Positions 1-64,000 of a stretch of 64,000 nt of DNA are shown piece after piece. This DNA is from Thermococcus barophilus MP (GTDB lineage Archaea; Methanobacteriota_B; Thermococci; Thermococcales; Thermococcaceae), in assembly GCF_000151105.2 (NCBI RefSeq), contig NC_014804.1, forward strand, positions 372,001-436,000, in the 5' to 3' direction. The position numbers were made by a program, and so were the translations under genes. The first letter of the stretch is position 1, and the number at the start of each line of letters is the position of its first letter. Below the pieces are notes generated by a model. The model saw only the letters and a list, made by a program, of their open reading frames with translations. It was not told the DNA's origin and made no database searches.

Positions 1-1257
1 ATTTCCAGCATCCTCCAAAAATCCAAGCTCCCTGCTCCTTGGAATTGGTATGAGGTTATGATGCATCACAACTGCCGTAAACTTCTCTTTGTGCTCTTCA
101 AGAAGGGACTTCAAAAGCCTTTGACCCATCCTGCCAACTACCCCTATGGGCGTTTCGTATTGTGCCGTCAGCAGGGGAATGAATACGAAATCCCCGAATT
201 CTTTAATCTCAGGTTCCCCAAAGTACTCTTTGAATAAGTCATAGCCAAGGTATGTTATGTCATTGTGTCCAGGAACGATCATTTTTTCAGCTTTAATCTT
301 CTCGTAGTACCCTGCTGCCGCTTCATAGTATCTCTCAATTCCAACATCAACGATGTCACCGCAGTGTATAACCAGATCAGGTTTGTATTTCTCATTTATT
401 GCCCTTATTGCATTTTCAAGAACGCGTTTTCTGAAATAAATCCTGTCAGAAACATTGCTCTCGCTCATCTGAACTATTCTCAATAAGTGTTTTCCTTTTG
501 GGATGAAAAGTTTGGGCTTTACGGATTTGTAGCTCTTTTTCTCTTCATCTCCAGTTACCCTTCTTATGGTTACGTCTATTCTTCCGTCTCCATTCAGCTT
601 GATGATGTTGTAGCTGTTCACGTCACCTTTTCTTGTCTTTCTGCATGATGTGCACCCAGCGTTCACCACAACCAGGTCTTCGATGCTGTAAACATTTGGA
701 ACATGCTTGTGTCCGCAGAGATAGAGATTAACCTCATGCCTTAAAAGCAGATCTAAAACGTCGCCTGCATTGTACAGAACATTCCTCTCTCTGCCTGTAT
801 CCGGTAGAGGAACGAGATGGTGATGAGCGGCCACGATTTTAAATTTTTTGTGCGAATACTCTTCAAGCTTTTCTTTCAGCCAACGGAACTTGTATCCCCC
901 AACTCTCCCATCGCTTAAGTCAGGTATCGTTGAATCTATCCAGATTATCACAAGATCATCTCGTTCATAAACCCCGTATAGTGGACCAATGTACTTCTCG
1001 AACAGCTCATATCCAACATTTCTGGCGTCGTGATTTCCGGGAAGCACAATTAGAGGCTTTTCAATTTTTCTAATCAGATAGCTGGCATGCTCGTATTCTT
1101 CTTTGAGACCCTGATTTGTCACATCTCCGGTATGAATTACTAAGTCAAAATCACTGCGGTTTACTTCGTTCACTATTAGATCATAGGCATAGGACTTGAA
1201 AGCTGGGTCCTGCGTTATATGGGTGTCGCTTATGTGTGCTATCCTAATCATTAGCAT
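1..1257 (-). CDS. tandem-domain metallophosphoesterase (partial, 3' end outside window)
   Basis: The minus-strand frame is open from the start codon at 1257 (or ATG 1251) to the left edge, about 419 codons, with no stop seen. It holds two calcineurin-like phosphoesterase modules in tandem. The first reads HISDTH, HTGDV, GNHD, AAHHH and CGHKH in the right order. The second starts near residue 240 and shows HCGDIVD, PGHND (the order of N and H is changed from GNHD) and MHHNLIP. A metal-dependent phosphohydrolase is therefore expected; the substrate cannot be read from sequence. The ATG at 1257 overlaps the TGA of the CBS gene upstream by one base, so the two are probably cotranscribed. Confidence 0.85.
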   Translation of the reverse strand, partial: MLMIRIAHISDTHITQDPAFKSYAYDLIVNEVNRSDFDLVIHTGDVTNQGLKEEYEHASYLIRKIEKPLIVLPGNHDARNVGYELFEKYIGPLYGVYERDDLVIIWIDSTIPDLSDGRVGGYKFRWLKEKLEEYSHKKFKIVAAHHHLVPLPDTGRERNVLYNAGDVLDLLLRHEVNLYLCGHKHVPNVYSIEDLVVVNAGCTSCRKTRKGDVNSYNIIKLNGDGRIDVTIRRVTGDEEKKSYKSVKPKLFIPKGKHLLRIVQMSESNVSDRIYFRKRVLENAIRAINEKYKPDLVIHCGDIVDVGIERYYEAAAGYYEKIKAEKMIVPGHNDITYLGYDLFKEYFGEPEIKEFGDFVFIPLLTAQYETPIGVVGRMGQRLLKSLLEEHKEKFTAVVMHHNLIPIPRSRELGFLEDAGN

Positions 1258-1664
1258 CACTCCACGGAGATTGATGTTTCAAGCTTTCTCCTTGTTGCTT
1301 CAAGCAGATCGCTCAGCGTGAAAATACCGACTATCTTCCCCTCCTCTTCAATCAGGATGTGCTTAATTCTATGATATGCCATTGTCTTGAGAACTTCTCT
1401 CACTGGGGTGTTCGCATCCGTAGTTATCAACTCCCGGGTCATTATTTCCTTTACAGGGGTGGTGTATGGCAAGCCAGGTACAATAACCCTTCTTATGATG
1501 TCCGATTTTGTGAAGAAGCCAACAACCCTGTCATTCTCAATAACAACCAAAGAGCCTATGTCAAACTTTACCATAATCCTGCAGGCTTCCTGAATGGTAT
1601 CATCAGGGTTTACTCCAATGAGTTTTCTTGTCATGTAAACCTTAATTGGTGCATTTCTTTCCAT
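1257..1664 (-). CDS. CBS-domain pair protein
   Basis: The product is 135 residues and is almost entirely two CBS domains (about residues 6-60 and 68-125), each with the usual hydrophobic beta strand followed by a G-I/F-x-T/L-SD segment (VGFFTKSDI and VGIFTLSDL). Paired CBS domains bind adenosine nucleotides or SAM as sensors. There is no fused enzyme or DNA-binding domain, so it probably acts on a partner. I chose the ATG at 1664 because GGTGGT lies just before it; a GTG at 1676 would add four residues. It abuts the metallophosphoesterase gene and may regulate it, which is inference from position only. Confidence 0.85.
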   Translation of the reverse strand: MERNAPIKVYMTRKLIGVNPDDTIQEACRIMVKFDIGSLVVIENDRVVGFFTKSDIIRRVIVPGLPYTTPVKEIMTRELITTDANTPVREVLKTMAYHRIKHILIEEEGKIVGIFTLSDLLEATRRKLETSISVE

Positions 1665-1686
1665 AACTACCACCACATTATCAATA

Positions 1687-1704
1687 ATGAATATTGATAT
1701 TCAT
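1687..1704. promoter_or_regulatory. palindromic operator candidate before the CBS gene
   Basis: ATGAATAT and ATATTCAT form a perfect 8-bp inverted repeat with a 2-base centre. A second overlapping inverted pair (ATCAAT/ATTGAT) lies beside it. On the minus strand a TATA-like TTTTAAAG sits directly upstream at about 1705-1713, so the palindrome should cover the transcription start of the CBS gene. This placement fits a repressor site. No regulator is identified. Confidence 0.4.
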
Positions 1705-1781
1705 CTTTAAAATAAACTTTTTTCGGCAAATAAATAAGGACACCATATTGACGCATCTGAACTAAAATTGAATAACGGATA

Positions 1782-2681
1782 TCACTCCCAAATTTCAATG
1801 CCCCGCTCCTTCAATCGCCCCAAGACTTCTTCCATAAGACGCTCCATTATTGCGTTCACTGTTTTTTCAAGCTCCACGTTTTCAATAATCGGTATCCCAT
1901 GCTCCTTAGCTTTCTCAATTAAAAACTCTTGAATTTCCATTATCTCATCGAGGTTCTTTAAGTAGTATTCAGCTGGTCTGAGGCTGTATCTTGTCCTCTC
2001 ATAAAATCGCGCTTTGAGGGAGTCCTTGTCTTTAACCACTATCAAATACATGAAGCTCCTGTCGTTGAGCTTAATGTAGCCAGGAACAAGATGGATGCCT
2101 TCAATTATTGTGTTGAAGCCTTCAGTGTATGAACGCTCTATTACAGCATTTACCCCAACTGCTACATGCCTAACTTGTGTTTCAAAACCATATATTAGAG
2201 GGGATACTCCCTTGGGGAAATTTTCTATTTCCTTCCACGCCAGGAAGGACGATGTATGAATTGCCGGAATTAACTCCTTTGCTATTATCTTCCTCATGAC
2301 CTCTCTGACGGTATCAGTTCCTATGATCGTTCTCATGCCCAACCTAAAAGCTAACTCAGTCGAAATCGTCGATTTTCCAACACCAGTTGTCCCACCGATA
2401 AGGATTATCATGGGGAACTTCAGCTTTTTAAGCCGACGCCAGAAAAGATAGCGTTTTGCCTCTTCTTTTAAGCCGTGTTCCACCAGCTTCTCATATGTGA
2501 TCTCCCGAATGTCATCTTTTGTAACCTTCTTTTTTCTCATCTCCATAAAGTGTTTCATGACCTCGGTTGCTATTGAGTATGCTATTCCGACCTCTACCCC
2601 TGCTGAGGTTATTGATCTCGTTAGTATTCCTCTGGAAAAGGGAAGCTCCGTTTTTCTTTCTTTGTCAATGACTATTATCAT
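1782..2681 (-). CDS. 2-phosphoglycerate kinase
   Basis: 299 residues. An N-terminal ATP-cone-like region (about 1-88) precedes a kinase domain with the P-loop [10 protein letters not shown] at 96-105. This layout is that of archaeal 2-phosphoglycerate kinase, which makes 2,3-diphosphoglycerate from 2-phosphoglycerate and ATP. The start overlaps the end of the cyclic 2,3-diphosphoglycerate synthetase gene by ATGA, so the two steps of cyclic 2,3-diphosphoglycerate (cDPG) synthesis are encoded together. cDPG is a thermoprotective solute and phosphate store in some methanogens and other thermophilic archaea. The family call is firm; whether this organism accumulates cDPG is not known from sequence. 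Confidence 0.88.
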
Positions 2682-3979
2682 CTTCTCCCCTCCAGTAGCT
2701 CTTTTCCGAGCTTAAGCACGGCTTCCCTCAGGTTTTTGCCATCAACATTCACGGGCTCGTTATCAAGATAGACAATCTTTTTCCCTCCTTTGAGGGCTTC
2801 TCTCGTTACGACATCAACTGCTGCAGCTTTAAGCTCAACCAAAACTGTGTCATAGTTCCTAAATGTTTTTAGATCATTTCTAAGCTTAGATCTGTTGGCA
2901 AGGTTTGGGCTTATTCCGACGATTTCTATTCCATATTGTTCTTCGATGTAGTTAGCTGCCCTTTTTACAGCTTTTCTTGGTGCTGTCATAATGAGAACAG
3001 CTCTCCCCTCTGCTTTTCCAAGAAGCTTTGGCCTAAATGCCGTGAGGTGAACATCTGCATCTGGGTTTATCCTCTCTATTGCCTTCTCTACAGCATTAAT
3101 CTTTCTTTTGCTAACCATGTCTGCCATTGTAACAACGACCAAATCCGCCAGGCCAACCCTAAAGGGTCCAAAGTACCCTTTAATAAAGGAAAGCTTTTGT
3201 GTAGCACCAACAACAGTTATGTACTTATCTGCTCTAAACGCTGGAAAAGTGGCACCACTTCCCTCGAGGATTATCACATCTCCTTCAAGCTTCTCAGCTA
3301 TTTTAATTCCCTCTTCAACAATATCAAAGAATGAAAACCCTGCCATTCCCCCACCACATCTCCTGCATCCTACTGTTGTAACTCTCGCAGTTAGGGCATC
3401 TTCAAAATGATCTGAAGCTGCATGCTTTCCTTTTTCAGCCATTTTAAGCAAAAATTCTGGCGTAATTTCAAATTTATCTCCATAAATAATTTCTGGCGTT
3501 TCTGGCCCTCCCCTCCCCATTGTTACAATTATTGGCTTTGCAACCTCCTTTAGAGTTCTTGCCACAAATCCGCTTACAGCGGTCTTTCCAACTCTCTTGC
3601 CAGTCCCTATTACTGCTAAGCTTGGCTTTTTAATCCCTCTCATCTTCTTAGGCTTAAATTCAAAGTCTGCTCCTCTATATGTAATGCCGTATTTCATGAG
3701 AAGGGAGGCTATTCTGAAACGGTCTTCATAATTTAAAATTGGCTCATCACTTAAGTCAACAACCTCTCTGACTGGATTCTCTATTATAGCTCTTTCGAGA
3801 GCCTTTAAATAATCTGCATCGTGATAAAGGGGAATTCCTATTACCCTCTCCAAATCTTCAAGCTTTCCAATTTTCTCACTCCCTCCCAGAAACACGGCAC
3901 AGCACACATTTCCAATCTTTTTTATTGCCCACCTGATTACATCTGGATAATGCTCCCCATCAATTAAGACAAGTCTCAT
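2678..3979 (-). CDS. cpgS: cyclic 2,3-diphosphoglycerate synthetase
   Basis: 433 residues. The N-terminal [14 protein letters not shown] segment and the P-loop [10 protein letters not shown] at 125-134 are typical of the synthetase that cyclises 2,3-diphosphoglycerate with ATP. A CRRCGGG cluster (about residue 208) and an LEGSGA motif follow. It is first in a two-gene operon with 2-phosphoglycerate kinase, with a 4-base overlap. A TATA-like ACTATAAAG lies about 25 bases before the start and no strong ribosome binding site is visible, so the mRNA may be nearly leaderless. A related GTPase-like function is possible but the neighbour supports cDPG synthesis. Confidence 0.88.
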
Positions 3980-4217
3980 GAGAACCCACCCAAAACTACC
4001 TCTGCTTTATAGTGTTTTAAGTTTGTGGTTTCTCCAAACACGGATTCCATATTTGTATTATTATGCTGAAACATTAAGCTTTAAAGCAACGGCAATCCAT
4101 GTACTTTAATGCATCTATGTGTCTGTTGGTGCATTTCTTTGATATTTGATGAGCTCGACTTTACATATAGCAAGATTTTAAAGGTGAATTTTCATTCATG
4201 AATCTGGTGATGCTAAA

Positions 4218-5321
4218 ATGAAGAAGCTGAGCTTAGCAGAGGCGAGCGCGATCTTAATCGGAACTCAAATCGGAGCGGGAGTTTTGGGATTGCCTTATGC
4301 TCTGAAGGATACTGGGCTTTTGGGGATCATCATCGTTATTGCAACAGGACTGCTAACATTGCTCACAGCGCTGTTTGTTCTTGATTTAGCCGCTCACAGT
4401 GACGGAACTCTCTCTAAGATTGCTGAGGCTTATTTGGGAAAAATTGGCGGATATCTTATGTTTTTGAGCATCTCTGTGCTAAGCTATGGAGCTTTGATCG
4501 CTTACATAGCTGGAAGTGGAGACATTCTGTCCTCCCTTTTTGGGATTAATGAAAAAACCGGAGCCCTGATATTCTGGTTTGTAATGAGCTTAATAGTCTT
4601 TCTTGGTTTAAAAGCATCTGGAGAAGCCGAGCTTCTGCTGAACTTCCTTTTGTTGGGCGCTCTAACCCTCGCAATAGCACTTGTTATGCCCAAAGCCGAT
4701 GTCTCAAACTTAACGAAGATTGATTATTCAGCTATAACAAAAGGTATTGGTGTTGCTGTATTTGCCTATGTAAGTCATATGGTTGTTCCAGAGATGCTAA
4801 AAGGTTTGGGAGATGTGAAGAAGACCACAAAAGCCGTCCTTATTGGATATCTTGTCCCTATGGTGTTCTACGCTTTCTTTGTACTGGCATTTGTTGGCAC
4901 TTTTGGATCAAAGACTCCAGAATTGGCAACTTCAGCCCTTGAGCAGCTCTATGGGAGATTGGGCAGCGTTTTGGGCTTAATTCTTCCTTTGGCAGCAATA
5001 AGCACCAGTTACATTGGAATTGGTCTGGCACAGATGGACAACATGAAGGAGATATTTGGCATTAAAAGGTCTCATGCATGGCTTTTAACCGTGATTCCAC
5101 CACTGCTTGTATACTTTGCTGGGCTGAACAGCTTCGTCAACGCTCTCTGGATGGCCGGAACCTTCGGCGGCTTGCTTTATGCGGGCATTCTGCCAACAGT
5201 AATGTATATAAAAGCGAAAAAGATTCATAGAAAGCTGCATCTTCCAATCCCTCATAGTTTTGTTTACCTTTCAGGCTTGGTGTTCTTTTTGGTGTTCATT
5301 TACTCGATTTTATCTGTGTAA
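4218..5321 (+). CDS. amino acid permease (aromatic/AAAP type)
   Basis: 367 residues with about eleven hydrophobic segments. The first membrane segment carries GTQIGAGVLGLPYAL, the conserved helix-breaking motif of the aromatic amino acid/AAAP branch of the APC superfamily. It should import an amino acid by cation symport across the cytoplasmic membrane; tryptophan/tyrosine-like substrates are the usual guess, but the substrate is not fixed by the sequence. The gene stands alone between the divergent cDPG operon and the convergent GAPDH gene. A TTTACATATAG promoter element lies near 4160, about 55 bases before the start. Confidence 0.85.
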   Translation: MKKLSLAEASAILIGTQIGAGVLGLPYALKDTGLLGIIIVIATGLLTLLTALFVLDLAAHSDGTLSKIAEAYLGKIGGYLMFLSISVLSYGALIAYIAGSGDILSSLFGINEKTGALIFWFVMSLIVFLGLKASGEAELLLNFLLLGALTLAIALVMPKADVSNLTKIDYSAITKGIGVAVFAYVSHMVVPEMLKGLGDVKKTTKAVLIGYLVPMVFYAFFVLAFVGTFGSKTPELATSALEQLYGRLGSVLGLILPLAAISTSYIGIGLAQMDNMKEIFGIKRSHAWLLTVIPPLLVYFAGLNSFVNALWMAGTFGGLLYAGILPTVMYIKAKKIHRKLHLPIPHSFVYLSGLVFFLVFIYSILSV

Positions 5322-5353
5322 TGTTTTTACCATTTAACGTTCCACACTACTTG

Positions 5354-5436
5354 GCATCCAGTGGATGCTAACAAAGAATTAAGTAATAGAAAATCAATAG
5401 AAAATCAAAAAATCAAGGGAATTCTCTGGATTTTCT
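5354..5436. terminator. hairpins between convergent permease and GAPDH genes
   Basis: GCATCC-AGT-GGATGC (5354-5368) is a perfect 6-bp stem with a 3-base loop. AGAAAATC (5399-5406) pairs with GATTTTCT (5429-5436) around a 22-base loop. The 168-base gap between the two convergent genes has no convincing gene. These hairpins may protect or define 3' ends. Archaeal termination mainly uses T-runs, so the terminator role is a guess. Confidence 0.3.
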
Positions 5437-5489
5437 GCTTTGTGTGGCAGGACATCCAAATTCGACAAACTTGCACAGTAAAGTTTACT

Positions 5490-6494
5490 TCACTTCAAAA
5501 TTCCCAAGCTATTGTTCGTCTTCTTTATACTCTCCCACTTATCAGCTAATTCAAACATTGCTCTGATTGCGTCGATGTTCTCTGGTACAACGTCGCTCTC
5601 CTGATGAACTGCTTGAATGTAGAACAGCCTGTTGCCCTTAACGTTTATGCTCTCCTTCCAGACAGCTATTTCGTAGAGGTTGTTCCATTCTCTGTGTAAA
5701 TCCCTTGCAAATTCTATCAGCTGGGCAGTGCTATCAAACCCTTTCTCTTTTTCAAAGAGCAGAACCCTCGTGGTGTTCTCAAAGATATCGATTACATCTT
5801 TCTTGGTGATTGGCTTCTTCAGCTCAACCATTATTGAGTGGACGTGCATTATCGTCGTTGGCACAACAAAAGCTGTCGTCTCAATGTTTATTGGAATAAC
5901 TGTTTGAACATCTGGCCCGTGATGGGATGGAACTTCAACGGTTGGCTTTATTGCGTTGATTGGACCCCTCTTGATGTCATTAGGATCAGCAGCTCTCCTA
6001 ATCATCACAGCGTAAACGTAGTCAATGTACTCTTGAATCGCACTTAGCGTCCTTGTTAATCCGGTTGTGTTGCACGAAACCACTCTAACGTAGCTCTTTC
6101 CGAGAGCTTTCTCATAATTTGCCTGAGCAACGAAGGAAACCTCCGCAACATCAGCCTTTTCTCCACCTTGAAACACTGCCTTAACCCCATACTTTTCATA
6201 AATCGGCTTATTCTTCGCCCCCATTCCCCCTGGAGTTGCATCAACGATAACATCAACTTTTTGAAGCAAATCTTCTAAAGTTCCGGCAACTTCAAAGCCG
6301 GCTTTTTCAAACCTTGGCAAAAATTCCTCTGATGCCGCATATACTGGAATGCCGAGCTCCTTTGCCCTGTAAGCTTCGAAGTCTGGCTTTGTCTTTGTTA
6401 CACCTATAAGTGCCATATCATCTTGCTTTGTGATAGCGTAAGCTACTCTCTTCCCTATTGTCCCGTAACCGTTAATTCCCACCTTAACTTTCAC
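5490..6494 (-). CDS. gap: archaeal glyceraldehyde-3-phosphate dehydrogenase (phosphorylating)
   Basis: 334 residues from the GTG at 6494, which follows GGAGGTG at a proper distance; a TTG at 6509 would add five residues not expected in the family. The N-terminal NGYGTIGKR is the Rossmann nucleotide-binding loop and the catalytic cysteine lies in SCNTTGLTR (Cys141). This is the archaeal class II enzyme that converts glyceraldehyde 3-phosphate and 1,3-bisphosphoglycerate with NAD(P). In Thermococcales it works mainly in gluconeogenesis, because glycolysis uses a ferredoxin-dependent oxidoreductase. A TTTAAGTA promoter element lies near 6530. I did not find a clear copy of the Thermococcales glycolytic regulator motif. 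Confidence 0.96.
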
Positions 6495-6752
6495 AGAAAC
6501 CACCTCCAAAGATTATTTTAACAAGTTGATACTTAAACGTTGCTTTCACTGGAGGTGTTATTCTTGATAACTTTGCCTAAAATAACTCCAAAATTTTCAG
6601 GGTGGTTGAAAGAAGATTAGACTAACCATAATGCAACAATTCGCAAAATGAGGAAGTGCTTTTATGGTGTTTGAAGTAGATGGGCTGTTTGAGGTAAAAT
6701 GATGGAAAACTCCAAAAAGATCAAGTGCTAAAGAGTTCTATGGGTGGTGCAA

Positions 6753-7511
6753 GTGTTCGCTGAAGTCCTCACGATTGGTGATGAGCTCTTAACTGGGCAC
6801 ACCGTTGACAGCAACTCCGCTTACATTGCTCAGAGATTAACAGAGAAAGGTTACTGGGTGAGGAGAAAAACGACTGTAGGAGACGATGTTGAGGAGATAA
6901 AAACTGTAATCAGGGAGATACTCTCAAGAAAGCCCTCTGTACTGATTATCTCCGGAGGATTGGGACCGACACATGATGATGTTACAATGCTTGCCGTGGC
7001 AGAGGCTTTGGGCAGAAAGCTCATTTTGAGGGAAGACTGTCTGAAGAGAATTGAGGAATTCTACCGTGAGCTTTATGAGAAAGGCCTCATAGATGATCCA
7101 AAGCTAAATGAAGCACGTAAAAAGATGGCTTACCTTCCTGAGGGCGCTGAGCCTTTGAAAAATACAGAAGGCGCTGCTCCGGGAGCTTACATCGAGCACG
7201 AAGGCGTTAAAATCTTTGTTCTGCCCGGGATGCCGAGGGAAATGAAAGCTATGCTTGAGAACGAAGTTCTTCCAAAGCTTGGTGAAAGGAAGTTCATTCA
7301 GAGAAAGCTGCTGGCAGAAATTACAGATGAGTCAAAACTTGCCCCAATTTTGAATGAAACTTTAAAGCGTTTTCCTGTGAAGATTCACTCCTCACCGAAG
7401 GGCTTTGGAAAATATATAGGTATAATTCTCTTTGGTGAGGATGAAGAGAGCATAGAAAAGGCTAAAAAGTTCATGGAGGAAAAAGGGATAAGGTTTGAGG
7501 AAGGCTGGTGA
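6753..7511 (+). CDS. molybdopterin-binding-domain protein (CinA/MoaB-like)
   Basis: About 252 residues. The first 170 form a MoCF/CinA N-terminal-type domain with GDELLTG, DSNSAYIA and the SGGLGPTHDD loop, followed by the PGMPREM element. In CinA-family proteins this fold binds molybdopterin-like or ADP-ribose substrates; there is no CinA amidohydrolase domain. Several in-frame GTGs occur (6744, 6747, 6753). I prefer 6753, because GGTGG sits just before it and family members begin with FAEVLTIGDEL. It overlaps or abuts the following eIF2B-like gene. A role in tungsten or molybdenum cofactor handling would fit the nearby formate dehydrogenase, but that is inference. Confidence 0.8.
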   Translation: MFAEVLTIGDELLTGHTVDSNSAYIAQRLTEKGYWVRRKTTVGDDVEEIKTVIREILSRKPSVLIISGGLGPTHDDVTMLAVAEALGRKLILREDCLKRIEEFYRELYEKGLIDDPKLNEARKKMAYLPEGAEPLKNTEGAAPGAYIEHEGVKIFVLPGMPREMKAMLENEVLPKLGERKFIQRKLLAEITDESKLAPILNETLKRFPVKIHSSPKGFGKYIGIILFGEDEESIEKAKKFMEEKGIRFEEGW

Positions 7512-7515
7512 TCTC

Positions 7516-8343
7516 ATGCTTCCCCGAGAGGTCCAGGCAATCATAGAGGAAATGAAAGCTGAGCGAATTCGAGGGGCAAGCTACTTAGCCAAAAGAGGTG
7601 CCGAGGCTTACCTAAAGCTTGCTGAGGTTTTGACTGGAGAAGAGCTTTTTGAGGCTTTGAAGGAAATGCGCAATGAAATTATTAGTGTAAATCCCACGAT
7701 GGCTTCTCTCTACAACTTGGTTCGTTTTATTCCTTTGACAAACAATCCGGAGTTCATTAGAGCGAAAGCTGAGGAGTTCATAAAGCTTAGTGAAGAAGCA
7801 AAAAGGGAGATCGGCAATATCGGAAGCGAGCTGATTGATGAAAACGAGGTAATAATCACACACTCCTTTTCTTCAACAGTTTTTGAGATTTTAAAGGCAG
7901 CAAAGATGAAGGGTAAGCGCTTTAAGGTGATTCTCACGGAGAGTGCTCCGGATTATGAGGGTTTAGCTTTAGCTAAAGAGCTTGAGAAGCTCGATATTTC
8001 ATTTGAGGTTATCACAGATGCCCAGCTCGGGCTCTTTGCAAAGAAAGCGACTTTAGCGTTAGTTGGGGCTGACAACATAACCCGAGATGGCTGTGTGATA
8101 AACAAAGCTGGCACGTATCTTTTGGCATTGGCTTGTCATGATAACGCTGTTCCTTTTTACGTTGCGGCTGAGAGCTTTAAGGTTCATCCGGAGCTTAAGG
8201 CTGATGACGTTGAGATTGTGGAAAGAAAATTCAAGAGAAATCACTTTCTGATAAGGAACTATCTCTTTGATATAACACCTTGGAAATATGTCAGGGGAAT
8301 TATTACGGAGCTTGGGATTTTGGTGCCGCCGAAGGAGGTTTAG
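7516..8343 (+). CDS. eIF2B alpha/beta/delta-related protein (ribose-1,5-bisphosphate isomerase paralogue)
   Basis: 275 residues from the ATG at 7516, after GGTGAT; a TTG at 7495 is less likely. It belongs to the family of eIF2B regulatory subunits, methylthioribose-1-phosphate isomerase and archaeal ribose-1,5-bisphosphate isomerase. The C-terminal part has VGADNITRDG and NKAGTYLLAL, the conserved family core with the catalytic-type Asp. The position of the isomerase Cys reads ITHSFSSTV, with Ser. It is also shorter than characterised archaeal ribose-1,5-bisphosphate isomerases (about 320). I therefore read it as the aIF2B-like paralogue of unknown function rather than the AMP-pathway enzyme. 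It is cotranscribed with the molybdopterin-domain gene. Confidence 0.75.
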   Translation: MLPREVQAIIEEMKAERIRGASYLAKRGAEAYLKLAEVLTGEELFEALKEMRNEIISVNPTMASLYNLVRFIPLTNNPEFIRAKAEEFIKLSEEAKREIGNIGSELIDENEVIITHSFSSTVFEILKAAKMKGKRFKVILTESAPDYEGLALAKELEKLDISFEVITDAQLGLFAKKATLALVGADNITRDGCVINKAGTYLLALACHDNAVPFYVAAESFKVHPELKADDVEIVERKFKRNHFLIRNYLFDITPWKYVRGIITELGILVPPKEV

Positions 8344-8345
8344 GG

Positions 8346-8839
8346 TCAAACTTCAATAACTTTGAATCCCTCTTTTGTTGCAATAACCAGTTTTCCTTTA
8401 AACTCTTCTTTGAGATTTTCAAGGACAAATTCTAAGCTTTCAATCATGTCTTTTGGGATCGGAGGATGTGTTTTAAGAAGAATGATCCCAGGGAACTCGT
8501 GCGGGGATACATTAGAGTGTTGGCAAAATCAGAATCACGAGTCAGAAGGATTGAATTTGTACTCTTAGCTATTTTTGCAACTTCTGAATCTTTGGCTCCT
8601 TTAGGGACATGCACTGCATGAAGTAGAAACCTTAACGACATTATATTCTCCCGTATGAGCCTTGCTGCGTATTCAATAGCCTCTCTTATCATTTCCTCGC
8701 TTAGCTGTGGATACTCTTTAAGTATTTCCTCAATGCTCATACCAGCAGCTATCATCTCAAGTACATCACTAACCAGTATCCTTGTTCCTTTAAAAACAGG
8801 TTTTCCATGACAGATTTCGGGATCAACAACTATCCACAT
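8346..8839 (-). pseudogene. decayed DUF433 antitoxin / DUF5615 PIN-like toxin pair
   Basis: The 5' part (about residues 1-66) is a complete DUF433 domain (GKPVFKGTRI, GMSIEEILKEYP). In the same frame it runs into a DUF5615-like PIN toxin that starts MSLRFLL. About 24 codons seem to be missing before VHVPKGAKDSEVAK. The reading frame is lost at the C-run on the minus strand at 8503-8506: one more C would restore YPPHEFPGIILL and an intact C-terminus ending EGFKVIEV with TGA at 8346. So the toxin carries both an internal deletion and a frameshift, while the antitoxin domain still looks intact. Predicted from motif order; family identity is from memory. Confidence 0.75.
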
Positions 8840-8935
8840 TCATGCTTTAGTTTTAGTCTGGAAAGTGTTATAAGTATATTTGGTCATTAGAAACTAAAGT
8901 GAAGGGAGTAACTAAAAAGAATCCAAAATGGCAAT

Positions 8936-9616
8936 TCATCCCAAAGCTTTTTCAATCAGTGCTCTAACGTGGATTTCAGCGGTATCAAGAACTTCAGCAC
9001 TAACATCCTCTGGTTTTATAGCCAATGGAAGCTCTGTGCATCCTAAGATAACGCCTTCGATTTCTCTTCTCTCTACATACCTTTCAATCAGCTCAATGAG
9101 CCATAGTTTGCTGTTTAAGTTCTCAAACATAAGCTCTTCAAATATGATCCTGTTTATTTCCTCAATCTCATTTTCACTTGGCACTATTACATCAAAGCCC
9201 TTCTCTTTGAGAGCTTCCTTGTAGAAAGACATTGTCATTGTGGTTTTGGTTCCTAAAAGAAGAAGCTTTCTTAACCCTCTTCTTTTAGCTTCCTCAGCAA
9301 CTGCATCAATTATGCTGACCATTTCAACGTTTACGGCTCTTTGAACATCGGGAAACACTATGTGGGAAGTGTTTGCTGAAATCCCAATTACCTCAGCACC
9401 AGCACGTTCTAATGCTTTTGCCGCGTTTATTAGGATTTTCTTTCTCCCTTCCCAGCCCTCGGGATTATCCTTAAACTCCCTGAAGTTGATGCTGTAAATT
9501 ATCAGCTCCGGATAAAAATATGGCTCAAACTTTTCTCTTGAGATTTCGATGAACTTTTTGTAATAGTAGAGAGTTGATTCTGGACTCATTCCACCGATTA
9601 TCCCTATCTTTTTCAT
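8936..9616 (-). CDS. aspartate/glutamate racemase family protein
   Basis: 226 residues from the ATG at 9616 (GGTGT upstream). It has the Asp/Glu racemase N-terminus IGIIGGMSPEST and the second active-site loop LGCTELPLAI with Cys193. The first active-site loop, usually PCNTAH, reads SANTSH, so the first catalytic Cys is Ala81. Some racemases of this superfamily work with a Thr/Cys pair and differ in specificity, so the enzyme may be asymmetric rather than dead. Cofactor-independent racemisation of an acidic amino acid is the likely reaction. It lies about 77 bases downstream of coaBC on the same strand. Confidence 0.82.
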   Translation of the reverse strand: MKKIGIIGGMSPESTLYYYKKFIEISREKFEPYFYPELIIYSINFREFKDNPEGWEGRKKILINAAKALERAGAEVIGISANTSHIVFPDVQRAVNVEMVSIIDAVAEEAKRRGLRKLLLLGTKTTMTMSFYKEALKEKGFDVIVPSENEIEEINRIIFEELMFENLNSKLWLIELIERYVERREIEGVILGCTELPLAIKPEDVSAEVLDTAEIHVRALIEKALG

Positions 9617-9693
9617 GCTTACACCTCTAGGAAAAATTAGGAAAGTGAGTTTATGAGGCTTTTTAATGAAAAAGTCTTCACAAAAACAAAAAA

Positions 9694-10908
9694 TCAAAGC
9701 ATCTCAACAATTTTGTCCCAGATCTTTTCAGCCAATTCTCTCTTGTTCATTCTCGGGAACTTTTCGACTTTATCCTTTGTAACCCAGTAAACCTCATTTT
9801 CTTCGCTGCCAAAGGCGATCTCGCCTTTGTTGGCAATCACAACATCGCTTTTGGCTTTCTCAATCTGGTTTCTTGCTTGAGCAATAAGCTCTTCCTCACT
9901 AACACCATATTCAGCCTTAAATCCAACCAAGAACACATCTGGCTGAATTTCTTTTACCCTCTGGATTATCTTTGGGGTTGGGACTAATTCCAAAATGAGT
10001 GTCTGTCCGCTCTTTATCTTCTTTTCAGCCTTTTCTTTTGGCTTGAAATCGCTGACAGCGGCAGCTAAGATTACGACATCGTATTTTTTACTCATCAGCT
10101 CATTTTCTATTGCATGCAGCATTTCTTCAACGGTCTCAACCTCAATTTGATTCCCTACAAAGCTTGGCACACTCCCCTTAGTTTTGATTAAAGTCACCTC
10201 AGCTCCTCTGAAGTCAGCTTCTTCCGCCAGAGCAACGCCCATTTTTCCAGAGCTTTTGTTTGTGATGAACCTTATTGGATCAATGTATTCCCTTGTGGCC
10301 CCTGCTGTTACTAAAACTCTCTTACCTTTCAAATCTTTCTTGTGGAGCTTTTTAATAACGCGGTAAACGATTTCGTCAATGCTGGCAACTTTTGCTTTCC
10401 CCTCCTCGAATTTTGGTCCTATGAACTCGACACCAAGCTTTTTGAGCTTCTCTATGTTCTCCTTTACTATTGGATGTTCATACATGCTTGAATGCATAGC
10501 AGGAGCTATCATTATTGGTGTGTGGGCAAAAGCTGTTGTAACAACTGTTGTTACTGGAGTGTCATCAATGCCGCATGCTATCTTTGAAATTGTGTTTGCA
10601 GTTGCTGGGCACACTAAAACTAAATCCGCTTTGTTCTCATGCTCACCACAAAGCTCAACATGCTCTATAAATCCGGTAATCTCAGTAACTACAGGATTTC
10701 CAGTTGCAAACTCCATTGCATAGGGATGAATTATTTTCTGGGCGCTTTCGCTCATGACAGCATGAACCTCTGCTCCATGCCTTATCAGCTCTCTCGCCAG
10801 CTTTACACACTCAACTGCTGCTATGCTCCCAGGAATTGCGAGAACAATTTTCCTGCCAACAAGCTTTCTGCTTTTGGTCGCATAAATCAGCTTGACGTGA
10901 TGGAGCAT
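9694..10908 (-). CDS. coaBC: bifunctional phosphopantothenoylcysteine synthetase/decarboxylase
   Basis: 404 residues. The N-terminal flavoprotein half (about 18-190) makes 4'-phosphopantetheine by FMN-dependent decarboxylation and shows IPGSIAAVECVKLAREL and PAMHSSMYEHP. The C-terminal half (about 200-404) is the CTP/ATP-dependent ligase with GATREYIDPIRFITNKSSGKMG split over its nucleotide loop, AAVSDF and GFKAE. Together they carry two steps of coenzyme A synthesis. The start follows GGAGGTGGATAAAA. A CTTTAAGG promoter element lies about 30 bases further up. It is divergent from the formate dehydrogenase gene. Confidence 0.95.
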   Translation of the reverse strand: MLHHVKLIYATKSRKLVGRKIVLAIPGSIAAVECVKLARELIRHGAEVHAVMSESAQKIIHPYAMEFATGNPVVTEITGFIEHVELCGEHENKADLVLVCPATANTISKIACGIDDTPVTTVVTTAFAHTPIMIAPAMHSSMYEHPIVKENIEKLKKLGVEFIGPKFEEGKAKVASIDEIVYRVIKKLHKKDLKGKRVLVTAGATREYIDPIRFITNKSSGKMGVALAEEADFRGAEVTLIKTKGSVPSFVGNQIEVETVEEMLHAIENELMSKKYDVVILAAAVSDFKPKEKAEKKIKSGQTLILELVPTPKIIQRVKEIQPDVFLVGFKAEYGVSEEELIAQARNQIEKAKSDVVIANKGEIAFGSEENEVYWVTKDKVEKFPRMNKRELAEKIWDKIVEML

Positions 10909-11051
10909 TTTTATCCACCTCCAAATAATTCTCTACTTAATCCTTAAAGCTTTTAGGACGTGTATTTTATTTGGCACAATTAACATAAATTCGTAAAAAA
11001 TATCAAGGAAAATCTTAAATTTTAACTGAAATATTTAAATGCGGTGATTGA

Positions 11052-13784
<2,733 letters not shown>

Positions 13785-13788
<4 letters not shown>

Positions 13789-14021
13789 TTTCTTCTACCC
13801 GGCCTAAGGTAGTAATCAATTATCTTTTCCACCTCTCTGCTCATCCCCTTTCCTCCGAGAGCAATATTCTCTGATGAATATCCGAGTATCTTTATTGCCA
13901 AGGCTCTGTTGGCTGTGTATACCTCATAGAGCTTGTAATTTAATGATGACATCTGTTTGGTCAGTTCTAACAATTCCAGCTGGACTTCATTTGTTGCTTC
14001 TCTCTTTTCGTAGCTTTTCAT
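13785..14021 (-). CDS. small coiled-coil protein, fluoride operon (78 aa)
   Basis: 78 residues, not recognised. An N-terminal heptad-rich helix (LELLELTKQMSSLNYKLYEV) is followed by NRALAIKILGYSSENIAL and a C-terminal EKIIDYYL. The last two segments resemble NRNLAIQLSGMIAENKRL and EKLIHYYL of the 137-residue product two genes upstream, so the two look like paralogues, this one lacking the N-terminal domain. Its first 35 bases overlap the 54-codon gene in another frame, and its stop overlaps fluC by ATGA. No membrane segment or known enzymatic motif is visible. Confidence 0.75.
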
Positions 14022-14151
14022 TTTCCTCCCTCAGCCTCTCAAGTTCCCTCAGCAGTATCTCCTGATCTTTTAAAGCTTTTTCATACCTCTCTTTCATCAG
14101 AGCAAGTTCCCGTTTAAGTTGCTTGATAAGCTCGCCTGGGGTTTCATCCAT
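13987..14151 (-). CDS. 54-residue coiled-coil micro-protein, fluoride operon
   Basis: A short frame that is easily missed: ATG 14151 to TGA 13987, 54 codons. The product begins MDETPGELIKQLKREL and is nearly all charged alpha helix with heptad spacing (ending RLREENEKLRKERSNK), a likely coiled coil. The start lies one base after the TGA of the upstream gene (TGAAATG) and the end overlaps the next start by 35 bases, so it is embedded in the operon. The lack of room for any other gene and its codon pattern support it, but no homologue is known to me. Confidence 0.65.
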   Translation of the reverse strand: MDETPGELIKQLKRELALMKERYEKALKDQEILLRELERLREENEKLRKERSNK

Positions 14152-14152
14152 T

Positions 14153-14566
14153 TCATTCACCTTCAAAGCTCAAATAGTAGTGTATGAGCTTTTCTATATC
14201 CCCGTATTCTTTCTCCTCTTTCCCAAGCATCTCTCTCAGCCTCTTGTTCTCGGCTATCATACCTGAAAGCTGAATTGCGAGGTTCCTATTGTCCAGGGCT
14301 ATACCATATGAGGAGAACTTTAAAGGTGACCATTTCCCTTCAAGCTCATAGAGTCTTTCTTCCAGTTCCTTAACTTCTTTTCTTAAAGCTTCCACGTCTT
14401 CTCCCGGATCGTAATCTAAGAATTCTCCCAAAAGAATAATTTTAATGCCTTCCTCAACTCTAAAACCATGTCTCATGCATATCTCCTTTATCTGGTTAAA
14501 CATCTCATCCTCGATGTGAAAGGTGACCTTTCTCCACCCGACTTCAGGTTTTACCACGATTTTCAT
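14153..14566 (-). CDS. small protein with RHH-like N-terminus and coiled coil, fluoride operon (137 aa)
   Basis: 137 residues, unrecognised. Residues 10-50 (WRKVTFHIEDEMFNQIKEI and following) have a strand-helix-helix pattern that could be a ribbon-helix-helix fold, hence possible DNA binding or dimerisation. Residues 58-80 are a coiled coil (ALRKEVKELEERLYELEG). The C-terminal 60 residues resemble the 78-residue product downstream (NRNLAIQLSG, EKLIHYYL). The start overlaps the end of the preceding gene by 23 bases. It might be a regulator of the operon; this is inference. Confidence 0.75.
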   Translation of the reverse strand: MKIVVKPEVGWRKVTFHIEDEMFNQIKEICMRHGFRVEEGIKIILLGEFLDYDPGEDVEALRKEVKELEERLYELEGKWSPLKFSSYGIALDNRNLAIQLSGMIAENKRLREMLGKEEKEYGDIEKLIHYYLSFEGE

Positions 14567-14864
14567 CTCTCTTCATCTCTCTTCTCAGTTCTCTGTTTTC
14601 GATGCTGAGCTTTAATCTAAACTCCTTCATTTTTTCTTTATCTTTCTTCGCTTTTTCGCTGAATTTGAGGAGCATTTGATAATGCTCTTCCATCTCCTTG
14701 AGCTTTTCTTCAAGCCTCCTGCGCTTCTCAAGCAGGTAGTTGATCTCAAGTATTTGGAGCGTTTTTTCGAGTTTTTCAAGCTCATAGAATCTTCTTTTTA
14801 TCTCTTTTTTCTCCTTTCTAATTTTCTGAAATTCGTCGTTGGTGACTCTAATCTCTATTTCCAA
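14544..14864 (-). CDS. coiled-coil protein, fluoride operon (106 aa)
   Basis: About 106 residues from a TTG at 14864, seven bases after GAGGTG; a GTG at 14873 would add three residues. Apart from a short N-terminal strand (EIEIRVTNDEF) the protein is one long Lys/Glu-rich helix with heptad repeats, for example LEKRRRLEEKLKEMEEHYQM, typical of a coiled coil. It contains no enzyme motif. It overlaps the DUF6062-like gene at its 5' end and the 137-residue gene at its 3' end, so translation is likely coupled. Function unknown. Confidence 0.75.
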   Translation of the reverse strand: MEIEIRVTNDEFQKIRKEKKEIKRRFYELEKLEKTLQILEINYLLEKRRRLEEKLKEMEEHYQMLLKFSEKAKKDKEKMKEFRLKLSIENRELRREMKRDENRGKT

Positions 14865-15558
14865 GCAGAACACCTCTGAGAATTGAATGCTGCTTCTGCC
14901 TCTTCACAAAATTTATCTGCAAGGGGAGCCCCTTAAGACTTTCAATTGCCTTGGGAACTGATGATGCTTCCTGTTCGGTTGGTGCCTTGGTTGCCCTGTA
15001 ATCAAACTTCTCAATGAACAGGTGCATTAGGGTTTTTATTTTTTCCAGCTTTCCAATTTGAACTTTCTTAAGTTCTTCTGCAAGCTCTGGGTTTTTTCTT
15101 CTAAGCTTAACTTCAATTTCTTCGAAGTGTTTCTTGCATAGGATTGCCTCAGAGTTCCTGTAGTCTTCAATCAGCTTATCCATTCTATCCACTGTTGCCT
15201 CTACTGTATGCTTTTCTTTGACTTCTGTGAGTTCGCAGAGGTAGCATTTTCCATCTTCAATTTTCTTTTCATCCTTCAGTGCATTGAGATAAATTGAAAG
15301 CATGTGTTCGTAAATTATTGCAACTCCAAGCCCACCATAGAGGGGATTGGAGTATGCAATGTCTTTAAGCTTCCATGCATGATATGGACATAATCCCAGA
15401 CTCTCCGAGAACTTTTCTCGGACACTGGGACTGTTGATATGTTCGTAGAGTATATGCCCGATTACCTCTCTCTCGTACTTTTCAACGATTCTGCAAATAG
15501 GACATCCAGTTCCTTGAAATGCTTCCCTGAGATATATTCCAATCAGATCCATAGCCAT
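14848..15558 (-). CDS. DUF6062-like protein with paired CxxC/CxxH motifs
   Basis: 236 residues. Two similar modules are visible: Cys19-Cys22 (GCPIC) with LCPYHAW about 35 residues later, and CYLCE (about 105) with LCKKHFEEI (about 140). Each CxxC plus CxxH could bind one metal ion such as zinc. This matches the DUF6062 family, whose function is unknown. The C-terminal 60 residues are basic and lack the cysteines. The start is three bases after the stop of the toroid gene, and the end overlaps the next gene, so it is the second gene of the fluoride operon. A redox or metal-dependent scaffold role is possible; nothing more can be said. Confidence 0.8.
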   Translation of the reverse strand: MAMDLIGIYLREAFQGTGCPICRIVEKYEREVIGHILYEHINSPSVREKFSESLGLCPYHAWKLKDIAYSNPLYGGLGVAIIYEHMLSIYLNALKDEKKIEDGKCYLCELTEVKEKHTVEATVDRMDKLIEDYRNSEAILCKKHFEEIEVKLRRKNPELAEELKKVQIGKLEKIKTLMHLFIEKFDYRATKAPTEQEASSVPKAIESLKGLPLQINFVKRQKQHSILRGVLLGNRD

Positions 15559-15561
15559 TCC

Positions 15562-16416
15562 TCAGAAGCTGAGCAGATCATTTAGGGCTCTCAAAGCTCT
15601 GTACGTGTTCTGGAAGTTTGAAATTCCAAGCTCAAGGGATCGTCTGAATCCACCATTGGGATTCTGCAGTGCTCTGATGAATCTTATGTGCTCCTTTATG
15701 TATCTTGGCTTTCTTCCAAGGAGCTTCAATGCTCTTATGGCATAAAACGTTGGTTCGAGGTATGGAGGCAGGGACATTGGGACTTCTGTGAATCCTCCGT
15801 AAACTTCACATTCTTCAAAAAACCTTGTTTTTGGTACTGGATATCCAAGAACATTGAGGGAATATATGGCTTGATACGTCATTGTGACAGTTGGCTGGTT
15901 CACTCCGTAGCCGTTTCCTTTTCTAAAACCTTCTATGAAATCCCTAATCTTTTCTTTCATATCATCTGTGATTTTATAGTTCAGCAGTGAAACAAGCCTC
16001 ATGACCCAATAGGTTGATTCTAATGGAGTTGCTGCTCCAAATTCCTCACTTCCACCTAACCCAACGGAGAACTGTCCCTTCAAGGGATTGTATTTCGCAA
16101 ATATGTATTCAAGCTTTTCTCTCGCCAAATCTTCAGCGCCAAGAATTGCGAGTGCTTCGCCGGCCATTGCTAAAGCAACTGTAGCCCTGTGCGGCTGAGC
16201 AGAGCTATTTAAAAATTCAATTGTTTTTTCTTTCTCTGGAATTTCAAGATTGAGCAGGTCATAGATTTTAACGGCATAGTATGTGTCATTTATATTTGTC
16301 TCGTTCAGCATTGAGACGAAGCAGTAACCGCCATCTTCATGACGCCTCTTTGAGATGTAGTTTATAACAGCATTCAAATTCACATATCTCGCAAGTTCAT
16401 TAAGCTTCGAGCCCAT
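15562..16416 (-). CDS. alpha/alpha-toroid protein (prenyltransferase beta/squalene cyclase-like repeats)
   Basis: 284 residues from the ATG at 16416, which has GGAGG seven bases before it; longer starts lack a site. Repeats with the helix pairs and GGF/GGY turns of prenyltransferase beta subunits are seen: DGGYCFVSMLNETNINDTYYAV, GGSEEFGAATPLESTYWVMRL, GNGYGVNQPTVTMTYQAIYSL and NGGFRRSLELGISNFQNTYRAL. The Zn ligands of true protein prenyltransferases are not evident, so catalysis is uncertain. It is the first gene after the fluoride riboswitch, hence the gene whose translation the switch should control directly. Confidence 0.82.
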   Translation of the reverse strand: MGSKLNELARYVNLNAVINYISKRRHEDGGYCFVSMLNETNINDTYYAVKIYDLLNLEIPEKEKTIEFLNSSAQPHRATVALAMAGEALAILGAEDLAREKLEYIFAKYNPLKGQFSVGLGGSEEFGAATPLESTYWVMRLVSLLNYKITDDMKEKIRDFIEGFRKGNGYGVNQPTVTMTYQAIYSLNVLGYPVPKTRFFEECEVYGGFTEVPMSLPPYLEPTFYAIRALKLLGRKPRYIKEHIRFIRALQNPNGGFRRSLELGISNFQNTYRALRALNDLLSF

Positions 16417-16466
16417 TCTACCGCCTCCTTCCATTTTTATGAGCATGAATGGGTAGAACAGGCGTC
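16416..16466 (-). promoter_or_regulatory. riboswitch expression platform: ribosome binding site and two complementary segments
   Basis: The ribosome binding site GGAGG (minus strand, 16428-16424) is part of AGGCG (16426-16422). This is complementary to CGCCT (16464-16460), which is also the 3' strand of the aptamer pseudoknot. A second pair, TTCTACC (16458-16452) and GGTAGAA (16422-16416), covers the start codon region. The two pairings cannot be nested, so they look like alternatives. Fluoride binding would lock CGCC in the pseudoknot and free the ribosome binding site. The complementarities are visible; the mechanism is inference. Confidence 0.55.
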
Positions 16467-16522
16467 ATCAGCCCTTAACGGGCGGTTCGGGCTCGAAGCC
16501 CGGGCGGACGCCATCGCCCGAC
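16451..16522 (-). ncRNA. fluoride riboswitch (crcB motif)
   Basis: Reading the minus strand from 16522: CGGGCG (16520-16515), loop GATGGCGTC region, CGCCCG (16506-16501) form the first stem. An extra hairpin (GGCTTCGAGCC) follows, at the site where crcB RNAs may carry an optional stem. Then comes GCCC-GTTAA-GGGC (16483-16471), then TGATG and GACGCC. GGCGTC (16512-16507) in the first loop pairs with GACGCC (16466-16461), the signature pseudoknot. The order GGGCGATG / CGCC / hairpin / TGATG matches known bacterial fluoride aptamers. The GC content is far above the surroundings. It lies between the promoter and the first gene of an operon that contains fluC, which confirms the call. Confidence 0.93.
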
Positions 16523-16540
16523 TAAACGTGAGAAAGAAAA

Positions 16541-16550
16541 CATTTAAAGA
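16541..16550 (-). promoter_or_regulatory. TATA box of the fluoride operon
   Basis: On the minus strand TCTTTAAATG lies about 25 bases before 16522, which is the first base of the riboswitch. Transcription should therefore start at or just before the aptamer. The opposite strand carries its own promoter (TTTTAATTAAA near 16565) for the archaemetzincin gene. Confidence 0.55.
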
Positions 16551-16592
16551 TTTTGGTTCATTGTTTTAATTAAAGCCTTTGCAGGTGAAATC

Positions 16593-17345
16593 ATGAAAAC
16601 CGTGTGGTTCGTGTACATAGGCAACAATTCGTACAGAGATGTCGTTTTTTATGCATACACCGATGTTAATAAATACTTAGCTGAGAATAACATCCCCATT
16701 AGGCTAATCTTCCATCATCCTCGAGTTAGGGCTGGGGAGAACGCAGAGAACATGCCAGAAAAGGATATCATTCTTGAATCCAAACCTGGTTTCACAATAA
16801 CCATTAACACAGGAAAGGGGAAGGTGGTGGCATATCCCCTTGAGGGGATCCTTGATGTCCTCTACGGGTGGCTGGTCAAAACCCGTCATGAAGTTCAGGA
16901 GATTTATGAGATGCACCAAATAGAGCCTGACGATGAGATACCAGACACCGTTATAGGGGTTGTCAGCTTTCCGCTTGTTACAAGGAATCCCTATCTCGAT
17001 TTCTACGAGAAGTTCCTTGGGATCCAAAAAAAGGTTTCTGGTCTGAATATTATAGCTGTCTCTGTGAGCCCGTTTTATCATCCAAACAAGCTCAAGTTCT
17101 CAAACAGGATTTTTAAGGCAATTCTTCATGAGCTCGGTCATGCTTTTGGGTTGGATCACTGTTCTGAAAACTGTGTGATGAATCCCCCCTCAACCATTGA
17201 GGAGTGGGATTCAAGGGTTCCCGATTTTTGTCCCAAATGCTTTCTGGAGCTGAAGAGAAATGTTGAATGGAAAGAGAATAAGCGTGATAATACCAGCTTA
17301 CAACGAGGAGAAGAGGATAGGGAAAGTTCTTCAAAGGATGCCTGA
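16593..17345 (+). CDS. amzA: archaemetzincin-type zinc metalloprotease
   Basis: 250 residues. HELGHAFGLDHC (179-190) plus Cys194, Met196 and the CPKC pair (213-216) exactly follow the archaemetzincin pattern HExxHxxGx(2)HC-x-C-M-...-CxxC, which binds a catalytic and a structural zinc. The cellular substrate is unknown. The product has a polar C-terminal tail of about 25 residues after LEL that overlaps the next gene by 86 bases. Family members usually end soon after CPKC. One inserted base near 17255 would give a stop (LKEKC then TGA) just before the glycosyltransferase start, so a frameshift is possible. Confidence 0.88.
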   Translation: MKTVWFVYIGNNSYRDVVFYAYTDVNKYLAENNIPIRLIFHHPRVRAGENAENMPEKDIILESKPGFTITINTGKGKVVAYPLEGILDVLYGWLVKTRHEVQEIYEMHQIEPDDEIPDTVIGVVSFPLVTRNPYLDFYEKFLGIQKKVSGLNIIAVSVSPFYHPNKLKFSNRIFKAILHELGHAFGLDHCSENCVMNPPSTIEEWDSRVPDFCPKCFLELKRNVEWKENKRDNTSLQRGEEDRESSSKDA

Positions 17346-17910
17346 CTTCATCGATGAGATCATCGTGGTGGATGATGGGAGTGAAGATAGAACAAGTGAA
17401 GTGGCGAGAGAGCTTGGGGCAGAGGTCATTAGACTTGAGCAGAATCAAGGGAAAGGTAGAGCCATGAGTGAAGGCATTAAAAAGGCTAATGGAGATATAA
17501 TCGTTTTCATTGATGCCGATGGGCAGCACAAGCCCGAGGAGATCATAAAACTTGTGGAACCCATTCTCAATGGTGAGGCGGATTTTGTCATAGGCTCCCG
17601 CTTAATAAAAGCTCAGGGAGAGAGGCCGCTGATAAGAAAGATAAGCAACTTCATAACGACTTCTCTCATTCGTTTAAAGCTTGGGATAAACGTTAGAGAT
17701 ACTCAGAGCGGATTTAGGGCAATCAGAAGGGAATTTTTGCCCGAGATTGAAAGCAAGAGGTATGAGGTTGAGACTGAGGTTTTGATAAAGGCTGTAAAGA
17801 AGGGTGCGAGGGTGAAGGAAGTTCCGGTTTCGATGATCTATGGCATTGAGACAGGTCATTTTAGGCTGGAGGATATTTTACGATTCTTGCATTCTTTAGT
17901 GAAGTACTGA
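17260..17910 (+). CDS. family 2 glycosyltransferase (dolichyl-phosphate sugar synthase-like)
   Basis: 216 residues of a GT-A fold. ISVIIPAYNEEKRIGKVL binds the nucleotide, VVDDGSEDRT and IVFIDADGQHKPEE carry the acidic and DxD-like motifs, and DTQSGFRAIRRE is the C-terminal family motif. This pattern is that of enzymes moving a sugar from UDP or GDP to polyprenyl phosphate at the inner face of the membrane, as for archaeal N-glycosylation or lipid-linked sugars. There are no membrane segments. The start overlaps the protease gene by 86 bases, which is unusual. Confidence 0.88.
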   Translation: MLNGKRISVIIPAYNEEKRIGKVLQRMPDFIDEIIVVDDGSEDRTSEVARELGAEVIRLEQNQGKGRAMSEGIKKANGDIIVFIDADGQHKPEEIIKLVEPILNGEADFVIGSRLIKAQGERPLIRKISNFITTSLIRLKLGINVRDTQSGFRAIRREFLPEIESKRYEVETEVLIKAVKKGARVKEVPVSMIYGIETGHFRLEDILRFLHSLVKY

Positions 17911-17974
17911 AAGCCCTCTGTTGGTTTTTGCCCAATTATTCAATGAAGTTTTAAAATCTTAAACCAGTCCTTAG

Positions 17975-17990
17975 AAAAAACTTATATACA
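17975..17990 (+). promoter_or_regulatory. promoter of the cas6-cas5 operon
   Basis: An A-run (BRE-like) followed by CTTATATACA gives a strong archaeal promoter 52 bases before the cas6 start. The expected start site near 18012 leaves a leader of about 30 bases that includes GGTGATTGG just before ATG 18042. Confidence 0.6.
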
Positions 17991-18014
17991 ATAGTCCACA
18001 TAATTATTCTTTGA

Positions 18015-21016
<3,002 letters not shown>

Positions 21017-21039
<23 letters not shown>

Positions 21040-22033
21040 ACAAGGATGGCAGTTTTTGGATTTGGCAAAGGCTTATGGAGTTGGTATTATAATCTATGCT
21101 CTCTCTGGAGATGCAGAAATTTCTGATGCTGGAGCGTATTACGAAGTTAGAACACAAAAAGAGTTAGATTTTTCAAGAATACCCAAAATACAGGAATACA
21201 TTGGAGATGATCTTGAAGAATGGGGTTATGTCCTTGCCACTCTCAACAAAGCAAAAGTAGAAAAGCTAAAGCAAGAGATAAGAAAATTTTTCAGCGATGA
21301 AAACAACGTGAAGAAACTCCTTAGTGGGCATCTTGGAGGAAAGTCTGTAACTCTCCCACAATCGCTTGAACTTGCCGCAAGTAAAGGCATTAGGAAAGCC
21401 GTTCTAAGTTCGTATTCGGAAGACCAAGTGAAAATTCTGCAAGATGAGTTTTATCTTGCAGTGCTTGGAGCCATAAACGTTTCACTGTGGAAATATTCCA
21501 AAGAATACTGGGTAGCCGTTTATCCATTGCCATCTAATACAAAGATTAGGCACATTTATACCATTAGATCAAAGCTGAAGGATTCTGTAAAGGGATTTCA
21601 TAGAGCAGGTTATTTTGCAACAGTTGCATATATAGCAACAAGGCTGGTTAAGGAAGAAAAAGCTCTCAGTAATGGGAGAAAGTTTTCACCCAAAATCGGC
21701 GGGCTCTTATATGGAGTCATGATGAAAACGGGTAATCAACCAAAACCATTCACATCTGGACTGTTTCCACTTGATCTTCTCCATACCATAGTTGTCTCCA
21801 ACGAAGATGCACTCGATATGTGGTTGAAGATATTTGAATTCACATCATTCAAGAAAGGTTACGAAGATTTAGCTCTGTCCTTAGCAAAATTCATAGCAGA
21901 ACCAACTTTAGATAACTACTACTCTTATGCAAGACTTCACTTGAGGAACGAGCTCAAAAAAGAAGGTTTAAAATTTGGAGTTTATGATGCGGATTCCCTT
22001 TTGGAGGTGTTGAAGAATGTCGAAGTTAGCTGA
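21017..22033 (+). CDS. cas8a2: Cas8a2/Csa4-like large subunit
   Basis: 338 residues from ATG 21017 (GGTGGTGAGTC upstream). The sequence has no enzymatic motif. Size and position (after cas3, before csa5-cas7-cas5) match the Cas8a2/Csa4 large subunit of type I-A Cascade, which helps recognise the protospacer-adjacent motif. Segments such as RHIYTIRSKLKDSVKGFHRAGYF and KFSPKIGGLLYG are basic or glycine-rich. Start and stop overlap both neighbours. Cas8 proteins diverge quickly, so the subtype call rests partly on gene context. Confidence 0.8.
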
Positions 22034-22346
22034 GCTTTTTGAAAACGAAGCTATAAAGGACTTTGGAAAAGCCCTTAGGAGGGCGCTGAGAATAGGAGAG
22101 GACTATTCCTCTTTGGTAGAACTCGAATATGTTGAAAGCAAGGAGCAGTTTGTAGAGGCAATAAAACGCTTTTTGAGGAGATATGAGACATTAGCCAAGA
22201 AAGGCTACAAGGGTAAGCCATTGACCAGACCAAAAGAAACAAGCTTAGTTGAGCTGATGAGGCTTGTTGATGAATATGGAGTAAAGCTTGTTCGTTCTGC
22301 CTTAATTAGCTATACTCTTGTGAAAGGAGGTGAAGAAAATGAGTGA
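22017..22346 (+). CDS. csa5: Csa5 small subunit (Cas11a)
   Basis: 109 residues, mainly helical, for example FGKALRRALRIGEDY and EAIKRFLRRYETLAKKGY. Small, alpha-helical, between cas8a2 and cas7: the pattern of the type I-A small subunit Csa5, which lines the crRNA-DNA groove of Cascade. The start lies within the last codons of cas8a2. The end overlaps the ribosome binding site GGAGGTGA of cas7. Confidence 0.85.
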   Translation: MSKLAELFENEAIKDFGKALRRALRIGEDYSSLVELEYVESKEQFVEAIKRFLRRYETLAKKGYKGKPLTRPKETSLVELMRLVDEYGVKLVRSALISYTLVKGGEENE

Positions 22347-23289
22347 AAAAGTTTTTGAAATTGCAATTTTAGGAAGAGCCCTTTGGGAGCTCCACAGCTT
22401 GAACAACGAGGGCAATGTTGGAAACGTTGTTGAGCCAAGAAGCGTTAAGATAATTGACCCAAACACTGGGGAAGCTGTAACAACTGATGGAATTTCCGGA
22501 GAAATGTTGAAGCACATTCATTCAGAGTTTATGTGGCTCCTCGATGATAAGGAATATCTCTGCGAAGCCTGTAAAGTTCTACATCCTGAAAGGTTCAATC
22601 ATGTAGTAAACAAAAATAAAAGCAAATTTAAATCACCTAAACAAGTAATTGAAGAGGCTGTGAAGACTTGTGATATCTGTGATGTCCATGGATTTATGGT
22701 TGAGAAGCCAACAGTTTCAAGGAAATCAACTGTTGAATTTGGATGGGCATTAGGAATTCCAGAGGTTTATAGGGACATACATCTTCATGCAAGACATGCA
22801 CCCGGAGAAAAGGGTAAAAGACAAGAAACTGAAGAAGGGGAAAGGGAAGGAGGTACTCAGATGATATATCACAGACCTACAAGAACTGGAAAATATGCAA
22901 TTGTTACAGTCTTCCAGCCATGGCGCATTGGTTTGAATGAGGCAAGACAAGATGTTTATTCCTACGATGGAAAACGTAGGAAAGAGCGCTATCAACTTGC
23001 ATTAAAAGCTTATCAGCTAATGTTTGCAAGACCTGAGGGAGCAATGACAACAACAAGGCTTCCACATGTAGTTGATTTTGAGGGTGTAATAGTTCATTCC
23101 ACAAAACCTGTTCCAGTCCCAGTAATTTCTCCGTTGAAGGAAGACTACAAAGCGGAAATAAAGAAGATAGCTGAGACAATTGAAGAGATTGAAGTTCTTG
23201 AGTTTAAAGGAGTGGCCGATTTCGTGGAGAAGATTGGCACGCTGTTGAGCAAAGAACCCTACGAGATGAACTTTGGGGGAGAGAAATGA
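22339..23289 (+). CDS. cas7: Cas7 (Csa2/DevR) backbone subunit with Cys motifs
   Basis: 316 residues from ATG 22339, five bases after GGAGGTG. Cas7 coats the crRNA spacer in Cascade. The N-terminal strand FEIAILGRALWELHSLNNEGNVGNVVEP-type region and the mid-protein RKSTVEFGWALG match the DevR family. A CEAC pair (about 77-80) and CDIC-DVHGFM (about 112-121) could hold a zinc ion in the inserted thumb or helical domain. A highly charged loop (KGKRQETEEGEREGG) probably is flexible. It ends in an ATGA overlap with cas5. Confidence 0.92.
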   Translation: MSEKVFEIAILGRALWELHSLNNEGNVGNVVEPRSVKIIDPNTGEAVTTDGISGEMLKHIHSEFMWLLDDKEYLCEACKVLHPERFNHVVNKNKSKFKSPKQVIEEAVKTCDICDVHGFMVEKPTVSRKSTVEFGWALGIPEVYRDIHLHARHAPGEKGKRQETEEGEREGGTQMIYHRPTRTGKYAIVTVFQPWRIGLNEARQDVYSYDGKRRKERYQLALKAYQLMFARPEGAMTTTRLPHVVDFEGVIVHSTKPVPVPVISPLKEDYKAEIKKIAETIEEIEVLEFKGVADFVEKIGTLLSKEPYEMNFGGEK

Positions 23290-23960
23290 AATGGTTGAGG
23301 CTTAGGATTCACTTTCCTTCATTTTATTCCTATAGGATCCCAGACTACTCATCCCAGTATGCATTAGCTCTGCCTCTAATCGCACCGTCCACAATAAAGT
23401 TGGCTCTCGTTGCAACGGCAATTAGAATAAGCGGTAAAGTTAGCGAAGGGAAGAGAATCTTTGAGTATGTAAAAGATGCAAAAGTTGGGATTAAACTTCC
23501 TAAGATCATTGTAGTAAATAGTGTCTTTATCAAGAGACTAAAAAAGAGAAAAGATCAACCAGGGTTCCAATCAAGCTTTGGAGTTAGGGAATACGTTCAT
23601 TTCAGTGGGGACTTAGAAATCTATTTAGGATTCAGCAAAATTGGGATTCCAAAGGAATTGATAATCTATGCACAGAGCATCAGATATCTCGGAACAAGTG
23701 ATTCACTCGTCTATGTAAAGAGCGTAGAGTGGGTAGATAAAGAACCAGCTGATGCTATTTTCCCTTCAGAACTCTCAAAGCTTCCTGAAGGGGCAATTAT
23801 TTACCCGGTAAAGGACTTTGCAAAGAAAGTTACATTTGAGCAGATTAACCCATACTCATCTAAAAAAGCTGGAAGACCTTATGAGATCAAATACTATCCC
23901 ATACTCCTCTCAAAACGTCCAAGAGAGGGCAAGAACTGGAAGCTCTTCGTGCTTTCTTAG
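23286..23960 (+). CDS. cas5: Cas5a, crRNA 5'-handle subunit
   Basis: 224 residues. The N-terminal strand WLRLRIHFPSFYSYRIPDYSS and the APSTIKLALVATAIR helix are typical of Cas5, which caps the 5' handle of the crRNA. The type I-A variety is non-catalytic. It overlaps cas7 by ATGA and is the last gene of the interference block. A T-rich stretch (about 23958-23985, several runs of 4-5 T) follows and may end transcription before the adaptation genes. Confidence 0.92.
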   Translation: MKWLRLRIHFPSFYSYRIPDYSSQYALALPLIAPSTIKLALVATAIRISGKVSEGKRIFEYVKDAKVGIKLPKIIVVNSVFIKRLKKRKDQPGFQSSFGVREYVHFSGDLEIYLGFSKIGIPKELIIYAQSIRYLGTSDSLVYVKSVEWVDKEPADAIFPSELSKLPEGAIIYPVKDFAKKVTFEQINPYSSKKAGRPYEIKYYPILLSKRPREGKNWKLFVLS

Positions 23961-25795
<1,835 letters not shown>

Positions 25796-26319
25796 GGCTC
25801 ATCATAATGGATTTGCCTTTGTCCCATTTAATATTTTTGAAAATTTTTCGATCCTTGCTGGGGTTTTAGTTTTTGAAATTCTTTGGCTTTAGTTTGCTTT
25901 AATTTCAAAATGAGGGTTTGTGAGTGGTTTGGATGTTTTTAGTAATTGTTTGTTGTTAAATTACTTTGCGTTGCAAATTTTTGTTAAAATTGTAACGTTT
26001 TGAATGTACACATTTGGATTTAGGATCTTTGGGAGCTTCTTTGGTATGCTTTCCTCATGGAAATTTGACCATTTTAAAATTAAAGATCAGAGAGGTTAGA
26101 TTTTTGGATTTCAAAGTGTGAGAAGGTTTTGGAAGTGCTACGGGCATTGTTGTGCATTGGCTGGAATCATAAAAGGAACCGCCAATTGGGGTAGTGGAGT
26201 GACATCAGTACGCTAATTAGAGGGTTATCTTGGCTTTGTTATTAACCCTTCGGCAAAAAGCTTTTATAATTCAAGAGTTCTTATACTCTTATTGGGGAAA
26301 TAAGGCAAAATCCCGCCCT
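25796..26319 (+). promoter_or_regulatory. CRISPR leader and cas2 upstream region
   Basis: 524 AT-rich bases without a gene, between cas2 and the first repeat. The far end of the array has the degenerate repeat, so this side is the leader. A promoter for the array, AAGCTTTTATAATT, lies at about 26259-26271. AGGGTTA (26221) and TAACCCT (26243) form a 7-bp inverted repeat upstream of it. AAGAGT (26273) and ACTCTT (26285) form a 6-bp inverted repeat downstream near the expected start. The cas2 promoter is at the left end in the other direction. The last 20 bases before the first repeat are the likely integration anchor. Confidence 0.7.
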
Positions 26320-26756
26320 GTTCCAATAAGACTCCAAGAGAATTGAAAGTCATTAAGTATCTTATTGCCTCCTCAATCTCCTTTAAAGTGTTCCAATAAG
26401 ACTCCAAGAGAATTGAAAGAAGCACAATTCTTAGAGCAGCAGAATAATGAGTACAGGTTCCAATAAGACTCCAAGAGAATTGAAAGGCTCAAGCAGGCAT
26501 TAGAAGCCATCGGGATGAAGGTTTTGTGTTCCAATAAGACTCCAAGAGAATTGAAAGGCAGGCGAGAAATTCAAACTTTCGTGAGAAGCCTTTCGAGTTC
26601 CAATAAGACTCCAAGAGAATTGAAAGCATAGCCTTTGCATAAGAAATTCTTCCAGTCCTAAAATGTTCCAATAAGACTCCAAGAGAATTGAAAGATTCTT
26701 TGTTTGCAGCATCCCAAAACAGTTTGCGATGTTCCAATAAGACTCTAAATTGAAAC
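26320..26756 (+). CRISPR. CRISPR array, 7 repeats and 6 spacers
   Basis: Repeats are 30 bases, starting GTTCCAATAAG and ending AATTGAAAG, at 26320, 26390, 26457, 26528, 26597, 26665 and 26731. The first six are identical. The last is shortened to about 26 bases with changes (GACTCTAAATTG) and marks the old, leader-distal end. Spacers are 40, 37, 41, 39, 38 and 36 bases, as in type I-A/I-B systems. The direction, with the ATTGAAAG tag of crRNA, is left to right from the leader. The repeat type is the one used by Thermococcales Cas6. Spacer targets cannot be determined here. Confidence 0.98.
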
Positions 26757-26840
26757 CATTTCTTCTCTCGTTTTATTATGGAATTTGCTCTTAAGCTAAA
26801 TGTTTATATTTTTGAAGTTGCACTTCATTTGGGATGAAAA

Positions 26841-27833
26841 ATGCTGCCTGTTGGAAAAGTTCCGCCAGAGAAGCTTAGGGATGTAGTTTTCAAGCACTTG
26901 GGCGTTCGAGGAGAAAGAGTATTGATTAAGTCTGGCATTGGAATTGATGCTTCAGCAATTGATTTCGGTGATAGCGTTCTTGTTGCATCCACGGACCCAA
27001 TAACAGGTGCAGAAAAGCATATAGGGTTTTATGCTGTCAATATAAATGCCAACGATGTCGCAACTTTTGGAGCAAAGCCGAAGTGGTTTTTAGTTTCCGT
27101 TCTTCTGCCCGAAAATGCTGATGAAAAACTTTTGAAAGAGATAATGTCCGATATTGATAAGAGTGCAAAAAGCCTTGATATCGCAGTAATTGGCGGACAC
27201 ACTGAAGTCACTCCCGGCTTAAAGAAGCCGATAGTTGTCGGCACAATGCTCGGAGAAGTGAAAAAAGAAAAGCTTGTACATGCTGGAAATGCAAAGCCGG
27301 GAGATGCTATAATACTAACAAAAGGAGCAGGAATTGAAGGAACAGCAATCATAGCAAGTGAGCGGGAGGATGAGCTGGTTGGAGTATTCGGAAAAGAGTT
27401 TGTTGAGAGAGCAAAAGCCTTTCTCTGGAAGATAAGTGTTGTGAAAGAGGCATTAATAGCGAACGAAATTGGAGTAAACGCAATGCACGACCCTACAGAG
27501 GGGGGCATTGCAAACGGACTGCACGAGATGGCAGATGCATCCGGGTTGGGCTTTGAGGTTCATTATGAAAGGATACCAATAGCAGAAGAAACGAGGAAAA
27601 TCTGTGAGTACTTCAACTTGGATCCCCTATCGCTGATAAGCTCGGGGGCTCTTCTGATTGCAGCACCAAAGGAAAATGCAGATGAAATTGTCGCTGCTCT
27701 TAAGAAGGAGAACCTTGCTGCTTCAGTAATCGGAGAGTTTCTTGGAGATAAAAAGAAAAGGATAATCATAAGAGATGGAGCGGAAAAGGAGCTCAAGCAG
27801 CCTTTGAGTGACGAGCTTTGGAAGGTTGTGTAG
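26841..27833 (+). CDS. HypE-like AIR synthase family protein
   Basis: 330 residues of the PurM/HypE/ThiL fold: ASAIDFGDSVLVASTDPITG binds ATP-Mg, AVNINANDVATFGAKPKWF and IGGHTEV are core motifs, and the C-terminal half has HDPTEGGIANGLHEMADASGLG. The pattern is closest to HypE, which dehydrates thiocarbamate for hydrogenase maturation. The HypE C-terminal Cys tail (PRIC) is missing, as the product ends LWKVV, so it is probably a paralogue acting on another phosphorylated or carbamoylated substrate. It starts 85 bases after the CRISPR array behind TGTTTATATT. Its 3' end overlaps the convergent membrane protein gene by 41 bases. Confidence 0.85.
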   Translation: MLPVGKVPPEKLRDVVFKHLGVRGERVLIKSGIGIDASAIDFGDSVLVASTDPITGAEKHIGFYAVNINANDVATFGAKPKWFLVSVLLPENADEKLLKEIMSDIDKSAKSLDIAVIGGHTEVTPGLKKPIVVGTMLGEVKKEKLVHAGNAKPGDAIILTKGAGIEGTAIIASEREDELVGVFGKEFVERAKAFLWKISVVKEALIANEIGVNAMHDPTEGGIANGLHEMADASGLGFEVHYERIPIAEETRKICEYFNLDPLSLISSGALLIAAPKENADEIVAALKKENLAASVIGEFLGDKKKRIIIRDGAEKELKQPLSDELWKVV

Positions 27834-28833
27834 GTTCTTTGCTCAATGTTTCTTTTTCCTGCTCTTTCCACTCTTCCAGCAGGGTTACGAGTAAACCTAA
27901 AGCCACTGGTCCAATTATAACTCCCTTTATTCCGAATGACATTATCCCACCAAAAATTCCCACCAATGCGACGACTGAGCTTACCTTTGCACCTTCAGCA
28001 ACAAGCTTTGGCCTTATCGTTATATCTGGTATCGGAGAGATAAAGACTGCACCGTATACTGCAAATAACACACCAAGGGCTATATTACCGGTTTTAATCA
28101 AATATGCAGCTCCAATCGCCCAGAGTATCCAGCCCCCAATTACGGGCAAAAGCTCAAGCACTATGCACAGTATTCCCGCAGCTATCGCACCGCTGACGGT
28201 TGTTATCTCAAACAGAACAAACCCAACGGTCAGAAAGATTCCCTTGAGAACGCTGAGCATCAGCCAGGTTCTTAGGATGGCGTTGAGGGTTATCTTTGCC
28301 CTCTCAACAAGATGTATGCCAAGCTCCCTGTTTTCCCGCGGAAGCAGACGATAAACTTCCATTGCTAAGAACTCTGAATTTGTTAAGATAGCGTAAAACA
28401 GCGCAAGGAAAACTATCGCTTGCAGCAGGAATTTGGGAAGGGAAAACGTGTATCCAAGTAGAATATCCCCAAGCTTTTCTGGGATTGTTTTTGAAAGCGC
28501 GTGGAGACTTTCCCCTATTCCAAAAGGAAGGTTTACGCCAAGAAGCCAGTTGAAGAAGTCGCCTATATAAACATACAGATAGTTCAAAACATCCCTTAGC
28601 CATAGCGCCGCACCTATAAGCAGGACCCCAGCTAAGAGAGCCATCATTGCGGTAAGCATGACTGCGGACTTTTTATTTCCGAATTTTTGGGAGAGCCGCA
28701 TATGAAACGGATGAAATATATATGCTATTGCAAGGCTGAAGATGATTGGGGAGATCAGCGGCTCAACTGTACGCCAGACTAAGAAGAGTATGATGAGGGA
28801 AATTCCAAGCCAGACAAGGCTTTCGGTTTTCAT
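27793..28833 (-). CDS. AI-2E family (PerM/YdiK-like) membrane transporter
   Basis: 346 residues with about eight membrane segments. PLISPIIFSLAIAYIFHPFHMRL and IPDITIRPKLVAEGAKVSSVVALVGIFGG are the N- and C-terminal signatures of the AI-2E/UPF0118 family, members of which export small molecules or act as Na/H antiporters. The substrate here is unknown. It lies directly downstream of two other genes on the same strand, including the SppA-type protease. The 3' end overlaps the HypE-like gene by 41 bases. Confidence 0.85.
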   Translation of the reverse strand: MKTESLVWLGISLIILFLVWRTVEPLISPIIFSLAIAYIFHPFHMRLSQKFGNKKSAVMLTAMMALLAGVLLIGAALWLRDVLNYLYVYIGDFFNWLLGVNLPFGIGESLHALSKTIPEKLGDILLGYTFSLPKFLLQAIVFLALFYAILTNSEFLAMEVYRLLPRENRELGIHLVERAKITLNAILRTWLMLSVLKGIFLTVGFVLFEITTVSGAIAAGILCIVLELLPVIGGWILWAIGAAYLIKTGNIALGVLFAVYGAVFISPIPDITIRPKLVAEGAKVSSVVALVGIFGGIMSFGIKGVIIGPVALGLLVTLLEEWKEQEKETLSKEPTQPSKARHSKAA

Positions 28834-28834
28834 A

Positions 28835-29308
28835 TCACCATCTCCCTATATATTTCAGTAGTAGCTCCCTCGCAGAGGGCTTGTTAAAGATGAAGAGACG
28901 ATTTTTAATCCCGTCAAGCAGAAAGTTTTTCCCGAGTGCAAGAAGCCCACCTTTAAGCTTATAAATCTCTGCTTTTTCCAAGCTGATGTTCTCTTTTACT
29001 TCTCTTGGAGCTTCAATGTTCTCCAGAATTGCCTCAAGCTTATCCATAACTGCTCTGCTAACAAACTTGGGCTTGCCGAGCTTAAGCTCTTCCGGTTCAA
29101 CTTCGCTGGCATCCATGTAAATGCCCCAAAACTCCTTTGCGCATTCGAATGGATAAACATACTCCTTTCCATAATCTGGAAGGTACAGCTCGTAAATAAT
29201 TGCCAGCAAGATTTTTCTGGCATCACTTCCATAAAACTCTATCCTCAAATTGAACTTTCCATCGGCAAAGCCGTTCTCGAAAACCTCAAGCTTTTCCTCA
29301 CACTGCAT
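28835..29308 (-). CDS. hypothetical protein (Thermococcales type)
   Basis: 157 residues, not recognised. Soluble, with an N-terminal strand-rich region (GKFNLRIEFYGSDARKILLAIIYELYL) and a C-terminal mixed alpha/beta part. No Cys clusters, P-loop or signal peptide. It is flanked by the sppA-like gene (4 bases upstream) and the AI-2E transporter (one base downstream), so it belongs to a three-gene membrane-related operon. Coding confidence is high because of the tight spacing. Confidence 0.8.
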   Translation of the reverse strand: MQCEEKLEVFENGFADGKFNLRIEFYGSDARKILLAIIYELYLPDYGKEYVYPFECAKEFWGIYMDASEVEPEELKLGKPKFVSRAVMDKLEAILENIEAPREVKENISLEKAEIYKLKGGLLALGKNFLLDGIKNRLFIFNKPSARELLLKYIGRW

Positions 29309-29312
29309 GAGC

Positions 29313-30329
29313 TCACCCCCTTATGTATGAGTAAACATAATTAGCAGGCATATAGAGGGATGAGCTCTCATAGATCCCAAAGTCCGTTTTTTGAGCGCTG
29401 TACAAAACAACCTTGGCACTCTTAACGTTCATGAGCTGTTCAAGAACTTTAATTGCATAATCTAAGTCCCCGGTGTCGTCCACTAAGATGCCTTTAACGT
29501 CTGTTGCAAACCACGTCTGACCTGTTGCATACTTCTTCGTCGTGTTCATGTCAAGATGCCTCCCTTCGCTTACCACTTGGAGGAAGTCCTGGAAGTAGGT
29601 GTCTATGATGTTTTTTATCATCTCCCTTTCTTCAGGTGTTAAGTCCCTCCACTCGGCTCCCATGTCCTTGTATTTTCCGGTTTTAAAGACATTAACCTTA
29701 ATTCCATTCTGGGCGTAGTACTGCTCAAGGTCATAATGGACATAGAGAACTCCAATGCTTCCGACTTCTGCCAATGGATCAGCGATGATCTTATCGGCGG
29801 CACAGGCTATGAAGTACCCCCCTGAATCCGCATATCCACCGGTGTATGCAACAACTGGCTTGCTATAGCTGAGCTTTTTTAGCTCCTTGTAGATCACCCT
29901 TACTGGACCTACATAACCTCCCGGACTCTCGATCCATAGTAGAACTCCGCCTATGCTTTCATTTTCCTTTATCTGTCTGATTTTTGAAACCACATCCAGT
30001 GCCATGTTCTCATCTATCGGACCCATTATGGGAAGTATGGCTATTGTAGTATTTGCTTTAGCAGGCTGCTTCTCCCTCAGCTGCTCTTTGAGATACTCAA
30101 CCTGCCTTTGGAGTTCTTCAATTTTAGCCTGCAATGCTGTTATATTGCCCACAGAAGTCTTGACGGTTATATTCGGCATTTCAACTTTAACTTCAGTCGT
30201 TCTGTTCACCACCAATGCCTTTTGAAGTTCGCTGTTTTGGGTGTAAAGGAGCACGTTGCTTACAATAGCCAATGCGAGAAGAAGGGTTAAAATGAACGTG
30301 AGATACTTCCAGACTTCCTCTTTATCCAT
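29313..30329 (-). CDS. sppA: signal peptide peptidase SppA (membrane serine protease)
   Basis: 338 residues from the ATG at 30329 (GGTGATATGT upstream). A membrane anchor (about 8-28) is followed by a coiled coil (LQAKIEELQRQVEYLKEQL, about 64-88) and the S49 protease domain. SppA motifs are LLWIESPGGYVGPVRVI, the catalytic Ser in YADSGGYFIA and the general-base Lys in FKTGKYKDMG. It degrades cleaved signal peptides or short membrane peptides at the outer face of the membrane. It heads the operon with the 157-residue protein and AI-2E transporter. Confidence 0.93.
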   Translation of the reverse strand: MDKEEVWKYLTFILTLLLALAIVSNVLLYTQNSELQKALVVNRTTEVKVEMPNITVKTSVGNITALQAKIEELQRQVEYLKEQLREKQPAKANTTIAILPIMGPIDENMALDVVSKIRQIKENESIGGVLLWIESPGGYVGPVRVIYKELKKLSYSKPVVAYTGGYADSGGYFIACAADKIIADPLAEVGSIGVLYVHYDLEQYYAQNGIKVNVFKTGKYKDMGAEWRDLTPEEREMIKNIIDTYFQDFLQVVSEGRHLDMNTTKKYATGQTWFATDVKGILVDDTGDLDYAIKVLEQLMNVKSAKVVLYSAQKTDFGIYESSSLYMPANYVYSYIRG

Positions 30330-30424
30330 ACATATCACCTAACATTAAAGTTACGCTGGAAACTTTTAAATGTGGTGCCAAAGATTTTTATACAATCATA
30401 GGAAAACAAAGGCAGGTGTGAAAG

Positions 30425-31231
30425 ATGGAAATTGGGGTCAGCATTTATCCTCACTTTGTGAACAAAGACAAGAGCTTGCCCTCAGTCTTAGCTGATGTGA
30501 AGATTAAGAAATACGATTTTGTTCAGATATTCCCGCATGCTCTGGGGCTAATAAAAAACGGAGAAGTCGTGGAGAGGAAGCTTCGCCCAGTTGAGGCTGC
30601 ATTGAAAGGTGTGGGAATAAACTACATAGTGAGAATGCCTCTCTCCGTGAATCTAAGGGATCACATCTACTACTCAAGGCATTTTAAGGTCGCAAAGGCA
30701 GTTGTTGATGTTGCAATAAAGCTTGGAGCAAAGATAATAGTCATGCAAAGCGGAAAAACGGGCAGGCTTGACTTGGAGATTGAGGCGATACAGCAGCTTG
30801 CAGATATGGCGGGCAAGTTTGGCATTAAGATAGCACTCGAAAACACATTCAGCGTTAAAGACACGCTTTATGTTGTGGACAACGTTGATAGAGAGAATGT
30901 GGGCTTTGCACTTGATGTGGCACATGCGTTCTTAAGTGCTCAGGGGGATGAAAACAAGCTCCTTGAAGATGTCAAGCTCGGCACAGAAAAGACGATAATT
31001 CTTATGATCCATGATAATTTCGGAAAGCTTACACCTCAGGTTGAACCGGAGGATGCCCTCGCTTATGGAGTTGGTGATCTCCACCTCCTGCCCGGTGAAG
31101 GTAAGATACCATTCGGAAAGGTTCTCAAACTGTTCGGCGATGTTCCACTGCTGCTGAAGGTCAAGGATCCGGATAAGTTCGCAAAGCTGCCCGATAAGCA
31201 GACGCTGATCGAAATCCTGACAAGCATTTAA
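30425..31231 (+). CDS. TIM-barrel sugar phosphate isomerase/epimerase-like protein
   Basis: 268 residues of the xylose isomerase/AP-endonuclease-2 type barrel. Barrel strands with metal-ligand candidates are visible: [15 protein letters not shown] (Glu), [13 protein letters not shown] (Asp, His) and ILMIHDNFG (His, Asp), plus [16 protein letters not shown] at the C-terminal end. These match the Glu/Asp/His metal site of the family. Reaction and substrate are unknown. The TATA box TTTTTATACAA lies about 40 bases before the start and GGCAGGTGTG serves as ribosome binding site. It stands alone between divergent and convergent genes. Confidence 0.82.
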
Positions 31232-31623
31232 AGGTTTAACCTTTCCTTTACCACCTTTAAGAGCTCTCCAAAGGCTATTCCGATAACTTCCTTTTTCCTT
31301 GTGAAGTGGAGAACATCCTGGCTGAGGTTCTTTTTAATGATTTCTGCAGCTTCTTCAACTGTTATCTTCCCCTCAAGCCAAGCATAGGCTATTACAGCTT
31401 CTGCTATGTCACCTTTTCCATGTTTGTCAGTTCTTGGAGGTATTAAGTGAGAAAGCTTCGCCCTCTCAAGAGCTAAAGCCAGGGAAGAATTAGGAACCCT
31501 CCCAGCAGATGGATACCCCAAATACTCACTTAATGCTAAGGAGAATATGAAATTAACAAGAGAATCTCCAAACTTTGAGAGATTCTTGTCTGTGAAGTCC
31601 TTCGAATATTTCATATTTGGCAT
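31228..31623 (-). CDS. RNase III-like domain protein
   Basis: 131 residues. [23 protein letters not shown] corresponds to the first helix pair of RNase III-type domains, with an acidic residue in [30 protein letters not shown] corresponds to the signature with the second acidic metal ligand. There is no double-stranded RNA-binding domain, as in Mini-III. Archaea rarely have canonical RNase III, so a specialised RNA-processing role is possible. It is alone on its strand behind an AT-rich gap. It ends four bases inside the convergent isomerase gene. Confidence 0.72.
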
Positions 31624-31713
31624 AAAAACCGCTCAAAACTTAAATTTTTTGGTCAAAACTTCAAGCTAAAATTTAAAGGATTTAGCCAAAAATAAGATTA
31701 ATTGGACACAGAA

Positions 31714-32001
31714 CTACTTCTTAACGGCTTTTTCCCAAGCTTCAAGGACTTCCTTGGCCCTGTCAAATATTTTCTGAGCCGCTTCTTCTAAGGCTTTTTC
31801 TGGAGTTATCTTTCCGTCAGTGACCACTCTAAACTTTGGCTTTCTTGCTGTGAGAATTGGATGCTCAATTGTGTATCCAGCGAATGTGACATGCTTGTTC
31901 TCATGAAGGACCTCATTAAGCAGGTTGGCAAATGTATGGTCTTCCCCAACGAGATAAAATTCCAGGACATTCTTTTCACGCTTTATAACTTCAATTTTCA
32001 T
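31714..32001 (-). CDS. rpoL: DNA-directed RNA polymerase subunit L (Rpo11)
   Basis: 95 residues from ATG 32001 with GGTGAGGAAG upstream. The core [35 protein letters not shown] is the Rpo11/RPB11 signature. It pairs with Rpo3 as the assembly platform of RNA polymerase, equivalent to one alpha subunit in bacteria. The start lies within the end of the DUF2067-like gene, so it is the third gene of the csl4 operon. Confidence 0.96.
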
Positions 32002-32620
32002 CTTCCTCACCTGTTAAATGTTTTAACATTATCTCCATAGCCTGCTCTTTGTTCTTCACAAGTTCGTATTTAAACTTATCTTCTTTATATTCTGCCACTC
32101 CAACCTCAACCATTAGGTCGAGAACTTCCTCTGGATCAATGTCAAAGACAATAGCCAAAGGTAATGCAACTTCCCTTATTTGCCTCGTGGTCTGGAGTGA
32201 AATGTCTGCAAGGTATTCTCCAAGTTTTCTTGTTAGATTAACTATTTCGTTCCATGGCATTGAGGTCTCAAGCTCATTGTCCTTAAATTCAACGGTCTCA
32301 CCGAGTAGCTCAAGGGTCTTTAAAAGTATTGGGGCTGAAATGCTAACACCTGCTTCTCGGAATATGTCATCCAGCACGTATCTGTAGAGACCACGCTTGT
32401 TTGCGTATAAGCGGGAGCGAACCCTCTTATGAATGTCCTTAATCTTGTAGATTGCGTCTCTGATTTCATCTTTAGTTCCTTGTATATTGATTTTTAGAGA
32501 ATTGAGCTTTCCATGGACGTATATAAAAGCGGGTAGATTAAGCTTTTGAAGCTCCCTCATAAATTCCTCCTTCTCAACGTCGTCCCTTACATGGATAACA
32601 ATTACCTTTTTAGCCTTCAT
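31991..32620 (-). CDS. DUF2067-like protein
   Basis: 209 residues. The N-terminal half ([20 protein letters not shown]) looks like a small alpha/beta domain of about 80 residues; the C-terminal half is helical ([37 protein letters not shown]). This resembles archaeal DUF2067 proteins of unknown function. It sits between csl4 and rpoL, a conserved archaeal neighbourhood, suggesting an RNA-related role. The family assignment is from memory. Confidence 0.72.
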
Positions 32621-32629
32621 TTCTTACAC

Positions 32630-33232
32630 CTAAACCTTAATCTTTCTGTAGAATGCTGAAAGCTTTCTTGTTTCGATCCTTCCACACTTAGGACATATGA
32701 GCTGATTTCCCCTCCTCACGAGGGGAGTCTTACAGTTTGAACACAGTGCAAAAACAACACCCAAGTCCGGTGCTCTTGTTGTCAGCTGAATTGGGCTTTT
32801 TTCATCAGTCAAAACCCTCGCCCTCACTATGTCTCCTATTTTAAATTCTTTGCTCATATCCTCAACAAAGCCTTCTTTTACTTGGGAAATGTGGATACCA
32901 GCGAGCTTTGATGTTGCTATTTCCCTATAATCCTCCCTTCCTTCTATTCTGAGAAGCTGAACAATTGCTGCTTGAGGTTTTACCTCGATTACTTTTGCAA
33001 TAACAATCTGTCCAACTTTTGGAATTGGAGGGGTGTCTGTAACTGGAACAACACTTATCTCCATTTTTTCTTGGTTTATTTTAACCTTTCCAGCTCTTGT
33101 TGAATAGAGCTCCCCATTTTCTTCAATAACACCATCTCCAGGGAGGAACTCCTCAATAACTCCCAGATAATCCCCTGGAAGAACAAAATCACCGTTTTTC
33201 ACTGATTTTTTCTTCCTATTTTCAACATCCAT
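32630..33232 (-). CDS. csl4: exosome RNA-binding subunit Csl4
   Basis: 200 residues in three parts: N-terminal domain (PGDYLGVIEEFLPGDGV), central S1 domain (VGQIVIAKVIEVKPQAAIVQL) and C-terminal zinc ribbon (CSNCKTP...CPKCGR). It forms the RNA entry cap of the archaeal exosome together with Rrp4. It is the first gene of the operon csl4-DUF2067-rpoL and is divergent from thrS. Confidence 0.96.
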   Translation of the reverse strand: MDVENRKKKSVKNGDFVLPGDYLGVIEEFLPGDGVIEENGELYSTRAGKVKINQEKMEISVVPVTDTPPIPKVGQIVIAKVIEVKPQAAIVQLLRIEGREDYREIATSKLAGIHISQVKEGFVEDMSKEFKIGDIVRARVLTDEKSPIQLTTRAPDLGVVFALCSNCKTPLVRRGNQLICPKCGRIETRKLSAFYRKIKV

Positions 33233-33356
33233 CCCTCACACCCCAGTGAATTTTAACAATCTGGTCTTTTAAGCTTATGGGCACAGCATATACTTTATAA
33301 AGAATCCTTAGAAATTATTTTAGTAAGTTCATCAAAAGGCTTGGATGGTGATAAAG

Positions 33357-35234
33357 ATGAGGATGCTTCTAATTCACAGCGATTATCTTGAGTATGAAGT
33401 TAAAGACAAGGCTTTGAAAAAACCTGAGGAGATAAGTGAAGAGCAAAAGAAAGGAAGGCTCGATGAGGTTCTCGCTGTTTTTGTAAGTGTCGAGAAGGTT
33501 GACGAACAAAATCCTGAAGAAGTTGTCGAGAAGGCTGTTGCTGAGATTAAAGACGTTGCCTCTCAAGTCAAAGCCCAAAACATATTTGTCTATCCATTTG
33601 CTCATTTAAGCAGTGAGTTAGCTTCACCAGATGCTGCTCTTAAAATCCTTAAGGCAGTTGAGGAGAAGCTCAAGGAGGAGGGCTTCAACGTTAAGAGGGC
33701 ACCATTTGGATATTACAAGGCATTTAAGCTTTCATGTAAGGGCCACCCATTGGCAGAGCTTTCAAGGACGATAGTTCCGGGAGAAGTTAAGAAAGAGGAA
33801 GAGGTTCCAGAGGCTCTAAAGAAAGAAGAAGAGCTTGTCAGCTACTGGTACATTCTCACACCAGAGGGGGAGCTTGTTGAAGTTGACAAGTTTGACTTCA
33901 CTGGACATGAGAACCTCAGGAAGTTTGCGAACTATGAGATAAGCAAGAGCAGAATAGCTGAGAAGGAGCCGCCTCATGTTAAGATAATGCTTGAGCAGGA
34001 GTTGGTTGATTACGAGCCAGGAAGCGATCCAGGAAACTTGAGGTACTATCCAAAGGGAAGGCTCATCAAGTCACTACTTGAGCAGTATGTTACGGAGAAG
34101 GTTATAGAGTATGGTGCCATGGAAGTTGAGACGCCAATAATGTATGACTTTGAACACCCAGCTCTTGAAAAGTATCTGAACAGGTTCCCAGCGAGACAGT
34201 ACATTGTTAAAAGTGGAGATAAGAAGTACTTCCTCAGATTTGCCGCTTGCTTTGGTCAGTTCCTCATAAAGAAAGATGCAACAATAAGCTACAAGCACTT
34301 GCCGCTGAGAATGTACGAGCTCACGAGGTATTCATTCAGAAGAGAGAAGAGAGGTGAGCTGAGCGGTCTCAGGAGACTCAGGGCATTTACGATGCCAGAT
34401 ATGCACACGGTTGCTAAAGACTTAAAGCAGGCAATGGAGGAGTTTAAGAAGCAGTATAAGTTAAGCATGGAAGTCCTCAAGGGCGTTGGACTTACACCTG
34501 ATGACTATGAGGTTGCGATAAGATTCACGGAAGACTTCTGGAATGAGAACAAGGATTTCGTAGTTGAGTTAGTGAAAATTATTGGAAAGCCGGTTCTAAT
34601 TGAGATGTGGAAGCAGAGGTTCTTCTACTTCATTCTCAAGTTCGAGTTCAACTTCGTTGATAACTTAGACAAGGCTGCCGCTCTTTCGACGGTGCAGATA
34701 GATGTTGAGAACGCGGAAAGATTTGGAATCACGTACTACGACGAAGACGGAAAAGAAAAGCATCCGCTCATACTACACTGCTCACCAAGCGGTGCAATTG
34801 AGAGGGTGATGTATGCGATACTTGAAAAGCAGGCAAAGCTTAGAAACCAAGGGAAGAAGCCAATGTACCCACTCTGGCTCAGTCCAATTCAGGTTAGGGT
34901 TATTCCAGTTAATGAGGACTATCTCGACTACGCCCTCTACATTGCAGGAAAGCTTGAGGGTGCAAGGATCAGAGTTGATGTTGACGACACAAGCGATAGA
35001 TTGACAAAGAAGATTAGAAAGGCGGAGAAGGAATGGATTCCATATATTATTGTAGTTGGTGAGAACGAGAAGAGACAAGGTATAATAACTGTTAGAAAGA
35101 GAGAGGACGGCAAGCAGTATGAGATGCAGCTTGAGGACTTAATAAAGGAAATAAAGCAGAGAACAGAGGGCTTCCCATACAAGCCAAGACCTCTGCCGTT
35201 ACTGCTTTCCCAGAGGCCCAAATTCAGGGGTTAA
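33357..35234 (+). CDS. thrS: threonyl-tRNA synthetase, archaeal type
   Basis: 625 residues from ATG 33357 (GGTGATAAAG upstream). The N-terminal domain ([20 protein letters not shown], about 1-145) is the archaeal editing domain that removes serine and resembles D-aminoacyl-tRNA deacylase. The class II core has [24 protein letters not shown] (motif 2) and [17 protein letters not shown] (motif 3). The anticodon-binding domain at the end starts near [19 protein letters not shown]. The 3' end overlaps the convergent hypothetical gene by 36 bases. A TATA element ACTTTATAAAG lies near 33290. Confidence 0.97.
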
Positions 35235-35969
35235 TTTCTTTACCCTTAATCTTTCTGCTTTTTTGCCTTTTGTTGTCCACATAGTATATGTTGATGGGGC
35301 AAACTCCTCAAGTGGAGATTTCACCAAATGGAGCCTTTCCTCAAGACCCTCATCACCTATCTTTGAAGAGGCAACTATTACATATTCACTTATGCTTGTT
35401 ATCCAAGCAACAAAGCGCTGGGACACAACATCTTTGTTCAAGGGGAGAACGAGTACGGAATTTGGCATGAGTTTAGTTTTTACGGCAATTGTCTGATTCA
35501 GAAGTTTTAATGTCATGTGTTCACCAAGCATCAGTGCGGCTCCATCCAGTGTATACACAACTCTGAATGCCTTTCTGTCTCCAAGAAGTGGTTTTATTCT
35601 GTTTTCATAGATCATGTCTATTTTTGGATTTATGGTCTCTGGATCGACATAATTCAAATAAAACACGTTTTTAAGGTTAAAACGTGATCCGTACTTTGAT
35701 CCAAATACATCTATTATAGCAGCATTACCCCTTTCAAGTTCTGCACTTAAATCCAAGCCGACGAATTCAGCAGCCCTAAACAGGTTTGGAAGGGGGAGAT
35801 TGTAGTTTGATATTATGCCGAAACCTCCCTTATCAACCTCGTTTTTCAGCAGAGCAAAGCTTATCAGCCATGCCGAAGAGTAAGTGTCGTAGATTACTGA
35901 GACTATGGAGTTGGGCATTATCTCCTTCTTAAAGATTTCCTGAATTAGAATCTCGCCCTCTATGTTCAT
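35199..35969 (-). CDS. hypothetical protein, possibly DUF257-like
   Basis: 256 residues. Alternating strands and helices ([68 protein letters not shown]) suggest a RecA/KaiC-like or Rossmann core without a Walker A loop. Thermococcales have many such proteins in the DUF257/DUF835 groups; assignment is tentative. The last 36 bases overlap the end of thrS on the other strand. There is no partner gene on the same strand within 130 bases. Confidence 0.65.
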
Positions 35970-36103
35970 TTCTTTACCTCCGCAATTACGGCATGCTTTG
36001 AAACACTTTGTTACTAAAGCATTAGAATAGTTAACAGTAAGGCAATATAAAAATTTCGCTCTGCCTGAAGTAACAAAAAAGTTAAAACAAGTGTGAATTA
36101 CTC

Positions 36104-36787
36104 TCAGGACTTAAAGCTCTCAAGGGTTTCTTTTATGAAATCCTTGGCTTCTTCGCTAAGCTTGTCCTCTTTCACTTCTTTACCGAATTTGTCATACACC
36201 TTACCGTCAATTATGCTTATCTCAAAGACCTCATACATCATCTCGTCCTTATCCTCAATCTTAATTCCGTGCTCCTTTAAGTGGCTTCTCACACTGTCAA
36301 TATCAACATACTTGCCACATTTTTCACATTTATAGAACTGCCAGAACACAAAGTCCTGTCCAATTGTCATGTTGTTTTTCAGGTGTTCGATGAACCTGCC
36401 GCCAAGATATTCGTAAAAATCTTCCTGCATGAGCTTTCCATCTTGCTCCACAACCTTAAATCCTCTCCAGACTATGTGATCGTTTATATCCACAAGAGTG
36501 CCCCTAAGGAACTTTGATGTCATGATAAATGTGCCGTTGTGAATGTAAAACGTACCTTTGTTCGGTACAACCACTATGTCAAGCCCTTCTCCCTCTTTTA
36601 CTTCACTGAGCTTTTCTGCTTCCTCTCTGCTGTTTGCCACTCTAATTCTGATCTTTAGATCACTTTTCTTGTGTCTTCCGATTATTTTGTCCCCACTTAA
36701 ATCCCAGTGATAGTCATCAAGTGTTCTGATTCTGGAGTAAACTTTTCGAAGTCTTGAATCGAGCTCACTGTACTTCACATCCACCAC
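36104..36787 (-). CDS. TBP-interacting protein TIP26-like
   Basis: 227 residues. The N-terminal half (KYSELDSRLRKVYSRIRTLDDYHWDLSGDKIIGRHKKSD) is a restriction-endonuclease-like fold in the Thermococcus TIP26 structure. CEKCGKY followed by HLKEHG at the centre (about 151-172) could hold a zinc ion. The known protein binds TATA-binding protein and prevents its DNA binding, so it is a possible global transcription regulator. It is the last gene of its strand group, 86 bases after mptA. Confidence 0.85.
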   Translation of the reverse strand: MVDVKYSELDSRLRKVYSRIRTLDDYHWDLSGDKIIGRHKKSDLKIRIRVANSREEAEKLSEVKEGEGLDIVVVPNKGTFYIHNGTFIMTSKFLRGTLVDINDHIVWRGFKVVEQDGKLMQEDFYEYLGGRFIEHLKNNMTIGQDFVFWQFYKCEKCGKYVDIDSVRSHLKEHGIKIEDKDEMMYEVFEISIIDGKVYDKFGKEVKEDKLSEEAKDFIKETLESFKS

Positions 36788-36873
36788 CCAAAAAGGGAAT
36801 CAGGCTTGGGATTAATAAGTCTTCCCGGAAAACTTTAAAAGGGTAATAGGGAGGGAGAGTTAAGACTACTTTC

Positions 36874-37686
36874 TCAATACCACGTCTCGGCTATCACATC
36901 GTGCTTGTGAATGCTCTCAAGGCTAACAACCCTGACATGTATTCTGCCCTTAAATCTCTGCTTTGCCTTGAAGATTATCTCTCTGGCAACATCCTCCACG
37001 AACTTTGGATTTTGGTACATCTTTTGAACGACAGCGTTCTCATCGACAGTTTTCAACAGCGTGTATGTTGGAGAACTGAAAGAGCTCTCAACAACTTCAA
37101 CCATGTCCTCAAGAGCTATTTCTTCATCAAAGTCCGTCTGTATTTCAAGAGTTGCTATTGCTCTCTGAATGTGCGTTTTTCCTTGATTGTTTGCCATCGC
37201 ATGGGGACAGGCTGTGTTCCCTATGACCGTAACCTTAAGTACTTTTTCGAGTTTACCTTTTGTTTCATCTTTTATGACCCCAACCTCAACATCATAAGCC
37301 TCAAGGCTTATCTTTTTACTTGCGGGGGTTTCCTTCCCAATAATTAGGTGCGTCTTTATCCAAACTTCAGCCCTCTTGTGTGGGTGTTTTTTCTCCAACC
37401 GCTTGATTATTGCAAGCTCAAGCTCCTCAAGGGACGAATGAACCCTGCTAACCTCCTCTTCCACGGCTTCGCTCATAGTTTCCGTTATGCTTTCCACGAG
37501 ACGGCTCATGTGTATTCCCTTTTTCTCCTCAGGAACATCTATTGTTATCTCAAAGGTAGGTATGAAGGTGTAGAGCTTTCCTTTCCAGTTAATCTTTGCT
37601 ACAGTTCTGAGATTAGTTATACCAACCCTGTGAAGCTTCTCTTTAATCTCCGGAACTTCCTCTTGGGTCTCAAAAATCTCACCCAT
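36874..37686 (-). CDS. mptA: GTP cyclohydrolase MptA (FolE2 family)
   Basis: 270 residues from ATG 37686 with GGTGATAATA before it. The T-fold motifs are [30 protein letters not shown] and [17 protein letters not shown] with the metal-binding Cys and His. The enzyme opens GTP to dihydroneopterin 2',3'-cyclic phosphate, first step of tetrahydromethanopterin or related pterin synthesis in archaea. It follows the topoisomerase VI operon by 43 bases on the same strand. Confidence 0.93.
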
Positions 37687-37729
37687 TATTATCACCGCCA
37701 AGTTGAACTAAACAATCGGCTTTTTAACT

Positions 37730-38560
37730 CTATCTCAGAAATTTCATCAGGTTATCATAGCTTTTCTTTGCGATGTCTATGTCTTTGCTGCTGAGCCTTT
37801 TGGCGTATTTAGCCTTCTCAAATATTCTTGTAAGCGCGTGAAGATCCTCTAAATCCTCGAATATATCTCTCAGCTTTTCTTCATGCTCCCAGTGAGTCCA
37901 GCTCTTTTGATATGGATAACCTTTTAAAATAAGCCCCGCAACGACGTTCTTGTACATCTTTATTATCCTTTCTTCAGGTGTCCCTTCAATTGTGTCAAAG
38001 GTCATCTGAGGGTTGAATTTGTGGGGCTCCCCCATAATTATGATGCGTTTCTTCCGTCTTTTAACTGCAGTTAGAACAAGGAGAGCAGCTATGATAAGCG
38101 GAAGAGCATACGCATATAGGGGCAGAGGCTTGTAATAGATCATGACAGTCTGGTTAAGCCCAAAGCTCATGATCCATTTTGGATACCTTATAATGGGAGC
38201 TTCTCCTCGGGGCAAATATCGAGGTTTAGCTGTGAGGAGCAGATAAACGGCAACAACAATTGCAAATAGGGTGATAAACTCCGCAACGTTCCACCATTTG
38301 CTTTTCTTTCTTGGAAGCCTTTCACTGGAAATTCCGGTTTCAAAGAGAAATCTCAATGCTATGCCCATAGCTATGAAGAAAAAGAACCCCCATGCTAAGT
38401 ATATCCACTCAATGTTAAAAGAGGAAGCTTTAGATCTGACAGTGTATTTGTGGAGCGACGAGAACAGTATGAGGAGGAGTAAAAATATAACCAAATAACC
38501 TACTGCACTTCCTCTTTTATTTCCTCCCCTGCGGGCAGACATTTGCAGCACCAGCTTCAT
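37730..38560 (-). CDS. DUF4129-type membrane protein
   Basis: 276 residues. Membrane segments near residues 20-38, 52-72, 91-109 and 148-165, then a C-terminal cytoplasmic domain with PEERIIKMYKNVVAGLILKGYPYQKSWTHWEHEEKL, typical of DUF4129 domains seen at the end of transglutaminase-like membrane proteins. Function unknown. It overlaps the preceding HTH gene by ATGA, so it is the last member of the long operon that starts with aIF1A. Confidence 0.78.
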   Translation of the reverse strand: MKLVLQMSARRGGNKRGSAVGYLVIFLLLLILFSSLHKYTVRSKASSFNIEWIYLAWGFFFFIAMGIALRFLFETGISSERLPRKKSKWWNVAEFITLFAIVVAVYLLLTAKPRYLPRGEAPIIRYPKWIMSFGLNQTVMIYYKPLPLYAYALPLIIAALLVLTAVKRRKKRIIIMGEPHKFNPQMTFDTIEGTPEERIIKMYKNVVAGLILKGYPYQKSWTHWEHEEKLRDIFEDLEDLHALTRIFEKAKYAKRLSSKDIDIAKKSYDNLMKFLR

Positions 38561-38955
38561 CTGCCGTTAAGCATGTAGTAGACGGTTCTTAGTGGGATAC
38601 CAAGCTCTCTACTTATCTCTTTTGGACTCTTTCCCTGAGTCATGAGCTCTCTGATCCTGAGGAGAACAGCTTCGTCATACTTTCTCGGCCTGCCTCTCGA
38701 TTTTTTGATCGGTACTACCTCAATACCCATCTGCCTTAGTGCTCTTATAACTCTCTTTGAGACCTTTGGGTACAGGCTTGGGGGGCAGCCTATGAGTTTT
38801 ACATTTGGAGCATTTTCCAGGATTCTCACAAGTATTTCTTTTGTAGGTCTCAGGTTTATATAAACCTCCCTCACATTCTCATTAAGGAGCTCGTCTATCT
38901 TTCTCAGCAACTCCTCGTTGTTTCTCGCGGTTATCTCAACCCTCACCCATCTCAC
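38557..38955 (-). CDS. DUF1699-like domain plus helix-turn-helix
   Basis: 132 residues. The first 80 residues (EITARNNEELLRKIDELL...APNVKLIGCPPSLYPKVSKRVIRAL) form a small alpha/beta domain of the DUF1699 kind. The C-terminus (GRPRKYDEAVLLRIREL, then GKSPKEISRELGIPLRTVYYML) is a resolvase-type helix-turn-helix. It is probably a DNA-binding regulator. Overlaps of four bases on both sides tie it to the topoisomerase VI operon, so it may regulate that operon; this is not shown. Confidence 0.75.
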   Translation of the reverse strand: MRWVRVEITARNNEELLRKIDELLNENVREVYINLRPTKEILVRILENAPNVKLIGCPPSLYPKVSKRVIRALRQMGIEVVPIKKSRGRPRKYDEAVLLRIRELMTQGKSPKEISRELGIPLRTVYYMLNGR

Positions 38956-40202
38956 CCCTGGAGAAGCTCCAAAAACCTCTTTGCTTTATCGCTCTTTGGC
39001 ATAAACTTCTCAAACTTCTCTAAGTTAGTAAAGAGAGACTTATGAAGACCAGAAAGGACAAGCTTTCTGATAGCCTCAACAAGCCTATCCAAATCCAATT
39101 CGAGGAGCTCTGCAACTTTTTTCTCATCAAATGGGCTTACACCATACAGTATTGCCCCACCAAGCAGGTAGTTCGGTATGTTTGAGATCTCGCTTCTCTT
39201 TCCGCTGAGCATCTTTTCAATTTCGCACTTCTGAATTATCATCATGCTCCCGAATCCTGTCCGAAAACCCTTTTCTTTCATAAACGGCAGGTCAAAGACT
39301 GAATAATGACAGTCAATGCAGAGCTTTATGTCAGGATACAATCCAAGGCTTTCCCTCTCTTTTTCTGAAGTTAAAAAGTAATACCTGAAGAGGTCAAGCC
39401 CCAAAAGCTCTGGCCCCTTTTCAGGGTCGAATGCCGCATAAGCAAGAGCCAGATTATCAACAGTATAGTGGTTGTTGATAAGGACGCCTTTCGTTTTCAC
39501 ATAACTTAAAACCCTCCAGCGGAAGCGTTTTCCAAACCTTTTTCTGAGCTCACTTTCTATATCCGCATCCGTAGGAATATCAAGCCTTGTCTTTCTCAAC
39601 CTGCCCTTATCCCAATACTCCACCTCAATTCTGAAGCTCTTCTTCCTTACAACCCCTTTTTCTCTCAGCTTTGATTTTATGAGCTTAAATGCCTCTCTAA
39701 CTTCTACACTCTCCTGCCCAAGAAGCCTCAAAACATCTCCAGAATATGCTAAGTGAGGCAGCACATCAATTCTTCCGAGGGCCACTGGTTTTTTAACTGC
39801 CTTTATCTTTTTGATCTCTTCATGTTTCCTAATTGTTTTTGGGTCAATCTCCCGGTTTCCAAGGTAAAACGAATAGTTCGCTGAAATTAAAGCCAATGCC
39901 ATTTTGTGTGCTACTATTGCACTTCTCAGCCTCTCAAGAGCCAGAATTCTGTTGTGCTTCTTCTTATATAACCATCTTATGTGGGGATCCTTCTCCTTCT
40001 TATCTATCCCTCTAACTGAAGGTACGGTTTCTCCAACCCTTCTTGAGAGCTCTTCTTCAAACTCTCTCAGAATCTCAAGGTTTCTGTTAAGGTAGAAAAC
40101 AAGAACGGGAATGTCGAGATTTTCAAATAACCCCATCATATCAATTCCAATATCGTCCAAAATTTTGTTCACCTGAGCGACCAGCTCCTCAGTGGTCGTC
40201 AT
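38952..40202 (-). CDS. DUF530-like hypothetical protein
   Basis: 416 residues, soluble. Contains a basic segment ([24 protein letters not shown]), a [11 protein letters not shown] motif (about 298) that could bind metal together with a later Cys, and a helical C-terminus. Archaeal genes called DUF530 are found next to topoisomerase VI genes; assignment is from memory and neighbourhood. The start overlaps the stop of top6A by ATGA. A role in DNA topology or repair is inferred only from the operon. Confidence 0.65.
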
Positions 40203-41353
40203 GGCAGCAACTCCTCGTTCGCAATTTTTTCAGGCAGATACTTCTTAGCAACGAACTCCAAGCTTTTGTTAGCCAAAGCCTGCTGCTCAATTCTTACTCC
40301 CCACTGTAAGGCAAGCTTTAATTGTCTCTGCCACTCCTTGGTTTGGAACCATGGATAGTTCATTTCTTCGATGATCCTCTTGTAATCTCCAGTTGGGCCG
40401 CCTTTCTTATTTGGCGGAATTCCCTTGAGCTTTTCTGTAACGTTCTCTAAGCCATACTTCTTGATGTCATCCATGGTCATTCCAACGAACTTAGCCTCAG
40501 GCGTTGCAAGCTTCTCGCTGAGGTAGGCGAGGTTAATTGAACCCTGCTTTATTGTTGAATAGATGTACCAACCGTAAGGGTCTCCATCTGTGAAGACTAT
40601 GATTGGCAAGCCTTCTTCATAGTGCAGACGGTGGATTAATCTTCTCACACCTCTTGAAGCCTGTCCCTGAGTTGCAATGATCAAAGCTCTCTCCTTCTTT
40701 GGGAACTTTTCTTCAATCAGACGGTCTGCCATAGCCGCTGTCTCTACAACTAAAGCGTAATCAACGTTTATGTCCACGAACTGAATGTGCTCAACTGTTC
40801 CTGGAACAGCCCAGCCACCCATACCGAGCTTTGAGGTGTTGAACTCGTCTTCGCCATCTCTGATTGTTATGTCCCCATAAACGTAACCTCTTCTGTCAGC
40901 AGTTAGGTGCATTTCTTCTCTTAGAACACCAAGCATCCTCTCCAAGTCTTCGATAACTGGGTCGCTCTCGCTCTGGTCTTCAAATGTGTTTTCCTTAGTC
41001 CCAGGGATTGTGTGCTTGTTGGCATAGTAGGCTTCTCTCAAGCTCGCATGCTTTCCTTCGCTCACCAATCTCTTTACGTAAGCTGCTATCAGCAAGGTCT
41101 GCATGAACTTTCTCGCATGAGCTACGTTGAGAAAGTATCTCCTTGAGAGCTTGTTCCCCATCCTGATGACTCTCTTGACCTCATCAAAGTAAACGTTGTT
41201 AAGTCCCCTTGTTGGAATATCGAGGTAAGGGTTCTTTCCCTGTTTAACCTCTTCAAGGATTTCTTTTCCGAGCTCTTCCAATTTACGGAGAACTTTCTGC
41301 GGATCATATGCAAAGCGTTCCTTCGGCATTTCACGCTTCAGCATCTGCTTCAA
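40199..41353 (-). CDS. top6A: DNA topoisomerase VI subunit A
   Basis: 384 residues. The catalytic Tyr is in [15 protein letters not shown] (about 107). The Toprim domain has [20 protein letters not shown] with the DxD metal site, and [22 protein letters not shown] precedes it. This is the Spo11-related subunit that cleaves both DNA strands. The first ATG at 41353 overlaps top6B by 23 bases; an internal ATG at 41329 ([10 protein letters not shown]) could also serve. Confidence 0.97.
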
Positions 41354-43043
41354 CCTCCGCTGGCTGTTCTAATGCCTCCTCAACAGCTTCAAACTTCCTC
41401 TCAATCAGACTGATGAAGTATTCCTTAACTTTCTCCTCAGGCTCACCTGTTAAAATGCTTAAAGCTCTCGCTATTTCGGGAACATACTTCTGAAGTGTTT
41501 TCTTTCTCTTAACCTGATACAGCTTTCTGTGTTTGCCGCTTAAATATGTCTGCAGTCTTCTTGCAGCTTCCATTATGGCAAGTCTAATTTCCTCATAAAT
41601 TTCATCCTCATTGGCTATGCTCTGCTTCCCTGTTGAGGTGTAAGGAACGTGGACGCTGATGACATTGATTAGAAGTGTTAGAGGTGCTCTATCCAAATCC
41701 TCAACCTTATACCGCTTCCAGTCTATGCTCCTCGCTGCTGTTGTTGTTACACATGCGCCCGCATCGAATAATAGCGGAACCCTGTTGGCGTATCTGAGCA
41801 GATTAAATGAGCTTTCAAGCTCACCGCCGTATGCCAGGCCAATTTCAACTTGGAATGGAATACCGCCGCGGTAAACTTTGGGGGGTCTCGTAACTGCTGT
41901 GACAAACTCTGGCTTGAGGATTCCCGTGAGACCTTTAACGATGTTTTCTTCACCAATTGGTCTCAAGCCGTGGGTTGGTGGTGCTAAGAACTTAATGTAC
42001 TTAAATGCTTCAACTATTTCTTCAGCCTCATGCCAAGTGAGCTTCTCTGGGGGTTTGTCCATAAGCTTTTGGACCTCTCTGATGGCTTTCTTCGCTCTCC
42101 TACCATAACTCCTCAGAATTAAATCCACCTCGCCCTTAGCTAATCTCTCAAAGAGCTCATCTTTTATTCTCTTGTCTTCCTCGCTGTTAATAAGCCTAAT
42201 TGCGGCTATGTACTTGATGAGCTCATCTATCTTCCTATCGCTGATTCTTGAGAACTCAGAAATCAAAAATCTTTTTACGGTGTTTTTTCTCGTTCTCTTT
42301 GCCATTCTGTAGACATCGTCTGTCATGACTCCCCTTGGATGCGGCTTCATCTCTACAGGAGGCTTTGGAACCTCTTCACTTGAGCGCGGAAAGACAATAA
42401 GCTTCCCATCAGGTTCAATCAACTCGATGTGAGCGTGGGGATTCGCTATAGCAGTGAGCTTGAGATACCAGAAGACACCCTGCTTTGAGCGAACATACTT
42501 AACGTTTTTTACTTCGAGCTCTATTCTCGTTCCTCTCCAGCCTGTTGGATTTGGATGCTTAATCTTCTTGACGATTTTACCCTCATTCTTTTCAACATCA
42601 ATCTTGACCCATGCCTCAATTATCTCATCGCCACCTGTTGAAGTTATTACGCGTGTTGCCTTTCCGCTTGTAATTTGAGCAAACATCACTGCACCGCTGA
42701 TGCCTATACCCTGCTGACCTCTGCTCTGTATGTTTCTGTGAGCCTTTGTACCGGCAAGCATCTTTCCAAAAACGTGAGTTATGAACTTCTCCGGAATCCC
42801 AGGACCGTTGTCCTCAACGATTATCTTGTAGTGTTCCCTTCCGAGCTCCTCTATTTCAACCCTTACATAAGGCAGAATTCCCGCTTCCTCACATGCATCC
42901 AGGGAATTTGTAACAGCCTCATGCACCACTGTCGTAAGGGAGCGAATTTTTCCAGTGTATCCTAACATTGCGGCGTTTCTTCTGAAGAACTCGCTGACAC
43001 TCTGGATTTTAAATTCTTTAAAGAGTTCTTTAGCCTTTGCCAT
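41331..43043 (-). CDS. top6B: DNA topoisomerase VI subunit B
   Basis: 570 residues from ATG 43043 after GGAGGCG; a 15-residue longer frame lacks a site. GHKL ATPase motifs: [24 protein letters not shown] and [14 protein letters not shown]. The helix-two-turns-helix and transducer domains follow, with the switch Lys region [18 protein letters not shown] binding closes the B subunits and drives strand passage through the gate of subunit A. The gene overlaps both neighbours. Confidence 0.97.
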
Positions 43044-43698
43044 AATAAACGCCTCCTTCAAGTTCCAAATCCTTCTTTCTTCTTTCAAGATACTTATACA
43101 CCGTTCCGTGGGGGGAACCCTTCGCCAGCTTTTCTATAGCCGTTTTGGCAATCTCAACTTGAATAGGGTTCCCAATGATAGCAACTGTCTTACCGTAAAC
43201 ACTAATATCAGCACCGCTCATTTCCTCAATGATCTCCCTTGTCCTGCCTTTCCTACCAATAATCCTCCCTCTGATTCTTGGCAGGGCATTCTTTTCGTTT
43301 CCAATGATTATGTCGCTTAAGTTAATTATCTCAAGAACTTCACCCTCGTTGAACAGTCGGAAAGCCCTCTCGGGCGAAAATCCCCTACCAATAGCCATTA
43401 CAACATCTCTTGCCTTCCATACTGCTAATGGGTCGTCTGTTTTTTCAGTTGAACTTATGAAGACTTCACCAGTTTCGCTGTCTACCTCAATTTTTGTCTT
43501 TGTGATCTCCTCGATCTTCTTCTTGGTTGAGCCCTTCTTTCCAATGAGAACTCCAATTCTTTCTTTGGGGATCCTCACAAATTCTTCCTGCTCGCCAAGG
43601 GATTCATAATCTATGCTCTCCTCAAACTCACTTCTTCTCTCCCCTTCTTTATCAACATACTCATACTTTTTAAGCAGCTTATCAAACTCATCTCTCAT
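43030..43698 (-). CDS. KH-domain protein, archaeal Dim2/Pno1 homologue
   Basis: 222 residues from ATG 43698 (GGTGATTGAT upstream). Two KH domains: RIPKERIGVLIGKKGSTKKKIEEI (about 40-63) and the degenerate second with ALPRIRGRIIGRKGRTREIIEEM. This is the archaeal Dim2 protein that binds the 3' end of 16S rRNA and helps small subunit maturation. It lies directly after rio1, its functional partner in ribosome assembly in eukaryotes, and before top6B. Confidence 0.92.
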   Translation of the reverse strand: MRDEFDKLLKKYEYVDKEGERRSEFEESIDYESLGEQEEFVRIPKERIGVLIGKKGSTKKKIEEITKTKIEVDSETGEVFISSTEKTDDPLAVWKARDVVMAIGRGFSPERAFRLFNEGEVLEIINLSDIIIGNEKNALPRIRGRIIGRKGRTREIIEEMSGADISVYGKTVAIIGNPIQVEIAKTAIEKLAKGSPHGTVYKYLERRKKDLELEGGVYYGKG

Positions 43699-43699
43699 A

Positions 43700-44470
43700 T
43701 CAATCACCTGTCAGCTCTTTGAACTTCTCCTCGAGATCATCAACAGCAACACCTTTTCTACCGAAGTAATTGATGATATTCCTTAAATCACGATACAGCA
43801 GGGTTAAGCTCATCCTATTTCTCTTCACAGTTGCCTGAGACCAGTCAATTATCACAGGCTTTTCCCAGATCAAGATGTTGTACTCGCTTAAATCACCGTG
43901 AACCATATCCCCTCTCTTCCAAAGCCTCTCTATTGCACTCATCGAGAACTCATAAAGCTCTTCGAAGTCTCTCTTTTCTAATACTTTCTCCACATCTTTT
44001 AAACGCGGAGCTGGAACTTCATCTCCAATAAACTCCATTATTAAGATGTTGTTGCGGAAAGCAATTGGCTCTGGGGCTCTAACAGCATATTTCATTGCTC
44101 TCTGCAGATTTTTGAATTCCCTCCGTGTCCAGACAAAGACGAGCTTTCTTATGTCCTTGGGAAGGTAGCCAACCCTTGGATCAGCTGCTAAATACTCCCA
44201 GATTCTTCTGAATTCCGTTGTGTAGGTTCGGTAGATTTTGACTGCTATTTTGTTGCCTTTGCTGTCAGTTCCCATAAAGACATTTGCTTCTTTACCCGTT
44301 GAAATCACTCCAAGGAGCTGCTCTATTTTGCCCCTTCTGTGAAAGTAGCTTAAAGTTTCGACGGTTGTTTTATCAAATACCTCGCTGAAAACTTTGAACA
44401 ATTCGCTGTCCTTTTCCCTACGCTCGTCTAATCCAAGTATCTCTGCAATCTCCCTATCAAATCTCTCCAT
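43700..44470 (-). CDS. rio1: Rio1 atypical serine/threonine kinase
   Basis: 256 residues. The flexible-loop signature STGKEANVFMGTDSKGNKIAVKIYRT, the catalytic HGDLSEYNILIW and metal-binding VIIDWSQAT define RIO1 rather than RIO2 (no N-terminal winged helix). The kinase/ATPase acts in late 30S subunit maturation. It is placed between aIF1A and the Dim2 homologue with 1-6 base gaps, a typical translation-linked archaeal operon. Confidence 0.95.
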   Translation of the reverse strand: MERFDREIAEILGLDERREKDSELFKVFSEVFDKTTVETLSYFHRRGKIEQLLGVISTGKEANVFMGTDSKGNKIAVKIYRTYTTEFRRIWEYLAADPRVGYLPKDIRKLVFVWTRREFKNLQRAMKYAVRAPEPIAFRNNILIMEFIGDEVPAPRLKDVEKVLEKRDFEELYEFSMSAIERLWKRGDMVHGDLSEYNILIWEKPVIIDWSQATVKRNRMSLTLLYRDLRNIINYFGRKGVAVDDLEEKFKELTGD

Positions 44471-44476
44471 AGAACA

Positions 44477-44821
44477 TCACAACGTTAATCCACCGGTTAA
44501 AAACTCCTGACTTATCTTTCCTTTTCTTATAAGCCAATCAACTTGGGTTCTTGTATATCTATATACAATGTCGCCTCTCTTGTCCGTTTGCACAGGCCAA
44601 GGCTGAACTATTACCAGGTCCCCGACCTTAATCCACATCCTCCTCTTAAGCCTTCCAGGAATTCTGCATCTCCTGATTTTTCCGTCTTCGCATCTAACAT
44701 CCATCCATCCAGCCCCTAAAGCCTGCTCAACAACTCCGAAGAGCTGGTTTCCTTCCGGAAGAGGAACCCTAATAACTTCATCCCCTTCAACTTTTCTATT
44801 ATCTCTTCTGGGTCTTGCCAT
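44477..44821 (-). CDS. eif1A: translation initiation factor aIF1A
   Basis: 114 residues from ATG 44821 (GGAGGTGATGCTC upstream). OB-fold motifs [45 protein letters not shown] are standard. The factor occupies the ribosomal A site during initiation. First gene of the operon leading to topoisomerase VI. The stretch upstream to ftsY (about 135 bases) is AT-rich and carries the promoter (GCATTTATAAGC near 44855). Confidence 0.96.
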
Positions 44822-44956
44822 GAGCATCACCTCCAGTGATTAAAACTTATGCATTTATAAGCATAAGCTTTGCAAAAATTTTCCACAGAAACATAGATGC
44901 GAGACTTTAAAAATTTTTGCATGCATAAAATTGGACATAAGAATAGGGAATAGAAT

Positions 44957-45859
44957 TCATTCCCCAAAGATCTTCTCGATCATCCACTTTTCATCGAACT
45001 CTTTTAGGTCATCATACCCCTGCCCAATGCCTACAAAGAGTATCGGTGCTCCAATTGCATGGCTTATACTTAACGCAGCTCCTCCCCTTGCATCGGCATC
45101 AAGCTTTGTAAGAATTACCCCATCGATCTTCACAGCCTCGTTGAACTGCCTCGCTTGTTCAATTATGGCGTTTCCTGCCAGGGCATCGCCAACAAAAATT
45201 ACTAAGTCAGGCTTTGTAACCCTAACAATCTTTTTCATCTCATCCATAAGGTTCCTGTTCAGCTCGTTTCTGCCGGCTGTGTCGACTAAAACTACGTCAA
45301 CGCCCCTCGCTTTTGCGTGCTGGATTGCATCATAAGCCACAGCAGCTGGATCAGCGCCATAGCGGTGCTTGATTACCTTAACGCCAACTCTCCTTGCGTG
45401 CTCCTCCACCTGCTCAATTGCTCCCGCTCTAAATGTATCACTTGCTGCTATTACTGAACTTAAGCCGTGTTTCTTGAGCCAATGAGCGAGCTTGGCTATA
45501 GTTGTTGTCTTTCCGGAGCCATTAAACCCAACAAACACTATGACAAAGGGCTTCTCCTTCTTTGCTTTTATCATCTCAAGAAGGTTGATTTTTCTTTCGG
45601 GTGTAAGAACTTCAAGAACAGCTTTCCTTACAGCGTCTTCGACGATCTTTTTCTTATCAGTCCCAATTTTAACCTTTTGACCAACCAGCTGCTGCTTGAT
45701 TTTCTCCTTCAGCTCTTCGACGACCTCCAATGCAACATCCGCCTCTAAAAGCTCCAGCTCCAGATCCCACAAAGCCTCTTCAACATCTTTTTCCTTTATT
45801 TCAGTTTGAGCAACCTTATCAACAAATGAGCTTAACTTCTCTTTAAGCTTTCCAAACAT
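44957..45859 (-). CDS. ftsY: signal recognition particle receptor FtsY
   Basis: 300 residues. N and G domains without the long acidic N-terminus of bacterial FtsY. GTPase elements: [15 protein letters not shown] (P-loop), [35 protein letters not shown] and the C-terminal [13 protein letters not shown]. It docks the SRP-ribosome complex at the membrane. Divergent from the secreted toroid protein gene, 85 bases apart. Confidence 0.97.
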
Positions 45860-45944
45860 ATTTCACCACCAGAATTGAATTGGGTGAGAGGTTTATAAGG
45901 CTTCTCAGCACAAAAGCTTTAAGGTATTTGGCGAATTCAATTTC

Positions 45945-47543
45945 ATGAAAAAGCTTTCAGTTGTCATGATAATTTTACTCTTCCTACCCTCAGCTACAGC
46001 TTTCTCTTTTGAGGAAGCTAAAACGGAAGTTATTCAAAAACTCGAAGCTCAAGTCAATTTTGTCGAGAATGCTGAACTCAATTATGCAATTTACATCCGC
46101 TTCCTGGAAATAATAGCAGTTACAAGGTCAGGAATCCCAAATGAAAAGCTTATTCAGAATTACGCTGAATGGCTGAAGTCGCTTCAAGAAGATGACGGTT
46201 CATTTCCCCCTATCATAACTTTTGACGTGTCCGGTGTTCCTTCCTGCGATGCTTATTACTATGCAGAGAGGCCCAAAGGATTTGAAGGCTTTCCCTCCTG
46301 CCTTTACGGATTCTCATTCAAGAAGTGTCCTGAGTATAGCTATATAACGACATGCTCCAGAGCCGCTTCAACGGCTCTGATTTTGTATGCGCTCTTAGAT
46401 GCTGGCGAGCCTAGAAATTCTCCTGTGATAAAGAAAGGAGTGCAATATCTCCTGAAAACTATGAAGAACGGCACATACTGGACATATGTTTACACGGTAT
46501 CTTCTTCCAAAGTAGGAGTTTCGAGCTGTAAAGAGGCTGAAAAAGTGTGGGGATTCAAAGAAAAGCCCAGCTTAGTTGCCACAGCTTATGCTGTCGCGCT
46601 TCTCCATAGATTGGGATATAACGTATCGAAGTCCTTGCAGTGGCTCAACTCAAATCTAAAGCCTGAGAATTTGATTAACAAAGATTACTTGACATATCTC
46701 CTCGAAAACGAAACACCCAAATGGGAGTACAGCTTTCCATTCTATCAGCTTGGTTTTCCAAGCGTTCACTTTTATCATAGAGAGCCCTTTGAGAGCTTAG
46801 TGGTTCCTCTGGTGCTCATTAAAGAAGAAAGATTAGAGATTAATCAGAGTGCCGTTAGGTTTATGGTATCCATTCTGAACAAAACGAGGATTTCCTTTGC
46901 TGGTGATTACACACTCTACATTTCGACAGATTTATTCTGGAACTCAAAAGAAAACTATTCTCTGAGCGTCTTATTCAAAGGAACCAACTTGAGCCAAATA
47001 ACTGAAAACGGAACCTTTTACTATCTCTTGAGCAGAAGCTTGAAGTTTAAAGCGCTTGAAAAGAATTTTACAATAAGCGGAAGCCTGAACTTCACGGTTC
47101 CAGAGGAAGTTAGTTGGGAGCCAGAAGTGAATGTATTCCTTTTCAAGAGGCTTACAAACAGAAGCTATATGCGAGTTGACTGCGCCGAAGTTGAGAAATG
47201 CGGCAGAGGATGCTACAATTTTAAACTTTACCCACATTACGACTGGTGGAGCGACTCCATAAGACCTTCTGCGACTGCTTTGCTATGGTATTATCTTGCT
47301 GGCGAAACAAGAGCTATAGATGAGTTCCTGAGAAATTATAGCTCCCCTAAATGCGAGAGTGAGCTTGCTGAGGACTATCAAAATAGAGGCTGCTCTGAGG
47401 ACTATGCTCTGCTACTTCTTTTAATGGACGTCCGGAGTGGGAGCTTCAAGGAATATGGAAAACCAAGGATAAAATTGGTGGGAGGTATTTTTGTGTTTGT
47501 TGTTCTTGTGCTGTTAGTGAGACTGTATCTTAAAAAGAAATAA
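45945..47543 (+). CDS. secreted, C-terminally anchored alpha/alpha-toroid protein
   Basis: 532 residues. Signal peptide (MKKLSVVMIILLFLPSATA), a large extracellular part and a C-terminal membrane helix (about 508-527) ending in KKK. Helical repeats with LKSLQEDDGSFPP, AASTALILYALLDAG and VATAYAVALLHRLG turns resemble squalene cyclase/prenyltransferase toroids. About ten NxS/T sites suggest N-glycosylation, and eight or more Cys may form disulfides. No catalytic motif is recognised. The protein may be a surface receptor or glycan-binding protein. It is the second toroid protein in the window besides that at 15562. Confidence 0.75.
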   Translation: MKKLSVVMIILLFLPSATAFSFEEAKTEVIQKLEAQVNFVENAELNYAIYIRFLEIIAVTRSGIPNEKLIQNYAEWLKSLQEDDGSFPPIITFDVSGVPSCDAYYYAERPKGFEGFPSCLYGFSFKKCPEYSYITTCSRAASTALILYALLDAGEPRNSPVIKKGVQYLLKTMKNGTYWTYVYTVSSSKVGVSSCKEAEKVWGFKEKPSLVATAYAVALLHRLGYNVSKSLQWLNSNLKPENLINKDYLTYLLENETPKWEYSFPFYQLGFPSVHFYHREPFESLVVPLVLIKEERLEINQSAVRFMVSILNKTRISFAGDYTLYISTDLFWNSKENYSLSVLFKGTNLSQITENGTFYYLLSRSLKFKALEKNFTISGSLNFTVPEEVSWEPEVNVFLFKRLTNRSYMRVDCAEVEKCGRGCYNFKLYPHYDWWSDSIRPSATALLWYYLAGETRAIDEFLRNYSSPKCESELAEDYQNRGCSEDYALLLLLMDVRSGSFKEYGKPRIKLVGGIFVFVVLVLLVRLYLKKK

Positions 47544-47601
47544 GCTGTCGGCGATAGCTGGTGTCATCACTTCTCAGTTCCGAAACCGCTCGTCATCCAG
47601 C
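47544..47601 (-). ncRNA. C/D box sRNA (2'-O-methylation guide)
   Basis: Minus strand: a terminal stem GCTG (47601-47598) / CAGC (47547-47544) encloses box C-like GATGA (47597-47593), a 15-base guide, box D' CTGA (47577-47574), a 4-base spacer, box C' TGATGA (47569-47564), a 12-base guide (47563-47552) and box D-like CCGA (47551-47548). The spacing is the archaeal norm. The D guide is complementary to CGATAGCTGGTG, matching the conserved 23S rRNA segment GAUAGCUGGU as I remember it; the methylated base would be the A five positions from box D. The D' guide target was not identified. A TATA-like TTAAAAAAGT lies 24 bases upstream. Confidence 0.75.
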
Positions 47602-47707
47602 ATATACATACTTGTTCCAAACTTTTTTAAGGATTTGTATAACTTAGTTATAGAATTTTACAAAAGAGTTATAAACATTATGCGAAGAGTTTATGACGGT
47701 GAGCATT

Positions 47708-48985
47708 ATGGATGGGGGGTATGATATAAGACCCACATCTGAAAGAACTTTCACATTCCTAACGCTCTTTGCTATTTGGTTCGGTGCTGGAATAAGCATT
47801 GCAGAGTTCTGGGCAGGAGCTTTGCTGACTCCAGCTCTGCCTTTGCTCACAGCAATAGCGGTGATAATAATTGGACATCTAATCGGCAACGCAGTTATGG
47901 GATTAATAGCGATTGAAGGCGAAGAAACTGGAGTTCCAACGATGGTGCTTTCAAGAGGCGCATTAGGAATAAAGGGCTCAGTCCTTCCTTCAATTCTAAA
48001 CTACCTCCAGCTCATAGGCTGGACGGCAATAATGCTGATCGTTGGTGCAAATGCAATGAATGCTGTCTCGAAGCATTTTGGTTTTGAAAGCTATGCTCTT
48101 TGGGTGGTTCTTCTCGGTTTGCTGGTAACTGCATGGACTTACATTGGACCAAAGAACTGGGATAAGCTGGAAAAAGCGGCAGCAGCTTTGCTCCTTGTAC
48201 TGAGCATTTGGCTAACTTATGTAACGCTGAAGCAGTTCTCACTCAACGAGATCTTATCAAAGCCCGGAACGGGCGAAATGGGAACGATGCTGGCTCTTGA
48301 CTTAGTTATTGCAATGCCCCTTTCATGGGCGCCCCTTATAGCAGATTATTCAAGATTCGCTAAGGACAAAAGTTCGGCGTTCTGGGGAACCTACATAGGT
48401 TACTTTATCTCGTCATCGTTGTTTTACTTTGTCGGAGCGCTAACAAATATGGCAATAGGAGAGAGCGACCCAATTGGAATAATAGCAGCATATGGAATCG
48501 GAATCCCCGCAATGCTGATAATAGTGTTCTCCACGGTGACCACAACCTTCCTTGATGTTTATTCAGCGGCAATAACCTACAAGAACATCTCACCAAGAGC
48601 AGATGCAAGAAAGCAAGTTCTGCTTGTTGGAGCATTGGGGACTTTGCTGGCTCTGGTATTTCCAGTTGATCAGTATGAAAGCTTTCTCCTGCTAATTGGG
48701 GGAGCATTTGTGTCTCTAACCGCAATAATGATAACAGACTATTTCCTTGTCAAGAAAGGATACAATGCTGAAGAGCTTTTAGATGAAAATGGAAAATTTG
48801 CAGGATACAATAGAAAAGCCCTGATAATCTGGGCGTTGGGGTTTGTGTTCTACATGCTGCTTGCAGTTGAAGGGCTGTTTGGGGTTCACATTCCAGTTTT
48901 GAGCGATGTTGGCTTTAAGCTCGGCTCAAGCATTCCAACCTTCGTTTTGGTGAGTGTTCTCTACTACCTATCGGAGAGGTGGTAG
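47708..48985 (+). CDS. cytX: CytX, putative hydroxymethylpyrimidine permease (NCS1)
   Basis: 425 residues from ATG 47708 (GGTGAGCATT upstream). About twelve membrane segments. The NCS1 nucleobase-cation symporter pattern is seen in TFLTLFAIWFGAGISIAEFWAG, RGALGIKGSVLPSILNYLQLIGWTA and MPLSWAPLIADYSRFAKD. It heads a thiamine operon, so the substrate is probably hydroxymethylpyrimidine rather than cytosine. No TPP riboswitch is visible upstream. Direct repeats AGAGTT near 47668 and 47686 might bind a ThiN-type regulator. Confidence 0.88.
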   Translation: MDGGYDIRPTSERTFTFLTLFAIWFGAGISIAEFWAGALLTPALPLLTAIAVIIIGHLIGNAVMGLIAIEGEETGVPTMVLSRGALGIKGSVLPSILNYLQLIGWTAIMLIVGANAMNAVSKHFGFESYALWVVLLGLLVTAWTYIGPKNWDKLEKAAAALLLVLSIWLTYVTLKQFSLNEILSKPGTGEMGTMLALDLVIAMPLSWAPLIADYSRFAKDKSSAFWGTYIGYFISSSLFYFVGALTNMAIGESDPIGIIAAYGIGIPAMLIIVFSTVTTTFLDVYSAAITYKNISPRADARKQVLLVGALGTLLALVFPVDQYESFLLLIGGAFVSLTAIMITDYFLVKKGYNAEELLDENGKFAGYNRKALIIWALGFVFYMLLAVEGLFGVHIPVLSDVGFKLGSSIPTFVLVSVLYYLSERW

Positions 48986-48986
48986 C

Positions 48987-49787
48987 ATGGAGTGGATAGC
49001 CAAAGCTTTGGAAAGAGTTAGAAAAAGAAAACCGCTCGTTCAGAACATTACAAACTTTGTGGTGATGAACACAACCGCCAATGCCCTCTTAGCCCTTGGA
49101 GCCTCACCTGTGATGGCACATGCCAGAGATGAGCTTGAAGACATGCTGAGGATAGCGGATTCCCTTGTGGTTAATATTGGAACCCTCGATGAGCACTGGA
49201 TTCCCTCAATGGAAAAAGCTGTTAAAATTGCCAGTGAGCTGAAAAAGCCTACAGTCCTTGATCCTGTAGGAGCTGGAGCCACTAAGCTGAGAACCGAAAC
49301 AGCCCTAAGACTCCTCGAGATCGGAGATATAACGATCCTCCGCGGCAATTTTGGTGAAATAGCGGCTTTGCTTGGTGAGCATGGAAGAACAAGGGGTGTT
49401 GATTCGGCAACATATGAAGAGGACAAGGCTAAAGAGCTGGCTTTAACTGCGGCAAGGGAGTTCAACACTGTTGTGGCTGTCACTGGTCCAGTAGATTATG
49501 TGAGTGATGGCAAGGGAGTTTACGCAGTATACAACGGCAATGAGATGTTAGGGAGAGTCACGGGAACAGGGTGTATGGTTACTGCAATAACCGGTGCCTT
49601 TGCAGCTGTTGAAGAGCCATTGAAAGCTGCTGTATCTGCACTGGCGATCTTTGGAATTGCAGCTGAGAAAGCCTGTGAGGAAGCCAAATATCCGGGGAGC
49701 TTTCATGTAAAGCTCTATGACTGGCTCTACAGAATCGATGAGGAGCTAATAATTGAACGGGCGAAGGTGAGGAAAGTTGAACCTTAA
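48987..49787 (+). CDS. thiM: hydroxyethylthiazole kinase
   Basis: 266 residues from ATG 48987 (GAGAGGTGGTAGC upstream). ThiM motifs: KPLVQNITNFVVMNTTANALLALGASPVM, VLDPVGAGATKLRT, RGNFGEIAALLG and the ATP-binding GRVTGTGCMVTAITGAF. It phosphorylates the thiazole moiety for thiamine salvage. One base after cytX; the end overlaps thiE by 11 bases. Confidence 0.95.
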   Translation: MEWIAKALERVRKRKPLVQNITNFVVMNTTANALLALGASPVMAHARDELEDMLRIADSLVVNIGTLDEHWIPSMEKAVKIASELKKPTVLDPVGAGATKLRTETALRLLEIGDITILRGNFGEIAALLGEHGRTRGVDSATYEEDKAKELALTAAREFNTVVAVTGPVDYVSDGKGVYAVYNGNEMLGRVTGTGCMVTAITGAFAAVEEPLKAAVSALAIFGIAAEKACEEAKYPGSFHVKLYDWLYRIDEELIIERAKVRKVEP

Positions 49788-50406
49788 GAAAAGGCTCAGG
49801 CTTTATGTCATCACCGATAGAAGGCTCAGGGATGAGATAGAGACCACAAAAGCGGCACTGGAAGGAGGGGCGACTGCAATACAGATGAGGATTAAAAATG
49901 CGCCGACTGGGGAGATGGTAAGAGTTGGAAAAGAGCTCAGAAAGATAACGAAAGAATATGGCGCACTGTTTTTTGTTGATGACAGGCTTGATGTGGCTTT
50001 AGCAGTTGATGCAGATGGCGTTCAGCTCGGTCCAGAAGACATGCCAGTTTATATAGCCAGAGAACTTGCTCCAAACTTAATTATTGGAGCTTCAGTCTAC
50101 AGTTTGGAGGAAGCTCTGAAGGCAGAAAGAGAAAAAGCCGATTACCTCGGAGCCGGCTCGGTTTTTCCAACAAAAACAAAGAAAGATGCCAGAGTTCTGG
50201 GTTTGGAGGGATTAAAAAAAGTAGTTGAATCAGTAAAAATCCCAGTTGTTGCGATAGGTGGGATAAACCACGAAAATGTTAGAAAAGTTCTGGAGATCGG
50301 CGTTGATGGGATAGCGGTTATCTCTGCCATAGTTGGTGCTGAGGACGTGAAAAAGGCAGCTGAAGAAATGAGGAGGATAATTGATGAATATCTGGGAGGT
50401 GAGTAG
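49777..50406 (+). CDS. thiE: thiamine-phosphate synthase ThiE
   Basis: 209 residues from a TTG at 49777 behind GGTGAGG. TIM barrel motifs: YVITDRR, AIQMRIKN, FFVDDRLDVALAVDADGVQLG, GASVYSLEEA, YLGAGSVFPTKTKKDA and AIGGINHENV. It joins the thiazole and pyrimidine phosphates to thiamine phosphate. The next gene carries a ThiN domain with the same reaction, so this operon encodes two unrelated enzymes for one step. Confidence 0.95.
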   Translation: MNLKKRLRLYVITDRRLRDEIETTKAALEGGATAIQMRIKNAPTGEMVRVGKELRKITKEYGALFFVDDRLDVALAVDADGVQLGPEDMPVYIARELAPNLIIGASVYSLEEALKAEREKADYLGAGSVFPTKTKKDARVLGLEGLKKVVESVKIPVVAIGGINHENVRKVLEIGVDGIAVISAIVGAEDVKKAAEEMRRIIDEYLGGE

Positions 50407-50407
50407 T

Positions 50408-51757
50408 GTGGATGATAGGAAGTATGTAAAAACAGCTCTAACGATAGCAGGGAGCGACAGCGGGGGAGGCGCTGGTATTGAAGCTGATCTTAAAACTTTT
50501 TCAGCCTTTGGAGTTCACGGCTTGGTGGCAATAACCTCGGTCACAGCTCAAAACACTCAGGAGGTTAGAGCGATTTATGATGTATCTCCAGAGGTTGTGG
50601 CAAAGCAGATTGAGGCAGTTGCAGATGATATTGGAGTTGATGCAGCTAAGACAGGAATGCTGAGCAGCGCTGAAATAATAAAGGCTGTTGCAAAGACTAT
50701 GGAGAAGTATGAATTCCCACTTGTGGTTGATCCAGTGATGATCGCTAAGAGCGGAGCTCCTCTTTTGAGAGAAGATGCAGTGGATGCCCTTCTCAAATAT
50801 GTGATACCTTTGGCAACACTTGTAACGCCAAATAAGCCAGAAGCTGAAAAGCTGAGCGGTATTAAAATTGAAACTCTCGAGGATGCAAAAAAAGCTGCAA
50901 AGATTATTGTTGAAGAGCTGGGAGCGAAAGCGGCAATAGTGAAAGGTGGGCACTTAAATCTCAGTGAAGCCGTTGATGTGCTGTATTATGGTGGGGAGTT
51001 TAGGGAATACAGGGCTCCTTTTGTTGAAGGCTGCACCCATGGAACCGGCTGCTCATTCTCAGCGGCGATAACTGCAAACTTAGCAAAAGGGAAGGACTTA
51101 GAGGAAGCAATTAAGGTTGCAAAAGAGTTCATAACAATGGGCATCTTTTATGGTGCAAGAATTGGGAAAGGGCACTGCCCAGTTAATCAAAACGCCTGGA
51201 TTGAAATTCCAGCGGAGAAATGGCGGGTCTATGAAAGCTTAGTAAAAGCTGTAAGGGAGCTTGAGAAAATTGGAGACAGAACTTTGCCCCATGTGCCGGA
51301 AACTGGCATGGACTTTGTTTATGCACTATCGAGGCTTTATGCAAGAACCCCCAAAGACGTGGCTGGGAGCAAGATTGTAAGAGTTGGGAATACAGTAAAA
51401 GCAGTTGGTAGTGTAGAATTTGGAGCATCAAACTATTTAGTAAGTGCAGTCCTAAAGTTCATGGAGCTTTATCCGGAGATTAGAAGTGCGCTTAATTTAA
51501 GATACAGCGAGGAATTGATAAAGAAAGCTCAAAAAAACGGATTTAGAGTTTCATTCTATGATAGACGGAAAGAACTGGAAAAAATAAAGGTTAAAGAAGA
51601 AGCGACAATTCCTCGAGACATTGAAACAGCAATAAAAATGCTAAGTGAAAAACCGGATATAATATGCCATCTTGGCAATTGGGGAGGAGAAGCACTGATG
51701 CTGATATTTGGGGAATCTCCAGAGGATGTGCTAAGGAAAGTCAAAATTATTCTATGA
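50408..51757 (+). CDS. thiDN: fused HMP(-P) kinase ThiD and thiamine-phosphate synthase ThiN
   Basis: 449 residues from GTG 50408, two bases after the thiE stop, with GGAGGTGAG before it. ThiD part (about 8-260): TIAGSDSGGGAGIEADLKTF, DPVMIAKSGAPLL, TPNKPEAEKLSG and GTGCSFSAAITANL. ThiN part (about 275-449): VGSVEFGASNYLVSAVL, SFYDRRKE and CHLGNWGGEALMLIFG. ThiN is the archaeal replacement for ThiE, also used as a ligand domain in ThiR regulators. The fused form normally acts as an enzyme. The last six bases overlap a convergent hypothetical gene. Confidence 0.93.
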   Translation: MDDRKYVKTALTIAGSDSGGGAGIEADLKTFSAFGVHGLVAITSVTAQNTQEVRAIYDVSPEVVAKQIEAVADDIGVDAAKTGMLSSAEIIKAVAKTMEKYEFPLVVDPVMIAKSGAPLLREDAVDALLKYVIPLATLVTPNKPEAEKLSGIKIETLEDAKKAAKIIVEELGAKAAIVKGGHLNLSEAVDVLYYGGEFREYRAPFVEGCTHGTGCSFSAAITANLAKGKDLEEAIKVAKEFITMGIFYGARIGKGHCPVNQNAWIEIPAEKWRVYESLVKAVRELEKIGDRTLPHVPETGMDFVYALSRLYARTPKDVAGSKIVRVGNTVKAVGSVEFGASNYLVSAVLKFMELYPEIRSALNLRYSEELIKKAQKNGFRVSFYDRRKELEKIKVKEEATIPRDIETAIKMLSEKPDIICHLGNWGGEALMLIFGESPEDVLRKVKIIL

Positions 51758-52207
51758 CCTTCTCACATAGGTCTTTTTCTCAACCACTCTCCCTTCTTCG
51801 AACTTGTAGACATCAATCCTCTCAAATCCGAGTGTCTCTCTTTTGTATGCAATTAGATAATTAATTAATTCTTTAATTCCATAACGAAGCACGGAATCTT
51901 TCATGTACTTGGTCTCATAGATTAAAATCAGCTTATTACTGTGCTCCTTTATCCACTCATAAACCCTTGCTCTTTCATTTTTTGGTCGAGAAAGGAGATT
52001 ATATATTAAGTACCCATCAAATTCTATTCCTTCATTTAAACTTCCTATGAAAACATTCCCTGGGTATTTTACATCGAAAGGGAGATGCTCTGCCAAGAAC
52101 GTCATCCCATTTGAAAGCCAGGCATTAAGGAAAATTCTGGTAATCTTTTTTGCGTCTCCAGTGATCAATATTACCCCTTTACTTAAGTGTGCTATTTCTC
52201 TCAGCAT
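51752..52207 (-). CDS. hypothetical protein, divergent from the nucleoside transporter
   Basis: 151 residues, not recognised. Alternating strands (GVILITGDAKKITRIFLNAWL, KLILIYETKYMKDSVLRYG) suggest an alpha/beta fold. No metal or nucleotide motif. It faces the convergent thiDN gene (6-base overlap) and shares its upstream region, with the tandem palindromes, with the nucleoside-binding lipoprotein. No membrane segments. Confidence 0.65.
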   Translation of the reverse strand: MLREIAHLSKGVILITGDAKKITRIFLNAWLSNGMTFLAEHLPFDVKYPGNVFIGSLNEGIEFDGYLIYNLLSRPKNERARVYEWIKEHSNKLILIYETKYMKDSVLRYGIKELINYLIAYKRETLGFERIDVYKFEEGRVVEKKTYVRRS

Positions 52208-52236
52208 GTGATGAAATGTGAGAATAGCTTAATAAA

Positions 52237-52258
52237 TTTTTCGAAAAATTTTCGAAAA
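52237..52258. promoter_or_regulatory. tandem TTTTCGAAAA palindromes between divergent genes
   Basis: TTTTTCGAAAAA (52237-52248) and TTTTCGAAAA (52249-52258) are adjacent perfect palindromes. They lie about 30 bases upstream of the strong TATA box GTATATATTT (52281-52290) of the nucleoside ABC operon and overlap the BRE/TATA region (TTTATTAA) of the minus-strand gene. The layout fits an activator of one promoter and repressor of the other, or a dimer-of-dimers site. Confidence 0.5.
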
Positions 52259-52338
52259 ACCTAACAAAATACACCACAAAGTATATATTTGCATGTGCAG
52301 TTCTTCATGAGTGAAACAACTTTGCAGGGGGTTACGAC

Positions 52339-53658
52339 ATGAAGAGGTCAGTGCTTGCTTTGTTTTTAATCGGTGTTTTGGCATTTAGTGTAGTTGCCAG
52401 TGGATGTATCGGTGGTGAAAAAACAACAACACCCACCCAAACCCAGTCATCTCCAGCAACTTCTTCACCCACACAGACAGCAACAGAAGAGAAGCCCAAG
52501 CTTAAAGGTGCCATTGCTGTGGTTTATGACATTGGCGGTAGGGGAGATCTAAGCTTTAACGACATGGCGTATATGGGAGCTTCGAAGGCAGCAAAAGACT
52601 TTGGTCTTGAGCTTAAGGAAGTCCAGAGCAAGAGTGAGAGCGATTACTTGCCGAACCTCAGGCTTCTCGCTCAAAGCGGTAAGTATGATCTAATCATTGC
52701 AGTTGGTTTCATGATGACTGATGCCGTCAAGCAGGTTGCAGATGAGTTCCCCAACCAAAAGTTCGCAATTGTTGATGGGTTCATCCCAGACAAGCCAAAC
52801 GTCGTTAGCATTCTGTTCAAGGAGAATGAAGGCTCAGCCCTTGCAGGAGCTTTAGCCGGGCTCATAGCGGCAAACGATGGTAAGGACAAGGTCGGTATTG
52901 TTCTCGGTATTGAAATCCCAGTTCTCTACAAATTTGAAGGCGGTTACCGCTTTGGAATCAAGTGGGCTGAGGATTACTACAAGAAGAAGACCGGAAAAGA
53001 CGTTAACATTGAAGTTTTGTACACCTACACAGGCTCATTCACTGACCCAGCAAAAGGTAAGACCGCTGCCCAGGCTCAGCTTGGACAGGGTGCATGGGTT
53101 ATCTACCAAGTCGCTGGTGCTGTAGGATTGGGTGTCTTTGATGCCGTTAGTGAGTATCTCAAGAGCCAAGGAAAAGAAATGGGACCACCATTTGCTATTG
53201 GTGTCGACTCAGCACAGGACTGGATCAAGCCAGGAGTAATCATTGCATCGATGATGAAGAGAGTTGATGTCGGTGTCTACAAGGCAGTTGAGATGGTCGT
53301 TAAGGGCAAATGGAAAGGAGGAATCATGGAGCTTGGCTTGGCTGACGGCGGTGTAGGCTTAAGCACAATTGATGACGTTAAGGCAATGTTCAACTCACTT
53401 CCAGAGGACGTTAAGAAGAAGAAGCTTGAAGAGCTTGGCTTGAAGAGCGAGGATGAGCTCTTTGCAAAACTTGAGCAGACAAGAAAGCAGGTTCCAGACT
53501 GGATCTGGCAGGCAGTGGATGAGCTGAAGCAAAAAATAATCAGCGGTGAAATAGTAGTTCCAAAGGCATTCAACAAAGAACAAATTGAAGCTATTAGAAA
53601 CGCCAAGACCTGGCAGGAAATGGAAGAACTCGCTAAGAAGTGGGAGAAGAGCTCTTGA
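52339..53658 (+). CDS. BMP-family (PnrA-like) nucleoside-binding lipoprotein
   Basis: 439 residues. Signal peptide with the lipobox-like VVASGCIGG (Cys near residue 23), a Thr/Ser/Pro-rich linker and a periplasmic-binding fold with IAVVYDIGGRGDLSFNDMAYMGASKA, VGFMMTDAVKQVADEFPNQKFAIVDG and AIGVDSAQDWIKPGVIIASMMKRVDVGVY. BMP/PnrA proteins bind purine nucleosides. A C-terminal helical extension of about 90 residues follows the binding domain. First gene of the four-gene ABC transporter operon. Confidence 0.92.
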   Translation: MKRSVLALFLIGVLAFSVVASGCIGGEKTTTPTQTQSSPATSSPTQTATEEKPKLKGAIAVVYDIGGRGDLSFNDMAYMGASKAAKDFGLELKEVQSKSESDYLPNLRLLAQSGKYDLIIAVGFMMTDAVKQVADEFPNQKFAIVDGFIPDKPNVVSILFKENEGSALAGALAGLIAANDGKDKVGIVLGIEIPVLYKFEGGYRFGIKWAEDYYKKKTGKDVNIEVLYTYTGSFTDPAKGKTAAQAQLGQGAWVIYQVAGAVGLGVFDAVSEYLKSQGKEMGPPFAIGVDSAQDWIKPGVIIASMMKRVDVGVYKAVEMVVKGKWKGGIMELGLADGGVGLSTIDDVKAMFNSLPEDVKKKKLEELGLKSEDELFAKLEQTRKQVPDWIWQAVDELKQKIISGEIVVPKAFNKEQIEAIRNAKTWQEMEELAKKWEKSS

Positions 53659-53680
53659 TTTCTTTTCTCTTTTTCTTGGA
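53659..53680 (+). terminator. T-rich intercistronic spacer after the binding protein gene
   Basis: Between the binding-protein stop and the ATPase ribosome binding site there is a pyrimidine stretch with T4 and T5 runs. Such runs terminate archaeal RNA polymerase. Partial termination here would make more binding protein than transporter, a common arrangement. Confidence 0.35.
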
Positions 53681-53689
53681 GGTGAGCTT

Positions 53690-55219
53690 ATGGAGGAAGT
53701 TCCCATTATAGACATGAAAGGCATTGTTAAAATCTACCCGGATGGAACTAAGGCTTTGAAAGGTGTGGATTTTTCAGTTAAGCAGGGTGAGATTCACGGT
53801 CTTTTGGGTGAGAATGGAGCTGGTAAGACAACTTTGATGAAAATTTTATCCGGAATGCTCCCGCCAACAGAGGGTAAAATCTATGTTAAGGGTAGGGAAG
53901 TTCAATTTAAGAGCCCCGCTGATGCTCTTGCAAATGGTATTGGTATGGTTCACCAACACTTTACCCTTGTTGAGGTTTTTGATGCTCTCCACAATATAAT
54001 CCTGGGGATGGAGGGACACGGGCATTTTTCAAAGATAGATGTAGATAATGCCAGAAAAAAGCTTCAAAAGCTTATGGATGAATTGAACTTTCAAGTTCCC
54101 CTTGATGTTCCGGTTGAAAATCTCCCCGTTGGTGTTCAGCAGAGGATTGAGATTTTAAAAGTTTTGTACAGGAATGTTGATGTTCTTATACTGGATGAGC
54201 CGACTGCCGTGCTAACTCCTATTGAAGTTAAGGAGCTGTTTGATGTTTTAAGGACACTCAAAGAACAAGGAAAGACCATCATATTCATCAGCCACAAGCT
54301 CAGGGAAGTTATGGAAATAACTGACAGAGTCACCGTCCTCAGAAAGGGAGAAGTTATCGGAACGGTTAATACAAGCGAAGCAACCCCCCAGCTCTTGGCA
54401 AGGATGATGGTTGGCAGAGATGTCGTGCTGAGAATCCAAAAGCCCCCAAAAGAACCGGGGGAGCCCATTCTAAGAGTAGAGGACTTGTGGGTGAAGGGGG
54501 ACAGAGGAGAAGACGCCGTCAAAGGATTAAGCTTTGAAGTTAGGGCGGGAGAGATATTCGGAATAGCCGGTGTTGAAGGCAACGGCCAGACAGAGCTTAT
54601 CGAAGCAATAACCGGGCTGAGAAAAATTGAAAAGGGGAAAATAATTCTGAACGGAAAAGACATCACAGGCAGACCTCCAAAAGAGCTCTACAACCTTGGT
54701 GTAGCACATATTCCGGAGGATAGAACACATATGGGGCTCATACTTGACATGACTGTTGCAGAAAATGCTGTTCTTGGACTGCACTGGAGGGAGGAGTTCA
54801 CGGGAATACTAAACTCTATCAGGTGGAGCAGTGTCAAGGAGCATGCTAAAAAGCTTATTGAGAAGTTTGACATAGTCGCTCCCGGCGTTGATGCACCTGT
54901 CAAAAGCTTGAGCGGTGGGAATCAGCAGAAGCTCATAGTTGCGAGAGAGGTCAGTAAAAATCCTGAATTAATAGTGGCATCCCAGCCAACCAGGGGAGTT
55001 GATGTTGCATCAACCGAGTACATCAGGAACTACCTTGTTAAGCTTAGAAATGAGAACAAAGCTGTCCTGCTTGTCTCTGCAGATCTGGATGAAGTTCTCC
55101 AGCTGAGCGATAGGATGGCGATAATGTATGAGGGGCAGTTCGTTGGCATAGTGAAGCCTGAAGAGGTAACAGAAGAACAGATTGGACTTATGATGGGAGG
55201 TATCAAAGATGAAAGCTGA
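53690..55219 (+). CDS. nucleoside ABC transporter, double ATPase subunit
   Basis: 509 residues from ATG 53690 (GGAGGTGAGCTT upstream). Two ABC domains in one chain, as in RbsA or YufO. First: HGLLGENGAGKTTLMKIL (Walker A), LPVGVQQRIEILKVLYR (signature, degenerate) and VLILDEPTAVLTP (Walker B). Second: GVEGNGQTELIEAI (altered Walker A), LSGGNQQKLIVAREV and ELIVASQPTRGVDV, in which the Walker B Glu is replaced by Gln. So the second site is probably weakly or not catalytic, as is common in this family. It energises purine nucleoside uptake. Confidence 0.93.
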   Translation: MEEVPIIDMKGIVKIYPDGTKALKGVDFSVKQGEIHGLLGENGAGKTTLMKILSGMLPPTEGKIYVKGREVQFKSPADALANGIGMVHQHFTLVEVFDALHNIILGMEGHGHFSKIDVDNARKKLQKLMDELNFQVPLDVPVENLPVGVQQRIEILKVLYRNVDVLILDEPTAVLTPIEVKELFDVLRTLKEQGKTIIFISHKLREVMEITDRVTVLRKGEVIGTVNTSEATPQLLARMMVGRDVVLRIQKPPKEPGEPILRVEDLWVKGDRGEDAVKGLSFEVRAGEIFGIAGVEGNGQTELIEAITGLRKIEKGKIILNGKDITGRPPKELYNLGVAHIPEDRTHMGLILDMTVAENAVLGLHWREEFTGILNSIRWSSVKEHAKKLIEKFDIVAPGVDAPVKSLSGGNQQKLIVAREVSKNPELIVASQPTRGVDVASTEYIRNYLVKLRNENKAVLLVSADLDEVLQLSDRMAIMYEGQFVGIVKPEEVTEEQIGLMMGGIKDES

Positions 55220-56243
55220 TAAGCTGTCAAACATTATAAAACCCCTACTTGAAAGCCTCATTGCAATCATTATTGGAGTTGTTATTGGAGCAGTGGTGCT
55301 GAAGGTTTCCGGCTACAGTCCAGTGGAGGCATACGTTGCTCTTGTTAAAGGTGCTGTGGGATCCATTTATGGATGGTCAATGACGCTCAGCTCGGCCACC
55401 CCTATAATCCTCACTGGTTTAACTTTTGCAATAAGTGCCAGGACTGGAATATTCAACATAGGTGCTGAAGGTACGGTATATTTCGGTGCAATAGCGGCAA
55501 TAGTTTTCACAAACATGTTTGCAAATCCTGTTTTGGGCCTGATAGGTGGAATAATTGCAGGGATACTGTGGGCATTGCCAGCAGCACTCCTAAAAGTGTA
55601 CAGAGGAGTTCACGAAGTTATCTCAACAATCATGCTGAACTGGATTGCATTTTATACGGCGTTGTATCTTGTTTTAGGACCCTTAGCAAATCCAAATGAC
55701 CCCAATAAAACCCTTGAAGTTCCTACAAGTGCAAGATTACCGTTGCTGATGAAGGGAAGCGAGCTTTCACTTGCCTTTATCATTGCGATAGTGGCAGCGG
55801 TCATAACTTACTACATCCTGTGGCATACGGTTCTTGGTTTTGAGCTGAGAGCAAGCGGGTACAATGAAAGGGCAGCACAATACGGTGGAATAAATCCAAA
55901 AAGGGCTATAATCTGGTCATTTGTCATAGGTGGAATAATGAGCGGACTTGCCGGGGCTACTGAAGTCATGGGAAGACCTCCAAGCTATGCTATAAGCCAG
56001 GGAATGGCAAACATTTACGGGTACGGTTTCGATGGAATAGGTGTTTCTCTGGTTGGAAGAAATCATCCAATAGGCATAATATTCAGCGGTATATTCTTTG
56101 GTGCACTTAAAGCTGGAGCAACATATATGCAGATAGATGCAGGGGTTCCACTTGAGATGGTTAAAGTTGTTCAGGGTATAATTGTTGTTGCCGTGGCAGT
56201 TCCGGGACTGTGGGACTTGGTTAAGAAGGTGGTGAGAAGATGA
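55209..56243 (+). CDS. nucleoside ABC transporter permease 1
   Basis: 344 residues with about nine membrane segments. FNIGAEGTVYFGAIAA and GFELRASGYNERAAQYGGINPKRAI (EAA-like cytoplasmic loop) are typical of BPD_transp_2 permeases of BMP-type transporters. The start overlaps the ATPase gene by 11 bases, the stop overlaps the next permease by four. Works as a heterodimer with permease 2. Confidence 0.92.
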   Translation: MKADKLSNIIKPLLESLIAIIIGVVIGAVVLKVSGYSPVEAYVALVKGAVGSIYGWSMTLSSATPIILTGLTFAISARTGIFNIGAEGTVYFGAIAAIVFTNMFANPVLGLIGGIIAGILWALPAALLKVYRGVHEVISTIMLNWIAFYTALYLVLGPLANPNDPNKTLEVPTSARLPLLMKGSELSLAFIIAIVAAVITYYILWHTVLGFELRASGYNERAAQYGGINPKRAIIWSFVIGGIMSGLAGATEVMGRPPSYAISQGMANIYGYGFDGIGVSLVGRNHPIGIIFSGIFFGALKAGATYMQIDAGVPLEMVKVVQGIIVVAVAVPGLWDLVKKVVRR

Positions 56244-57145
56244 TTGACATGGTGGTATCGATCCTCCTCGGTTCGTTAACGGCAATGGTTCCAATAGTTC
56301 TAACAAGTACTGGTGCAGTTGTAAGTGAAAGGGCTGGAGTTGTTAACATTGGATATGAGGGAATACTCCTCATGGCAGCCCTTTTTGGAGCAATGTTTGC
56401 AGAAACAAGCGGCAATGCATGGATAGGCCTTTTAGGCGGAGCTTTTATTGGCATGCTTCTTGGCATGCTTCATGGTGCTATAACCGTTTATTTAAAGGGG
56501 GATCACATAATTCCAGGTATCGGCGTTAATATCCTCGCTCTTGGTGTAGTTGCCTTCGGAATTCCAGCAATATGGGGGACAGCAGGACAGCATCAAGTCC
56601 CCACCAACTTCAGGATTCAGCCTCTCATAAATACTCAATACGGTAGCTTGAGTCCAATGATCCCCATAACCTTTGCAATAGTGTTCATTACCCACTGGGT
56701 TCTCTTCAACACCCCTCTTGGCCTTAGGATTAGGGCAGTCGGTGAGAATCCAGAGGCAGCAGATGCCCTTGGTGTTAACGTTGAAAGGTATAGATTCTTA
56801 GCAACAGTCTATGGAGCAACTTTAGCTGGGCTTGGAGGAGCTTATTTAAGCGTGGACTGGCTTGGAGTTGTTACAAAAGAGATTTCATCAGGTAGAGGTT
56901 TCATAGCATTAGCCAACATGGTGTTCAGCGGATGGAACCCGGTCAGGGCATTGATTGGAGGATTTATCTTCGGATTCTTCGACAACCTTTCAGTATGGGT
57001 CAGGACAAATCCGGCGATATCTCAGATAATACCGTGGCAGTTTGTTGCAACACTGCCATACATAGTGACAATAATCATTGTTGCAGGAATAATCGGAAAG
57101 GTAAGGCCACCGAAGTGGGATGGAAGGCCATACAAGAGAGAGTGA
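56240..57145 (+). CDS. nucleoside ABC transporter permease 2
   Basis: 301 residues, about eight membrane segments. VVNIGYEGILLMAALFGAMFAE and LGLRIRAVGENPEAADALGVNVERY are the family motifs corresponding to those in permease 1. It ends the operon. A pyrimidine-rich stretch after the stop (57146-57165) lies before the convergent ZnuA-like gene. Confidence 0.92.
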   Translation: MIDMVVSILLGSLTAMVPIVLTSTGAVVSERAGVVNIGYEGILLMAALFGAMFAETSGNAWIGLLGGAFIGMLLGMLHGAITVYLKGDHIIPGIGVNILALGVVAFGIPAIWGTAGQHQVPTNFRIQPLINTQYGSLSPMIPITFAIVFITHWVLFNTPLGLRIRAVGENPEAADALGVNVERYRFLATVYGATLAGLGGAYLSVDWLGVVTKEISSGRGFIALANMVFSGWNPVRALIGGFIFGFFDNLSVWVRTNPAISQIIPWQFVATLPYIVTIIIVAGIIGKVRPPKWDGRPYKRE

Positions 57146-57158
57146 GCTTTTCTTTTTC

Positions 57159-58139
57159 CTATTTCTTAATCAAAGCTCCAACTGCCATCCCCAGCGAAAT
57201 TCCAACGATTAATGAGAGAATAATATATGTAACATTAATGTTTTCTGCTTTTGTAGTTTGCTGGATGGGTGTTGTTTTCTGGTTCAGCACACTCACTATG
57301 GCTTTGGAGTTTTCAATAAGAACTTCGGTATATGGTTTATTGACCCAGATTGTTGTTATGTCGGCTAAGGGCTTTCCAGACCTTTGAGCAAGTTCAATAG
57401 CAGCATTCTTTAGAGCCTCTGGACTTTTGGAGGAGTAAGCTATGAAATCTACAGCATTTGCTGTTTTCAGCATTTCGTCAACACTTTTGGCAGGAACCTC
57501 TGCTTCAGGCTTTATAGATGCGACAGCCTTTACCCCAAGCCACTCAAGGGCATACTGCTGAGAGGGCAATTCGATAATGGCAGTTGAGTTCTCAGCTAAA
57601 GCTTTATACGCTTTAACTATTGCCAGAACTTTTGTTTCAAACCTCTCATACTGTCTCACATAAAGCTCTCGATTCTGCGGATATCTCTCCGATAATGCTT
57701 CAGCTGTAGCTTTTGCAATTGCCAGAGCATTGTATGGGTCAAGCCATATCCCATGTGGGTTGTTTTTATTATTGTACCATCTTTCAGGCAGAAATCTGAA
57801 GCCGTATTTCCCGTAATCCTCCGCAAACAGTACATCTGCGGTTATTGTTCCTTCTTCCTTGAGTTGCTTCATCTTCTGCTCTGCTGGTAGATGTCCGTTG
57901 GCTGTTACAACAACATCTGCCTTTTTGATCAGGTCAATCTGCTCGGGAGTAAGCTGGTACTGGTGGGGGTCAGCTCCTGGTGGAACGATGTAAACGACAT
58001 CTACAGAGTCGCCAAATACCTCCTTTACGATCTCCGCCAAGGGAGGTATGCTTGCGACTATAAGGGGCTTTTCAGCACTCACCTCGGGAGATAATAGTGA
58101 AGTGAGGATGAGTATGAGGATTAATGCTTTTGCCCTCAT
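57159..58139 (-). CDS. orphan zinc/manganese-type ABC binding protein with C-terminal anchor
   Basis: 326 residues. Signal peptide, then a cluster A-I metal-binding protein fold: VASIPPLAEIVKEVFGDSVDVVYIVPPGADPHQYQLTP (first His), NNPHGIWLDPYNALAIAK (second His) and IELPSQQYALEWLG. The third His of ZnuA is replaced by Gln or Glu here. A C-terminal membrane helix (about 305-323) anchors it in place of a lipid. There is no ABC ATPase or permease next to it, so the partners are elsewhere, or it acts as a free metal binder. Confidence 0.85.
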   Translation of the reverse strand: MRAKALILILILTSLLSPEVSAEKPLIVASIPPLAEIVKEVFGDSVDVVYIVPPGADPHQYQLTPEQIDLIKKADVVVTANGHLPAEQKMKQLKEEGTITADVLFAEDYGKYGFRFLPERWYNNKNNPHGIWLDPYNALAIAKATAEALSERYPQNRELYVRQYERFETKVLAIVKAYKALAENSTAIIELPSQQYALEWLGVKAVASIKPEAEVPAKSVDEMLKTANAVDFIAYSSKSPEALKNAAIELAQRSGKPLADITTIWVNKPYTEVLIENSKAIVSVLNQKTTPIQQTTKAENINVTYIILSLIVGISLGMAVGALIKK

Positions 58140-58233
58140 TTTTAGGTCACCCTAAAATCATTAATCTGTTTAGCTTTAAAACCTTGTGCAAATTTTTTAA
58201 AGATAGGTTCAAAATCCTTATGGGTGGAGATCT

Positions 58234-60021
58234 GTGAGGAAGCTTTTGATTTTCTTAATTTTTGTGATTCTCACTTCTCCGGTCTATTCGTATCAGTATC
58301 AAACAGACAAGGTTTATGTTGAGATAAATCCAAATGAGGAGCTTTTGAGCATCGTTTATTACCTCGCTTTCGGGGCTGATGAGTTCGTCATACCCCATCA
58401 TGACTACATCCAAGATGTTGAGGCATATTTTGCCAGTTATAAGAACCATACTGCAGTTCAAATACTGAGGCAATACTTCAGCGATGCAGAGACAATTCCT
58501 CAAAGAGATTACAAGCTTTTTGTCCTCGATGCATATATCCTTCAATTCTCAAATCCTCCAGAAATGAAGAGGATTTATGCAGGGTGGCAGGACTCAGATT
58601 TGGACAAAATCATCGATGCTCTAAGGACATTTGCTCAGGATACGAACTTCATGGAGTTCTTTAAGGCACATGAAAGATACTACAAGCGAGATTTGGAAGT
58701 GTATACTTCTGCTATTCACCTATTACCCCCAGATGAATTCATGAAGCACTACATGAACTTGACAAACGTAATGTTTGAATTTCATCTGCCTTATCTTTTA
58801 TGCATCCACGGACACAGCTTTTATGCCAAGGATAATGGTACTGAGATTTACGGCTCCGGTGGAATGCCGCCTCTTGTAAGACGGGCTCCCCCGAGAACTT
58901 TATGGAGCTTAGAAAGGGCCAAGGATACCATATTTGGTGTTCCTCTCAACGCTGTTTATGTAAATAACAGGAAATTTGATGAGCTTTGGATTTTGGACTT
59001 TATCTACCATGAGCTTGGACATGATATCACCAGCGAGAAACTTGATGAGTATTACAGCTCTGAAGTTGAACCTCTCCGCTATCTTGAGGACACGATAGAG
59101 GAGGACATGCCATATCTGGCGACTTATGATATCCACTTCTGGTTTGACACTATGATGATTTATGAGAGCTTTGCCGATGCTTGGGCATATTTCGCACTAA
59201 GCCATATAGACAAGGATTATGCCGAGTGGAACCTCCAAATGCAGAAGGCATGGGGTGAATTCTGGCAGGATTACATGATAACGCTTTACCAGAAATACAC
59301 AGCCCTAAGCATAAAAGAAAACCGGAGTTTTAGTGAATACACCCCCCTAATACTCAAGGAGCTTGTTGAAAAAATCCCCCCTGAAAATACCAAGGAAATT
59401 TACGAGAACAATGTTCCTGTAACACCCCTAAGGGCCTTGGATGATACTGTTAGAGAAGGGGAAGTGGTGATTGTCTACGGCACTCAAAATCCAGATAAAA
59501 AAGGATCCGAATATGATAGAGAAACTGCGGAGATAGTGAAAAGCTATCTCGAAACATTTTACTCACAGTGGCATGAATACATTAAAATTGAAGTCAAAGC
59601 TGATGTAAATATGACAAATGAGGACTTAAGGAAAGACTTAATCCTCATAGGGGGTCCTGTCAGCAATAAGGTCGTGCAGCAGTTTGAGGGGTATTTTCCA
59701 TTGAGATTCGTCTACAAAAATGGTGCTTGGATTTTAGAGAAAAACCCAGAGTTCGGAAGTGTTAGGACATTTCTAATAACTCCAGATAATATAAAAGAGA
59801 TCCCCTTCATGGAACTCTCCTACAGCTCACCTCAGACATCTCTGCTGCTTGCCATAAGAAATCCCCTGAAAAAAGATAATTACATAATCTGGATTGCTGG
59901 TGCAGACAGGTACTCAACGAGAAGATACAGAAATCCAACCTATTATCTGGTCAGCTATGAAATCTATGATGGAGAAAAGATAGAAGATGGATTCTATGTT
60001 CAGCCGCTGCCTTCATCGTAA
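58234..60021 (+). CDS. DUF4932-like secreted metalloprotease
   Basis: 595 residues from a GTG at 58234 (GGGTGGAGATCT upstream). Signal peptide (about 1-19). The zinc motif HELGHDI lies near residue 263, and YESFADAWAYFAL about 50 residues later offers the third ligand Glu. This matches the DUF4932 gluzincin-like domain. The C-terminal 190 residues (GEVVIVYGTQNPDKKGSEYDRETAEIV) look like a separate alpha/beta domain, similar to S-layer or cell-wall-associated regions. The substrate is unknown. It is divergent from the ZnuA-like gene, which is suggestive for zinc supply but unproven. Confidence 0.8.
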   Translation: MRKLLIFLIFVILTSPVYSYQYQTDKVYVEINPNEELLSIVYYLAFGADEFVIPHHDYIQDVEAYFASYKNHTAVQILRQYFSDAETIPQRDYKLFVLDAYILQFSNPPEMKRIYAGWQDSDLDKIIDALRTFAQDTNFMEFFKAHERYYKRDLEVYTSAIHLLPPDEFMKHYMNLTNVMFEFHLPYLLCIHGHSFYAKDNGTEIYGSGGMPPLVRRAPPRTLWSLERAKDTIFGVPLNAVYVNNRKFDELWILDFIYHELGHDITSEKLDEYYSSEVEPLRYLEDTIEEDMPYLATYDIHFWFDTMMIYESFADAWAYFALSHIDKDYAEWNLQMQKAWGEFWQDYMITLYQKYTALSIKENRSFSEYTPLILKELVEKIPPENTKEIYENNVPVTPLRALDDTVREGEVVIVYGTQNPDKKGSEYDRETAEIVKSYLETFYSQWHEYIKIEVKADVNMTNEDLRKDLILIGGPVSNKVVQQFEGYFPLRFVYKNGAWILEKNPEFGSVRTFLITPDNIKEIPFMELSYSSPQTSLLLAIRNPLKKDNYIIWIAGADRYSTRRYRNPTYYLVSYEIYDGEKIEDGFYVQPLPSS

Positions 60022-60326
60022 CTCTCTCCATCTCCTCTTCTGTTTTCCCCATTGTTGTCACTCTTTATGTACGGCTTCCCAATTGCAATGCTGAAGCCTT
60101 TGAATGAATCATCTTTTTTGTGGAACTCAATTGCCAGAGGCAAATCGTTGTCGTCATTTATGACAATCCTAACTATCCTTGCCCGTGAATGATCATTTAG
60201 ATAATCCTCTTTCAGCTGCTCATAGTTGTCGATAGCATTGTTTATGCTCTCCTCGTGCATTTCATAAATTTCTCTTGAATAATTGCTGTGGTTTTTGATG
60301 GCTTCTATGGTTTTCTTCTTGTCCAA
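60000..60326 (-). CDS. hypothetical protein (108 aa)
   Basis: 108 residues. Helical N-terminus (KTIEAIKNHSNYSREIYEMHEESINNAIDNYEQLKEDY), then two strands (ARIVRIVINDDNDLPLAIEFHKKDD) and a low-complexity acidic-glycine tail. Not recognised. Its last 22 bases overlap the DUF4932 gene and it lies 12 bases after the phosphoribosyltransferase start region on the same strand. Fairly likely real because of base composition and lack of other coding. Confidence 0.6.
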   Translation of the reverse strand: MDKKKTIEAIKNHSNYSREIYEMHEESINNAIDNYEQLKEDYLNDHSRARIVRIVINDDNDLPLAIEFHKKDDSFKGFSIAIGKPYIKSDNNGENRRGDGESYDEGSG

Positions 60327-60338
60327 GATACCACAACC

Positions 60339-60986
60339 TCAAGGTTTGAGCCAGAATTCTCCTTCCCTCTTAAATATTTTTCTCTTCTCTGCTATGCCCA
60401 AAGCATGTTCAAGTCTCTCCTTTGGAACCTCAATACCATGAAGCTCCCTGAAAAGAGCTATGATTTCATCTGTAGTGAGCTTTTCTTTTTCTTCAAAGAG
60501 GTTGTTTGTCAGGTTTATCATGTCTTCAACGAAGTTCCATGGGAACACAATCCACGCCCAGTCAATCTCCTCCCCGTAGTAATCGGGTCTGAACTTTGAG
60601 GTCTTTATCACCAACAGGGTTGCGGCTTTAACCTCAGCTGGACTCTTGCTTTCAACATAGCTTTTGGCCAGAGTCAAGCTTTCCCCTGTGTCAGCTATGT
60701 CATCAACAATTAGGACTTTCTTACCTTCAAAAGGATACTCTGTTCCGTATTTTAACTTGGCCTTTCCATCTGGTGTTGCTGTAATCCCCCAGTGCTCAAC
60801 TTTGATGCTTACTAAATCTTTGATGCCGAGATAATCACAGTACAGCCTCGCTGGAACCCAGCCACCTCTTGCAAGCCCGACTACAACATCTGGCTTCCAG
60901 CCTTCGTCAAGAATCTTTTGAGCTCCTCCTTTTGCCCATCTCTCAATATCATCCCAAGAAGCGAGATATGCTGGAAACTTCTTCAT
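60339..60986 (-). CDS. purine-type phosphoribosyltransferase
   Basis: 215 residues from ATG 60986. The TATA-like CATTTAAATA at about 61015-61024 suggests transcription starts near 60995, which rules out the ATG at 61019. The PRPP loop is KKVLIVDDIADTGESLTLA; GLARGGWVPARLYCDYLGI is the pyrophosphate loop. The C-terminal 40 residues (LTTDEIIALFRELHGIEVPKERLEHAL) form an added helical region. Likely xanthine-guanine or hypoxanthine salvage, which would fit purine uptake by the ABC transporter nearby; specificity is not certain. Confidence 0.88.
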   Translation of the reverse strand: MKKFPAYLASWDDIERWAKGGAQKILDEGWKPDVVVGLARGGWVPARLYCDYLGIKDLVSIKVEHWGITATPDGKAKLKYGTEYPFEGKKVLIVDDIADTGESLTLAKSYVESKSPAEVKAATLLVIKTSKFRPDYYGEEIDWAWIVFPWNFVEDMINLTNNLFEEKEKLTTDEIIALFRELHGIEVPKERLEHALGIAEKRKIFKREGEFWLKP

Positions 60987-61056
60987 GATTTCCCTTAACG
61001 GCGTTAATGAATTGGGCATATTTAAATGTTTCCATGAGAAAAATGAAATGCAAAAA

Positions 61057-62373
61057 TCACTTTTTAAGCAGGTTCATTGCAACCTCTGCATAAATTTTGG
61101 GTAGCAGTTCAAGAGAACTCACATCGGCATATTCATTAGGTCCATGAACATTTCCTCCTCTCGGTCCAAAATCTATTGCTTCAACACCATAGGGAGTGAA
61201 ATACCTCGAATCTGATGCCCCAGCACCTTCAACAGGTTTGGCTTTCTCTCCAAAGCTTTCTAAGATTTTCATCATTACCCTAACAAGCTTTGAATCTGGT
61301 GATGTAAATAAATAGCCAGCTTTTTCATTGTGTCTAACAGTCAGCTTTGCATTTGGAATGTTAAACTCTAAAATTTCCTTAAGCACTTTTTCTATCTGCC
61401 CAGAGGAGTAGCTCATCGCCCTTATATCAAGTCTGAGCCTATGAACCCCATTTTCAAATGAATATAAGTTGGGGGTTATTGAAACTCCAAAGTCGCTGTA
61501 TCTTTCAGCACTTATCGGGGCTCTAACTAACGGAACTATGCTCTTTAAAAGCTCTGTTAAGCCCAAATCTACCTCAATCTCTTCCCCACTTTCATCAGGT
61601 TCCACATATGTCAGCTCAACTCTGCTTGGCAGAACGTTTGACTTCAGGAATTTACCCCCCAATTTCACAGCAAAGACATCGTTGTTCCTTAGGAAGTGAG
61701 AAAGGGCAATCATTGGGTGAGCATCTACACCAGGCATGAAGTAGGCGGCATGTCTTGTTTGAAGTACGGGTGTGCTTATGGTGAATGACTTTTTTATAAC
61801 TCTGCCTCTAATTGTAATTTTCTGCTGGGGTATTTCAATTACAGCCCCAAATCCCTTTCTTCTCCTGATTATTGGGCTCATTCCAGCCCCATCGGCGTTG
61901 ATTAAATATTGTGGGATCTTATTCTCCTCCTTCAGCTTTTCCGCTATGTGCATTGCCAATTTGCCGCCGATTTCTTCATCTCCAGTAAAAGCAAAAAGCA
62001 CTTTCCCACTGAGCCTTTTTGTTGAAAGCTCCTTTAGAGCGAGCATTACCCCAGCAACGTTGCCTTTGTCATCTGCACTTCCCCTTCCATAGGCTTTGTT
62101 CCCGATTACAGTCAGCTTAAACGGATCGGTCTTCCATTCCTCTACATTCACTGGAACGACATCAAAGTGTGCCATGAACATGACCTTTGGTGTTCCTTCT
62201 CCAATTTCACCGTAAACAGTGTAGTATCCATCTTCCTCAATTATCTCGCTCTCTATTCCCCAAGAGGCAAGAGCGTCTTTGATAAACTTTGGACACTCTT
62301 TGTTTGGCTTCTTTCCTTTGGCTGGGTCATTTACGGTTTCAAATTCAATCAGCTGGGACAATAATTCCATCAT
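61057..62373 (-). CDS. M20 family metallopeptidase/deacylase
   Basis: About 438 residues (two adjacent ATGs at 62373 and 62370; a longer start at 62397 is less likely). Metal ligands of the M20 dinuclear site: MAHFDVVP (His), RGSADDKGN (bridging Asp), TGDEEIGGK (Glu-Glu), NADGAG (Asp) and NVHGPNEYAD (His). The dimerisation domain lies between. The family includes succinyl-diaminopimelate desuccinylase, ArgE and carboxypeptidases. In Thermococcales, a peptidase or a deacylase of N-acyl amino acids is likely; the substrate cannot be read. Confidence 0.9.
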   Translation of the reverse strand: MMELLSQLIEFETVNDPAKGKKPNKECPKFIKDALASWGIESEIIEEDGYYTVYGEIGEGTPKVMFMAHFDVVPVNVEEWKTDPFKLTVIGNKAYGRGSADDKGNVAGVMLALKELSTKRLSGKVLFAFTGDEEIGGKLAMHIAEKLKEENKIPQYLINADGAGMSPIIRRRKGFGAVIEIPQQKITIRGRVIKKSFTISTPVLQTRHAAYFMPGVDAHPMIALSHFLRNNDVFAVKLGGKFLKSNVLPSRVELTYVEPDESGEEIEVDLGLTELLKSIVPLVRAPISAERYSDFGVSITPNLYSFENGVHRLRLDIRAMSYSSGQIEKVLKEILEFNIPNAKLTVRHNEKAGYLFTSPDSKLVRVMMKILESFGEKAKPVEGAGASDSRYFTPYGVEAIDFGPRGGNVHGPNEYADVSSLELLPKIYAEVAMNLLKK

Positions 62374-62470
62374 TTTTAGCACCGTTAAGATTTTCATCGA
62401 AATGATATTTAACCTTTTAGCTCAAAGTTTTAAAAGGAGCGTCTGTAAATTAAAGCTGGGAGGTGGAAAA

Positions 62471-62719
62471 ATGGAGCCAAGACCAATGATACTTGATGAC
62501 AACCCAGAAATCATGCCCGGTGGAGAAGATGACGTTGGAGAAGAGGCTGAAACTGTGGAGCAGTTCTTTGCAAAGAGCCAGGGGAACACACTGTATTTCT
62601 CATACGCAACAACCCATGCAAAGATAACCATTGGAATCAGCCACGATAGCGCAACTCTTGAAGAGATGGTAAAAGCTGCGAAAGAGCTGATAAATGAGTT
62701 TAGAAAGAAAAAAGAGTAA
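62471..62719 (+). CDS. small conserved-looking protein (82 aa)
   Basis: 82 residues from ATG 62471 behind GGGAGGTGG; the frame is open further upstream but only this start has a site. Acidic N-terminus (DDNPEIMPGGEDDVGEEAETVEQFF), then strands NTLYFSYATTHAKITIGIS and a helix DSATLEEMVKAAKELINEFRKKK. Not recognised. No metal motifs. It runs divergent from the M20 peptidase and convergent to the 115-residue gene three bases away. Confidence 0.75.
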   Translation: MEPRPMILDDNPEIMPGGEDDVGEEAETVEQFFAKSQGNTLYFSYATTHAKITIGISHDSATLEEMVKAAKELINEFRKKKE

Positions 62720-62721
62720 CT

Positions 62722-63069
62722 TTACGTCTCTTTTTTCCTGTAGAGAGTTAACGACACAGAGTTGTTCTTAAATTTTATCTCTGCTCTGTCTGTCATCATG
62801 CCAATAACTGAAAGCTCCGTGTCTTCTTCAACTTCCCCAACAAGCGTCCAGTAGTACTCACTTATTTCATCATGTTTTGGCAGGGATAGAAGCTTGGTAA
62901 GCTCCTTTACGAGGGGATCGTCCCTGTTTATCCTGTCAACATGCAAGTGTATTCTAAAGGCATCACCTTCATCCTCAATGTGAATGCTCAGCTTTTTTGC
63001 CCCATGACGGAGGCAGAACGTTACCAGCTCATCAACGATTTTTGCTATCTTTTTGGGTTCCTCATCCAT
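62722..63069 (-). CDS. hypothetical protein (115 aa), possibly histidine-kinase-ATPase-like fold
   Basis: 115 residues. KIAKIVDELVTFCLRHGAKKLSIHIEDEGDAFRIHLHVDR has the shape of a helix-strand-strand element like that in GHKL or DUF-type ATPase folds, without clear ATP motifs. Not recognised as a known family. Located two bases upstream of the DUF1576 gene stop on the same strand, so part of an operon that begins outside the window. Confidence 0.7.
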   Translation of the reverse strand: MDEEPKKIAKIVDELVTFCLRHGAKKLSIHIEDEGDAFRIHLHVDRINRDDPLVKELTKLLSLPKHDEISEYYWTLVGEVEEDTELSVIGMMTDRAEIKFKNNSVSLTLYRKKET

Positions 63070-63071
63070 TT

Positions 63072-64000
63072 TTATGCCTCCTTTCCGAATGCTCTAAGTA
63101 TCGGAACGAGAATTGTGGCAACTATACCTCCAGAAAACCCGTTGTTGTATAGGTTTATCCCCCCGTGGAGATAACCCACGTTAAGGACTACAAACATGTG
63201 CAGCATTCCCGCAGCTATCCCTGCCAAAGCTCCAAAAGATCCGGCTATTGGTGCAAGCGTTGTTCCAAAGAGTGCGGTTATTGCCAACACCGTTGGATGG
63301 ATGTTTTTGAATATCAGGATTTCTCCAAGGAAAATGCCAAGAATGACTGGAAGCGAGTTGAGTGGATGCTTTCCGAACGCTGAAAAGCCAACAAGGGTTA
63401 GAAGGCCAGCCACAACAGGACCGTTAACTGGGCTTTTCGCTAATGCAACCACAGCCAAACCCATCAGCCCCATGATCCCCATATTGATCAGTGAAACCTC
63501 AAAACCTTCAAGCTGAACAAAATCTGTGACAATTCTTCCGTTGAGTTTCATTATCCTCCTGTATCCCCTAAGACTTCTGCCGTTTAGGTAAACTCCTAAG
63601 AACAGGAGAAATAAAAAGAATGCGCTGAGGAGGATCTTCAGCTCAAGGTCGTATTCACTGCTCAATATAAACTGCTTTTCTGGTTCAATTCCCAGACCCC
63701 TCTTCACTGCCATTAATACTCCCCCAAGAAGCCCGCCGGTAAAGCCTATGTTGTACAAGTTGTATCCATCGTGAACCCTGAGCATGTGGGCTGAGAGAGG
63801 TGGCATTATGAAACCCACAATTACTCCGCCAAGAAATCCAGCAATGAACCCAAATTTACCCAAGGAGGGGCTTATGAGGAGCTCGGTTACAAGGGGCGCA
63901 AGTGTTGTGGCGAACATCATGATCAGAATGACGCTCTTGAAGGATGTTCCTTTGTATCGGGTGTATAGGTAGCCACCAACGTATATCGGCCAGACATTTA
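63072..64000 (-). CDS. DUF1576-like membrane protein (partial, 5' end outside window)
   Basis: The frame is open to the right edge, at least 309 codons; an internal ATG at 63920 is not needed as start, because coding continues with VWPIYVGGYLYTRYKGTSF. About nine membrane segments. Two similar halves are seen: RVHDGYNLYNIGFTGGLLGGVL and YLHGGINLYNNGFSGGIVATIL. This internal duplication and the GYNLYN motif fit DUF1576, polytopic proteins of unknown function. It may be a transporter with an inverted or tandem repeat. Confidence 0.8.
   Translation of the reverse strand, partial: NVWPIYVGGYLYTRYKGTSFKSVILIMMFATTLAPLVTELLISPSLGKFGFIAGFLGGVIVGFIMPPLSAHMLRVHDGYNLYNIGFTGGLLGGVLMAVKRGLGIEPEKQFILSSEYDLELKILLSAFFLFLLFLGVYLNGRSLRGYRRIMKLNGRIVTDFVQLEGFEVSLINMGIMGLMGLAVVALAKSPVNGPVVAGLLTLVGFSAFGKHPLNSLPVILGIFLGEILIFKNIHPTVLAITALFGTTLAPIAGSFGALAGIAAGMLHMFVVLNVGYLHGGINLYNNGFSGGIVATILVPILRAFGKEA

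Follow-up and report, generated by a model that had tools for sequence, protein, structure and literature searches.

Operons headed by fluoride (crcB) riboswitches are known mainly for encoding exporters and fluoride-sensitive enzymes. In Thermococcus kodakarensis, a crcB RNA transcript was found upstream of TK0513 and not of the crcB gene TK0514, with a further start site located between TK0513 and crcB (PMC4247193). For a translational riboswitch mechanism in archaea, this 2014 transcriptome study obtained no direct experimental support (PMC4247193). The locus described here resembles crcB riboswitch operons in that an RF01734 aptamer heads an operon with the fluoride channel gene fluC. It differs from them in the addition of genes for an alpha-alpha toroid protein, a DUF6062 protein, and four small coiled-coil proteins (denoted A, B, a, and b), and in a riboswitch that, here in an archaeon, seems to cover both the start codon of the toroid gene and its ribosome-binding site.

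The locus lies in a window of 64,000 nucleotides from Thermococcus barophilus MP (contig NC_014804.1, positions 372,001 to 436,000) and consists of eight tightly packed minus-strand genes, which encode, from first to last, toroid, DUF6062, A, B, a, b, FluC, and DUF190. The toroid gene (15562-16416; Prenyltrans PF00432, Pfam 6.6e-15) has its start placed at 16416 by conservation, the longest open reading frame reaching 16446, and is followed by the DUF6062 gene (14848-15558; PF19538, 5.4e-20). Then come A (14544-14864; 106 residues, TTG start), its putative partner B (14153-14566; 137 residues, with an RHH (ribbon-helix-helix)-like N-terminus preceding a long coiled coil), a (13987-14151; 54 residues), and b (13785-14021; 78 residues, no RHH part). 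The operon ends with the FluC/CrcB fluoride channel (13417-13788; PF02537, 1.2e-28; TIGR00494, 1.7e-27) and a P-II-like DUF190 protein (13031-13420; PF02641, 6e-39). From toroid to DUF190, the junctions are a 3-nt gap, overlaps of 17 and 23 nt, a 1-nt gap, and overlaps of 35, 4, and 4 nt. The four consecutive coiled-coil products that the initial annotation had placed at 13785-14864 are confirmed as frames on this strand; none of them reaches a curated Pfam or NCBIfam family above cut-off. Elsewhere in the window, the CRISPR direct repeat family DR6 is matched six times (26320-26694, plus strand) downstream of a putative gene resembling a CRISPR-associated helicase (18760-21039), and a C/D box small RNA, sR28 (RF01136, 52.8 bits), is present at 47546-47600 on the minus strand.

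Shine-Dalgarno-like motifs are found 5' of A (GAGGTG), a (GGTGA), and b (GGAGG). In the genome comparison, the frames of a and b remain open across 33-60% identity, with Ka/Ks ratios of 0.04-0.24 for stand-alone a-b pairs located outside the operon and of 0.17 and 0.10 for operonic copies of two same-genus genomes; in the closest pair that includes the genome of the window (G000/G005), the ratio of about 0.6-0.8 rests on too few changes to show constraint. This comparative evidence indicates that the small frames are translated genes. The 54-codon gene, expected to escape length cut-offs, is real by this measure, its frame being kept and constrained in stand-alone and some operonic copies, and the earlier observation of the cluster holds, as the frames are conserved in related genomes.

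Since coiled coils inflate the scores of profile comparisons, heptad-preserving shuffles served as control (40 shuffles for B and b). Profiles of B and b match at E=1.3e-13 (score 61.7, shuffle maximum 47), those of A and a at E 2e-9 (52.5, shuffle maximum 37.7), and those of A and B at E 2.1e-6 (coiled-coil score 31.7, shuffle maximum 22.5). Moreover, the N-terminus of A aligns with the RHH part of B over the strand and the first helix (15.2, column-shuffle maximum 13.7), and a direct hhalign comparison of a with b is not significant. These comparisons identify a as a paralogue of the C-terminal part of A, b as a paralogue of that of B, and A and B as related to each other. The paralogy and common motifs of the 137- and 78-residue proteins, noticed before, are thereby beyond chance; the count of two paralogous proteins was right for B and b and too low overall, as A and a form a second pair and A and B are themselves related. 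A first hint of the latter was a MAFFT misplacement, later tested by the shuffle comparison: rows of A were put onto the coiled coil of B in an alignment for structure prediction that used an A-B fusion and was dropped. The b proteins form one clade (bootstrap 95) that takes in operonic and stand-alone copies, which marks b as an old paralogue and no fresh copy of B; the idea that A-B was recently duplicated in tandem within the operon to give a-b is rejected on the same ground. The mirror-tree correlation between A and B (r 0.83-0.90) was disregarded, since it is expected from shared phylogeny alone.

Of 94 Thermococcaceae genomes, 93 carry B, which was not found in any of 21 genomes from other families of the phylum. 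No relatives of B were found among plasmids, phages, and viral contigs, and PHROGs yielded no meaningful match. By these searches, A, B, a, and b constitute one paralogous family that is specific to the Thermococcaceae. Every genus carries a 'core' pair, A'B', at another locus (in genome G000, A' at 900937-901236 and B' at 901244-901633). It is located 3' of an HhH-GPD DNA glycosylase gene in several genera; in the Pyrococcus-like genus (g2), A' and B' mostly lie apart. At one locus (L072, 5827-7637), A'B' follows a 95-aa gene and the glycosylase gene and adjoins NfeD-like/stomatin-like genes, and in some genomes a winged-helix and nucleotidyltransferase gene lies between A' and B' (L084, 6860-7468; L091). 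An extra AB pair, as in the operon described here, occurs in about two thirds of the genomes, with A 5' of B in the extra loci examined. The a-b pair is patchy, strong b matches being found in about a quarter of the genomes. In 23 loci, in one of which a is broken, the gene a lies 5' of b, the two are apparently fused into a protein of 114-115 aa in two genomes, and two more copies are decayed; an intact b always has a before it or fused to it. In genome G015 (L004, 1483-2205, minus strand), A and B share one frame of 240 aa through a one-base deletion in a draft, which may be an assembly error; this fusion was set aside as evidence of interaction.

Multiple paralogues in each genome, copies in decay, and an RHH protein encoded next to a small one might also call to mind type II toxin-antitoxin-like modules, in which an RHH antitoxin has a small partner. 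This is hardly credible for the present family, as A, the partner here, lacks a toxin fold and is one long helix with homology to B, no toxin family of Pfam/NCBIfam is matched above cut-off, the core pair persists in nearly all genomes with its genes mostly apart in one genus, and plasmid or phage matches are absent.

The initial annotation missed a further element of the operon. Upstream of the toroid gene, cmscan detects a fluoride riboswitch aptamer (crcB RNA, RF01734; 16452-16527, minus strand) with 53.2 bits (gathering cut-off 34, E 6.6e-12). The element, named fluoride riboswitch by Rfam, is conserved upstream of the orthologous gene in 17 of 17 aligned leaders, and RF01734 is present in 88 of the 94 family genomes. 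In each of 64 genomes, one copy of B lies 1161-1949 nt downstream of the riboswitch and on its strand; of the 154 copies listed, this leaves 90, essentially core copies, that are not so placed. No common motif is seen by eye between the leaders of the core operon and the fluoride operon. In Pyrococcus-like genomes, the riboswitch heads toroid-A-B, and FluC is located tens to hundreds of kb away. It is thus well supported by position that the extra AB pair belongs to the fluoride regulon. As members of an operon that begins with a fluoride-sensing RNA, the four genes probably take part in the fluoride response of the cell. Genomes with a riboswitch-toroid-FluC layout match the part of the T. 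kodakarensis data in which the crcB RNA lies 5' of TK0513 (PMC4247193), which would make TK0513 the toroid gene. The start site between TK0513 and crcB (PMC4247193) suggests that FluC may not depend entirely on the riboswitch. Stand-alone a-b pairs were also found directly upstream of a second fluoride riboswitch in nine genomes (L109, L164-L166, L168, L169, L171, L172, L175), where, if the contig extends further, this riboswitch is followed by a hydrogenase-type operon gene resembling NuoH (PF00146). The other stand-alone a-b pairs have no riboswitch, so this neighborhood may reflect a shared insertion site rather than function.

The leader also offers a route from aptamer to translation. A riboswitch segment, GCUUCGAGCCC (16489-16499, minus strand), is complementary to the region of the first start codon of the operon, and a second one, ACCGCC (16481-16486, minus strand), is complementary by sequence and predicted fold to the Shine-Dalgarno region GGCGGU; ribosome-binding site and start of the toroid gene, GGCGGU AGAAU GGGCUCGAAGC, occupy 16404-16425 (minus strand). 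Of 69 loci, 66 retain 10-11 standard pairs (G-U allowed) between GCUUCGAGCCC and the start region GGGCUCGAAGC. Among the other three, loss of the segment goes together with an altered start region in two, and only the segment is altered in the third. Toroid codons 2-4 are nearly frozen at synonymous sites across genera (GGC 67/67, TCG 67/69, AAG 63/63), whereas later codons vary freely. The minimum-energy fold pairs GCUUCGAGCCC with the start region, and in the four folded leaders carrying the segment, the start codon region is masked in the ligand-free structure predicted at 37 as well as at 80 °C. Positions 16404-16527 (minus strand) therefore have good support as a candidate archaeal translational riboswitch that would act as a fluoride ON switch, giving a concrete candidate mechanism for this type of control in archaea.

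The earlier proposal that such small proteins next to a channel could form a complex may be read as one with the channel itself, and their genes do sit between toroid/DUF6062 and FluC, with b overlapping FluC by 4 nt. That they serve the FluC channel, or a FluC-DUF190 complex, as accessory subunits is nevertheless very unlikely, because A/B and FluC each occur without the other nearby: FluC-DUF190 is present without intact A, B, a, or b in the AB-less genomes examined, toroid-A-B in the Pyrococcus-like genus has neither FluC nor DUF190 linked to it, and neither core A'B' nor the stand-alone a-b pairs adjoin FluC. A/B and FluC are instead linked by regulation, with the same fluoride riboswitch ahead of both. 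The extra AB pair is constantly accompanied by the toroid gene, Pyrococcus-like genomes included, and the head of B is uncharged overall, which would suit a machine of A:B with the toroid protein, e.g. a scaffold or chaperone for a fluoride-sensitive enzyme, with the RHH-like head used for dimerization only. This, too, is unlikely, considering that core A'B' and stand-alone a-b have no toroid neighbor and that ten of the genomes examined carry the toroid gene without intact AB. DUF6062 is found in 56 of the 94 family genomes, and some genomes show riboswitch-toroid-FluC-DUF190 without AB, with or without DUF6062. Relics of the DUF6062 N-terminus and the B C-terminus persist 3' of toroid at two loci (L187, 1836-2155; L188, 4964-5187) and point to a joint loss of the cassette. 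With many genomes lacking it and two retaining relics only, AB is dispensable there.

AF2 predicts A as nearly one long helix (19-105, pLDDT 90.5) and B as two strands, two helices, a 57-residue helix (58-114), and a C-terminal helix (mean pLDDT 84.6). The N-terminus of B is predicted to adopt a strand-helix-helix arrangement (E14-17, H20-33, H37-46) at moderate to high confidence, in line with the possible ribbon-helix-helix start suggested before. The best Foldseek matches of B include Arc, VapB, CdbA, MatP, AmrZ, and CopG, all at E>1, so that the fold assignment leans on the pattern of matches and on weak profile matches of B members to aCcr1, RHH_1, and RHH_3. The aCcr1 profile gives 20 bits against a cut-off of 60, RHH_1 reaches 1.9e-4 in a single member, and no curated RHH family profile is reached above cut-off. 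Taken together, B probably works like RHH proteins and is probably homologous to them. A gave no Foldseek matches. Sequence searches of the PDB returned GCN4-type and other coiled-coil constructs only for B, and the proteasome-activating nucleotidase and other coiled coils for A, taken as composition matches.

The RHH part of B is not basic (net charge about zero) and could thus serve dimerization only, although this charge alone is not decisive with regard to DNA binding. The combination of an RHH head with a long coiled coil recalls MatP and CdbA, and the core pair is near-universal and adjoins the glycosylase gene in several genera; A:B might accordingly be a structural or nucleoid protein that bridges DNA and protects chromosome or replication under fluoride stress, rather than a gene-specific regulator. 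With fold matches this weak and a head that is not basic, such a role is rather improbable, though the strongest of the competing ideas.

All four proteins share one heptad register, numbered from a common, buried Asn (position 0, heptad position a), in which d positions are nearly all hydrophobic. Asn occupies position 0 in every registered sequence of A, B, and b and in 21 of 22 of a; seven b sequences not caught by the register pattern were left out, some of which, judged by eye, have Arg or Asn at this position. At -14, the residue is again polar, being Asn in B and b, Lys/Arg in A, and Asn/Gln in a. Core a positions of A are charged, with Arg in 31 of 33 sequences (-7) and Lys/Arg in 30 of 33, which should disfavor A:A and fit opposite the Leu and Asn of B. 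There is hence moderate support, from register and charges, for A lying parallel and in register with B in a heteromer, and a hetero-oligomer or regulator, as first proposed, is a likely role. The g-e' charge pairing does not favor a:b over homodimers.

The best explanation as a whole, to which a probability of roughly 0.55 is assigned, is that A and B form a fluoride-induced heteromeric RHH/coiled-coil regulator, of which a:b is a headless variant, the two gene pairs being carried as a cassette in a fluoride-resistance operon. Fluoride binding to the aptamer would free the ribosome-binding site of the toroid gene, and coupled translation via overlapping genes would then yield toroid, DUF6062, A, B, a, b, FluC, and DUF190; both steps have good support. 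A and B would, with moderate support, assemble as a heteromer, their coiled coils parallel and in register and topped by an RHH-type head. Least certain are the final steps, namely that A:B binds DNA or chromatin and acts as a regulator, induced by fluoride, beside the constitutive core A'B', and that a:b, a microprotein-like variant of coiled coil only, modulates A:B by exchange or competition. In the widest form of this scheme, the Thermococcales fluoride response would run from a translational riboswitch to a lineage-specific heterodimeric regulator, with the headless microprotein pair tuning both A:B and the core, as a layer beyond ion export; this is a tentative and somewhat doubtful extension. 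The locus points to an archaeal fluoride response beyond export, and the place of an uncharacterized, almost family-wide protein family in fluoride operons gives this family a testable function.

Three groups of described proteins are closest to the products of the cassette. RHH (Arc/MetJ/CopG) regulators, including aCcr1 (NF053762) and RHH_1 (PF01402), share with B the predicted strand-helix-helix N-terminus, whereas B departs from them by its long coiled coil, by one more strand at the N-terminus, and by a neighboring homologue, A, whose head is reduced. The chromosome-organizing proteins MatP and CdbA possess an RHH head like that predicted for B, followed in MatP by a coiled coil; the coiled coil of B, by contrast, belongs to a two-gene pair. 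Finally, leucine zippers of the bZIP type resemble A, B, a, and b in their in-register heptads, the Asn at position a, the ENxxL motifs, and charged a positions that would steer heterodimers. The family described here has an RHH-like head and no basic region, and the likeness is one of analogy only. Its full-length and headless coiled-coil pairs also provide a compact natural test of partner specificity.
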